A stretch of 64,000 nt of DNA. Origin: Mesodorylaimus sp. YZB2_4. Lineage: Eukaryota; Nematoda; Enoplea; Dorylaimida; Dorylaimidae. The position numbers and the translations under genes were made by a program. The stretch is from positions 739,972-803,971 of the forward strand of contig JASANH010000735.1 in NCBI GenBank assembly GCA_030248295.1, given 5' to 3'. This document shows, one piece after another, positions 1 to 64,000 of this stretch (positions are counted from its first letter, which is position 1; each line of letters opens with the position of its first letter). The notes beneath the pieces are model-generated. The model saw nothing but the letters and a program-made list of their open reading frames with translations, did not search any database and was not told the DNA's origin.

Positions 1-769
1 AGGGCAGCTTGCGGTAGGCCTCGGGGTGGTAGAGCTTGACCAGCACTGCCGACCCGTCCCGCCCCCGATACTCGTGTCGATGCCGTCGATGACGCAGTTG
101 TTCGAGCACTGATCGCAGCATCGACTCGAACTGGTCGACTGGCAGGGCGTCGTCCTGCACCACCAGCACGTGACCATCGTCCGCCGTCCGTTCCAAGCCA
201 TGGCCTAGGCAAAACGAATAATCCGATTTTTCTTGCTCGAACACTCGGTCGAGTGTCGAGTCGGTCGAGAGGACGAGCCGGCCCCTTTTAACCACCCGCA
301 CGTACTTGGCCAAATGGACGGCCTCCTGGAACGGCTCGGCCTCCTCGTCCACGTCGCACACGAACAAGTCCACACTCTCGTCGCCCATCCGTCTAACCGA
401 GTGGGCCAATCGGGACACGACCTGACTCAAGTAGCGCAGTTCGGTCGGCGACCCGTTGAGCACCGGGTACGGCCTCCGTTTGCCAATCACCACCACACTC
501 AACTGCGCATCGCTCGGCCGTGCCCAGTCGACCAACGAACCGCCTTCGGCCAACGATCGCAACGCGGCCTGTGATCTTCGAAAATTCTCATCATCCAAGT
601 CCGAGTCGTTTGGTTCAGGCACACGGAATAAGTCGTAGAGACGAGGATTGCACCACTGCGGATGCCGACGACACCAGAGTGGCACGGCCAGAAAGAAGGT
701 CAGCCCGTAGCAGACGAGCACGGGCAGCCAGAACGCGCCCGTCCTCCTCACCAATCTCCAGAATAACAT
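1..769 (-). CDS. PGAP4: PGAP4/TMEM246-like Golgi GalNAc transferase (3' end off window)
   Basis: Homologues of this protein add the GalNAc side chain to GPI anchors in the Golgi (family knowledge). The minus-strand reading frame starts at ATG 769-767, just after a TTTTCAG acceptor, so a 5'UTR intron is likely. It runs open to the window edge, about 256 codons. An N-terminal signal-anchor segment lies at about residues 10-30 (LVCYGLTFFLAVPLW). The DxD-like acidic stretch LVVQDDALP and the downstream VKLYHPEAYR are the parts I recognise as PGAP4-type (GT109). The start codon was chosen because it directly precedes the membrane anchor. It lies about 180 bp downstream of the KDM2-like stop on the same strand. 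The C-terminus, with the later membrane hairpin, is missing because of the window boundary. Family assignment is from memory of conserved motifs. Confidence 0.75.
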   Translation of the reverse strand, partial: MLFWRLVRRTGAFWLPVLVCYGLTFFLAVPLWCRRHPQWCNPRLYDLFRVPEPNDSDLDDENFRRSQAALRSLAEGGSLVDWARPSDAQLSVVVIGKRRPYPVLNGSPTELRYLSQVVSRLAHSVRRMGDESVDLFVCDVDEEAEPFQEAVHLAKYVRVVKRGRLVLSTDSTLDRVFEQEKSDYSFCLGHGLERTADDGHVLVVQDDALPVDQFESMLRSVLEQLRHRRHRHEYRGRDGSAVLVKLYHPEAYRKLP

Positions 770-949
770 GCTGAAAAGAACGGGGGTGAGTCGTCGGCAC
801 TGACTCCCAACACAAAGCAGTCTGCACGTCAGCGCCACGAACTCCACCAAAGCCAGCAGCGTGTTTGAAATAGTTTACTGGGTGCCATATATAACACATA
901 AACAGAGGGCCTAACCCTGAGTGCCACCATCGTCGCCCGCCACACACCG

Positions 950-3385
<2,436 letters not shown>

Positions 3386-3718
3386 TCGCCAAATAAAATT
3401 TTAAAACCGAACAAAAATGAGAAAAATAGGAAAAAAATGTCTCGGAATTTTCAGGGGCGCACACACACCGATTCTGATGTGAGTAAAATATAATTTCAGG
3501 ACAAATGTGCGGCATCCCTCGCAGTGTCTCGGTCTCCGATCTCGAACTTACTTTTACCCTTCGGGGTTCGACGGCAAGGTAGGACCACAATAATTAATTT
3601 TTCTTTCGCATAAGCTTGAAGGCATCTGTATTTGACTGTATTTGTGCATTTTGTTGGTCCGAATTAGCTACGAGCCTGTGGTCAGGGCTGATCGAATTGC
3701 CTCAGTTGTGGTTGGACA
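3386..3718. promoter_or_regulatory. Shared divergent promoter region between KDM2 and SNAPC4
   Basis: The 333 bp between the two divergent start codons must hold both promoters and 5'UTRs. It is more AT-rich than the flanking exons. No clear TATA box is visible. A possible untranslated 5' exon for the minus-strand gene ends at a GTAAGT near 3548. Confidence 0.4.
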
Positions 3719-6700
3719 ATGGCGTCGGCCGGACCCGACCCCAACGATGATCGAATGATGGTGGACGAGGTGAGTTGCTGTTCGTTGCCATATTTGCAGG
3801 TGGCCAAACTGTCCTCGTTGCAGGCGGAAGGGTGCAGCAGAGACGGCGGCGAGAGCGGCAGCGATGCTGGCGAGTTGGACGAGGAGACGATGGAGGCGAT
3901 CGCCAGCGGCAGTTTGCCACTGTCGGCCGAGACGTGCATCGCCCTGAACCTGGTTTATCAGGAAATATTGCAGTCGTACATGCACCGCATCGAGGCCTCG
4001 CTGGCGCAGAATCGTGAAAGACAGGTGAATCGTACTGGCACTGGTTATGCCATCATAGATTACACATCTCCGTTTTAGCGAGCTTTTGAGCAAGAATTGC
4101 GAAACTATTCCGGAGAAGGTTCTACGAAGCACGAGGGTCGTGTCCCTGTTCTCACCTACATTGCGCCCTATTTCCGAGACTCGGCTGGTGTGGTAAGCGA
4201 TGATGGTCTGGCCGGACTGGGTGCACTCGCAATCCCCTATCGCTTAGGCCCCGATGAAGAACGCGGACGCGAAGGCCAAAGTGGACGAGCTGAATATTCT
4301 GGTCGAACCACCTCGAAAATGGAACCCGGCCGAGAAGAGGCAGCTGCTGAGGGCGGTCGAAGAGTGCATCGTCCAAATCGATACCGTGTCCTTGGCCAAC
4401 AAGTAACCAGTCTCCACTGCATTTTCTGCGTAGTCAAGCCGTGTGTATTTTTAGACGACATTACGCTGTCGAAAAATTGAAAATTACTAGCGATCCAACA
4501 GAATTGACGGCATTGACATTGGAGATTAGCGAACTGGACAAAAAAGTGGAGGCGATAAGGTAAGGCGAGGCGGTGGAATGAAATCGAAACGGGACCCTCC
4601 TCTGTTCCAGGAGCAAGGTGAATCTCTTGACCGAGCCCAGAGAAAAATTCGATGCCATCGATTGGGATCAAATTTCTGTGACTGCGGTAAGTCCGTGTGC
4701 TCCGTGTCCTCGTCCACTGGCTGATTACTCCTCTGATTTTAGTTCAAAGGCACACGAAGCCCGATGGAGTGTCGATTGGCTTGGACGAACGATGTGGATC
4801 CCGTTTTGAATCAAAATCCGACCTGGAGCGCGGCCGAGCTGGAAAAACTGTGTTATTTGGCGGAAAAATACGAATTTCGGGATTGGCAAAATATAGCACG
4901 CGATCTGGGAGTAAGTTCTGTGCAAATCCCCATTTTGGATCTTTTAGTTGAATTGTTTGTTTAGACTCGTCGAACTGCGTTTCAATGTTTCGAAAAATAC
5001 CAAAGCGAGTGCAATGCGGAACTTACTAAAAAGTATGTTTTTGCTGGGTTGGAGGGCTGATTTTGCAGGAATGTCGTGTTTTAGAATGTGGACGAAGGAA
5101 GACGACGACGCGTTGAGGCTGGCCGTGCAGAGTTGTCGGCAAGGGGACCACATCCCGTGGGACCAGGTGACGTCCGCTCTCGAGGGATTCACGTCGCAGC
5201 AGTGCAAACGACGTTGGTCGAACGTGCTGGCGCCGGGACTGAAACGCGGGTGCTGGAATGAGGAGGAGGATCTGGTAGGTGCTTGCATAGATCGACACTG
5301 AAAGACCGAGCAGTTAGCTGTGGCGAGTGGGCTTTTTTTATTGAAAGTTGAAAGTCAGTCCTTTGGCCCTTTTCCCAATAAGGGGTCGGTCTGATTCATT
5401 CATCGGGGGTATTTCTTTTCGGGCTACTTATTTGAGGCCCCATCAAAGTCGGCCCCACAACTTGATGCCTGTCTGGCTGAGCCCTGGTGCTTTGTAGTTG
5501 TTGCTGGCGGCCGTCGAGAAACACGGTTCGAAGAACTGGCGTCGAGTGGCCGAGCAAGTGCCTGGCCGGACGGCGGTGCAGTGTCGGGAACGGTGGTCGA
5601 CGGTGCTGGCATCGGGGCACAGGACGGGGCCGTGGACGCCCGAGGAGGACGCCTTGCTGATGGAGGGCGTCAAACAGTTCGGGCGCGGACAGTGGGTCAG
5701 GATCGCTCAGCTGGTGGAAGGGCGTCAGGCCAGTTCGTGCAAGGTGCGGTATCGGACATTGGAGAAGAGGGCTGCGGCGGTGAGTGCACTCTTGTTTCCG
5801 GGTGTCCGCCTGTGATCAGTCGATTCGTTTTTCAGGAGGGGACTCTGATGCTGGGAGTGCCGAGTGTCAACGACACGAATGTGAAACGAATTCAGCGACT
5901 TCGCGAGAGGAACGTGCGGGTTGTGGAAACGTACACGCGACTGGTCGGCCGTGCGCCTATCCTTAAGTCGTACGACACTGTTGATGCCGAGAAAGTGCTG
6001 CGTCCGCTGCCCGTAAGTGCTCGTGGCCCGAACGTGTAGTCGACAGCCGAGTGCCGGTTCCTTTTCAGCCCGACATACAAGAAATGCTCAAGGAGAAACT
6101 GATGGCGGTCAGACGATGCATAGCCGCGACGGCCTCGGCGGACAGCATGTCTCGCAGACGGAATCGTCTGCTGGGAATGATGCGGGCTCGCACGGCCGAT
6201 GGCGAAGCGGATCAGTTTCGCGACGTATTGGTTCAGGCGATGCCAGTTCGAGTGTACGGATCGACGAGACCAGTCAAGGCGTTGGCGGACATGATTGCTC
6301 AGTCGGCGGTGAGTTTTGATTCGGGGGGCACGAGCAGTCGGAGCATCGAGGTATCTTTCAGGCTCTACTCCCTCCCACCGTGGCGACCTTGCACGCCTTT
6401 CGCAACCTGTTGTCGCAGAACGGCGCCGACCTTCTGGTTGGGACACACCCTCTGCAGAGCCTGATGGTCGACGTCCTGATGGCCAGAGATTCGGACACGG
6501 GCGAGCATGCGGCCGATGTGAACGCCACGTTGACGGCCAGGACCACGGCCCCCATGCGCGGATATTTGGAAGAGCGAGGTGAGTTCTGGGCTCGATTCCG
6601 GATTGATTGACGCGTGCCAATTTTTAGGAGTTCGAGAAATGAATGCGGGCAGGAACGAGTCGTTGGAGGATGACTCGTTGTTACGGTGTCTCATTCCGAG

Positions 6701-6850
6701 CGACCCGCGCGCCGAGAGGAGCTTTGTGGAATTGAGGGTAAGCGGGAGGTGCTCGATTCGAGGGACCCCTTCTCACTGGATGTCTTTCAGACCACGTACC
6801 GCCAGCTGCTCTTGTGGCCCGCCATTTTGGCCATGATGTCCATCGACTGA
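3719..6850 (+). CDS. SNAPC4: snRNA-activating protein complex subunit 4 (SNAPC4, Myb repeats)
   Basis: The large DNA-binding subunit of SNAPc, which binds the proximal sequence element of Pol II and Pol III snRNA promoters. It starts at ATG 3719 and ends at TGA 6848-6850, with about 13 exons and mostly 40-60 nt introns (the one before 5499 is about 220 nt). The N-terminal helical region carries the family landmark YIAPYFRD. Next comes the block AIDWDQISVTAFKGTRSPME, then four and a half Myb/SANT repeats: WSAAELEKLCYLAEKYEF, MWTKEDDDALRLAVQ, CWNEEEDLLLLAAVEKHGS and PWTPEEDALLMEGVKQFGRG. Human SNAPC4 has the same order and spacing. At about 800 aa it is shorter than human (about 1,470), mainly at the C-terminus. 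Some late exons (after 6069) are lineage-specific. It is divergent from KDM2. Confidence 0.88.
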
Positions 6851-7221
6851 CCATGTTCCCGAGCACATGCAGTTGGATTGGTGTTGGCCGAGACTCGATT
6901 GGGTGTGTCATTAGGCGTGCATTTTAGGCTGAGCGCCCGCCTGGCGAGTGCATTATGTGAGGTTTTCTTTTTTGGCTGTTCGTGAACTGGTGCGATATAA
7001 TGACTTGGTGTTCGTGTCTGCTCCCGAGCCTGGCAGAAAGGCCGGGCGTGTTCGAGTGACGTACTCGTGCGGGTTTTCTTTCCTGGTCGCCGCTCATATT
7101 TACACCCTCGAAAATGTATCCGCTCGAGCCCCGCTCAGCCGGACGCGAGGCCGGAGCTGAGTTCGGTCGGCTGTGACGACTAAGCATTCCAGCCGGTCCG
7201 GTCGGCCGTCCAGCAGCGGCC

Positions 7222-7228
7222 TATATAA
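7222..7228 (+). promoter_or_regulatory. TATA box of the 7.3-kb chitin-binding-type gene
   Basis: TATATAA lies about 50 bp upstream of the ATG at 7278, the right distance for a start site near 7250 and a very short 5'UTR. It is the only textbook TATA box I found next to a gene here. Confidence 0.6.
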
Positions 7229-7277
7229 GCCGAGTGAAAGATGGTCGGCCAGTGCTCTCGGAGTCCACCCGCTCGCA

Positions 7278-8686
7278 ATGGTGGTCAGTGCGCAAGGACC
7301 CGCGCTCGTGCTGCTGGCAGGTAAGTCCGGGCCCGTGCTCTCGGTCCAGCCCCTGCATCGCCTCGCATTTCAGTGACTGCCCTCGGCTCGGCCCAGCATT
7401 GCCTCTACCCCTTCCACAAACACGTTCGCCTCCCCGGCCCGGACAAGAAGACGTTCAGGGAGTGCGTGCCCCCGGGCAACTTCGAATTGAAGGACTGCCC
7501 CGGCGATAGCGAGTACGATATTCAACTGCAGGCCTGCAAGTTCGTCGATGCGAGCGGCGAGGCCGGCGACAAGATGGCGACGGGCAACGGACTGCAGGAC
7601 CGTATCGGCAAGTCGGCACCGTACGCGGCCATCGGGGCCAACATGGCCCAGCCGCAGCCACCCCAGCCCTACCAGGGACAGTGGCTGCCCGTTACGCCCC
7701 CACCGACAGAACAGCCCATCGAAGTGCTGCAGAACTGCGTGCTGGGCGCCTGGTGCCCCCACGACCCCAAGAAGCTGCAGTACTGCGACTTGAACGGCCT
7801 ACAGTTCCTGCAGTGCAGCGCGTCCGGCTGGGTGCTCAAGTCGTGTCCGTACGGCACACACTTCGTCGCACAGGTCGGCAGGTGCGAGGGGGTCATGGGC
7901 GGCAGCGTAATGGCACCGCCGGCACTCCCTTCCGACATCCCGTTCGCCCCGCCCGCCGTGCCGCAGCAAGTTGCACCAGCGCCAGCCGCGGGCACGTGGA
8001 TCGGCAACAACGTGCCCCTCGGCGGACAGCAGCAGCCGATTGTGCAAGCCTCGCCCCCTCAGGCGCCGTTGCACACGCCCGTCGTCTCGTCGTTCCCCAC
8101 TCAGGCCCAACCACGCCCCCAACCGGCCTTCTTCGGCCAGCCACCCCCACCGTCCAATGTGAACCAGGCCCCCGACTCGCTGCTGCCTAGCCCGAACGAA
8201 CTGCCACAGGGCCAGCTGGTGGTCATCGGGGGCCACGGACAGGCTGGTGCCCAATTGGTCAACCCGGCCGGTGCAGCCGAGCCACCGCCACCCAACGCGG
8301 GCCCCAGTGTGGCCGTGCACCCGAGGAACAAGGTGTTCCCTCATCCCGCCCTCCCCGCGCCCAGCTGGTCCTCGCCGCAGGAACGCGTGGACAGCGCGGA
8401 GGTGGCCCCTCGATGGAACCAGGGGGGCGTGGACACGTCCGTGCTCGTCGCCCCGTCGAATGCTCAAGGCCCGAACTGGGTGCTCGGTGGCAACGTGAAC
8501 AGTCTGCCCCCGTCGACGGACATTCGCGAGCTGCCCCTGGGTACGTGGGTGGCCACGCCAGTCCAGGCCGCCTCCTGGACCTCGCACCAACAACAGCAGG
8601 CCACGGACGTGGTGATCAGCAGGCGGTACTCGTCCGGGCCTGCGGTCGACGACCACAGCGACACGCTCGACGAGGATCTGCAGTGA
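7278..8686 (+). CDS. Secreted proline/glutamine-rich protein with chitin-binding-type Cys clusters
   Basis: Exon 1 (7278-7320) encodes a signal peptide and splices in phase 1 to exon 2 (7374-8686). The joined N-terminus (MVVSAQGPALVLLAVTALGS) is a classic secretion signal. Two cysteine clusters follow, at about residues 24-75 (QHCLYPFHKHV, FRECVPPGN, KDCPG, QACKF) and 150-205 (NCVLGAWCP, LQYCD, LQCSASGW, KSCPYGTHF, GRCEG). Both have the spacing and aromatic residues of type-2 chitin-binding (peritrophin-A/CBM14) domains, though loosely. The rest is low-complexity Pro/Gln/Ala with no membrane segment. Likely role, by inference: an extracellular cuticle or peritrophic-matrix component. It faces a longer protein of the same design, convergently, at 11,031-14,199. 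Confidence 0.75.
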
Positions 8687-8699
8687 TTGCCATCTTGTT

Positions 8700-11030
8700 C
8701 TCGTTGGTTATTGTTTGGTTTTGGTAACTTTGAATATGTACAGCGGACTGACCAGGTGTCCAATTGCCAGATCAGCCTAGTGCCCGTCCATGCGAGCGGT
8801 GGCCAGCAGTGTCAGACATGAAGGAGAGTGGGGTCTAGAAGTCGTAGGCAGCTCCTCGAAACACATGCTTGACAGCAGGTGCACTTGCATTGTGCACAGA
8901 TCACTCATCGCGCCACGCTTGTCTTCGAATTCTTTGTTGAACGTTTGTAAGCATAGTCAACAAATGATGTAATTTTCCCTTTTTCATCGCATACACCAGA
9001 ATCTAGGAACAAGGCTGGGTTAAAGGCACTTTGCAACGGTATACAACGGGGGGGAATCCAACCAGAAAAGGCGGTGTCCTCCAGTTTAGGATAAAAAGTT
9101 ACACGGCGCATGGGCTCAGGCAGATTTGGTTTCGATTTTAGGCAAGGTGAAAGCCGTGCACAGTGAATGCTCGCGGTGGTAGCAGCTGACGAGCGACCCC
9201 CTCTCCCTCTTTGAAATGTTCCAAATTACCTGTGCGTGGAGTCGAGACGCCTGCACGCAGTTTACAGCGTAGTGTGAGCCTGCCAACACTGCGGACCCGG
9301 AAGGCGTGGGAGAGGGCGGCCCGACTGACAAGGCAAGGGCAGACAAGGCACTCACAGACGGGCACCAGAACACGGGTTAGAGTCAGTGGAAATTGAGAAC
9401 GGGTCCAGATTAGTCAGCAGCTGGTCTTCCCCCCCCCCCCCCAGCACGAGATACCACACTTGGCGACCAGAAACACAGGTAGGACACCGACTAGCTATTC
9501 CTTCCAGACACTTGTCTAGCAGATCGCCTGCAGGCAGCATCACACATGCCTCGTCTACAGTACAGGGCCTAAGCCAGAAGCGGGACTGGAGTGGTCTGTC
9601 CAAAACACGGTTGTGCCTTCGAGCCAGGCACCTCGAGCTGGCGATGGACACGATTCCAGTGCGGGCACTCAGGGGTCCGTGGGGCAAAAAGCAGTCATCG
9701 CGGGCGAACACGGAGGTCGATAAGTTCAAGTTCAAGTTCAAGCTTTACTGCGACCCAAAGCAGCAAGAGCGCACTTACTGGGGCAGACACAAACTGGATA
9801 AAAAAAAGAGAAAAGAGATAAGGGATTCGTTCTGTGGGACTAGGGCCTCCCTGATGACTCCAGGCAGAGAAATAGCCAGCATGACTAGGGGCTGGCTGGA
9901 GATGGCTCAAGCCGCAGGACAGTCTCACGCAGTCCACGGGTATGTATTGAGCTTAACTGCCACACACCACAAAGGGCGTGTAGACTCTTAATTCAGAGAG
10001 AAACCGCACGGTTCTGACAGAGCCGGGGCCGAAGTGCTCACAGACCAGTCCTTAGTCCCATGCCTGCAAACCAAACCAGTCATCGGCTCGTGCTGGCAGA
10101 TCCAGTGGAGGCGGACTGGGTTCCTGAACCAGTGGGTGCGAAGAAACTAGCCCACAATAGCCACAGGGGCAAATGCCCTCAGCGGCGGGTGGGTGGAACA
10201 AGAGGACAGATGTCTTGGCTGTACGAACAGTGTGTCGACTGATGCGAGCACCTCAGTTATGCAGTAGAGCAACGAGGAAAAGGTCTGCTCTATCTCGGAC
10301 TGTAATTATGTGCAATCACAGCCAAGAGCAAGGGCCGAGCTGCAGAAGCCAGTGTCACCAGGGGCAGCTATGATGGAGACCATACCGCATGGAGGCGGAG
10401 TAGACATTAAAAGAACAGCTGTTATGATTCTAGGGAAGTCGGTAGCTGGAGACAGGACAAGTAAAGTCGTGGTCTAGAGTCTTGCTCCCGTGGGCCAGTA
10501 ACCTCAATACCACACAAGGATCTGAAAATTCTTAAAAAGGCCACCTACCATCTTGGATTATAAATTTTGTAATTCAAGTCTGCAATTAGAAGCTGAAACT
10601 TATTTTTGCTTCATGTTCTGGATCCTCTCTAGGCGACAAGAAGAGTGCCTCTGCACCATGAGTTATCACAGTGACAAAATCTCGCAGCTACAACAAGTGC
10701 CACGTGATCGGTCCTCTGTCGCGGCGGTCATTTGACGTGCCACGAGTTGCATGCAATCGGACAGGGCCGTCACTGGAGTGCAGTAACCGAGCACGACTCC
10801 TCTGCGACTAGTACGTATCAGTCTGCACGTCTAATCCTGGCTAATCTAGTCTTCAAGTGCGACTAAAGGTTCTCTTGCGGATGACAAGCTGCACCTGCCA
10901 GGCGCGGACAGAGGATGGGGGTGCTGCGGGTTGATGCCAGGCTTAATGAACAACATCACGAGCACAAGTCATGCAGTGGACACATTCACAGGCTGTCATG
11001 GTCACATGCTGTACACGCTGGCCCTGGTCT
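8700..11030. other. Gene-free interval between the two convergent chitin-binding-type genes
   Basis: About 2.3 kb with only short random frames. It contains a C homopolymer at about 9430-9442 and a short TTCAAG tandem (about four units) at 9724-9742. No conserved protein, tRNA or transposon motif was recognised on either strand. Confidence 0.5.
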
Positions 11031-14000
11031 TCACCGAGTTCTGGCCTTGCCGTTGATGGTCCTCTTTTGGGCGGCCAGGTAGGACTTGTCGCACACTTTG
11101 AGTGCCGAGTTGAACACCGTGTCCTCGGGGCACTCCATCAGAGCCCACACGCCGTCGGTGGCCTCGAGGGCCCAGCCGTGCGGCGAGGCCCCGCCATCGC
11201 TCGGGGGAATGCACATGTAGAACGAACGACGATTACCCGAGTCGGCCACGATCTGAGCCCTGGGTGAGGCCAGTAGCGAGCACCGGTGACCGACCACTGG
11301 CGTCGACCACTCCGCCACCGTCTCCGGCTGCGATGGCGTCGACGTGTCGCGGTGGTGCGGGTACGGGAACGGGCCCAACGGCCTCGCGGGGGGACGACCG
11401 TAGGGGAACATGTACTCCGGGTTGAACTGGTGCACTGGAGGGCCTGAAACGGGGTGTGGATCAATGCCCTCAACTTCGCCAGTCACGCTGGTACCTTGTG
11501 ACGGGAACTGGTTGGGGGCGACTCGCGATCCGGGAATCGCTGGCACCACGTGCAATGTCCCGTGCGCCAATTGCTGCTGCTGCTGCTGCACTGCGTACAT
11601 CTGCTCGGATGAGGGCACGCCCTGACCCAGCTTGGCTTGCCCGCTCAGCTGCTCCATGTAGGACGCACTGACGAACGGTTTGCCGACAGGGGGCGGCTGC
11701 AGCTGGCTGGGGTGCGGGCTGTTTCGGTTCTGCCAAGCCTGTTGTTGCAGCAGCGCCGGGTTGGCAATGGTGGGCTGTTGGGGCCAGCGCGTCGATGGCG
11801 GAGTGGAAATGGAGAACAGGACGTTGCCGTTCCAGTTCTGGTTGGGGTACCTGTTCGAGCCGCCCGAGGGAGCGGGCAGTGCAGGCTGGGCTGGTGGGGA
11901 GGGCGGAGTCGGCAAGGCAGCACCGCTTTCGTAGTTGGACTTGGGATGCACGGCGATCATGGACTGAGGCGCGGGCAGCGGAGCCGGGGCGAGTGGTGGA
12001 GGGCGGACGTACCAAGGCTGTTTGGGAGGGAGCTGGTGTCCGACTGATGTCAGCGGGGCCCCGGGCAGTCGATTCTCGAACGGGCCGCCGCTCGGGGGTG
12101 GTGGTGGTGGTCCTTGGTGCACTTGCACCACACCTGCGCTGTTGATCAAAGCGTATTGCCAGGGACTGCCATTGGGCGGCGGTGGTGGGCCGGGTTGCGG
12201 AGTGGAGTTGGGTTCAACCACAAATTCTGCTCCCGGGGGCAAGGCCAACATGGGCCGTTCTGGGTTGGAGGGCAGCTGGTACAGGAAGGGGTGCTGAGGC
12301 TGAGCTGGTGCTGAAGGCGGCTGAGGCTCTCTTACGGGCACTGGCAGGGGCGGGGGACGCGGTCGTTCGGGTTGTGGCGCGGGTTGACCAGGTGCCGGTG
12401 CTACTTTGACTTTGTCCTTGCCTTGTCCGCTGGAGACCGTGTTGGCCGAGGACCCGCGGGCTGGTCGATCGCATCGCTCCCCGGAGAAGTGCAGACCGGC
12501 GGGGCACTGCTGTTCGACCCACACGCCCGTCAGCTCAGGGTGCGGCGAGCACACAAAATATCTGGTGGGGTCGTTGTCGTGCAGGCAGAACACGTCCATG
12601 CCCATTTCGTCGTCGTTGGCGCACGTCCCGTTTTCAACGCAATCGTCTACCAGGCTGGCCAAGCGGGGTGGTTCTGGCTCGGCTGTGGGTCGGGGAGGGG
12701 GTGGTGGGGGCATGAGGAAGAAGGCTGGTGGCGGGTTACCCTGGGGCCCGTTAGCGTGGCCACTGTGGCCAATGGGCCCCGCCGAAGCCTGCTGCACTAT
12801 CGGCCCCATCGGACCCGCGGGATAGAGTCCCTGTGGCGGCGGCCCTCCATTCTGGCCAGGGCCAGGGAGATATGGGAACATGGAGTACGGGTACGGTAGG
12901 AGGAACATTTGCGGCCCTGCCGCCTGGGGAGGCGGTGGCGGGTCCTCCGGCTCCCCATCGGGCTGCCTGTTGGGTTCCTGTTGCCTGGACGAAGATTGTT
13001 GTTTGTCCCTGGCCACGGGTGCCGCCGGTTGGTGCGATATCTTTCCATGATGGTTCTCGATCACGATCCTGACTGGTGGCTGCCTGGTCACCGACTTGAC
13101 TGCACTCGTCGTGGCGGTGGCTGGTTTGGGTGTGACCAGCGGTCTATGGTGCTCTACTCCGGAGCTGGGCGGCACCAGTCCCGAGGTGCCACTGAGGAAG
13201 GCCGTGTTGAAGTTGTCACTTCTGTTGAACAGGGCCGGTTCCACGCCGAATGGGGGCAGGGGGTGGGCAGGGACGCGGGGGTCGTACTCGTCCACTCGCT
13301 GTTCGACACCCCTGGCCGCCCTGGGCACGCACGCCTGCGCGTCCACATCGAACGAGGTGTCGGCCGCGCAAGGCAGTATCCAGTAGAACCCAGCAGGGCC
13401 GCACTGCTTGTAGTGGTAAGGATCGTTGGGCACGGGCGCGTACGAACCACGCGCATGCTCGCCGCACGGCTCGGCTGTGAATATAACATCCGGCTGTGCA
13501 AATATTGCCCCCGCTGAAATGACCCAAAAACTTGTTGCTTACATGGTTTTATGGGGGGTCAATGCCGCCGAAAAGCTGTTTGCTCAAGTCGAATCAAGAA
13601 AGGACAGGATCACATTCAACACTAATGCCCCAATGAGGCTGGCTGCGATCAATGACAACTCCTAATTGCGCAGCCAAAAGGGCCGAGCTGGCTTCTTTGA
13701 ATTCCTGTGGCCCATAAACGAGCATGCGTCCTGCTTCTTAAAAATTGGAATGCCGTTAAAAAATTTGGGCACTGAAGTTGAAGTTGCCTTGGGGTTGAGA
13801 AATGTAACAGATACAGTAGCCTTGGACAGTAGGTTCAACATGGCATGTCCTCAGCCCGACTGAAAGATGCAAGCGCCTCGGGCTCGCAGGTAGACTGACC
13901 ATTGGTCACAGTGCACACGAGAATCTAATAAGCTGCAGTTGCTGGCATGCCCACTATTGCAAAGACCTGGTCCTAGTGGGGCAGCTGCTCGTGCTCGGCC

Positions 14001-14199
14001 CAGAAAGCTTCAAAAAGGAGTCCTGTCTCTCCTACCCGGGCACAAATTTCAGAGTTAGCTGAGGCCAGCATTGCTGCGAGCTGCACTAATGATTGCCACC
14101 TGAACTAGGGTCCTCTAAGAGGGACTTACCCAGTGATAAGACGATGATGGCCCTGGTAGCGGACCGCAATCGGCAAATCCCGTAATCTGTTCGTGACAT
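11031..14199 (-). CDS. Large secreted proline-rich protein with three chitin-binding-type Cys clusters
   Basis: Exon 1 (14199-14130) encodes a signal-peptide-like segment ending TRAIIVLSL. It splices in phase 1 across a 616-bp intron to exon 2 (13513-11031), which begins within the same hydrophobic stretch (GAIFAQPDVIF). The two-exon layout, with the intron inside the signal peptide, matches the 7.3-kb gene. The product is about 850 aa. Three Cys clusters are visible: N-terminal (EPCGEHARG, YKQCGPAGFYWILPC, AQACVP), central (DDCVENGTC, FCLHDNDPTRYFVCS, QQCPAGLHFSGERC) and C-terminal (GHRCSLL, FYMCIPP, LMECPEDTVFNSALKVC). They resemble CBM14/peritrophin domains. Long Pro-rich and Gln-rich linkers separate them. 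The role is inferred to be a chitin-associated extracellular matrix protein; there is no catalytic motif. Confidence 0.72.
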
Positions 14200-17100
14200 G
14201 GCGACAGTGTCAGCAGGGGCTAATCGGCACGAACCACGCCTCCCGGCCGGCTACCTGCTCTCACAAGTGTCTGGCTCGGCGGGCCGTGGTCGAGCACGAA
14301 ATTCCTGTTGGCCGGCTTCGTGCTCGAGCTTAGAATTTGTCATCGAATCCACTTTTGGATGACGTCGTCGTCGGCTGCCTAGCATCCTGCTCTGCCCCAC
14401 TTTGTTTGCCCACGCGCCCCTTTAGTCGTACGCCTAAAAATTTTCACCAAACTTTTCGTGTAAGAACAACCCCATCCCCCCCTCCCGGTCGGGCCCCGGA
14501 TCCAATAGCCGTCGTATAAACGACGGAAAAACACTTATTCGCCCTCATCCTAGGGCTCGGAGGGCGCAAAGGTGAAAAAGGGCTAGCGAGTTCTTGTTTA
14601 TCCAGCTGGCACAATGCCTGCTGGCCGACAGCAATCACGCGCGACACTCGACCAACAATGAGCACGACCACCAAGCATCACGATACCCCCCTCACGAACA
14701 CTTTTCGATTACATCATAAACAAAGCTGACCCCTGTAAGCTCGCCGCCAGCACCCAGCTTTGTGCTGTGAAACTGAGGCGAGGAGGGTCATACATGTCAC
14801 GACCCCATATATGGCCATTCCACGGATTACAACAGCTCGTTGCTGGGCTATGCATCCCCCAAGACACGACACGTAGGCCTCTTTCCAACTGCGCTCCATC
14901 TTTGCAGTTCGGCCAGAACCCGGGGCCTGTGCACGCCCGCCGATTCAGCTTTGTGCACATAACAATGGCTAGCGCGTGCGAAAGCCAGCAGCCCGTGCGA
15001 TTGTTGGGTCTCTCCAACGGTCCCGTTGTCCTACACAACTTCTTTGTCCAGTCGAGGCCAACCTGGAGGAGCAGTGACTTTTGACAGCCTAGGCGTAGTA
15101 TGGAGTCGCACAAGCGGGGGTCACGAGCCACTGCTGTCGGGACACAGCGTCGCAATAGGACGAGCTGGGGTCTGCTTTGAGTGCTGTGCCAGGCGATGCC
15201 CTCCCTTCCAATTAGTTGTGGCCAAGTCTGCAGTGGCCAAGTCTGCAGTGGCAGGATCGTTGTCTTTGCTCCCTCGCAGTGGGATGGACACCCTTCCTGT
15301 CTAACGCCAGCACAGATACCGGCTTTCTTGAACTGGACCAGTGCATCTTTCCCCGCAAGGTGCCTCTCCAAATAAGGACAGGCTGGTAGACGATCACGGC
15401 AGAAGGAATACGCAGTGCCTCGTTGATTGGTGTCAGGCCGGGCTTCCCGTGGGGTACACAGGCCTAGGAGGAGAGAAAGTGTTGAAAGTGCGGTGTTGAG
15501 AGAGGAAAGATTGCTTCTGGTCGGTACCTTCCGGCGTGCTGCTCTCACCTGGTGCACAACATCAATCATTCCACCTCAACGCTGCACAAAGACGTGCAAC
15601 GCTGACTCTCATCCCTTATCGCCACCAGAGCAGCTTCCGCGACTGGCAGGCACTGCTTTCATTCTTGCCGCCAGTGGCGCCATCGCTCTCGACCCCCCCC
15701 CCCCCCAACCGGTGGGCACACCCTTGAACACAGCCTCGCAATATCTGACCCGTTCGTGCAGGCACTTTCTCTGCTTAGCTAGCGTCCACTTTTGTTTTCA
15801 AGGCATCGGCTTTTCTGGCCTGCTGGCCCTGCTTATGGCTGCCAGTCACACACTTGGAACTTGGCTCAGCAGACTCGAGTATACACTGCAGGCCTCCAGT
15901 CAGGCAATCTGAGCAGTCTTCATCGCGAGCCGACAACTGGGCCAACGCTTCCTCCGTGAGCTTGTCCTCAAGTCGAACTGTCCCCGCCCAAATAGGAGCA
16001 AGGTCATAAATGAGGGACACGACCAGCAGGTCTCCCACAATCACACGATGGCATATGCCATGGCATTATTTGCATTGCATATGTATTCCTTGCAGTGCAT
16101 TAGGGTGCAGTTGACGAAAGGCCATCAGTGCATCGGTGTCTTGTTACCTGATTCATATGTCAGCAAAGTGCTGTTCTGAGCTGCGGAATGCAGCCTGTGT
16201 CAGGTGCATATCTACAAGGCTACATGGGGTCGTGACTATATATTCCCCTCCTGGCCTCAGTTTCAAAGCACAAAGCAGGTAAAGGGGTCAGGTGTTTGTG
16301 TTTTCACGTGGACTAAAACCAGTGGCCACTTTCCTGTCTCCATCCCTGACTGAATAAGAGCACACGGGTCGAATCGAATACGCGCTTTATGATCTAGGTC
16401 TGAGGACGTATTACAGAAGCGTTTTCCAGCGAGATTTTTCAGTGAGGTGACTGGATTCTAGTGAGATGACTGCGTTTGCTATTACAGAAACAATTACAGT
16501 CACATAGTTCCAGTCACTGAGCCCGATAACACAGACACTGCGCAAAAAATACCTAAACGCTATTGCATAAAACTTTGTCGCTTGGAAAGTCCAGTGAACT
16601 ATCGAAGGTGGCTGGGAAAAATCTTCAGGTGCTCTCGATCGCCTGAGACTGTTTTCCAGCGAGCTTTTGCCCAATATAAACGGTAGAGTTTTGCTGTGAG
16701 TGTCCCAATGGCAGAGCAGAGATATGGCGGTCAATGCGATGGAGGATTTTTTCAGGTTTCCAATGAAAGAAAGGAGGTGCGGGAATTTTAGGACAACAGA
16801 TAAACACTTCAGACAATTTCAGAAGTATATAAGCCCAATTGATTGAGCACATGTTATCGATGTAGCAAGTGCGTCTTCAGCACCAGTTCGGATCTGATTG
16901 TAGAATAAAAGAAAGACTGATCCTTATACATCCACATACTGTAGTAGGTGGTGAACAGTCCAGGCAATAGAGATCCTCTGCACTTCAAAAAGAGGAGGAG
17001 CTTCAACCTTCGATAACAAGTTACACGTGATAAGCACAGGTCCAATTTTCCCACCCACCTCCACAAGCATAACATTCCGTAGATTCCATCACACCTCACA

Positions 17101-17880
17101 GGAGAAGTTTCGAGGGGCTGGCTAAACTCCTGTGCATATACTCTTGAGATGGAACATTCGCAGTTTTGTTTGGCACTTGGAGCTCTCCTAGAAGCGTCAT
17201 CAAAACGGGGAGGAAGTCATGTAAGAAGGTGCAAAATTTTTAGAAAAATGAATGTTAGAAGTGCAGGAGTAGAAAGGAATAAACGTGAGAAGCGGAGGGG
17301 GGGGGGGATAGAAGAAATCATGACCTGCAATTTATTATTTTCTCTACTTCTACCTGACATTCACACTCATCTCTTTACAGCCGCTTCGAACACCCCTAAA
17401 ATCACTATTGCGGGGTTGCACTCTGCGTGCGTATCTACGTACAAACCGTAGGTGATAGCAAAATGCACGCGGAAGTCGCTGGAATATGCGAGCCTTGTCA
17501 CCAGAAAATCACAACGACCCTATTTTGTTTCTGGAATAGGCGCAAAAAGTTAGGCCTTTCTACAGTCACCTCAATTGACTTTCACAGCGAGCTCAGTGGA
17601 ATAAGTCACAGTCGCCTCTTTTGAAAGTTACAATCATCTCGCTGGAATTTTCCGTTCATGTCACTATTTTCCAGCGAGCTTTCTGGAATACGGCCTCTGG
17701 TGTATTCTTTAGTACAGTAGAGTACCCCTGTTACACGCTGGCCTCGCCTTATCTCACTTCGCCTGCCCGGCAGCCAGCTTGGCAATCGACTCCTTCTTCC
17801 CTGATATTAGCTGACTCGCTGACCCGCCATGTGTTAGTCGAATTGAGCTGGGCCGCGGACCGACTGGCCCTGGTGCAACG
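14200..17880. other. Gene-free interval with imperfect repeats
   Basis: About 3.7 kb without a supportable gene. It contains a perfect 15-bp tandem pair near 15,220-15,250 (CCAAGTCTGCAGTGG twice), a C-run at about 15,697, and scattered copies of a TTTTCCAGCGAG-type motif at about 16,423, 16,650 and 17,560-17,695, some inverted. Otherwise I see nothing. Confidence 0.45.
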
Positions 17881-18600
17881 AGCTGGAGGGGCGGGGACGG
17901 GACGAAGCCCTGTCCGTTCGCAGCATGTTGTGGTACGTGATCAGTGGAAGGATCGAGGAGGGCAATGTGTTCGTGGACCAGTGGCCCTCGTTCGAGCACG
18001 TCTGCTGCCTGCACCCAGCACGACTCTACCAACCCGACACCGACCGAGACCTCGTCGTCGTCAGCTCGAGCGAGCCGGCCTCGTTTGGACACACCGCCAC
18101 AGACGATGGAGGCAGCGACAGGGCGCCGTGCTGGCATACATCGAAAAGGGTCTCAGCGAGATCGCCAACGGGATCCTGGGCTCGGCAAGGCCCGTGCTGG
18201 TTGGCGCAGACCGCTTACCAATTCGTGGGATACCATCGAGAGAGCTTGGACGCGCCCCAGCGTCACCACGAGGAGCTGGTGTCCAAGCTGCCGCCCGGTT
18301 TCACCATGACGGCCATGAATCCAGACGAGGCCTCATTGGTCAGCCAGCAGTGGCAGCACCGGCTGCCGGATAAGACGGAGATGGTGCGCTGGCTGCTCTC
18401 CATATTCCCCAGCGTGTCCATTCGCAACCAGCGGGGGCTGCCCGTCTCCTGGGGCCTGTCGTACAGTTTCGGGGCCTTGGTCGCGCCTATGTGCTGCCCG
18501 AGTACCGCGGCCGGATGCTGCATCTCAACCTAGACGGCCGAGCTGAACCGCAAATTACTCGAGTTGACACCCGCATCGCGAATTCCTGTGCGTGCGCGAA
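17880..18600 (+). pseudogene. Broken GLYAT-like (glycine N-acyltransferase family, GNAT) gene
   Basis: The frame from about 17,880 reads NELEGRGRDEALSVRSMLWY and then GNVFVDQWPSFEHVCC. That is the N-terminal pattern of GLYAT-like acyl-CoA:amino-acid acyltransferases (cf. VDSWPEF in the family). Later blocks GLPVSWGLSYSFG and, in another frame, RAYVLPEYRGRMLHLNL match the GNAT core 'GTPVSW ... LPEYR'. The matching blocks sit in different frames: a switch near 18,125 (AYIEKGLSEIANGILG), another back near 18,205 (TAYQFVGYHRESLD), and a third near 18,475. No GTGAGT/GTAAGT donors lie at these points, unlike every real intron nearby. I therefore read it as a disrupted gene; sequencing errors are the alternative. 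Confidence 0.6.
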
Positions 18601-18930
18601 GAGAACGTGGCGGCCATGAAACAAGCACGACGAGCCATCAGCGACCTGCGTCGAACACAAGTCCCGATCAGATGGGTCGTATTCGCCAGTGGTCGAGGAC
18701 TCGCGGCCGAGTTGCGACCAATGTGATATGCATGCCATGCCAACTGATCTGAGTCTGCCTCAATGGTTACTTGCCAAATATACAGTAACTGGCATGGGGA
18801 GAGAGCTGACTCACAGCAGGCACCCAAGGCTAGTCCAATCCGACAGTGTCACTGCTCCACTCTCGGACATCTTTACTAAACATAGTCACAGTCCACTCCC
18901 CATCATGGCCGCAAGCACATCACACCATTC

Positions 18931-19302
18931 CTATTCGCCGTTGAACGGGGCCTCGACGACCAGCACGTCCTCGTTCGGATCCCAGGCGGCCTGCACTTGC
19001 TCCGGGTCGGCCCCCTCGGGCAACTCGTGCTCGTAGATGATCTTGCGAAACACCTGCACATCGCCCTGCCTCTGCGTCCTCGACCCCTCGATCACCACCC
19101 TAAACACCAGCCATCGACACGACACCCTCACAGTCCCAACACCCACTCACCGATTCATTTCGGTCAACACCTTCACCCGCATGTCGCCAGGGCCGAAAAA
19201 TTCACCGCATTCCAAGGACATTTTGAAACGGTCGCTATTGCTCAAATAATTCACCCGGAACACGTCACCAAAGCCGATCTGAGATCCGATTTCCAGGGCC
19301 AT
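18931..19302 (-). CDS. Small heat-shock protein (alpha-crystallin domain)
   Basis: An ATP-independent chaperone that holds unfolding proteins. There are two exons with a 58-nt intron (GTGAGT ... TTTAG) around 19,090-19,150; the product is about 123 aa. The alpha-crystallin domain runs from SDRFKMSLECGEFFGPGDM through VKVLTEMNR and IEGSRTQRQGDVQVFRKI to the terminal hydrophobic strand DVLVVEAPF. The ATG at 19,302 (MALEIGSQIGFGDVF) was chosen as the only in-frame ATG before the domain. This gives an unusually short N-terminal arm; a further upstream exon cannot be excluded, as TTTACAG/TTTAG acceptors occur between 19,370 and 19,430. No C-terminal IxI/V motif is visible. It sits in a minus-strand series next to COG4. 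Confidence 0.72.
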
Positions 19303-19451
19303 ACTCGCCAGAACACCGATCGCTCGCCAAACACAACCAGACCTGCCTGACGGGCCATCCACACTAAACGCCCCCCCTGAGAGCGCACTGTACACTGCCC
19401 CGAATTCCCTTTACTTTTACAGTCTCACATTACAATAAGGCTCGCCACCAA

Positions 19452-21938
19452 TCATAACTTGAGTTTCCTAATTTCATCCCCCGACAAATCAACGCGTAAG
19501 GCCAGCGTCTGCCTGATCTCATTGGGCGTCAAGGACTTGGTCGATCCGCCAGTGGTCTGATAGTACTCCCTGGCCTCCTGGACACTCTCCACGTTCAGTA
19601 GCTGAGCTATTTGCGACAGCCTAGCGAACTTCTCCCTCAACGACCAGCCGGCCAGAGAGGTCAGGTAGTTGGTCAGCTCGCGCAGTCGCCTGTCCAACAC
19701 CAGGCCTCCCAGTCGGTTGTAGGTGGTCTTGAGCACCACCTTCTCCATCTGCCTGGCCACCTCGCCCGCCGTCAACTCGACCAGCCGCTCGTAGCCTTGC
19801 TCGGTGACCAGCGGTCGATAGGTGCTCAGCACGCCGTCCAAACTGGTGATTAGGTGCTCGATGAACGGATCGGCCGACTCCAATTCGCCGAACTCGGCCT
19901 CGTTCGGTGTGTGCGTGTGGTCGAGGAAGGCCTCGGCACCGGCCTTCACGCGAGGCTTCACCGCCGACACCATCAACGCCTCGACGGCCGATCGAGTCAG
20001 CGAAGCGAACTTGGTCGACACGTCGTCCATCTGGGATAGGCAGCTGTCCAACTTGGCAGTCTCCTGTTCGCTCAGTTTGCCCAGCAGTTTCTTCACATCG
20101 CCCGTCAGCGTGTCTTTCAGCGTTTTCACAAAATCAGAGCTGCAATCCGCGTTGTTCAAGGCCGTCAGAAATTCTTCCCGAACTTTATCAGCGCTGTCCA
20201 CACCACCGGCCCCGGGCATCTTGCCTTGCTGCAGCACGCTGGCGTAGGCAGCGGCAGCCGTCGTGTACGCCTCGGCGAACGACCCTGAAAAGGGAAAACT
20301 GCACATCGAGGCCCGCCCTGCTCCCCATTGCACTCACCGGCCGCGGGGTATCCTTGCTTGATGCGTTGCCTGAGCACTTGCATGTAGTCCATTTCCAGGA
20401 GGGCGCAGGCATTGTTCAACATGGCGCACACGCAATCGATGTTGGAACTGGACAAGGCCCGACGCACCGACTTGCGAATTATGAAGAACACATCGTCGAC
20501 CATGCTCGACGTCAAATTGCCGTGCCCACCCGAGCCGCCCTCCGACGCATCCTTCGCGTCCATTTTGATGGCTTTGACAATAGTCTCGCGCATGTAGTAC
20601 TCCTCCATGGCGATGTACTGGCCCAACAGTTCTTGCATACGACGAGTAAGGCTGGAGTATCGAACCAATTGCTCGAAACGACGCAGCTTCTCCCGCCTGG
20701 CCTGCTTGTGAGCATCGGTTTCTTCCGACATCGACTGCAACGTCGGCTCGATACGACGACGAAGAAATCTGAAACACGATCGAAATCAGGGAGAAACAAG
20801 AATTCCCGCTTCACTTACCGAAAATAAAGTTCCACGCGAGTTTGAAGTAAAGTGACTTCGGACAACAAGACGTCCAATTCCAAGGGATCGATCTTATTCA
20901 ACTGCGTACTCGACTGTTTAGCCGCCATTCGCGAGCTCATTTCAACGGCGCTCGCCTTTTTGTCGTATTGACGAACACGAATGAAATTGTCAAAAATTTT
21001 TGGCGCTTCTAAATCGCATTGCTGTTGAAGAATTTCGGCCAAAATCAATAATTTATCGGGGCCGTAATAGGACTCGACCAATGGCTGATGTATTTCCAAA
21101 ACTCTGGCCACGCCCTCCAACAACAAAGTCAACGTGTCGGCGAAGAGCACGTTGGCTCGAGCGTCGTCCCGACCGCCGGCCATCATGATCTTGTAATTGA
21201 CATCGGCAGTTTCGGCCAGTTTACTTTTCAAATACGAACCGAATTTCTCCAAGCCGAGTTGATGTTGATTTAAGAGCGGGAATAATTTAAAGAATCTTTC
21301 CATCGATGCCAAATCCCCGTCGCGCAACGCCTCGTCGAACTTTTCTTCCACGATTCGTTTTAATTCCTGTTCCGCCTGGCGCATCATTTCGAACTGGCGA
21401 TCCATCGATTCGTCAGCGCCCTACAAGCAAAGAGAGTGTCGCTGCCTGGACCCTGTTCTCACGCACTCACCTCGCCCGCCGCGCTATCGGCGCTGAGTCC
21501 GAGGACGGCCTTGTCCAACATCAGGAAACGATGCACGTGCCCGGCCGCTTGTTCAAAGTCCTCGCTGGCCATGGCGCTGCGAATGCCCTCCGTGCACAGT
21601 CGCAAGTCCAACGCGTCCTCCACCCGCTGCAGACAATCCACCACTCGAGTCTTGGCCAAATCCAAATCGCGAACTTTGCCGCTGACATTCTCGGCCAAAA
21701 TCGAAGTGGCCGACAAAAGTGAACTCAAATGCGACGCGTCCGATTCGGCCAAAGTGAGACGAGTTTTCAAACGGCCAAAAACCACGTTCAATTGGCGAGG
21801 AATATCGGCGTATTTACGCGATAAATCGGAAATATTTTGATCGATTTGACATTCACGAGTCCGACACACTTCCAATTGATCTTGAAGAGAAACGATATCG
21901 TTCGAAAAATCGAAATCAAAAATATTATCTACAACCAT
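19452..21938 (-). CDS. COG4: Conserved oligomeric Golgi complex subunit 4
   Basis: A lobe-A subunit of the COG tethering complex, which brings retrograde vesicles to the Golgi and binds Sly1 and SNAREs. It starts at ATG 21938 and ends at the stop at 19452, with four main exons and short introns. The protein is about 770 aa against about 785 in human. Diagnostic blocks in order: ILAENVSGKVRDLDLAKTRV, SEDFEQAAGHVHRFLMLDKA, MERFFKLFPLL, FADTLTLLLEGVARVLEIHQ, TSSMVDDVFFIIRKSVRRAL, EKVVLKTTYNRLGGLVLD and LREKFARLSQIAQLLNVES, then the C-terminal ALRVDL. These align with human COG4 along the full length. The start was chosen as the first ATG in frame before the conserved coil. No truncation is seen. 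Confidence 0.93.
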
Positions 21939-21939
21939 A

Positions 21940-23099
<1,160 letters not shown>

Positions 23100-26000
23100 T
23101 CAGACGGCTGTCGATCCGTACCCCTTGCCCGAGTCCCCGCTGCTGTTCACTGCACTGCTCGAACCACCGTTGCCGCTCCTCGGGGCTGGCACTGGCGGGC
23201 TCTGTCGACTGGGCGCGGGCGCTGGCGACGGTGTGGGGACTGGCATGATGAGGGCCGAGGGGGTCCCCGAGGGGGCTTGTCGGAGCGGACCCCCCGATCC
23301 TGGACGATGCTCCGAGTCACTGGCCGCCGCGCTGCGATCGCTGTAGGAAATGGTTATCTCGGAATTGATGTGGAATCGCTGGGGCTGGTGGGGGGCTCCT
23401 TTCGGCTGGGGTGGAATGACGATGTGCTGCGGGATGGAGATGGCCGCCCCCTGCCCGCCGGTCCCCACTGCACCGCGAGCCCCCAACGGGAAGACGGGCA
23501 CTGCTCCGGGCGGCAGACGACTTCGATCGGTCGAACTGCTCGTTTCGGGTCGGGCGGGGGCCTGCTCCGAGGTCTGCGCCTCCTGCTGTTGTTGACGTCG
23601 CTCCTTGTCCTCCCTCTTCACATCGCGGAGACGCTTGCGAGAGTGTCGATCCTCCTCCGACTTGTCCTTGCGCCTGTGCCCGTGACGGCCATCGTGCTGG
23701 TGACTTCGGTGGCGGTGATGGCGGTGACGATGTTTTTCGTGTTTCCGCTCCGAGTCGGCGTTGCTGCGACTGTAGCCAGTGTCCTCCGAGTCGGACCCCC
23801 GTCGATGGTGTCTTCCCTCGGATCGGCTGCGTCTCTTCCGAGTACTCTCCACTGTCTCCGTTTCAGAAGACGACGTGCACGTGCTGCAACTGCTCGAGTC
23901 GCGTCGACCTCGACGACCGTGCCTCGAGGACACCGACTCCTTGGACTTGGACACCCTGCAGCAAACGGGCGCAGTCAGCTAGCGAGAACGGCCAGCACGA
24001 ATCACTTACTTCATGGTCCTTTTGTGCTTGTCCCTGCCCTCCTTCTCCAAAGCATCCAGCGACTTGCTCCTCGAGTACGGTCTCTCCTTGCCGGGCGAGG
24101 GCGGGTGTTCGAGCACTGGCATCTTCGGTTCCTCGGGCTGGCTCTTCATCACGTTGTGCAACCACTCTTCCGTCATTTCGCTCTTGGAGCAGGGAAATGG
24201 TTCGACCGGGGCTTCGTCCGCGCCAGCCAGCGCCCCCTGCTCGGCGCTGTAGGCCGGCGCGCGACCGTACGGCTCCTTGCCGTACATGTGGACACGGGTC
24301 TGGGGCGTGCCTTCCGGTTCGTACATGGCGTTCCACACACCCTCCCCCACTGAAACATCGGAGCTGTAAAGACGGGGTCGATGGTCAGAGTGACCTACCT
24401 TTCTTTTCGGGGGCGTAGGTCACGATGCCAGTGTCTCCTGGTCGATAGGGGTACTCATACCCAATCAACTGCTGGTTCTTCACACTGTCGTCCTCCGATG
24501 CAGGTAAGTAGCCACGCACAATCCGTCGATACTGGACGATCACGCAGAACAGGCAATACAGCTGGAAGAGAAGGCACGTTTAGAAATCGCCGATTCCCAA
24601 GGCCGATTAACTCACGTTGATGAAGACCGAAATCACTTCGACCACGGTCAGAACGAGCCAGTAGCTGGTCACGTCCTGCAAAGGAGAGGAAAGTGGGGAG
24701 GGGCCACTGGCCGATCAAGTGCACTTACCCCCGCCCACCACATCACACAATAGGCCAACGAGCAGATGATGGCGGCCGCGATGCACGGGAACCACGGCCA
24801 TACCAGGTACTTGGAACTCTGAAACCACAAGGAGTCATCTCCGCCCCCCAGCGCCAGTTATCCCACTCACTGTGTGTATTCCGTAAATCAATGCCACTGA
24901 ACCGAATAATAAAAAGAAAGCTGCTATAAGATTCAGAATCTGAATCACGAATAAGCCTGAAAGGAAGACCGGGTTAGGACTCGCGCGCTGGGACGAGCCC
25001 GTTCAGCGCCCTTTTCTGTTCATCACTGCCAGAGCCAAGTAACAGCTCGTACAGTCTCGGCCCGTTCTGCTATACAGCCCCTTCCTTCTCAGCTCGTGCC
25101 AAAGTCATCATGCGCAAACTCGACGCTGACCCTGTTTGCTAATCTACCGACGCCGTCCGTGACACACCCCCCAAATATGCCCCCCTGAATGACTGATAAG
25201 CCAGTAAGCTCGAGTTCGTAGGCGTGTGTGGCGAACGGGTGAGCTGGGCCTACTGTAAGTCTGGCCGTACATGGAAGACGCGTCTAAAAATGCCCCGGGC
25301 CTTCTCAAAATAGTCCTACCATGATTTTTGGCCGGAGAAGATGAAGGTCATTCGCCGACGCACCTCCTCCGTCTGGCAGTAGACGAACAGAAAAGGGGAC
25401 GCGGGCGAGGTTGTCGTAAACACGAGGGACATGGGGGCACAGCGAAGGGCTGGGACAGCAAGCTAGCGCACCCAGGTACATCTTCTCCTTGGGCGTCATC
25501 CAGTACTCCTCGTAGTAGCCAGGCCACCGCTCGTGCTCCGGCTTCCACACGCCGAAGTTGGGTCCGAGTCGGTCATTGGCCGCCTTGTCCTTCAGCCATT
25601 TGATTATGTCCGTTTGCCAGCCGAATAAGGCCAATTGACACAAAGAGAACATCTGCACAAAACCAAGGCCAGTCAGATATTTCAAGCCAGTTTTCCCCTT
25701 TGCGTCGACCGTTCGGCTGGCAAACAGGAGCGAGTGCCCTCCCAGCCGTGCACGCAAGCTAAGCCGTCGCACCCGTGAAGAACTTCTCCTCCGGGGTGAC
25801 GTAGTACTCGGTCCAGTCGCCGCCGCCCATGCGGTTGTCGTATATGCTGTAGCCCCAGTAGGAGGGCAGTCGGCGATTGGCCGTCTTGTCCCTCTCGAAC
25901 TTGATGATGGCCGTTTGCCAGCCGAATATGGCCATCTGGATTATGGAGAAGACCTAGAACGCACAGTCCTAAGCGAGGCACCGGGGGAGGACGGGGACCC

Positions 26001-26638
26001 ATTCGGCTGGCAAACGGGTCAGCCCTTCGCTGCGCCCCACCGCCCATCGGCCAGTACCCTGCGTGATGTCCTGCGTCCTCTTCACGTCCCGATTGCGTGC
26101 GCAGGGACAGTAGTCCTGGCAGTTGAGGAAGTCGTGGAATAGAACAACCCGGCATTCACTCAAAATGTACGTTTGCCAGCCGAACAGGCCCAACTGCGTC
26201 AGGGAGAATATCTGAAAGGCACGGTCGTCACACGGGCAAGCGAGCAGCAGCGGAGGCGAGGGGACGAGGGGAGCGGAGGAAAGAGTCGTACCGACGAGGA
26301 TGTGCTCTCCACCCGAGTACCGAGTGTACGTCTGGCAGGGACAATAGTCAGGGCAATAATAGGTCATGCGCGAGGTCAAAGTGTACCGACAGTCATTGAT
26401 AACAGTCGTCTGCCAACTGAAAATGCCCAGCGTGACCACAGCAAATGTCTACAATCCAAAACCGATGTGAGCCCGGCCCCGATCGCCTCCCTCGCCGCCG
26501 ATGAGCTCGGTCGTGTCCGCCCAGTTGCTCGGGGCAATCGAGCGGGCACGAGAGAACACGACTTACCAGCGTCCAGATGCCCACGGTCACACATCCGTCC
26601 TTTAAGTTCCAACAGTAACACGGGTTAAAGCCGGCCAT
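23100..26638 (-). CDS. Four-TM protein with a cassette of four mutually exclusive second exons and a charged tail
   Basis: Constant exon 1 (26638-26567) encodes MAGFNPCYCWNLKDGCVTV. One of four alternative second exons follows (separate entries). Then come constant exons 24956-24871 (LFVIQILNLIAAFFLLFGS), about 24822-24729 (AAIICSLAYCVMWWAG), about 24676-24617 and further. These give four hydrophobic segments, the last reading YWLVLTVVEVISVFIN/LYCLFCVIV. The Cys-rich start plus four TMs resembles the arthropod tetraspan family that includes pasiflora proteins (DUF4728-type); this is tentative. The cytoplasmic tail is about 450 residues, ending in an Arg/Ser/His-rich block (RHHRRGS, HRHRHHRHRSHQHD) and a Pro-rich end. 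Constant introns use GTAAGT, GTGAGT or GTAGGT. Stop is at 23102-23100. The location is presumably a cell or septate-junction membrane; function unknown. Confidence 0.75.
25472..25652 (-). other. Alternative second exon d (181 nt)
   Basis: Acceptor TTGTGCAG, donor GTGCGC. Phase 0 in, phase 1 out. It encodes MFSLCQLALFGWQTDIIKW and then a Cys-free loop ending TPKEKMYL. It has the same length as exon c and is its closest relative. Confidence 0.8.
25711..25725 (-). promoter_or_regulatory. Intron c-d element complementary to the exon cores
   Basis: A 15-nt intronic stretch (plus strand GTTCGGCTGGCAAAC) is perfectly complementary to the core of exon b in the pre-mRNA, and 14 nt of it match exons c and d. 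It lies about 60 nt upstream of exon d. The role is inferred. Confidence 0.5.
25773..25953 (-). other. Alternative second exon c (181 nt)
   Basis: Acceptor GTTCTAG, donor GTGCGA. Phase 0 in, phase 1 out. It encodes VFSIIQMAIFGWQTAIIKF and then a Cys-free acidic/aromatic loop ending TPEEKFFT. Confidence 0.8.
26001..26017 (-). promoter_or_regulatory. Intron b-c element complementary to the exon cores
   Basis: A 17-nt intronic stretch (plus strand ATTCGGCTGGCAAACGG) is the perfect reverse complement of the conserved FGWQT-coding core in exons c and d, and 15 nt of it match exon b. It lies about 48 nt upstream of exon c. In pre-mRNA it could pair with those exons. The role is inferred. Confidence 0.5.
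26058..26211 (-). other. Alternative second exon b (154 nt)
   Basis: Acceptor CCTTTCAG, donor GTACTG. Phase 0 in, phase 1 out. It encodes IFSLTQLGLFGWQTYIL and then a Cys loop (NCQDYCPCARN) similar to exon a. Confidence 0.8.
26292..26448 (-). other. Alternative second exon a (157 nt)
   Basis: Acceptor GATTGTAG, donor GTACGA. Phase 0 in, phase 1 out. It encodes a TM start with GIFSWQT and then a loop holding four Cys (YYCPDYCPCQT). Confidence 0.8.
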
Positions 26639-26639
26639 G

Positions 26640-27404
26640 TTGATGGCGAGTGAGTGAAGTGGAATGGAATATCAGCTAAAGCCTCCTCATATCGGCCGGG
26701 CCAGTGACGAACAGTCAACACTGCACACCCACACTCATCGATTCGCTGTACGAATCGCGTTTGAAAACTTTTCCACACAGCGGGCCGACTGTAGGCGACC
26801 AGAAAATATTATGTACACTGGCCTGGCCGGGCTGCGAGAACGAGTTTGGTGGCCTTCGAAATGGCGGCCGACTGAAATTACGCCTGGTTGCGCGAGGACT
26901 GTACACACACCCCTTTGTTGGTGGTTCGTGCGCACAACAACGAGCGACCGACCAAGGGCGGCCGCGGGATACGCGTCCCTAAAAGGGCGGGCGAGGACAC
27001 GTTGCGTGTAGCTTATCGCGTAAGCACGGGGTGATAAGGGACCAGAGATACCCGCACCCCGTAATACTCCACTCGACACTAGTCGCTGTCGACTACCTTC
27101 TTCGTAAGCTGACTGCTTGGCGCAGAGCCCGCTATCGATTTTCCAATAGGCAGCCAGGTAAGGCCATACCTAGCCGCCCGACGACGGCCACGAATGGCGG
27201 GCGAGGAATGCTTGTTTACGCGATGTGCCACCCGTTGGATTAATCTAGCGTGTTGACACCGATGGTCACTAAGGCAACAAACCACCCTGCCCCCGAGCGC
27301 CCCAAATCGCTTCTGCATATTGAACCTCAGTTTGCAAAATAAGGAAATGGCGAGGAACAGGTGGCACGCTTCCCGGGCGCCTGTGCCTGAGATGCGAGCA
27401 AATG
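26640..27404. other. Upstream region of the cassette tetraspan gene
   Basis: It contains the presumed promoter of the tetraspan gene. No open reading frame here looks conserved, and no clear TATA box or repeat was recognised. Confidence 0.4.
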
Positions 27405-27565
27405 CTAGGCAATGGTCGTGGCCGGGGGGGGGGGGGGGGGCAGGGGTCTACCTCTCGCGCTAACAGGGGAGGGTTCAACTCCCACCTCATTACAAAATGA
27501 TTGTCAAATATGTGCTCCTTAGCCCTCGAGTGCTTGGCTATGGATAAAGTATGACATGACAGGTG
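27405..27565 (+). repeat. tRNA-derived SINE, copy 1
   Basis: The tRNA-like head (GGTCGTGGCC, interrupted by a long G-run at about 27,426-27,440, then the B-box-like GGTTCAACTCCC) is followed by the family body TACAAAATGATTGTC and TTAGCCCTCGAGTGC. It ends with the tail GGATAAAGTATGACATGACA. The same head, body and tail recur at 59.4, 60.8, 61.4 and 62.3 kb. The A-box half is degraded here. Confidence 0.7.
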
Positions 27566-27647
27566 GACACAACACATGCAATATGGCACACCCTTGCATC
27601 ACAACTGGCACTTTTGTACACTGGCACTGTACATATGCACAACGTGG

Positions 27648-29579
27648 TCAATCGGAACTGCTGGCCGAAAAGGAGAACCAGTCCGACTTCTGCGCTTGCA
27701 GTTCTTGTATGGCGAATGGCAACAGAGTCGCGGCCGAAGACAAGGCCAGAAAATAGATTTTGTACTCCAGGCATCCGAACGGGCTAATCAGGAATCCGAG
27801 CGCCAGTCCGACGGCCTCGCCCATGTAGAAGACGGCGAAGGGCGCCTCCCATTGTTCGGGGAATGACTGGTAGACCATGGCTGAAACGGAGGCTTCTGTA
27901 AGATCCCGTCGTGCAGCGCACCAGGTGGGCTTACTCTGGCACAGGGTCCTCCATATGCTGTCGGACATGCTCCAGGCGGCCGAGATGACGTAGAGGATGG
28001 GCTGGTCGTCGACCACCGGCTTCCACATCCACATGACCACCAGGGCGCCCAGCTGGCAGGCCAGGCCGGCCAGGAGCACGGTGATACGACTGATGTGGCG
28101 GATGGCGGCGCACAGGAACGCACTCAGGAACGTGCTCACCAACCCGTACGAGAACATTACGTAGCCGACCGTCGACTGCGGCGCCGTGCACGCCACGTAG
28201 GCCTGAAAGGGCGAGCTGGCGAGCTGACAGGACAGTCAGGGGGACTCACCTTCATGACGTCGCACACGAGGAAGGCCTGCTGCAGGCCGATGAAGACGAA
28301 CATGGGGAATATGAGTCTCATCCGTTGATGGAAGAATATTTGGGTCATCTCGGAGAATAATTGCCGGGTCGAGGCTGGCTTATTCGTCTGCGAGCACAAT
28401 TGCACTTTGAGTTTATCGAGAAGGAACAAGGCTAGCACGACGGCGCAGATGACGTTGCCCGCGTAGACGGTGCTCGAGTAGACGGGCACCACTTCGGACT
28501 CGGGCCAGGCCAGCACTCTGGCCTCATCGTCGCCGCCGGCGGTCGAGTTGCGGCTGGTGGACCAGCGGAAGACGGGCCAGTCGAGTAGGTCCGCTCGATT
28601 ACAGTATCGACTTCCACTCGATGCGCACTCGTACCACGGCTTGGTGTCGTTGCGGGCGCCCTCCAGCGCGCTGAACGCCCCTGAAAAGTGGTCGGTCAGG
28701 GCCGCATCGCCCGAATCACAAAGAGCCCTTACCCGCGGTGAGCAAGTGGCCCCAGGTCCAGCCGCAGGCCGTCAGCGTGTTGAACGTGCTGATGAATCGC
28801 TTGACCATCTTGTCCTGAGTCTCGTAGGAGAAGTAGGCGAACTGGGCGGCCATGTTGATCAGGTAGGCGATGGTGGCGTTCCACAACGGGCCTCGGCACA
28901 GGCCCAGCAGGATGGCCGCGGGGATGATGGTGTAGTAGTGCGAGTAGGCCAGGGCGCCGAGCAGGAGGGCGAACGGGATCTGGCACAGGGCTATGGTCAT
29001 CTTGTAGGTCAGTTTTCGGGCCACCATCGAGCCGTAGAAGCAGGAAACGGCGCTGGACAGTTCGATGACAGCCAGGGCCAGGGGAGCCAACAACTTGAGG
29101 TCCAGGGTTGCGCTCAGGTAAGTCCTCAGGGGGGCGAAGCACCCGTACGAACACATGTACGAGCAACCGAGTACGAGCACGTTTTTGATGATGCGGGCCT
29201 TGGGGGCGATGTTCCTCGTCTGCGGGCCCCACCTGTCCACGGTCATTATTCGGGCGGGGGCGTTGGTCGACAGTCGCGGTCCGCTGTGGGCGGCGGGCGG
29301 GGCGGAGGGCACGGCGTCTGCATCGGACGAGGGCTCAGCAAAGTCCAGCGAGGTGGCCGACTCGAATTCCGAGTCCAGTTTGGCTTGGCTGGCGGTGGTG
29401 GCCAGGTCGTTGTAGGAGAGGGCCGTGCAGGCTCGCAGCGGCTGCCAGGAGGCCCGCCGAGGATCAAAGACCAGGGCCGTGCCCGACGCGCTGAACACGC
29501 TGCGCCGATGCGAGTTGGGCGTGCTGACTGGGAGTAGTAGGCCGTTGGTGCCGCACGCCTGCTCTTCCGCCAGCTTCAT
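27648..29579 (-). CDS. UNC93-like multipass membrane protein (major facilitator fold)
   Basis: A member of the UNC93/UNC-93A family, whose characterised relatives regulate K+ channels (C. elegans) or traffic Toll-like receptors (UNC93B1). There are four coding exons with short introns. The start ATG at 29579 sits just after a TTTCTCCGCAG acceptor, so a 5'UTR exon exists. A soluble N-terminal stretch of about 130 residues precedes the TM array, longer than in human UNC93A. Family features: the paired helices VLVLGCSYMCSYGCFAPLRT, then LLGLCRGPLWNATIAYL and AYFSYETQDKMVKRFISTFN, a glycosylatable luminal loop after 28,730 (RNDTKPWYEC, TSRNSTAGG), and the second half FFHQRMRLIFPMFVFIGLQQ with VFYMGEAVGLALGF near the end. 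The product is about 640 aa. It is in a run of minus-strand genes. Confidence 0.85.
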
Positions 29580-30393
29580 GGCGCACTTGCGGACTGCGGA
29601 GAAAAAGTGGAATGCTGGTAAGTAAGACGCGCCAGCTGACGACCTAGTCGGGCCCGAAATGGAGGCTTGTCGTCGTCAATTGCTTTTCCGTTCTCAAACC
29701 GGCCAATTGGTTTCGAGCCGACACGAGTAACCTGCGGCCGAGGCGGAAAATTATTATACACGCCCCGTCGTGAGAGCAAAAAACTAAGCCATTAAACGAA
29801 CGGCCGCCGAGGCCCGCGCTCCCGCTTCGATCGCCTTAAAAGGACACGCCACCGAGACCGAGCGAATCGAAACGGAGAGTGGCGAAAATCGTTTGAAAAA
29901 CGAATCCACCGTGTGTCCCCTTTCCCACAAGGCCCGCCTCGACGAGCTTTTTTCCCGCTGGCTCCTCATCTTCTCATCGACGAGCCATAATGAAAAGGAA
30001 GAAAAAGCCAGGAGACGGGCGGGAGGACGAGTACACAGATTGATCGAATCCTCAACAACAAACCCCGCCTCGCGTAAACAAGGCGCCTAATGCGCCCAAA
30101 ATCGAGCGCCCAATTAGGCCCCGATCGATCGTGTCCTCCCGGCGCCCTAATGACGCAGCAGAGTGCCATCCTCCCGAATGAATTTAGGCCCAATTGCCGC
30201 AACAACCCTCGCCCGCATCACCTTATCGGGCGCGCACGAGCGCCCCCGGCAACCGAAACGCCCACCTGATTTGCTGGTGGCGGGATGCCGAGTCAAGCAG
30301 TCACCAGTCTTTCCTATCGGCCGTCACGAGCACACATGGCACTCACGCACACAGTCTCATGCGCCATCACAAAGCACACGGCACCAGGATGCA
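29580..30393. other. Intergenic interval upstream of the UNC93-like gene
   Basis: GC-rich, with no supportable gene. It carries the 5'UTR exon and promoter of the UNC93-like gene and the 3' flank of STAT. Several short ATTAGGCGC-like words recur around 30,085-30,150, without a clear pattern. Confidence 0.35.
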
Positions 30394-33300
30394 TCACAGC
30401 ATTTCCAGGTCACTCGAAGCCTGCCCGTACGAGACCTGCTGCCGGTGGCCGCTGGTCTGCGCCTCTTGGCCGTAGCTGCCGTCCGTATCGAACGCCTGCA
30501 CCATTTGCACCAAGACGTCCATCTCCTCGTCATCGTTGGCCATCAAGTTTTGCAGAATGGATTGCATCCGCTGGTCGTCGTCCAGATTGCTGAAACAAGG
30601 CGGGCCAGTTCGACGGTGTCCTGATTGCCTTCCCACCAGTCAATTTTCATGATTTCCTGCTGGTCATACAGCGCGCGTGCATGACTCGGTGTGCTGGGCT
30701 GGCTTGCAGTACACCGACCAAAGGCACGCGAGCCAAACCACTGCACAACCTGAATGTGACCAGTACGGTTGGTAAAAATACTCCATTTCAACGTGTATAC
30801 GCGAATTCTCATCAATGCCTGCGTGTTGCGCACTCCAAAAAGTATGCGTATTGCGTATTTTTCCATAGTAGGTCTGTTCCATACTCCAACTAATTATGCA
30901 TCTCCACGAGCATTCTGACATGTCCTGCCACTTATGATCGATTGAACGTACAAGGGAAAATTTCTGTGGGATTTGATCGTGTTTCCTTTCCAAATATTTC
31001 ATTCTCCCAGCTGATGACTCAATCACTGTGAATTGTTGAAACTGATTTTCTCAGTGCTGACAGAAGACGCCAAGACCACGAGAATGCAAGCCAACATCGA
31101 GCGAGCACGGTTTGTTGCACTGATTTGAGCAGAACCTTACCGAATCCTTCCTCAAATCTCATTGAACCCAAACCGAAATGAACTGAGCCCACCTATCGAC
31201 GAACCGAATTTCCTATGCTCTACATTTCATGTCTCCCATTCATGATTTCCAAATATTTGAAAGTCAGTCGTTGGAAAACATTTTTGGAATTGAAAATTTA
31301 AAGATAATGATGAAAGAACCAGAAAAAAGAAAAAGACAGCAAAAATTCGCATTTTCATGAACGAAAGAGGCAATTTCAAATGCGTTGGTTCGGTGATTTG
31401 GTCGATGCTTGGCCACAAGTCGCCTATTCGTAATCAATCCAAAATCCAAAACCCTGCCAGACTTTGGTTTGCTGGCCGCAGGCTGAAATGACTGACTGAG
31501 CTTCCGTTCCAGTCTAGCTTTTAGAAGCTTACAGCGTAGCGGTCAATGAAATTCTGTAAAAAACAAGTCACTGACTGACCGATCAGGATCTCATCGCGCT
31601 GCTGACGAGCGAGTCATTTCTCCGAATCGAATATTCTTCCACTACTGCCTCATTTGCGCGTTTGAGTGATGCTAGACTGAAAGGTTATGTCACCAAAACT
31701 TATCTATGAAGAAATTCTCGGCAATTTATATAATTTAGCTCAAGCTGCTTATGTCAACATAGGCATCTCATGTATTGCGTACACCAGGTTGAATGCCTGA
31801 ACGCATCCATATTTCAATGCGTTATACGCAAACTTTGCCTACGCGTACTTTGTTCGCCACCACCTGTTGACCAGGCATGGTCGGCTAGCAGAGATTCGTG
31901 CTCCCATGCAACACAACTGAGGTGCGAGACCTCACACTGTCTGACACTGACCCCTTTATGATACGTGACGATTGCCCATCTGGTTCTAATCATGCCCTTC
32001 AACCTTTTTGTCTGGTCTCGTAGGTGTGCCGATGGGACAACAGAGCCTTGCCCGGGCCCCCCCAAAAGGCCCCTGGGCGGGGGGGGGAACCCCCCCCCCC
32101 CTCTAATGCCAAGTTACAGCGTTGTCATTGGGATTTTGCCTCACGGACTCACAGCCAGTCCATCGATCACGCGCTCTGCAATCAATACTTGACTGCCGGT
32201 CGCAAATCTGCACTTATGAGGTCAGCCCGTCATCAGGCAGGTTTCTTGATCTCCTTGCAAAGAAGTGCTCGCACACTTTGTGCTGTTCGCAAGCGATTCT
32301 TGCCCGCCAGTCACCCTGTAGGGCTCGACTGGCAATCGATCCTGAGCACGGAGCCAGCAGCTGGGAGCGTCACCCAGGGTGATATTTCAACCATGGATAG
32401 GTCGGAAGACTAGCGTGGCTGCCCTGGATTTTTGGGGCAGTGCAAAAGCACCACCAGTCCCTCCCTCAAAGCGTCGTGGTGGACCCGCCCTCCTTACTCG
32501 AACGATCCGTTCCACTGCGGCGATTGGACAATATCGGGTTTGCCGTAACTGCCCTCACTGAAGCCGAGCTGATAGACTGAGGCCCTGCAATCGAGCACAA
32601 GCGTGCGACCAGGGGACACTTTAGCGCACTGGTCTTACGTGTTCGTGGTCGGACTGGCATTGCCCTCAGGCTTGACACTACTCGAAGACAGTCTCTGTTG
32701 CGGAAAGACTTGTCCCGGCTGTGTCAATGGATTGCTGAAAAAGTAGAAGCCATTGACGACGAGCGAGGATCCTAGATTCCGGTGTGGCACCTGCTGAATG
32801 GAAAATAGACGGGCGATGGAGTGGAATAGGAAGGCGTCCTGGAACCGATCCTCCTACAAAGTGGGCAAATGCAGGTTGCATAGACTTGGATGGTCCGAGC
32901 GTACTCTCCGTTGGACGGGATGACCAGTGTCCTCCGTTTGTACGCCATGCCTTCGGGTTCATCGGGGCTTCTTTTACTGGCCGCCACTTTGTCCTCGACG
33001 GCACTCCTGGGCTTGTCGGGGTAAATGGTCTCGATGTCCTTCACCTCGTCGCAGTTCACCACCATGACGGGCAGGGTCAGCTTCTCTATTTCTTCTTTGA
33101 ACTTGAAAGGAGTCAAATGAATGATCTCCCCCGAGCAGTCGTCTGGAAAGCACCGATGGTGGAATGGAGGCCGAGACACGAGGCGACTCACCTCGGTACA
33201 CGATGCTCAGACCGGCCAGTTGGTTGTCGGAGAATCGAATGAGCATCATGGGGGCGCAGGCCCGAGCCAACAGCGACTCCGCCTCTTGCTTGGAAATGAA

Positions 33301-36080
33301 TCCTTCGACAAATCTGAAAGTATTGATCTGGATACCCCGGCACTAGACCCCAGTCCCTTCCGCTCACCTCTCCTCCCACATTTCCGACACCCCCGTGTCC
33401 CTTCCCGACTTCTCCTGAATCATGTCGCCGATGCGGAACAGCCATTCCCAGAAACTGAACGTGCACTTTTTCCGCTGATCGTTCGGGTCCGTGCTGATCC
33501 GATCCAACTTGTCCTGCGAGCGCACACGTTACAACACACCCCCCCCCCCCCGGCACGACCTACCTTGTAGAACTGTTGCCAAGTGACGACGGGGTTCGGC
33601 TCGGTGGCGCCCCCGTTGAACATCCGGTACTTCAGGTACTCCACGTCGTGCTGACTCAAACGACGCGATCCCTTGGTCAACAAGGAGAAGATAGCCTCCA
33701 AGGCGGGACCCATCGTGTGCCAGCGAACCTCAGCGTCGCCGATCATGGGGATCGAATCCTACAAACACCACATGCGCTCCCGCCCGAGTCAGTGCTCGGC
33801 TGGCCAACTCACCAAACTCTTGGAAAAAGCCGTGTCCCAGAATGCCCTGGCGTACAATTCCACGTCCTGGGTGCCGTGCACGCTGACCATGAACGGCAGG
33901 GAAAAAGCGTGCAAGTTAATGGCCCGATTATTGAATACAATTTGAGTAGTGCACAAAAAATAATATTTCTTCATTATGGCCTGCATCAAAAAAGTTATCC
34001 AGAAAGAAGACCTGTCCCCCCTCAAACCGACAATACTTCGCCCGTTTTCGTGGCTTGCTTCCGACTTTCCACCGTCACTTTGATGTTCTTCAACTCGAAG
34101 CCCAATGTGCTGTGCGACAGGCGCTGCAACTGCTTCGATTTCACGTTGGCATTATCGATTTGGCCAACGGTCTGCCTGAAACACATCCCGCTGCGACAAG
34201 TGTCGAAGCTCCTCTGCTGCCGTGCCACACTCACATCTTCTGCTCGATCAAGGCCGGGTTGGCTTTGAGTTCAATCGCAGTTTCTTCACTAGAAATACAA
34301 ACTGTTGGCTCGAGCAGGGCCAGAGTGCAGGAGGTACCTGATTATTCGCGCACTCATCTGCACCGACTGCGCCTCCAAGCCCAGCTTGTCGATGGCCGCC
34401 AGCATTCTGAAACCCCACCTTGTTGCTGGCTACCTTCACATCCAGTACAGTGGTGCTTACGAGGCCTCCAGCTTGATCTTATTCTTGACCACCATGGGCG
34501 GCTGGGCTGTGATCACGTAGGAATCGTGGAACAGACGCAAAAAGACCATTTGCGCGCGATCGCACAAGGCCTGCAGGCTGTTGTTCAACGCCGCGCTGGC
34601 TGGCTGACCGTGAGTCGACTGCAGGCGAAACGTGTGGAAACGAGCCAGCAAACGCCACGCGCTAAACGCGTGCTCCATGGCCGCTTGGAACCTGACTCAG
34701 GAAGACATGTGCGGGCACTGAAGCACACAAGACCAGACTCGACTCACTTTGCGGTCACCTCGGGCAGGTAGTCGGTCTGCACGGCCACACCGTACTGTTG
34801 CGTCTTCTGCTGCCACTTCCACTTCTCCATACCCGCGCTGGTGACCGAGCACAACTGCTCGCAACAGTTGATGTACGACTCGATACTTCTGGCCGCCCTC
34901 TGAAAACAGCACCGGCCTCGATGACCAGCACTTCGCCCTGCATAACTGCTTGCCTGTTCCAGCTTGGGCGTCAGGCTGGTAATTTGCGAGACCCTTTCGA
35001 AGGCGTCCTTTTGCTGCTGCATGTAAAATCCTAGCTCGGGCGACGACGGCTGTTGCTGCTGCAGTTGCGAAATTACGGCTGGAAAAGGAACGAGTCAAGC
35101 TGTAGGTGCCAGGAGAGACAGTACACAATGGTAGAAACGCGATCAATGACCGTGTGCTACTCCTCTGCCATGCACTTGTGAGGATAGGGCCGGCCAACTG
35201 ACTAACATGACTACCAAAGAGTGAGCAAGGGGAGGTGTCTTGGTCATGATTTCGTGAAAGAGGAAGAGGAGATGGGGTGCTGGTTGGGGCGCACAAGCAG
35301 CAGTCAAATCCTTGGCTCGCCCTAGAACACACTGGTGTAACCAGCATTCCTGGCGGTCGGGAGATCTGTTCCTGTTTCTGCTTGGGCGTCAGGCTGGTAA
35401 ATCATTTCGTGTAAAATGTGTCCCTTCACCCTCGAGTGCGCATAAGCGTTTGGTGATGTGGTAAAACATGAACATGGTCTCTCCCCTGGCTGAGAGGAGG
35501 TAACCTGTCGAGTTGATGTTTCTAGGGCATGCATAGTCTACATATAACCTGCCTGCAGTCGGAGTGAGACTTCGGTCTCTCATTTCTCTCGCCGCCTGGG
35601 TGCGCTGCTTACAGTGGGCAGACCAAAGGACGGTTCAAGCCGAAAGCAATCCCGCGCAGTCCACTGCAGTTTATTAGCCACCCGACAAGGGCAGTGGACT
35701 CACAATTCGGGGGAGCAGCCGCACGTGTCGGCCGTCGAAGGAGTTCTGACAGACCAGCCCCGACTCTAGGAGAGGCAGACAATTCCCTGAACGAGAGCAC
35801 AGTATGAATCACCCGTGTTTACAGTTTACTCCAACCTGCTGTGCACTCGAGGACGCACAGTCCCAACTAGTGCTTACCCTGCAATTGTCGTAGTCGGCCC
35901 TCCCAATCCGCTTTATTCTGCCAAAATTTTTCCAACTGATCCAGCAAAGTGACCGCTTCCTTAACAGGAGAGCGAGACATGTGGTCTCTTGGGCACAGTC
36001 GTCTCGACGCTTACCTCGTACCGCTTGGCCATGTCCACTTCCTCCGGGTCAAACTGAGCGCACGCACTCGCACCAGCCAT
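30394..36080 (-). CDS. STAT: STAT transcription factor (STAT5/6-type)
   Basis: A latent cytoplasmic factor activated by JAK tyrosine phosphorylation; it dimerises via SH2-pTyr and enters the nucleus. It starts at ATG 36080-36078 (MAGASACAQFDPEEVD) with at least 14 exons. Order: N-terminal and coiled-coil regions (SIESYINCCEQLC, FQAAMEHAFSAWRLLARF); DNA-binding region with INLHAFSLPFMVSVHGTQD; linker VVTWQQFYK; SH2 with FWEWLFRIGDMIQEK, FVEGFISKQEAESLL and the phosphate-binding Arg in MMLIRFSDNQLAGLS; YPDKPRSAVEDK; then NGEYARTIQ, whose Tyr fits the activation site. C-terminal exons 32734-32639, 32584-32498 and 30589-30394 join in phase and encode a Ser/Pro/Gln-rich then acidic tail (NLDDDQRMQSILQNLM). 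The 1.9-kb last intron holds two repeats. One intron is GC-AG (donor at 34953). The last exon is the least certain part. Confidence 0.85.
31096..31406. mobile_element. Short inverted-repeat element (copy 1) in the last STAT intron
   Basis: It is 311 bp. The left end (ATCGAGCGAGCACGG, then CCTTACCGAATCC and a GAACC-rich stretch) and the right end (TGGTCGATGC) match the ends of the 747-bp element at 44,036-44,782. The interior is a shortened, diverged version. Confidence 0.55.
32310..32467. repeat. Dispersed repeat fragment shared with 49.15-49.31 kb
   Basis: GGCTCGACTGGCAATCGAT, CACGGAGCC, GCTGGGAGC and GTGCAAAAGC recur in the same order at 49,152-49,312, next to the LINE fragment. It lies in the STAT last intron, ending about 30 nt past the donor. 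Confidence 0.55.
35371..35400. repeat. 30-bp near-copy of the end of a STAT exon
   Basis: It matches 34953-34982 at 27 of 30 positions, including the perfect 21-mer GCTTGGGCGTCAGGCTGGTAA. The original is the last 29 nt of a coding exon next to the GC donor; this copy is in the preceding intron. Confidence 0.6.
35482..35613. repeat. LTR-like repeat in a STAT intron
   Basis: It matches 55,124-55,263 in order: CCCTGGCTG, GTTGATGTTTCTAGGGCA, CCAGTCGGAGT/GCAGTCGGAGT, ACTTCGGTCTC and GCCGCCTG with GTGCGCTG and a terminal TTACA. The second copy lies beside a Gypsy fragment, so I infer a solo-LTR remnant. Both exact ends are uncertain. Confidence 0.5.
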
Positions 36081-36352
36081 TCTCGCTCGCTCGCACAACC
36101 ACCTTCTGGCAGGAAAGAGTGCAGCAGCGACGACTCTTTGCCGACCAAGTTGTGCTCACTGATAAGGCCAGCCCGTGTTCACAGAATAGCTGACTGAGAA
36201 TGGCCACCTCGTGCTAACGATAAGCCTAGTCGTTCGGCGTAAGAGCATTTTAGGACGCGTCTGTTCGCCCGTCGAAAACATACTTTTATTGCTTAAACAT
36301 GCGAAAAGGGCGCGCACTGTTATGCTAACAAAAGCAGTCACGTAGGCTGCCA

Positions 36353-37706
36353 TCACCAGTCGTCATCAGTGCTCGGCTGCGAGACTTTGATCTTGGGTGG
36401 TTTCACCTTCTTCCTAGTCCCGTTGACTGGGGACACCAGGTCGGCCTTCTTGCTCGGTGAGCCCCGTTTGCACTCGCCCTCCGACTCGAACACGTCGTCT
36501 CCGGTGTCCATTAGTCTCCGTTGCTCGGCACTCGACGCAGTTACGGCCACCCGATCCGACCCGTTGTCCGCAGTCGAATGGTACCATCGGTGGTGCAGCA
36601 GGCGGGACGGCAGCGACGACTCAGAACTCGGCACTTTGCCCCACAATCGATCGCAAGGGCATGAAAAACACTGAACACGCGCTGTATGTGCGGCACAGCT
36701 GAGCAAGGGCAACTTACGCAATTCATGTGATTGTTCTCGTAAATGGACTCGAGTGTCTGGTAATAGGAGGCCGTGACCAGGAGCAGATAGATCTGAAACC
36801 AGTCTTATCACTCAGGCACACTGGCACACTGGCGCACTGGCACTGGCACCTACCATGAACGGCAAGTTGGCGTATCCGAAGACGGTGAACGAGTTCATGC
36901 TGCTGTACAGGCGGAAGTAGGTCTGAAAGGCAACACTGTCCGGGCAGCAGGGCGCACAGTCAGAGCACACACCCAAATGAGGACGTCGACGGCGGTGTTG
37001 ACGATGAGGATGACCCCGTTCACACTCGACCACGACAGCCACGGGAGGAACAGGAGCGGCAGTTTCTACAACCAAACCAACTGGCACAGTGGCAGTCAGG
37101 GGGCAGTGCTCACCTTGAATATTGCCACCAGCAGGACCAGGCTGGTCACGATGCCGCCCGATGTCCACAGCAAGTGCAGAGTATGGCTGGCCACGTTCCG
37201 ACGATCTGCAGCCGCAAAAGAGTCACTCACCCCAAAGCACCCACTTTTGCACACCAGAACTCCGATGACCCTCATTTGCCCCAACCAGGCTCCCCGAGTG
37301 TCACGTGTGTGCAAAACATGAAGCCTAAACGAGCCGCCATGCAGAAACTAGAGCACGCAGACGGTCACTATGGTTACAGGCCAAGGCTGGCACCCACTCA
37401 GGCTCAACCAGAAAAGCAGCTTACGCAAATCTGCGGTCAGGTTCAAGGCGGTGGGATTCCACGAGTCGTTCCTGTCTCTGAGCAGGGTGTCCAAGAATGG
37501 CTCGAGGTTGTCGTGCACCTCGCCCACCAGCAGAAGACGCAGCCAAACTGCGTGCTTGGTCAGAAATATCGACGATAGGACCTGAACATTGACAGACTGC
37601 CAATGACTATCGCGTCCCCCGCCCTTCTTACCAGAACGTAACAGGCCGAGAATATGGCCCCCGTCCTCAAATCCATGCAGCAGCAGAACCTCGAGACAAG
37701 AGTCAT
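36353..37706 (-). CDS. Second four-TM protein of the CCC/LRTG tetraspan type
   Basis: Seven exons start at ATG 37706-37704 (MTLVSRFCCCMDLRTGAIFS); the introns are short. Hydrophobic segments: about residues 14-32, WTSGGIVTSLVLLVAIF, WSSVNGVILIVNTAVDVLIW and YANLPFMIYLLLVTASYY. A large loop with two NxS/T sites (RNDSWN, LNLTAD) sits between TM1 and TM2. After TM4 comes ESIYENNHMNC and then a charged tail ending STDDDW at the stop at 36355-36353. The Cys-rich start followed by LRTG is the pattern of the insect DUF4728/pasiflora-like and LAPTM-like tetraspans, and of the 23-26.6 kb gene. Function unknown; probably a plasma- or endo-membrane protein. Confidence 0.72.
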
Positions 37707-37967
37707 GGCGCCGCGCTCACCGAGCCAGTCGGGCTACCTTCGTCGATCCACTTTTGTAAGTGCCGCCCGCCGCTGCGAGAGGCACAAGCGGAACGGCCGC
37801 GCATCAGTTAATCATCTCGTTTCCCCTTTGCCTTTGCTCGATCGATTCGCCGCCGAGCGCAGCCGCGAGACAATACTCGCGCCTAGGACGCCCCTCCGAG
37901 CTTATAAGCTAATTTACTTCAACCAAGGCACGAAACACACACTTCCTCTGTCATCAACAAACTCATC

Positions 37968-40900
37968 TCAACTCGTCTTCTTCCTTTTGGGCGGCGCGGC
38001 GTCGGCCTGCTCTCGACCAGTCGCTTCGTCCACCGCCCGCAACCTTTTCACAATATCCGCGCATATGCTCGACAACTTGACTCTTTTGGCAGCTTGCCCC
38101 AGTCGACCCGTCATCGCGCCCATCCTCGATTCGCCCGTAACTTTTTCTAATTCTTCAACGAAACCGTGCTCTTCCAAATTCCTCAACGGGACCACGTCTC
38201 GCAAATTGACTACCGCGCGTAAAAGGGAGAATATTTCGAAAAAGTCGCCAGGTTTCATTTCAGATTTATCTCCATTCTCCTCGTCAATTGTTTCTCCTTT
38301 GCTAATCATGGCCAGAACACCCGAATGCAGTCTCGCCAAGAATCGTTTCCAGGCCGACGTGGCCTTTTTATTCGATTTCTCTCTGACGCCCGTCAACTAA
38401 AAGTAAAAAGGCAAATAAAACTAAGGCCAGCCTTTCCACTAATTGCCCACCCGGGTGAAAGGAGGCGAAGAGCGGCAGAGAAGCACACGTTCGCGAGCAG
38501 AAAGGCCTAATTCTCCTCCCTACTTACCCCGTCCTTATTCAATAGCAGCCCACTCAAAGCGCACGCCTCGTGTCGTCTGAACGGTCGAACAGTGTCAGAA
38601 AATGCAGCTTCGACCAACGCCGGCAAATTCTCAACAAATAGGTGCTAAAAAGCAGAATTGATAAAAATCAATCAGAAAACTACGAACATACACAACTACT
38701 CACCGGTCTCCTCTGAAAGGCCGCCGTGAACACGCAAGTCGGCGTGACGCATTGCCGATCATTCAAATATTCGTTTAGATGTTTAGAAAATACTTCTTTC
38801 ACACGGCCTTCGAAAAGTTGACATTTCTGATAACTCTCGATTCCATCGCCGAATTTCAAAAAGAATCGCAAGCAATCCGAGGCCAACAATTGAACGGACG
38901 GATTCGTGCACTCATTTCGCGCGAACTCGATCGTTTCCTCGACGTAGCGGGCCAACTCGACCAACATCGCGTCCCTCGATTCCTCGGCCACCTCGGGCAA
39001 TGCCTTGGTCTGCACGACTCGCTCGACGAATTGCCTGGCTCGATGAAACACGTTCTTCTGATCACTGATTCGCACCGCCTCGTTGGCCACGCGCAAGATG
39101 GGCAAACAGAGACCCTGGAGAAAGACTGGACTGAAGGAGTTATAGTTGCCGCCTGCCACTCCCCACTCACCGCCAGCACGTCGGCCGAGGGTTGCGAATG
39201 CAACACAACGAACAAGAGATCGAAGCAGCGGACTCGAAACGCCTGCGCCTGTTCGGCCAAATCTCGAGCGGACTTCTTCGCAGTCGCGCCCGACAAATGC
39301 GATCGAAAAACAGCGGCCAAAGATTCGTCCAGCTTGAGCATAGCTTCGTCCGATAGATCGCTAGCCGTACTTTCCTAAAGTGCATCATGAACAATCATCT
39401 ATTACAGTTTCCAACGCCAGCTTACCGTGTCCGAATGCATGGCCGCGTCTCCCAACGCGTCCTCGATAGCTCTCCGAAACTCGGGATCGACCGACTCGGC
39501 GTTGACCTCGTTCTCGTCGACCTCGCTCTCTTCACCCGACGACGACCACGGCTGGGCGTCCGCCTCAGTCTCTTCCATTCCAATTTGACCCTCTTCCTCC
39601 TCCTCCTCCTCCACAACGAGATGCTCCGTTTCGCTCGGCTTCACCGCCTGAAACCCGATTGTCTACACTGCCCACTTGGCAAACAGCACGACCCTTACCA
39701 TCAGCAGAGGCTCCATGTTGGCCAGGCGGAACAAGGGACAGAAGTAGTGGAAGGCCACCTGAATCGGGGCTCGAATATGACGATGGGGACGCGACAACAA
39801 GGCCAACAATAAATCCATCAGCACGTCCGTCCATCGAGGTCCCGACTCTTTCTTGGATTCCTTCATTTGCGATTTTTCGTAGCAGCTTAGCAAATCCTGA
39901 AATTTTTCAGCCCATTTCATAATTTTCTTGCAATGTCATCCTTTAACTCACCTGCAATGATTGCGCATAGTCGTTGGGTTCGCTCATAAACCAAAACGTA
40001 GCGTATCCGATCAAGACGGCGAATCCTTTATTTTCTTGCGCACCCTTCATCTTCTTCTCGACCTGGTCCGTTTTCAACAATTTCGACACTCGACCGTACG
40101 TTCGAGCAGCTTCGACTGCCAAGGCCGCCTGTTCGGGTGTCAACCGCACGTTGCACACGTCCTCGATTCGGCTTCGTTTCTGGTCCACTATCGCATCCAA
40201 CAATTCGTTGATTATCGAAGCCGATTCGACGGGAAATTCGAATCGAGGACGATTCGGCCGTTGCGAAACTGAAACAATGCACAATTCGTCCAAACATCGT
40301 AAAAATGCATTCTTCGTCGCGTCCGAATTGGGCAATGTTGGAAAATCGATCGATTTCATAAATACCAATTCCAAAAACAATCTTAAAATCTTGGATCGAT
40401 ATTCGTGGGCAGCCGCGTAAGATCCTTTGGAACACTCGAATATACGATGCAGTAATTTGATCACGATCGAACTGTCCGACACTCGGCAACGAGCAGTTTG
40501 ATTAGCGGCCATTTCGCTTTTCATCGATTTCAATCTGGCCATCAAATCGTCCGCGGCCAAAGAGGCCGCTTCGATCGATAAACTAGCCAGTATTCGATTG
40601 ATCAAATTCGAACCACTCACGCCGTCGAAATTGAGCGAAACGTCGAGAATTCTCCTCAAAACGAGCACTTGTACGGCCGGATTAGCTTTATTGGACGCGA
40701 CGTAATTGTGAATTGCGTCCAATTGCAACTGAGCGCCAGAACGGGCGAATCGGGCGGCTTGCCGTCGATCGAGCAACGATTTCAGCAGCCACTCCAACGA
40801 GTCCGACGAAAAAATAATTTTTAACTAAACATAAAGTAGGACCCTTCAAAACCAAAAAAGGACGAGACCAAAAACAAATTACTTGTTTCTTGCCCGGCTG

Positions 40901-42083
40901 CAGGGCCAAAGCGGCGCCGATCATTCGAATACCAACGGCCGAAACGAGTTTGTCCTCGTGTTTTAATAAGAAGCCTTCGAGAAAAAGATATTTTACGGGA
41001 TTCAACAAACAAAGAATAAAACTTACCGCAAACTGTCAAATTCCAGAATTCTTCAAACTGATTACTGACCAGCACAGCCGAAAGTAGGCTTTTCTCGAGA
41101 GGATGTACCGCCGAAGGCATCGATCGAGTACCAGCCGCTAAAATTTCGCCCATTCGTTTCCATTGTTTTTCATCGGACGGCGGCCAATGACCATCGCGAA
41201 ATATTTTCGCCTTTTTTCGCACATATTTTTCATGTTGTTTATCCAATTCTAAAATAATCCAAAGCGCCAACGCAGTGCACGAGTCCAAATTCAAGCTGCA
41301 ATGAGATTTGACGGCGGGCCAGATGAGATTACGAAATGATTCTTCATCCGCCTAGAAAAAAATTAGAAATTAGCATGCCAGAAATGAAAATACGATAACC
41401 TACAAGCTCAGATAAGGATAGAATCGCTTGCGCCCAGGCCGATTCCAAGTAAGGCCGTTCGATAATCAAATCGTTTAGGCCGTCCATAATTTTGTCCAAG
41501 ACCTGAGAAAAAAGCAAATTTGACAAAGAAATTACACCAGTTCGAAAAAGATGCACTGTTCCGACTTACACCGACACATTTCTTCGATCGAATCAGAGCA
41601 ATTAGACACAACATTCGACCGATCGCGTTGTTCTTCGAATCATTGCCCGCATTTGTCACGGGTAAATTTTTGTCCATTAGAAATAAAATTTGATCGCACG
41701 AAACGTCCGTTTTCGATTTGAGAAGCTAATAAAAAAAATCCAACTCTTTTCAATTGGAAAAATCATCGATGAGCAAAGCCCACCTCGGTCAAACAAATCG
41801 AAAATCCCCACCGCGCGCATTCTCGCGAAGACGCTAATCCTTTGACCAGGCGTTCCAAACAATAATTTACATCGTTCTAAACAAAAACCTTTTAAAAAAT
41901 TATGAATAAGTTCGAGTAAAAACTTACATTGGAATCTTGGAGACTGGAAAGTAATTTGAGAACGGCTGCATTTCGAGCGCCTCGATGATAAGAAGCCAAA
42001 TTGTAGAATTGTTCGGTGATATTCTTTGACGGCCGTTTAACTCCTTTTTCGTGCACAATTTCTCCGTTCATATCTATCATCAT
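37968..42083 (-). CDS. MYBBP1A: MYBBP1A / Pol5 (nucleolar ribosome-biogenesis protein)
   Basis: A nucleolar HEAT-like protein (yeast Pol5) needed for pre-rRNA processing and rDNA transcription. It starts at ATG 42083 (MMIDMNGEIVHEKG) and ends at the stop at 37968, with about 13 exons and about 1,100 aa. Family landmarks: QFYNLASYHRGARNAAVLKL, then LERLVKGLASSRECARWGFS, a helical repeat array, the exon ESFRNLIWPAVKSHC, the acidic stretch (about eight consecutive Glu near 39,600) followed by DPEFRRAIEDALGDAAMHSD, and a basic C-terminus PPKRKKTS acting as a likely nucleolar signal. The acidic stretch just before the FRxxIxxALG helix is typical of the family. It is the last conserved gene before the repeat-rich half of the window. 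Confidence 0.85.
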
Positions 42084-42089
42084 ATTTCA

Positions 42090-44026
42090 ACAAAATAAAT
42101 TCTTTCCCGGCCTTAAATTGAGCATGTAGACGCCACGGCTAACAGGAAAACTATAAAACCCGGAGGTCTCTGAAACCTGCTTTTCTCCCTGTCAAAAATC
42201 AATGACCGATGCACAAGGGAATTCCCTCGGGTCGCAGTAACCCTCAAAGAATGACCAGGTTTGTCAAATATGGGCATTTTTCAATGGTCCATAAAACCTT
42301 AGTTGGTGAGACCGGAACGAAATTGTCTGCTACAGGGCGCGTTAAACCGGGGGCCAAATTTACGTTAGTATCAAAATTTTGAAAAACTAAGATTACCGAA
42401 AAGTTCCTCACGCGTAAAAACGTACGAGCCATTAAAACTTCGTGACTGTACTGAAAAGGCAAGACGAGAATACTTCTCCCAAAAAGATCAATTTACCATG
42501 TGGAATCTGTTACTCTGGGTTAGCCGTGCGCGTTCAGGCACGCAGGTTCGGCACCAGCCGGCTTAGGCGTTTTGGCGCCAGTCGTTACTGCTTCTCTCTA
42601 TCAAGCGCCGGCCGACTGAGCGCTCGTGTTTTAGCGATCCTATTTTTGGCGCAATGCTTTTGAAAAATGAGAGGGTTTCGTGTGGAGTTTTGGCGGATTT
42701 TGGCGATTCCCCCATTTGGCTTCACTTTTTTCTTGATTATCCGTCGAAGGTATGCGTGATGGAATCAAGTTCGTCAGCCGATGGTACCATTTGTTCCTAT
42801 AGCCATCCAGTGTTGCAACAAAACAAAGTACAAAACTAAGTTTTGTACTTGTTACGGCTTGAAGATTTTCCTAGTTTTACAAAGATGGGGGTGATTACAA
42901 GAATAAACGTAGAGAATATATGCGCAGTCACTTCATTAAAACATTGATTACAAGCATGGTTGAAAAACGATAAGGTTTTAGTGACTGAATATAAAGCTGG
43001 CAGCATATACACTTGCGTCTGTCACGACATGGCTGATTTGCAAAAGAGCAAAGAGCACGGCTTGCGCCGAATGAAAATTCATCCACGCTTTCTGATCAAG
43101 GCGCCTAAATTTCATATCGCTAAAACAGTAACAGCCAAATCGCTCGACGCTGCATGAGTCGACGCCAAATCCTTCCGCGCTCAATATACCTGGCGCTATT
43201 TTAGCCGACGCTAAATCGACGCAACCAAAATGAGTGGCGCCAGAACGGCAAAAGTCATACCGGCTGTAACCCGCAGGTTCAAATTCAGGGTAGCGCGCGG
43301 GAAGTTCGAATTCGGCGTCTCGCCAGGATAATTGTTCCTGAACGGAACATCAACGATGTATGTACATTCTCGAAGTCCGTTGGGGGACATTCAAACAGCT
43401 GATACAAACATCGAAGCCAGAGAAGTGGCCGCAGGGGGGAGCCTGCGCATGTTATTTAAGTTGAGTTCTTGAGAGAACTCGATCACAAGTGATTAAATTA
43501 GAGGGCGCAGGTGCTGTGGCAAAATGCTGGATGCGCTACTAGTTATCACGGATGGTTCAAGTGGCGCCATGATCTCTAGCAGCCTATCGACAGGCAGTTC
43601 CCTAGCCTGTGTTACGTTTGAGCATGGATCTATGTTCCATGTCTTTGAGCGTGCCACAGATATTCTAAGCTCACATGATGGCAGGTTCGGGCAGATCTTA
43701 CACTCGAGCGGTCCAAGGTCTTCAATAGCCCGAGCCTGACCGAAAGGCTCATCCTGCAGAGTATCGATCACTAATACCTGTTCTTATACCACCCTGGCTC
43801 CCTCCCGAGCCACCTACCCGAGCCACACCACGAAGAATTCCAGGCGCCACCAAACGACAAAAGTCACAACACCTGAATTTGGGTGGCGAGAAGGCCGGCT
43901 GTGTGATTGTCTCGTATATGATATTATTTCCAAAAAAGTCTGTTATGACAGACTCGAAACTTTTAGACCAGCCAATGCACAGAGTGGAAGCAGGGTTGGG
44001 ATGGCTGGTCTACTCAGCCACTGAAA
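42090..44026. other. Start of the repeat-rich half; no gene seen
   Basis: No conserved coding sequence. Between about 42,500 and 43,280 the sequence has loosely inverted ends (AGCCGG followed by TGGCGCCAGTCG on the left; GAGTGGCGCCAGAACGGC before ACCGGCTGT on the right), so a decayed inverted-repeat element is possible but not demonstrated. Confidence 0.35.
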
Positions 44027-44035
44027 CACGCAATC

Positions 44036-44782
44036 CAGGATCGACCGAACACGGTTTTTGCACCGAACCGAACCTTACCGAACTTTTACTAAAATCTCAC
44101 TGAACCCGAACCGAACCGGACCGAATTTTCTATCTTCACCCTTAGCACATCCTACATAAAGTATCATCATGAATATAGAGTAATATCAAGAATGAGCCGC
44201 TAATTTTTCGTCTTCTACCAGCCTTAATCTGCAAGTTATCGCGGTAAATTTGATACCATTGTGTTCAGCATTCGATCCTGAGTCAGTTTGACCTATTTTG
44301 CTAGCCATTATGTTCACCATTCGTTTTTAAAACGCGATATAACCGAAGTACCAACTTTCACAACTTTTTTCACAATATCCAAACGAATTCGTTTCGGCAA
44401 GCTTTAACTCAGCTTTTGGAGTTGCTTTGGACTTCACTCGATCCCAGTTCAATGCATAAGCGAATTCTTCCCAGACTTAATAGTCTAATGGTTCAAATCG
44501 GGACTATTCAGAGGCCAACGCTTAGCTTCGATAAAATCAGGGAAAGTGATCCCTGCACCATTTCTCTGAATCTTTGTGGGTTTGAGCCTTCGCGCCATCT
44601 TGCTGAGATGTCCAGTTGTTCCCAAATACCTTTCTTCCATATTTCTCAGCTGCTGGCAAACCATTTCCATATGAGCCTCAAACAAAATGACCGCGTTTTT
44701 TTTAATAAAAGAGGAAATTCGAAATCGGTTGTTCGGTTCGGTTCGGTAAAAATCGCCAGTCCGGTGGTTCGGTCGATGCTGG
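44036..44782. mobile_element. 747-bp terminal-inverted-repeat element with 9-bp flanking direct repeats
   Basis: The left end CAGGATCGACCGAAC and the right end GTTCGGTCGATGCTG are inverted with one mismatch. A second GAACC-rich inverted block lies inside each end. The element is bracketed by identical 9-bp words CACGCAATC at 44,027-44,035 and 44,783-44,791, which look like target-site duplications. The interior, minus strand, reads TFPDFIEAKRWPLNSPDLNH, a Tc1/mariner DDE-type signature, in a frame that does not form a whole transposase. A shorter copy sits in the STAT gene. Confidence 0.65.
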
Positions 44783-44799
44783 CACGCAATCACCAACGA

Positions 44800-45790
44800 T
44801 TAAAGGCACGCGCCGAAACTTAAAAATATCAGCACCAGTCGTGAGCACACAGCAAGCACTGCTTTGCAACACTACTGGCGAGTCCTGTGCGCTTGGTTAC
44901 AAGAGAGAGGCTATATAGTCGCCAGTCACTTTGTGCACGGTCATGAGTCCCTCCATCCTCAATTGTGCCATCGCTGATATGGTCAGAAAGTGGGAGGAAG
45001 GAGGAGAGATTGCTGAGAGTGTCTTTCGAGCCTGAAACATTTGAACATAAGCCACTGCAGTTTACTCGCAGTTGCAGCGTATCAGTCTACAGTCGGATTC
45101 ACTCACGATCAGTCTAGACCCACTACGATGGGCGGCGCCAGACTGGTGGGGAGGCCCGTGGCCGCGCGACACACAAAACTAGTAACGAGCGCGCCTTGTA
45201 CGCTAGTACGGAGCAATGTAGCATCAATCTATCTTTCAGCAGAATCATACTGCGGCCACGAAGTGCGTGCTGCCTCAGGCGGTCATTTTCAATCCAATCC
45301 ACGAGCAAGGTTTCATCTGAAAACTGAAAACTCCACAAAGCACTGTCACAATAGTGCTGCCAGCTGCAGCGCTCGTGATAAGCGTGCTCTGTCAATCTTG
45401 CTCATTATGCGGACGAGTGTTATACGAGGTAAATCCTGGTGGACATACAGAACTTGCTACTTGTGGACACACCATAATGCTTGTGTGTGCCATGATTTGT
45501 ATGTCTGCAAGAAGAATTTCATATTTTTAGTGTTTACTACAGTCTACTGTAAAAAGCCTCAGAGTCTGCACCAGAGGGGCATGTTCTTGTGCCCTAGTTG
45601 CCGAATCTTACAGATCTCGATCACAATCGGGTGTCACAACAGATCGACAGACACTGTGAGACAGAGTAATTATTAGATACAGCAGTACACAAAGTACAGG
45701 CGCTACAATATCCACACATAAGGATATACAATGCTGGAATAAGGACAGCTGCTACAATACTCATAGCTCATCATCATTGTATATATTAGC
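44800..45790. other. No gene recognised
   Basis: Only short unconserved frames occur on both strands; there is no repeat pair with the rest of the window. Confidence 0.35.
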
Positions 45791-45793
45791 GTA

Positions 45794-46300
45794 TCATTCG
45801 CTCGAACCCGTATCAGCCATCAAATCTGACACTACTTCCCGCAGATGAGCTCGCATCCGTTTGTACACAGACGATGCATTTTGACGCGTTATAATTGTAC
45901 GGGTTTCAGCTAACCAAGACTCCATGACCTCCGAGACCCATATCGGCACACCAAAATCACGTGGGTCTGGTCGTTCTGGGATGTCGAAGGCCGCACCTGA
46001 CACCGCCTTTCCCTTCTGGGAACTCATAAAGCGTCGATGGTCGCCCCGCTGGACGAATACGCTTTGGTTGACTCCTGATAGGAGCTGCCTCACGAATGGC
46101 TGACGCCAAATCCAGACTTTCTTGGACTAGTGGCAAGTAGACACGCAGCAGTACCCACCGGTCGATAGCCTCTCCAGTCCAGTAACCAGTCGCTTCCAAC
46201 CATTCAAATTCTTCACGAAATTCTAGAGTAGCCATTATTTGCATTTGTCTCCACCACGCCTCAACCGTAGTATTTTGTTCAGAATACATTCGCTGGTGAT
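45794..46300 (-). pseudogene. Fragment of a DDE integrase-core transposon protein
   Basis: The minus frame reads NTTVEAWWRQMQIMATLEFR and, further on, LVQESLDLASAIREA, then IRPAGRPSTLYEFPEGK. This matches the C-terminal half of the 'integrase core' proteins of some animal transposons (NQRIExWW ... QxELDxVxxxWNxHRIRPSRN). The continuation FDIPERPDPRDFGVPIWV lies in another frame, so a frameshift occurs near 46,000-46,050. The N-terminal catalytic part is not recognisable upstream. Confidence 0.45.
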
Positions 46301-46309
46301 GTTCAGAAG

Positions 46310-48400
46310 ACCCCCAAAATGCTGTTTAACAGTCCGCAATGAGTTCGCTTTTATAGCCGAAGTTTCATATGCCATGGCTCTGATTTCGGCGCGTGCTGCA
46401 ACCAACGTAATGAATGGAAAGAGCGTTCATGATACGCAATCCGTCCTCACCCGCACCTTTGTTGGTACCCAACAAGTTGCGAGCATTCCATGTGCCTCCA
46501 TCACAGCCGAAATTGAATGAATCAGAAACGACTGTCGTGCTGCCCTGGTCTCTTATGCCGCATTGCTCTCGTTTTCCGGCAAAGCTAGTTACTCCATCAG
46601 TCCAAGATTGAGTGCTGATCCCAACATAGCCTTCTCCACTTGTGCGTACTGTTGTGGCACCGCCATTGCTAGGCAACTGATGCAGACGCATCTCGTGGTC
46701 ACAATCGTAACAGACCGAAATCCCCTCCAATGCCACGTAACCGGAGCAAGCACATGCCAGTCCGTTCTGCCCAACGTAGGCGCAATCGACAACAGCTACC
46801 TGCAACAGATACACAACACCTGAACAGCCCACCTACGGAGCAGCAAGTTTGGAGCTGTACACTGCGCACCGTACGCTGTACACTACTGTAGTGTGCTTAA
46901 GAGGAAATGCTCGTTTTGAGGGACCCCTGCAGACCTAGTTCAAAGGAAGCTCGGAAAACAGAACGTTCGCTGGCTAGCTCGTCTAGATCACAAGAAGAAG
47001 CAGGACATCAAACCACACGAGACATGGGGATGGGCGACGAATAAGGGAACTGCACGGCAAATCCAGCTGAAACTCACACCCCATGATATCAATAACTCTT
47101 ACGTGGCGAGGTCCTGCGTGATGACAGTCACATTTCGAATTGTTGACTCGACCGTTGTATTTGCGGCAATCGCATCCAGATTCTGTACACGTTCCTCGCC
47201 TCCTTCCTTGCGGGTCAACGTCGCGCGGAAAATTTTCCCATGGATAAACCATCGCTTAATAGCACAGAATGAGATTCTGAAATTTCAACAACTCTGGGTA
47301 AACTATTGTTTCTTAAACTCTCTTAGGCTCACTTAAAAATAGATATTTCCATTGTATTATTAGGTTTCCCAACCTTCGAGATCTCGATTCTTGCTTAGCG
47401 CTTCAAAAAAAGATTTTATCGAAAACGAAAAATTTTGATTCTTTTCAAGTGAATACAAATTTGCCTGAAAATCAAGTTGAGAAATCTTGATTTTTTTCAA
47501 GTGTGCGCGAACCGTCTCACTCCACATCCACAATGCAGACTGAACTGTCCTTTGCGAACTTCAGCTGGTATCTGCATTGGATAAGTCGTGGTGTACAAAA
47601 ATCATGAACACTATATTTATCGTACCAATAATTTCATTAGTATTAGTTCGCGAAAGCAAACATGGCGACACTGATGAGGACACCGAGCTGCTCGGAACCA
47701 GATGCCAGCATTAATATTGACATGGACACAAGCATGGATGCAGACATGAACATACCACGAGTCCAGTTAAACACAGATTTGGACTTGAATGATGGAGTGG
47801 ATGGCGGATTAGCGTCAAGACGCACTCAAAAACGCCTATGTCAATGGGATCACGCAGGATACGCTAAATTTATTCCGCAATTGCAAGCTGATCCCGCTGC
47901 AGAGAGAGAAATGAGGGCCATTCAGGTTCATTAGTACCTTGTACCAGCGGTGCAGCAGATGCCTCAGTTCGATGCTCGAAAGTTGATGAGGGAAAAATAC
48001 ATTTGTGTCCCGAATTTCACAAAGATGCAAGTGGCACTAATCAAGAAATTCGATAGCGCTGATGCACAACTTAGACAAGCAGCGATCAATGCAAACCTTT
48101 TTTTCCGCCTTTAGCGCCAACCCTGTCGCGGCTACAGCTGCAGCGTTGAAACTTAGCCGCAACACTGTTAGTTACTTGTATATCGTGAAGGACAGTAGAG
48201 GAGTCGCTATGCGATTTTGCGACGAAGCCCAAAATGTCGTTACCAGAGAAGTCGGCCAGCTGAGGCGAGTGGTCTCCATGTTTTGCACTAAACATGTAGG
48301 ATCAACAGCAGCGGCGTGTAAGCTTGATCGTCACACTGCTCATGATATAGTCACTCAAGCCACGCTACCACAAAAGCCGCCCTGACTGCGATGGAGAAGG
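46310..48400. other. Degenerate frames without recognisable family
   Basis: A minus frame at 46,365-46,832 (155 codons) and plus frames at 47,662-47,934 and 48,062-48,385 are open, but I recognise no domain in them. The plus frame at 47,662 continues past a TAG as sensible-looking sequence (QQMPQFDARKLMREKYICV) to about 48,115, suggesting decayed transposon coding. Confidence 0.3.
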
Positions 48401-48418
48401 CTAACTTTTTTTCATGAT

Positions 48419-49620
48419 CTATTTATTGTTCATGATTGAAGCCAACATGAATCGATGACAATAAGGAAGGAGGGGTAGCCACACGCGTTCGAAGTTCTGT
48501 GACCGTCGGAGCGATTGGGCAACATGCCTCTGTTGCATCAAGAATCGCTTCAGCATGAAGTTAAAACCTACGACTGACATAGTGAACATCTCCGACCGGC
48601 GTACGCTGTACAGGTCATACTCGAGCAAAAGCACCATGTAATGCAAACTGATCCGCACCTCAGCAGCGTACTCCCGATCAGAGTCTACAGATCCAAGCAG
48701 CAAATGCTCTGGTGTCCAGGTTACGTTGACACTTTCAAAGTTCTCGAAACGACTGACCACATCTCGCCACACTGCTAAGGACCATCGACATTGCACCAGC
48801 CTGTACTCAACATCTTTTTCAGCGCCACATGCATAGCATTCGCTGGTATTTCGCAGACCCCTGCTGCAGCTTGGATGCAGTAGCGAGAATGCCATGCAAA
48901 ATTTTAAAATGGAAAACACGAAGTTTGTTTGGCAAACCTAATTCCGCAGGAAGGGTCCAAATCTTCGACCACGGCCAGTCACAAACTGTTGGGTGCAGAG
49001 TACACCACCTCAACTGTCCTGCAGAGATACTCTACGCCGACTAGCGATACACATTTTCTTCGCTCCGCTTACTCCTTTGGGTGCAACTACTGTATAGTCG
49101 GGATCCCCTAGAGGCATATTGGCCAACAATTGTTTCCATGAAACTGGTGTGGAGGCTCGACTGGCAATCGATACTCTGCACGGAGCCGGCCGCTGGGAGC
49201 ATCATCCGTCAGGCTGACGTTTGCCATGTACTAGGTTGGAGGACTTACAGGGCGTGTTAGTAGTTTGCCTGCGTTTGTAAAGGGGTGCAAAAGCTCCACC
49301 GGTAACTCCCTTCAGTAATACGGACCCAGTCGTATTACACTGGGACTGCCGACACCAACTGAATATATAGGAAGTGAGACAGGTTGTGATCCGCTAAGAC
49401 TGTCGAGTCCTGCCATGGACGAGGTCGCCCTTGAGCATCGAACCAAGAGACCACTCGAGAAAGAGGCCCGTCCGTCTTGCACAGTGCCTTCAACACGAAA
49501 TTCCAGCTGATAGTGTCGAACGCCTTTTCAAAGTCCAACGCTAACAGCATACCCGAGGCTCTGGGTCTTCTTCCATCGTCTCAATGACTCCACGCCTCAG
49601 TATGATAGCAACACCACGAG
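48419..49620 (-). mobile_element. Fragment of a LINE-type retrotransposon
   Basis: The reverse-transcriptase motif LLALDFEKAFDTISWNFVL lies at about 49,480-49,550 (minus). Lower down comes a zf-RVT-type tail: WSKIWTLPAELGLPNKLRVF and HFKILHGILATASKL, then ECYACGAEKDVEYRLVQC with the usual Cys spacing. About 300 bp of unrelated-looking sequence with a dispersed repeat separates them, and the frames are broken. Only about the last quarter of an element is present. Confidence 0.65.
49152..49312. repeat. Dispersed repeat fragment shared with 32.31-32.47 kb
   Basis: The matching partner of the repeat in the STAT last intron (same ordered blocks). It lies within the LINE fragment region. Confidence 0.55.
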
Positions 49621-49629
49621 CATCGTCGG

Positions 49630-51111
49630 TACTGTTCGCAAAGTAAATACTTTTAGAGAAGCCCCACTGCTGCTGCAATGCTGCAACATTGCTCAATGCT
49701 GCAATGCTACAACATTGCTCCTTGCTGATAGTCAGTTAGCCGATTCAGCTTCACGTCTCCTGAATGAGTTCGGACAGGTTTCTGGTTTGCGATTGAATTA
49801 AAAGAGAACTGATCGCGAGTGCTTCCCTGGGCCTCAGACCACGCCAGGCTCCAATCCCAGACAGAATTGGCTGCGTTGATACAAGAACTACTCGGTATTA
49901 TGCTGTCTTATGATCAAAATGCTATACATGAAATCAATTTTGAAAAAAAAGTAGCTGCTCTCCTCAAACAAGCTGACACCTGGTCAGCTTAGGTGAACTG
50001 ACGTCATCAACACCTCACGACAATACTTGGGAAAAGTCAGGCTTGGATCCAGCTTTTGGATTCTCATTGATTTCATCCACTATATCACAATTTCGATAAG
50101 TGTGTCACTCGAGTCCTATGTTTCTCATATTGCACTATTGTACTAAAAGTGTGCAGAGCTCTGATGCAGCGAGGGGTTTTATCGCTCAGCCTAATGTTCC
50201 ACTCTTTTCCTATGAAATGCTGCCTACCTGGATAAACAAGCGCAGAAAATATGCGACAGAAAAAAAGCTCAAAAAGCTTCATCGCTGTCAGATACATGCG
50301 TCTAGATTTATTTTGTTTGTAGCAATGCAAGAAAATAGCGCAACAGACATGGTCTATCGTGCATTTTACAGTAGCTTTTCCATACATTTGGCCACGTCGA
50401 AATACTTGGGCTTTGGTGGGCGGAGACCTCTTCAAAGCCATTTTTACACGCTCACTCCACAAAGCAAATTTTATTCCCCCACAAGGTTGGAATCATTCAT
50501 ACTGGTGAGTACAAGAAGGTAACTTGCCTTTTGATTAACATCAGAGTCAGACTAGGAGGAGAGTAAGGAGGACTGTGTCACATATATACAGGCTTCATTA
50601 CAATTGAAATGGGCGCCAACTCCCTCGGCGCTGGGGCGTGTGCTGCAGGCACAGCAAGTGTCACTAAAGCTTAAAATCGAATGTATCATGAGAAAAGGGT
50701 AACTGCTTCTTTAAATGCTGACTTGAGTCGATAAAAAGCGCTTCCCAAATCGAACAGTGGCGTGAAACAGGACAGCTTAAAGGCTGCGAAATCGTTATTA
50801 GATTCTAGTCGTCGTGGCTTTGTTGCTCGATCTTCTCAAATCAGGAGACTTCCAGGCTATCGATCATTTGCGCTGATTAGTAATGGCCTGTTTCGAAACC
50901 CTTGAAAAGAGCATGCAAATGCTTTTTTTGGTGTCAAGATGTTGCAGAAACCTTTTTTTGTTCGAAACTTCGAATTTTCTGAAGCAAAAACGCGAAATTC
51001 GAAATTAGCGGCTTTTGCGTCTGGTTATCAAAATAGTAGATTTTGAAAACGATTTCGCTGCGTATTTTTTTTAAAGTTTTTGTTGGTTGGGCCCCATGCC
51101 GCCCCAGCTTT
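49630..51111. other. No gene recognised
   Basis: It includes a short GCTGCAATGCTGCAACATTGC-like internal repeat at about 49,670-49,720 and an open but unrecognised frame at 50,100-50,520. Confidence 0.35.
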
Positions 51112-51237
51112 TCAGGACTTCCAATGCAATTTGCGTACTATCTGTTTTCTTTGGGAATGTACACGCGGCCTATGCGGTGGCGTGGAGGGCGTGTATATTC
51201 TCAAAGAAAACAGGTTATAGCTGGCCAGAAGTCCTGA
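51112..51237. mobile_element. 126-bp hairpin element (MITE-like)
   Basis: The two halves are inverted copies: TCAGGACTT with CTGTTTTCTTTG and TGTACACGC on the left, against GTGTATATTCTCAAAGAAAACAG and AGTCCTGA on the right, with a short centre. The arms are roughly 50 nt with a few mismatches. No coding capacity. Confidence 0.6.
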
Positions 51238-52320
51238 TATGATAACTGGGCCATGAGGCGTCCAGTACCTCGAGGTCGCTTCCCTCTGTCTGTATCCGCT
51301 AGGTTCCTCCCTGTCCTGTGTGTCCCCATCCTGCGCCAGCACCAGCCCCCAGGATGATACTGGGCGAGCAGGGATGCCCTGAGCGACAACCAGTTTCCTG
51401 ATCCTCAACTAATTGGGCGTCTCCCACTCGCTACTGTAGCGCCACTGTCTCAGCGAGTGCCCCACACAATGCGTTGGCGTTTGTACATGGCCTCGCATTA
51501 GCGATATTAATTTTTCATTTTCTATTCGTAGTTTTAGGGTCGCATTCCATGGCTGGATCATAAAGTGGTTAAAAATCACTTAGACTAGCCTAAAGCTATA
51601 TGTCACAGCTCTCTAGCAATTTCACTGACTTTTGGTGGACCCAAAATCGACTGATATTGGGGCTCGTGTGATAAAGGTTTTTGAATTTATAGTCTGCTTT
51701 CAAGCATGAATGATTGCTGCTCATTTCGAGGAATCCAGCTTATTATAACCTCCATTTCATTATTGTCAATTGTGCAGTGCAATGACAGTTAAAAGTATCG
51801 TGTAAATGCAAATGCTACAAATCCTTGTAAAAGCTCATGAGTTCACCAAGTAAAATTGTTGAAATGGAAATGAAATAACGTCGTTAATTAGGAATGAGTG
51901 TGCACAGTATAGCCACTTTTAGCTAGCAATGATGGTGCTTGGGCGCTTTGCATCTACGCGAGGATAGTGCAGTATACCCATCTATGCTACAGTGAGGGCA
52001 TAAATCTGTGTTGGTCGACTGCATGCAAATGATTTCAGATTCGATTTTGCCTCATTTTTTAAAATCATCATACTGATTTATTCGGTAGCAAAGTCTCGTT
52101 AGCGGCATGTTTGCCCTTGCTGTTGCAAGGTAATGAATACGCTAACGAAAAGCTGCTGATCAAAATGTGAAGGAATATATATATGTAAATATCAGAAAAC
52201 TAGTCTAGATTTCAAACAAGAGGCTTTGTAGTTCTATTTTCTATTAGTCTATTCCATTAGTTCTAGTTTTCTAAGATAAATTGTGGTATGCCGTTCAAGA
52301 ATGCTTTTATTTAGAAACAA
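51238..52320. other. AT-rich interval, no gene recognised
   Basis: Only short frames and no motif of note. Confidence 0.35.
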
Positions 52321-52329
52321 GATCGGATT

Positions 52330-54040
52330 ACTCAGCATCTAAGAACATGCCCGAAAAAAAAAGCCAAGGGACTATCAGTGGAAAAGTGTTCGAACATTGC
52401 GGATGAGAAAGCGCGGGCTGCTGCTCGTTATTCTGTAATCTCTGCACTAGAGCTCGCCAATATCTGCAGCCAACAAAATCCTGCTCATCGATACGAGCTG
52501 ATGCGAGACCGATTACTAAAGTCTGGGGTTAACATTACTGATCAGGAATAAGTGGATGATCTTGTTAAAGCGTTGGGAAATGGAAGCAATCAAGGACAGC
52601 TAGCAAGTGTGGCACCAATGGAAGGGCAGCAACACAGTGCAGACTTGACTGCAGCGCAAGCAACTAAGGATGACGGTGATGCTGAACTGAACACATTATT
52701 GAAAAATGCTCAACCACCAAAAATTGTCGATCCTATAGAGGGAGTATCACTAAAGGAAGGAAACGCGGAGTGGAAAATGCAAAAGGAAGGACTTTATCGA
52801 CGTTTGAACGCAGCAGCTGCAATTCTGATTCGATTTTTGTACCATGAAGGCAAGCGGGAAAAAGGAGACGACATCAGCAGGCAAGGTCATGAATACGTTG
52901 CTAGAATGCTAGCCTTTGTGTATAAGAAGAATCAGCTGCCTTTGAATCGCTTTAATTCGGATGAGATATTAGCGAAAGACCTGACTCCTGGCCGGATCTT
53001 GCCATTCACAAACGCACTGGAAAAATGCAATGTTAAAGGTAACACGTTACGATGCATTTTCCGAAGCATCCAGACCTTTCTTAATTGGATAAGTCACTTT
53101 GGAAAAATTGATGATGTCAACACGCTACAGTTGATTAATCGGGCACAAGGTGCCATGAAGCATGTAGAGAAACGCGCCCTTAGAATCATACGCAAAGAGG
53201 GTCTCGCCAAAGCTCTGAAGAAGTATCGGAAAAAAGAGAAGCCGAGCTTATTAAAGTACCGTGCTATCTTTGAGTCCCTAGACGTCCAGAAGAAGCTGCA
53301 GTCTGCAGTGAGAAATTTGCAAAGCAGCCAAAAACCATTGGAAGCAGACTATTTATTCCTGCAACGCTACCTCGTCACTAAACTACAGTTGGTGTACATG
53401 CAAAGGCCCAGAAAATTCTCAAAATCTGACAGTTGGTGACTGGTATCATCGCTCCGAAATTATTCAGAAGGATAAAGCAAAAGTTCGGATTGCAGTCAGT
53501 ATGACGAAAAATAAAAATTCGAAGTTTCTCCAGTTTTCTATTTCGCAAACTGATGAACAACTATTTCAAAGCTACTTTGAACATGGACGCCTGAAACTGA
53601 TGAAAATGACCAATGATTCAAGGATGTCAGAAGAGCCGTTTTTTATAAGTTTTCGAAAGAAAAGTGCTCTATCGAATGCAAGCGCGATCAGAGAACAATT
53701 CTTGCGAAATACTGGATTTGATCGGGGCACCACTGCAAATGCGGCGAGACATGAAACTGCGACAGTCTCGTGCCTGATGCACACCGACCATGCACAAGAA
53801 GCTGTAGCGAAGTTCCTAGGACATTCTTTAGCAGTGGCCAGAATGCATCATGTGGACCCTGTGCCACAGCATGTGCTGGAAGGAGCAGCGAGTTTGGAGA
53901 CTATCATAGAAGAAAAAGCTACTCAACCTTCCACTAGTACTTCCCGACGCCTAGTTCGCAAGAGTTTATGTGTTGTAATATTTACACGGGTACACATGAT
54001 GTTACGTTTGTTAAGGACTGATATTCGATTATGCCCTTAA
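52330..54040 (+). pseudogene. Broken tyrosine-recombinase-like (Crypton-type) transposon gene
   Basis: A nearly continuous coding stretch starts near 52,350 (RAAARYSVISALELANICSQ), passes an in-frame TAA at about 52,549, continues as a 295-codon frame to 53,439, and shifts frame near 53,400 (NLTVGDWYHRSEIIQKDKAK onward) to 54,040. The C-terminal part, NAARHETATVSCL then EAVAKFLGHSLAVARMHHV, matches the tyrosine-recombinase signature 'LRHxxAT ... fLGHs ... Y', as in Crypton/DIRS-like elements. The catalytic Tyr position holds His. Charged helical N-terminal domains resemble recombinase core-binding regions. Its base composition is less GC-rich than the host genes at 1-42 kb. Confidence 0.6.
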
Positions 54041-54049
54041 CTTAGTGCT

Positions 54050-54477
54050 CTGTATGTGTTTGTCATGTGTTAACATGTAGGTGTTGCCTCCTTGAATAAT
54101 ATTAGGCCATGAGCTAACCACGAAAAAAATCATGTTTAGGGTTCAGGCCAAACCGAATCAAACCACACAAAAGGATTATTTTTTGGGTTATTGAGTATGC
54201 AATGTTCAGACATTAGCTACCCCACTTAATCGTGCGTTTTAAAGTCGGTGATTCAAAAATGTTATCCGACTAGGCGAAAAATGACACACCATGACATAAA
54301 CGGCTATGTCAGTGCCAAAAATGACTACACTAGATAGCTACATAACATCATTAGCACTAAATCCTTTTTTCTTGAGCACTATCCTCACTTCTTTTCCATT
54401 ATTACCTCTAACTTTTAATAAACAATACGATAAATGAGTGTATGTGCTGAGCGTGTCTAGGTGCTACAAGAGATAGC
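54050..54477. other. AT-rich spacer, nothing recognised
   Basis: No gene or repeat pair seen. Confidence 0.3.
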
Positions 54478-54538
54478 TGCTACCCGTGGTATTCACAAAC
54501 GGCCCGGAAAGGGACGTTTGTGAATACCACGGGTAGCA
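54478..54538. repeat. Perfect 24-bp inverted repeat with a 13-nt loop
   Basis: The arms 54478-54501 and 54515-54538 are exact reverse complements (core CCGTGGTATTCACAAACG), separated by GCCCGGAAAGGGA. It lies exactly where the Gypsy coding similarity stops. Confidence 0.9.
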
Positions 54539-55015
54539 ATTACCGCAAACACGTCTCCGTGACACTGCTGCAAAATTTCCATGCGCATATGTCTCGGTAC
54601 GACAGCCTGAATGGTCGGTTCAGAGCCTTTTCCCCATTTGGTTACATGCACCAGCACTCCTCCCCGCATCGCGTACAGAGGTTTTTCGAGGATAAACTGC
54701 CTTAACAGTGACTCGTTCCGGGGCACTATACCATGCTCCACAAAGTTTATCCTTTGCTGTAGCAAGGTGTCCGTTCTCTGCTCAGCCGCGAATTCATTCC
54801 ATCGGACCCTTTCCTGCCATTGGGACACGTCTACTTCCGCAAGTGTCGTCTCGACCTCCTTGGTCACCTTCTTTGCATTCATATGCAGCCGTGACAGCAT
54901 GTCTACATTGCCGTGCTTCTTCCCTGGCCTGTAGATAACGTCGAAAGTAGCACCGGACATAGCTGCTATCCACCGGGCAAATCTGCCCTCCTGGCAAATC
55001 TGCGAATACGTCCCG
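54493..55015 (-). mobile_element. Ty3/Gypsy retrotransposon fragment (RNase H end to integrase start)
   Basis: The minus frame reads QICQEGRFARWIAAM, then FDVIYRPGKKHGNVDMLSRL, the conserved end of Gypsy RNase H. About 120 residues further, RHMRMEILQQCHGDVFA corresponds to the start of the integrase HHCC region, after which the similarity breaks off at a hairpin. There is no intact pol. An LTR-like repeat lies about 110 bp to the right. Confidence 0.7.
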
Positions 55016-55123
55016 GAACCGATCCGTTAACGGAGGACGGACGGCTGTTGAAACAGGCCCCTGACCTGTCGACCAAGGATACTGTAGCCAGCACCCCTAG
55101 CGGCTGGGAGTAATCGATACGCT

Positions 55124-55263
55124 TCCCTGGCTGGGACGTCAACCTCTTCGGTTGATGTTTCTAGGGCAGGTATAGTCGCGAGACTTGCCTACCTCCAGTC
55201 GGAGTTTTTTGCCCAGGGACTTCGGTCTCGAATATCTCCCGCCGCCTGAGTGCGCTGGTTACA
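55124..55263. repeat. LTR-like repeat, second copy
   Basis: The partner of 35,482-35,613. It is adjacent to the Gypsy fragment, which supports reading the pair as LTR sequence. Confidence 0.5.
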
Positions 55264-55859
55264 ATACCACTGCCGCAGAAATCTCAAGATAGCCACTGGA
55301 AATATACGAATGCCAGAACCCACCTGTGGCCTCCCAGTCTCTCGAACACTAAGCGCATACAACTAGCAATAAGAAGATCAGGTCATTGTTCGAACAGACT
55401 AAGCTAAAGTCCAGAGCACCTCAATGACGCGCCAAAAAAATTCTAAGCTTTTTGTCGCAATTTTTCGAGCGTACTCGTCTCTTGCAATGTACTTTAATCT
55501 GTTACTGCTTCAGGCTCATGTCAAGATCCTAACGGCGACTCGTTAATTGCGTACGAAGCTGCTTACGAGTACGGCCAACCACTGTGCTTGACCGCAACCA
55601 CGACTAGCATAACTGACGAAACTGGAGTGAGTCGTGGACCTGGCGATGTCTTTATGCCCCTTGCTCGAAAAGCCCCAATCAGATATTTGTTGCTGTCGTC
55701 AAAAATAATTATGCAAAGATCCGTTTGCAAAGCGACAACGCGCAGTGCATTTCTCCTCATCATGATCAACCCATTGCCAGGCTGAGTCCCTGCGATCAAG
55801 AAAATGCCGCCTAGCAAAATATCTATGTTGAAGACCGTACATATAACCGCTTTGATCTA

Positions 55860-57200
55860 CAAGTGAGTGGCACATACCTGAATGTGGATCTCGGTCGTAA
55901 GAATAGGCTCTACCGAGGTGGAGACCCCGGCGTAAAAGCTGGCTCACACAGGTGGGCCTGGATGTCGGTGATTGAAAGAGATGCAGCTCCAGTTAGGGGC
56001 ACAGCATTTGTGTATCCTATTCAAAACAACGACCCCCGCGCAGCACAATACGCAGCTGGATTCGTCGATCAGTTGATCACAAAATCCATGTATCCCAAGA
56101 TCATTTACAACCAGACTTATTGTTCGGAACAATGGTGGTGTGAAAATATCGACGACTGGTTCCCAATCACCTACGACTTCAAAGACCCTCAAAGAGCCTA
56201 CTCAGAATTGAACTTGTCTATCAAGTCTGGTGGCACTGGCTATGAAAACTATCGGACTAGAAATCTGGTTCTGACTGGCATGTATGCTATACCTGGGGAA
56301 TACGTTTCGATTAAAATTGGAGACTACAACACGGATGATGTGGTCATTGTGGCAAACTTGTTTCTCCAGGACTCATGATGGGCCGCAACTTGGTTTCGTC
56401 CTCAGAATGTCAGAGTGAAAAGTGTGCTTCAGCCTGGAGTCAACAAAGTTTGGTCACCTTATGGAGGACCCATCACCTTGGAAGTAATTGGCACAAGCAC
56501 GGGCTACATCCAGGCAGTTATTGACAATGCAGAACAATGGCCACATTTGTTCTCGGGCTAACAACTGAAGAAGATTGGAAATACGAATTGGAATACAAAG
56601 CAGGTTGGATGTTTGCTCGTAGCAAGTACATCAGCTGGCTTGACATCAAGAAACCCTACTTGAATTTCACATATAAAGAAATAGAAAACACCATCAAAAG
56701 TTTTGATTTAATGATTAAAAACGGATTTCTACTTAGTGGCTACGATTTTGATGCTAAGCCAAGAACAGTGCACGCTGTGCCCGAAGGACAATATTGGTGG
56801 ATGCGAGATTCTACGCTCGACTTTTTATATGCCGGCAATCCGGTATGCATGGGCGCAACGAGAGAGGATAACGACATAGCAGTTATTAGTTTCAAGCAAC
56901 CAAGGTAATGCATGTTTCGGTACGAGTAAGTTTGTGGAATGCCTTGCGTATGGAGAGGGGCTGGGCCTCCACATCTCACACCAATCCATGGTACATCTGA
57001 GAGAAAACCACACGAAAATAGGAACTCTACCTGGCTTCAGGGGGAAAAAGCTACTAAAGCACTTAGGGGTGGGGCTTGAGTATCGGAAAGTACACGTAGT
57101 TCCTACAGGTGCACAGAATAACAGTTTTTTCAGATTGTGGGGCTTCGTACCCGAATTCGGTCACGACATGCAAACGAGATTCTTTTCGGACGAATATGGG
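55860..57200 (+). pseudogene. Broken M60-like metallopeptidase gene
   Basis: M60-like (TCAF/enhancin-type) secreted metallopeptidases act on mucin-like glycoproteins (family knowledge). The frame at 55,863 reaches RTRNLVLTGMYAIPGEYVSI, the family's 'TGLYxPPGE' strand. After an in-frame TGA at 56,376-56,378 it continues VKSVLQPGVNKVWSPYGGPI. A one-base shift near 56,540 then gives FVLGLTTEEDW ('fxLGxTTxxeW'), and later DFLYAGNPVCMG ('HSGYPIMG'). A possible intron from GTAATG at 56,907 to TTTTTTCAG at 57,132 leads to LWGFVPEFGHDMQ, the position of the zinc motif WGxxHExGHNxQ, with the first His replaced by Pro. The frame then runs into a G homopolymer at about 57,197. Stop, frameshift and lost His together argue for a pseudogene. 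Confidence 0.6.
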
Positions 57201-57229
57201 GGGGGGGGGGGGGGTGAAGTGTGTTGATT

Positions 57230-58424
57230 ACCTGGAAGACTCCTGCACTTGCAGTATCTCAATCACATCAAGAAATTGCATCTAATCGAACTGCGATCGC
57301 AAGGTGGAGCTCGAGAACACAGCCGGAGTCCGCCAAAGCTCAAAATTCTCACTAACCTACGACGCATTTTTAGCAGATTGCAAAAGTTATTTACTTCACA
57401 ATAAAAAATAGAGCTTTTCTTTCAGCAGCGAGCAAACTTGTTATGCAAAAATGATTAAAATGATTGATTGAAAACGATTCTTTGTTCTGATTGAACCTGT
57501 AGACCTTCTAAGAACAATTCTCTCAGCAGAAGCCACGGGGAAACGCGGCATCATTCCACTGCCACAGATGTTGGAAGGTTCTGAGCAGATTAGAGTACTT
57601 GTGTGATTAGTTGTAAAATGGGTGAAGCTAGAAAAACCAAACGAGTTGATCGTATCAAGCCAAAAGTTCACCTCTGCAGGAACTGCAGGCTAAATTCGGT
57701 AGGCCATCAAAACTATTTTTTGCTGCAAGTTGAATAATTTGATGGGTAAATGAGAAGTTTAAGTATGACTTGATGAGTGAAGAACGCATTATGAGACCTT
57801 TGAAGAATGCTGCTTCAGTAAAACGATCAAGAAGCGACTTTTTTGGTTTTAACTAAGTGAAGGTTGAATGGCTGCCGACCTGAAGATTTGGCGCGTACTT
57901 GAAACTGAGAGCGGCTCTGGAACAATTCCGGTGGAACCAGCACGAATCAGGAGAACGATTTTCGATTCTTTAGTGCGAACCGCTCCTAAATACAGTTCTC
58001 GAGATAGATCTCGAGAATAGGCTCGGAATAGTTCCCGAGAATAATTGCAAGTGCGACCGCGGGATCAGATTGCATGTGGTTCTAGTTCCTACCTGACTAG
58101 ACTTTCGACCTTTCATTGTTGTTCTCTAATGTCGCCAGCAAAGCCACGAGAGAAGTTTTTGTTCCCTTTTGAATGCAGTGGTCGCTATCCAGGCTTTACT
58201 GGCCTCTTTCAGTTTTGATTTCAAACCTTTTTTCAGTTCAAACAAAATATAACGCTGCTCAGTGCCCAGGATCCTAGTGACCTCAAAGATGCGGGTTCGA
58301 TTACCGACTAGCTCATGTTTCCATAATGTTTCTGTGTCTTGAATCGCTGTGAGATTGTGAGTTGTTGCATCTATTCTATATGAAAATGTGACTTGAATAA
58401 TTACTAAAAGCAACCTGTGCGCGG
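57230..58424. other. No gene recognised
   Basis: It includes a perfect palindrome TCTCGAGATAGATCTCGAGA near 57,998-58,017. Otherwise only random frames. Confidence 0.35.
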
Positions 58425-58504
58425 CAGGCATTCCGCCACTCCCCGCCAAAAGTTTGAATTCGCCTAGTTCGCGAACTCTTGGCGGGTAGTCAGCGGAATG
58501 CCTG
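58425..58504. mobile_element. 80-bp hairpin element
   Basis: The terminal 12-bp perfect inverted repeats are CAGGCATTCCGC and GCGGAATGCCTG. A second inner inverted pair CCCGCCAAAAGTT / AACTCTTGGCGGG has one mismatch. A stem of about 30 bp encloses a short loop. It is non-coding and MITE-like. Confidence 0.65.
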
Positions 58505-59337
58505 GTGCAATCAGCGCGAATTCAGGTTACATACAAAGTCCATGCCTCGACTGTGCATATATCTGCCTCGCAAAAATACGTGGTGCGTGTTTCAGTTGGT
58601 TATCATGTCCGCTAGTAGGTGCTGTACCTCCGACACCTACAATTTGACTATCCTGTCGGCGACGCGAATTGTCATGTCTCCCCAAAACTTGGTGCACAGG
58701 GAATCGACGCACACAGAAGATGCAGATAAAAATGAATTGGCGCTAAATTTAAATTTAGAAAAAGAAATAAAACACGACTTATGTTCTTTTTTTAAAATTT
58801 TCTTTCACAATTCGCAACGTTTTTGAGCAAGCGCGGCTTAGATATCCACAAGCACAGACCACAGTCAATCTCAATCAGCAAAACTTCCTCCTGAACGCAC
58901 CCTCTATGTATCTCATCTGAGTGTACAAGAGATATCCTTCCCTGATCAATCAATAAAACCAAAGCAAAGGCAACAACATTGAAATCGAAGAAAAGAGAGG
59001 AAAAATTAACGCAGCCATGAGATATTCACTAACAATAAACTCACTTTGCATGTATGCGGCTCTAGGGTCGGTAGATACCAAAATTCTCCCCCCGCACCTG
59101 GTTGGTGTGTGAGCAGAGATGGTCTGCTAACCCAAATATTTCACCCATGGGAGAACCTTTGATAGATTTTACTCCCACCTTCAAAAAAACCACCCAGCTG
59201 ACTGGCGAAGCTCAGGAAAAGGCTTGTGGAATTCCTCTAATGGACTGTTATGTTAAGATCCCAGCAGATAAAACTAACTTTGCTAGTCGATAACAAAGCA
59301 GGGCAAGTGGCGCTGTCGAAAATAGAGGCTGTAACAT
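58505..59337. other. No gene recognised
   Basis: AT-rich, with short frames only. Confidence 0.35.
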
Positions 59338-59525
59338 TTGATGTCATGTCATGCTATACTTTATGCCATGCCAAGCATTATACAAGCCAAGCCAAGTCAT
59401 GTCTCGCCAAGCGTTATACAGCGCAGCCGAGGGCTAGGGAACACATAGTATTTAAGAATCATTTTTCTCAAGTGGGCGTCGAGTCCCCTCTAATCGTAAG
59501 CGCGCACTCAGCATGAGAGGCAGAC
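59338..59525 (-). repeat. tRNA-derived SINE, copy 2
   Basis: Plus strand shows GTCATGTCATGC (tail), GAGGGCTAGGGAACACAT (body) and GAGAGGCAGACGCCTGCGC (head), so the element is on the minus strand. The B box is diverged. Confidence 0.65.
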
Positions 59526-59599
59526 GCCTGCGCTGCGGGGGCGCCCAAAATCAAGCATATTGAATAAATATGTGGAACGGAGTACTGTTCTAATAACCT

Positions 59600-59690
59600 G
59601 GGTTTTTCGCTGTCTGACCAGACCGTGACCTTGACCGACCCCTCAAAAAATATTCTGACCTGACCTTGACCTTGGCCGAACCAAAAAAAC
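59600..59690. repeat. Degenerate TGACC/TTGACC repeats
   Basis: Runs of CTGACCAGACCGTGACC, CTGACCTGACCTTGACC and related words. A second patch lies at 61,695-61,825. Confidence 0.55.
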
Positions 59691-60694
59691 TTTCTGAACT
59701 TACCGTTGCCCTGCGAGGAATTGTAAATTTTCTGGCTCTGACTTTGACAGTGATCGGACAAAAAATTTTGCCGGCACCAGCAACAAAGCTTCTCTGTGTT
59801 TGCAATTTTACCAAGAAAATTTACCACAGCTGACGATTTCCTGGCATTACATGGAATTTCACGGGCAGCCCAAGAAACCAAATTTTAATCAAGCTCAAAA
59901 AGATATGCATAGCTGTTTTCACGGCTTTGGGAAAACTAGAGGAGCTGACACCCATTGAAAATCAAAAATGGATCCCATTCATTCGTTGTAACATCAATTC
60001 CTGTTCCAAGTGCCTGCCCCATAATCCATTTCTTTCCCTCTGTTATCTGAGGAAAGGCGCTCTACCATGCTAAAAGTGGCTGGTACAGCCAGAATATCTC
60101 GCGCCAATGAGGCCGAGCTTGGATATGAACGCATGGGAGGAGATAGGGATGGCCATGCCACGGATGGATGGCATTCGCGAGCGGACACTAGGCTGGCACA
60201 CACTAGTCCATGTAGCTAGGCTGGTAGGCTGCTGGATGAGTAAGACAACTGCAATAGCACATGACTCACAATCAGCAGGGGCCAGTTTCACAGTGCGATC
60301 CTGATTTCAGGACGGTTACAAATTCAGGACACTGTTAAGGACAGCAGCTCGGGACAACGCTGAGACACCAATTTAGAATGTCACAATAGCTGTCCTATAG
60401 GTGTCTTATCCGTAGATTCAGGCACGTCGTAGAGCAGGTCTCCTCTTGTTCCACAATTAAAAAAAGATGACTTCAGACATTTTAGCAGACCACGAAATTT
60501 AATCCCGGAAATAAGCTGGGCACCCATTACTGGTCGGAGTTTTTATCTAAATAAATTTACTATATCACGAGGACGCCTTGGCAGGCAGGCTGCGATACGT
60601 TATATGAGCTCTGTGAACGTGCCGAATGAGGTTTTTCAATGAGCCCTACCAGGTTTATTATTTGGGAATCCTCGTTGTATACACAAACTCTGAC

Positions 60695-60870
60695 CGTTAT
60701 GTCATGTCATATTTTATCCTTGGCCAAGCACTATGCAGCGCACTGGAGGGCTAAGGAACCCATATTTGACAATCATTTTGCACCGAGGCGGGAGCCGAAC
60801 TCATCGCTAACTACCTACCCCCCTCATCGCATCCCTCGTAGTGTTAGGCGCGATGTTAGTAGGCGACTCT
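60695..60870 (-). repeat. tRNA-derived SINE, copy 3
   Basis: Tail TGTCATGTCATATTTTATCC, body GGGCTAAGGAACCCATATTT and TTGACAATCATTTTGCACC, and B-box-like GGGAGCCGAACTC in reverse. The head is decayed. Confidence 0.65.
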
Positions 60871-61261
60871 CTGAACCACCATTCGGTTTTTCCAAGTCAT
60901 AATTTTGAGTCCACCACCAGAATTTTGTGTTTTCTGCGACTCTTTTACGGGATTCTGTACCATTGGATTATGCTTGCTAGTAACTTTATCACGCGTATGA
61001 GTTTTGATTCATGTGTGCCCCCTCGCGTCAAGTGCATGTATTAGCTTGGGTATGGAGTAAAATGATGATGATAGGATTCTGCTGTGATTCTGTGAATTTT
61101 AGTTCGACTGAAAAACAAACCGTTTTTGCGGGTCGAGAGAGCTAGGGAAAAGTGCCAGTCTCGAGACGCCCAAAGATCGCCAAAAAAGTTGCTCTAGAAA
61201 GGTCCGCTCAAAATTGCTTTACATAGATCAAGGGCAAATTGCTTTTCCCCTGGCTGCGCTA

Positions 61262-61446
61262 CTGTCATGTCATGTCATGTCATGTCATACTTCATCCATA
61301 GCCAAGCACCATAAGGCGCACTCGAGGGCTAAGGAACACATAATTGACAATCATTTTGTACCGAGGCGAGAGTCGAACCCTCCCCTGTAAGTGCGCACCC
61401 AGCGTGGGAGGCAGACGCCTTAACCCGCTAGGCCACGACTCGTCTA
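61262..61446 (-). repeat. tRNA-derived SINE, copy 4 (best preserved)
   Basis: On the minus strand the head reads GTCGTGGCCTAGCGGGTTAA (A box TGGCCTAGCGG) and, about 45 nt on, GGGTTCGACTC (B box), with a long variable arm as in Ser/Leu-type tRNAs. The body TACAAAATGATTGTC and GGATGAAGTATGACATGACA follow, ending in a run of about five TGACA-like units. No CCA-ready acceptor stem is visible, so it is a SINE and not a tRNA gene. Confidence 0.8.
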
Positions 61447-61694
61447 GGCTACTGGGAAATAAAGGCACCAGAAAGTGTCTTAGGACATGGTCGCGGTCAT
61501 CCTAAAGTGAAGGCAGCTTTGTGACCTTGCGTGGGACACCAAGCTGATTGTGAAATGACTTAGGACTGTCCTACAATTTTGGACATACATTGGGATTTAG
61601 AACTGCAAAACTGCCCCCAGAACCCACACAGGAAGGCGGGAGCTTGAAAATTTTTTCACGAACATTTGACTATTTACTTTCTTTCGCTGTCAGA

Positions 61695-61825
61695 ATACTC
61701 TGACCGGGTGCAAGAAATTCTGACCTGACCCTGACTTTGACAAGAACCCAAAAAATTTTTTTGACCTGACCCTGACCAAAGGTCGGTCAATCAGGGTTTT
61801 GACAGAATTCTGACCTTGAGGTCAT
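61695..61825. repeat. Degenerate TGACC repeats, second patch
   Basis: TCTGACCTGACCCTGAC, TTGACCTGACCCTGACC and GGTCGGTCAATCAGGG. Similar in word content to 59,600-59,690. Confidence 0.55.
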
Positions 61826-62244
61826 TTCTAACACTAACACTGGACTATCTCATAATCGGTCATCGTTCAGTCATCGTGATCGCTAGCACCTGGCCTATAT
61901 CTGTGTTCATTACGCGGCCACTCCATCGGGCCGAGTGTCCATCCTCGCATTCTTAGTTTTCATAGTGTGCAGCGCCAGGTGCTTAGCCATCACCCTTATG
62001 TCTAAACTGGCCTGACTACAAAAAACGATTGCCATGTCACGTTGCTGTCCGACGTGACCACGCGTCAAGGAGAGCAATCTTCAGACCAACCACACTAGAC
62101 GAGAAAAATATCACGGTTCTCCTCTACTCTACGCAGGTCGCCTGCTCTGACCGAAGCCCTGGCGAGCAAGCGTAACAATAGCGCAAACTACACTACATGA
62201 TACTCGTATCTACGCGGGGGATACAAGCTCTACTGTGACAGCCA

Positions 62245-62325
62245 ATTCGTGCTCCTTAGCCCTTCAAGTGCGCTCTAAAATGCTTGGCTATGGACAAAGT
62301 ATGACATGACATGGCATGGCATGTA
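62245..62325 (+). repeat. tRNA-derived SINE, copy 5 (5'-truncated)
   Basis: Only the 3' body and tail are present: GTGCTCCTTAGCCC, GCTTGGCTATGGACAAAGT and ATGACATGACATGGCATGG. 5' truncation is typical of retroposed copies. Confidence 0.7.
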
Positions 62326-62379
62326 CTTGCGTCTTTAATTTGAGGTAAGCTGGCACTACAGTCGTCTGTACTTGTCACC

Positions 62380-62480
62380 CCGCCAATGCTGCCATGCGCT
62401 GTGAATTCTCGTCGTCAGTGACATCCGCCGAGATGTCCCCGATTTCCTGTACCAACTCTGGACCCACCTTGAAAACTTCT
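62380..62480. repeat. Dispersed repeat shared with 63.43-63.50 kb
   Basis: GCCATGCGCTGT, TCAGTGACATCCGCCGAGATG here; GCCATGCGTTGT, TCAGTCACATCTGCCAAGATG at 63,440-63,480. The lines before each (GGCTGGCACT/AGCTGGCACT) also match. Possibly part of the transposase-bearing element next to it. Confidence 0.5.
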
Positions 62481-62569
62481 TTCTTCTTTCTTATGGTTGT
62501 CAGGAAGAAATGGATGCACAATCTTTCGATAGGGGTCAATCAGAGATCACTTTTTTTAATCCGGCGAAT

Positions 62570-62820
62570 CGTTCGATGATTTGAGCTCGCCAGCCAATTT
62601 TGTAGTGGTCACTTCATTCTCCCTCCGCAGACGACCCTTGACTTTTCGAATCATTCCCTTCGAGCGAACACAGGCGTGGACGACCAGGTGTTTTATGCAG
62701 CTCGATAGTGCCAGTTTCGGCGATCATTTTGCACCATCGCTTTATTGTTTTCAGACTCACGGCTTCATCCAATTCTTCGAAAATACTGTGGGGACAGTCC
62801 TTTTTTACGCCTAGGAACAA
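62570..62820 (-). mobile_element. Tc1/mariner-type transposase N-terminal fragment
   Basis: The minus frame reads VSLKTIKRWCKMIAETGTIE then KTPGRPR, the helix-turn-helix and GRPR hinge of Tc1/mariner transposases, and ends soon after. The catalytic DDE part is not found downstream. Confidence 0.6.
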
Positions 62821-63429
62821 CCGAATTTTTTAGGTCTTGACTTTTCAATTCTTTGTACAATCAAATGCGCAATATGATAGACATAAAGTGGACTGTCTGG
62901 AATGCTCTTTCTGCCTGTGTTACCGTAAAGTTTACAACGCGACTGCTTCCGAAGAAAACTAGCCATTTCTGTGAGTGTCATTCTTTATAGCGCACCCGAT
63001 ATTATTTTATGGTACAAATTGAGTCATGAATTGGCGTGGCATACAGCGTTGATGTTTTTAGACCAAGTCTTTCGAGTGTCGCTTTGCGATATGTTCTTTG
63101 ACTGATTCATGTGTGTGCCACGATCTTACTGCGCTGAAGAGTTCACGTGGGAACTGAACAGTACAGGAGAAAATGCCAGTCGATAAGGTTACACGGATGA
63201 AAAGGCCAGTGCGAGACTATGCAAGCTAGCGGTGATTGAAAGTGTTGGTGGGAAACGTGTCTATCGGCAGCGTGTAAATGAAGACTGAATGAAGGACAGT
63301 CGCTCTCTTGTTGGCTCACGCTTCTTAAAATCCTGTTGTCAAGAGAAGCGGCCCAACAACACTATTTACCCACGCCTTTAAGTCGATGTATGTTGGCTGG
63401 CACTTTACGGTCGCACTATACCTCGCACC

Positions 63430-63500
63430 CCACCGCCCGTGCCATGCGTTGTAGGTCCTCAGTCACATCTGCCAAGATGGCTGTGTCGACCACCACATGT
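63430..63500. repeat. Dispersed repeat, second copy
   Basis: The partner of 62,380-62,480. No coding sequence recognised in the last kilobase around it. Confidence 0.5.
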
Positions 63501-64000
63501 TGTTCCTGAGCATTTACACTGATGTTTTGTTGATTACAATCCCATCCGCTGTCGCAAGCCGCTGGTCTGGCTGCCACTGGGGTGGAGATGCTCCACCCTA
63601 CTGGCGCTCAGAACCAAGAAAGAAGAGCGAGAAGATTGATGTAATAGACATGTTCTATGCAGAGAAATGTAGTTTAGACTGTATATGCAAGGGTGCGTTG
63701 ACTTGTTCCTGGGTCAGAGCTGCGCCATTCTCTCCCTCTTATTCCAGTTCATTTTTTGTTTCTATCGTTGCTTATCATTTCCCCCATTATCACTCCCCAA
63801 TTTTCACTTACCGCATCAAACATCCGTCCTGTTTGAAACTTGATGAATCAGTTTCCCCCCTACAATTAATTGTCACCTGTGCTATGGATTCGGACACACA
63901 GATTTCGAGCCACGTTAAACTATGGCTATGCCACTTGGAATCCAGTTTACTTAACTGAGCCTTTACCATCTCGCGCCAACGAGCACCTTATTGCAATGCT

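Follow-up and report, generated by a model that had tools for sequence, protein, structure and literature searches.

The gene described here carries a cassette of four exons that encode variants of one protein segment, and the best-supported reading, to which we give a probability of about 60%, is that these are tandemly duplicated, mutually exclusive exons, locked by the reading frame and helped by pairing between exon and intron RNA. The cassette itself is real; its mutually exclusive splicing, which we infer from the DNA, is very probable. It lies in a window of 64,000 nucleotides (the whole stretch of DNA that was analysed) belonging to a 145-Mb genome. The original prediction combined two proposals: mutually exclusive splicing, and a switch between cysteine-rich and acidic loops. 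The first stands as the best reading of the sequence, since the variable exons have weak donors, two of the introns hold antisense elements, and steric and U2/U12 explanations are disfavoured, while the acidic-loop contrast has to be given up.

The gene is on the minus strand; it starts with an ATG at 26638 and ends in a stop codon (23102-23100). Its exons, named a to d where variable, are as follows.

26567 to 26638, minus strand: constant exon 1, coding part starting at the ATG; encodes the N-terminus and the first half of TM1
26292 to 26448, minus strand: variable exon a, 157 nt, Cys-containing loop with 4 Cys
26058 to 26211, minus strand: variable exon b, 154 nt, Cys-containing loop with 4 Cys
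25773 to 25953, minus strand: variable exon c, 181 nt, Cys-free loop
25472 to 25652, minus strand: variable exon d, 181 nt, Cys-free loop
24871 to 24956, minus strand: constant exon K, TM2
24818-24729, 24675-24616, 24561-24399, 24349-24010 and 23955-23100, minus strand: further constant exons

Joined together, these exons encode proteins of 606-615 residues across the four isoforms. The constant exons from 24818 to 23100 together encode TM3 with a PW motif, TM4 and a long cytoplasmic tail that is rich in Ser, Arg and His. Hydropathy profiles give four hydrophobic segments in each of the four isoforms, with the first extracellular loop being the larger one, and so agree with the tetraspan membrane protein that had been predicted. 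Protein searches of the genome with isoforms d (7 matches) and b (6 matches) hit this locus alone and gave no close paralogue elsewhere. The neighbours of the cassette gene are a COG4 gene (19455-21417, minus strand) and a gene for an MFS-like transporter (28719-29675, minus strand; its match is below the Pfam cut-off). Also in the window are Myb repeats in two adjoining open stretches (4948-5812, plus strand) and short related stretches on both strands (27272-27598, 60630-60899, 61112-61387 and 62259-62414) that are probably a dispersed repeat. COX1 has 15 matches in the same genome (contigs C73, C273, C741, C47 and others); all contain stops in the standard code, one stretch is open under the invertebrate mitochondrial code, and the matches are possibly nuclear copies or misplaced mitochondrial sequence.

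The four variable exons sit exactly where they had been placed, with AG before and GT after each of them, and they are indeed variants of one segment: in 6/6 pairs the local alignment score was higher than in all 500 shuffles. Their lengths (157, 154, 181 and 181 nt) are all 3n+1, and each is entered in phase 0 and left in phase 1, again as claimed. There are 16 ways of including none, one, two, three or four of these exons, and four of them read exon K (24956-24871) in frame and free of stops: all four are single inclusions, as the original prediction would have it. Inclusion of a, b, c and d together, a case missing from that prediction, regains the frame of exon K but brings internal stops. 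Two of the double inclusions (a+c and b+c) are stop-free up to exon K, which is then read out of frame, with a stop further on. Only single inclusion leaves exon K clean, and thus the frame alone permits only one choice.

Two other ways of using the cassette were considered and rejected. Joint use of several variable exons is ruled out by the reading frame. Alternative first exons are, by eye, contradicted by the acceptor that precedes each variant at the homologous position and by the fact that d alone begins with ATG. A separate observation is that one open frame (26448-25969, minus strand) spans exons a and b and the 80-nt intron a-b between them; retention of intron a-b would, by its length, stay in frame with exon K.

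The cysteine counts of the loops are as claimed (4, 4, 0 and 0 in a, b, c and d). The loops of c and d had also been called acidic, but their charges balance: D+E / K+R is 7/7 in c and 8/8 in d, and likewise 3/3 in a and 5/5 in b. The actual contrast is between a and b, which contain Cys and have 38 and 37 residues after the core, and c and d, which are Cys-free and longer (46 residues). How the four arose is less straightforward. By local score the closest pairs are c-d (132) and a-b (96), while the ranking by identity is c-d (26/60), b-d (18/50) and a-b (17/51), and dS puts b nearer to c and d at synonymous sites (0.81 for b vs c, 1.12 for b vs d, 1.90 for b vs a). Because these orders differ, loop type does not settle the duplication history. 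The loops of c and d diverge fast (dN 0.53, dS 0.65). Exons b, c and d have the same 14 nt in their cores, Gln codon included: it is CAA in all three, a codon that makes up 3 of the 21 Gln codons in the constant exons; the core of exon a uses CAG. This identity, rare codon included, suggests selection on the RNA, with the caveat that shared descent may account for part of it.

Introns b-c and c-d each hold a reverse-complement copy of the exon core (the F-G-W-Q-T codons). These antisense elements are a new observation, absent from the original prediction, and in our judgement the most unusual feature of the cluster. The cores and elements are located as follows.

26171 to 26184, minus strand: exon b core, the identical 14-mer, inside the F-G-W-Q-T codons
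25913 to 25926, minus strand: core of exon c, identical 14-mer
25612 to 25625, minus strand: core of exon d, identical 14-mer
26001 to 26017, minus strand: antisense element 1, in intron b-c, perfect complement of 17 nt of c and d and of 15 nt of b
25711 to 25725, minus strand: antisense element 2, in intron c-d, perfect complement of 14 nt of c and d and of 15 nt of b

Multiple comparisons set this complementarity apart from chance. Among 17 listed perfect inverted repeats of at least 10 nt in 26700-22900, the six longest link the elements to b, c or d. The longest perfect inverted repeat of the 977-nt cluster is 17 nt, a length reached by none of 1000 dinucleotide shuffles of the cluster (two reached 14, and the largest was 15). 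Real sequence served as a further control: 5 of 305 overlapping window segments outside the cluster reach 14 nt, and all five contain the same 24-nt inverted repeat near 54.5 kb. That perfect repeat, at 54478-54538, is the sole other site of at least 14 nt among the sampled window segments. The best antisense matches to the variable exons are 17 nt for intron b-c and 15 nt for intron c-d (equalled by 0 of 1000 shuffles of each), and in the same-sense direction the two introns reach 6-8 nt. In introns e1-a, a-b and d-K the antisense matches are ordinary, with 611, 962 and 248 of 1000 shuffles as good, and pairing therefore leaves the exclusion of exon a unexplained. The exact 14-mer has 7 sites in the 145-Mb genome: three exonic and two antisense sites here, and two elsewhere that by eye show no resemblance to the cassette gene. 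The introns preceding c and d have little in common beyond the element, where 18 of 20 aligned positions agree. Taken together, the exon-intron complementarity is statistically secure, and a function for it is plausible. A further perfect inverted repeat, of 13 nt, joins 26032-26020 (intron b-c, beside element 1) to 25452-25440 (the intron after d), both on the minus strand; pairing between them would loop out c and d.

Folding predictions place two hairpins at these sites.

25610 to 25727, minus strand: predicted hairpin d, 25727-25694 with 25649-25610, 33 pairs in the centroid
25911 to 26017, minus strand: predicted hairpin c, about 20 core-stem pairs from 26017, around the 3′ splice site of c

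For hairpin d the predicted energy is -55.7 kcal/mol; its 200 shuffles average -35.3, and none of them is as stable (z -5.6). Shuffling the element alone gives z -7.2, again with none of 300 as stable. In this model the 3′ splice site of d sits in a 44-nt loop. Hairpin c stands out from chance only modestly (z -1.6, with its stability reached by 11 of 200 shuffles; z -3.1 and 2 of 300 with only the element shuffled), and three other folded stretches are no stabler than their shuffles (z -0.5, +0.2 and +2.2). The predicted fold of 26566-25400 includes both hairpins. Over 26211-25472 the minimum is -301.2 kcal/mol, with d paired to element 2, and other arrangements come close: -300.3 for b/element 1 plus d/element 2, -299.0 for b/element 2, -296.1 for c/element 1 plus d/element 2, and down to -292.0 for the other pairings tried. 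The eleven forced pairings exceed the minimum by between 0 and about 9 kcal/mol, and keeping both elements unpaired gives -273.1, a cost of 28 kcal/mol. Near-equal alternative folds are a requirement of a competing-structure switch, although predicted folding is no proof of one. The models did not support masking of the 3′ splice site at d, where mean pairing is 0.46-0.50, below most constant exons; at c it is 0.63-0.80 depending on the flank, and above the constant exons with longer flanks only. Duplex energies of whole exons vs introns were uninformative, and the search for known RNA families gave one match up to E = 1, which is far below cut-off, off the cluster and on the opposite strand.

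The splice sites of the variable exons are also distinctive. Of 9 consensus places, the donors of a, b, c and d match 5, 5, 6 and 5, and each of them has C at +4; those of the six constant exons that have a donor match 7-8. The two sets of scores do not overlap, which for 4 vs 6 values corresponds to an exact one-sided rank probability of 1 in 210 (worked out by hand, for a comparison picked after the sites had been seen).

These features could work together in two layers, so that one exon choice would supply the outer half of TM1 and the entire first extracellular loop of a protein whose remainder is constant. The first layer is the frame lock: given the 3n+1 lengths and the phases (0 in, 1 out), an open frame comes from single inclusion only, and other products, which stop early, would probably be degraded. 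In the second layer, each element would pair with the identical coding core of b, c or d, with one partner at a time; the complementarity is a property of the sequence and its role in splicing is our proposal. An element paired with the exon downstream would enclose the 3′ splice site of that exon in a hairpin, and element 1 paired with exon b would enclose the 5′ splice site of b. Either pairing would hinder the joining of adjacent variable exons, and which of b, c and d is used would then depend on unfolding or partner exchange. Their weak donors would make all four exons dependent on such regulation, and exon a, without an element, would rely on the frame lock and on protein factors. We tentatively suggest, as an idea with a reasonable chance of being right but short of an even one, that the coding core is itself the switch: the conserved five-residue motif would be read as protein and, in three exons, also act as RNA partner for elements lying between the alternatives, which would invert the docking/selector arrangement. 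It would pick the outer surface of a septate-junction-like protein among four forms of two chemical types.

The alternative that survives best is that the frame, with degradation of faulty transcripts, and protein factors at the weak splice sites account for exclusivity, and that the elements are relics of inverted duplications and play no part. The frame lock is complete for working products, the donors are weak, exon a does without any element, hairpin c is modestly beyond chance and the 3′ splice sites are not clearly masked; all of this speaks for such an account. There is also a precedent: in human U2AF1, mutation of the longest inverted repeats upstream of duplicated exons is reported to have left splicing unaffected (PMC5224494). 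Relics fit the elements themselves less well. The introns before c and d are alike mainly at the element even though dS between c and d is 0.65, and all three cores have kept CAA for Gln, a codon that the constant exons seldom use. On balance we think this account rather unlikely.

A duplex between an exon and an intron, with the intron as editing complementary sequence, is a layout known from edited exons. The duplexes could then be substrates for A-to-I RNA editing that recodes either the Gln/Thr codons common to the exons or the beginning of exon d, with secondary effects on splicing. The 33-pair duplex of exon d with its upstream intron and the adenosines in the Gln and Thr codons of the core are compatible with this, but the c duplex is short, and one core pairing with elements across several tandem exons fits competition better; we regard editing as an improbable explanation. 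It is very improbable that the gene uses just one or two of the four, the others being decaying duplicates: weak donors on all four and the rapid amino-acid change between c and d could point that way, yet the open frame, the AG/GT borders, the phase and the core are kept in all four. Finally, exclusion through introns too short to splice, or through mixed U2/U12 sites, is hardly credible. The variable exons are indeed separated by short introns (80, 104 and 120 nt), but the five predicted introns downstream of exon K in the same gene are shorter still (49-54 nt), and all borders are GT-AG with no U12-type donor seen among them.

If the cassette is indeed one of mutually exclusive exons locked by frame and helped by RNA pairing, a barrier-type invertebrate tetraspan would swap its whole first extracellular loop via one splice choice, in parallel to claudin-10, which has two forms. 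It would also mean that the protein-coding core itself can serve in the RNA pairing behind exclusive splicing, and that RNA structure holds synonymous positions within a conserved protein motif. The cluster is 1 kb long, and these ideas are directly testable in a minigene. Within the literature searched, no report was found on DUF4728/pasiflora proteins with mutually exclusive exons, which agrees, as far as that literature reaches, with the claim that the cassette is undescribed in this family, and a broader search on mutually exclusive exons in tetraspan proteins turned up no paper that by its title deals with one.

Among known proteins, the Pasiflora septate-junction family is one of the closest in its features: it shares four TM segments, a larger first extracellular loop and a PW motif at the start of TM3 (PMC4582180). 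The last of these is described as the mark common to the family, and here it takes the form VWPWF, directly before the third hydrophobic peak. The end of TM4 reads VxSQYQ in Pasiflora1 and VxS in Pasiflora2, with the wider family sharing PW only (PMC4582180); in the present protein it is VIVQYRR, which keeps V and QY and lacks S and the last Q. Pfam DUF4728 (PF15860) scores 19.5-21 bits in the four isoforms, below the curated cut-off of 26.7, and on these features the protein is best called "Pasiflora-like"; a septate-junction role may be supposed by resemblance. A DUF4728 profile search of the same genome gave 22 matches, with 1 above cut-off and 0 at this locus; 9 of the 22 are on contig C21. 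Solved structures included no relative up to E = 1. There are differences as well: in Drosophila, Pasiflora1 is 169 residues long and Pasiflora2 is 258 (PMC4582180), compared with 606-615 and a long tail here, and the word "splice" is absent from the main text of that paper.

Claudin-10 offers the nearest analogy for the swap itself. Claudin-10 is a junctional tetraspan protein, and the exchange of one exon between claudin-10a and claudin-10b alters TM1 and the first extracellular loop and gives opposite ion selectivity (PMC5521874). There, two main isoforms are described as differing in exon 1 (PMC5521874), whereas the cassette has four internal exons. By eye the claudin signature W-GLW-C-C is absent from the four loops, and no claudin model is among the Pfam matches up to E = 1.

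For the proposed mechanism, the relevant systems are those under docking site/selector control: exons 4, 6 and 9 of Dscam1, as well as 14-3-3zeta, Mhc, MRP1 and, in bidirectional form, srp (PMC6071210). Our cluster resembles these in its homologous exons arranged in tandem, in complementary sequences that would compete, and in the weaker splice sites of its variable exons. In those systems the first or last intron of a cluster holds the docking site, and most selectors are intronic (PMC6071210). In our cluster the introns at these positions, e1-a and d-K, show only ordinary antisense matches to the variable exons; it is the coding core, present in three exons, that recurs as pairing partner, and two antisense elements sit within the cluster. 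These three exonic copies and two antisense elements are complementary beyond chance. Another parallel is exon 6 of beetle Dscam1, whose selectors may lie partly or wholly within the variable exon; in T. castaneum 26 of 28 include exon sequence (PMC8042237). One conserved docking site is described as serving that cluster (PMC8042237), while no single one does so here, and unlike in the beetle the exonic partner in this gene encodes the conserved motif of the protein itself.
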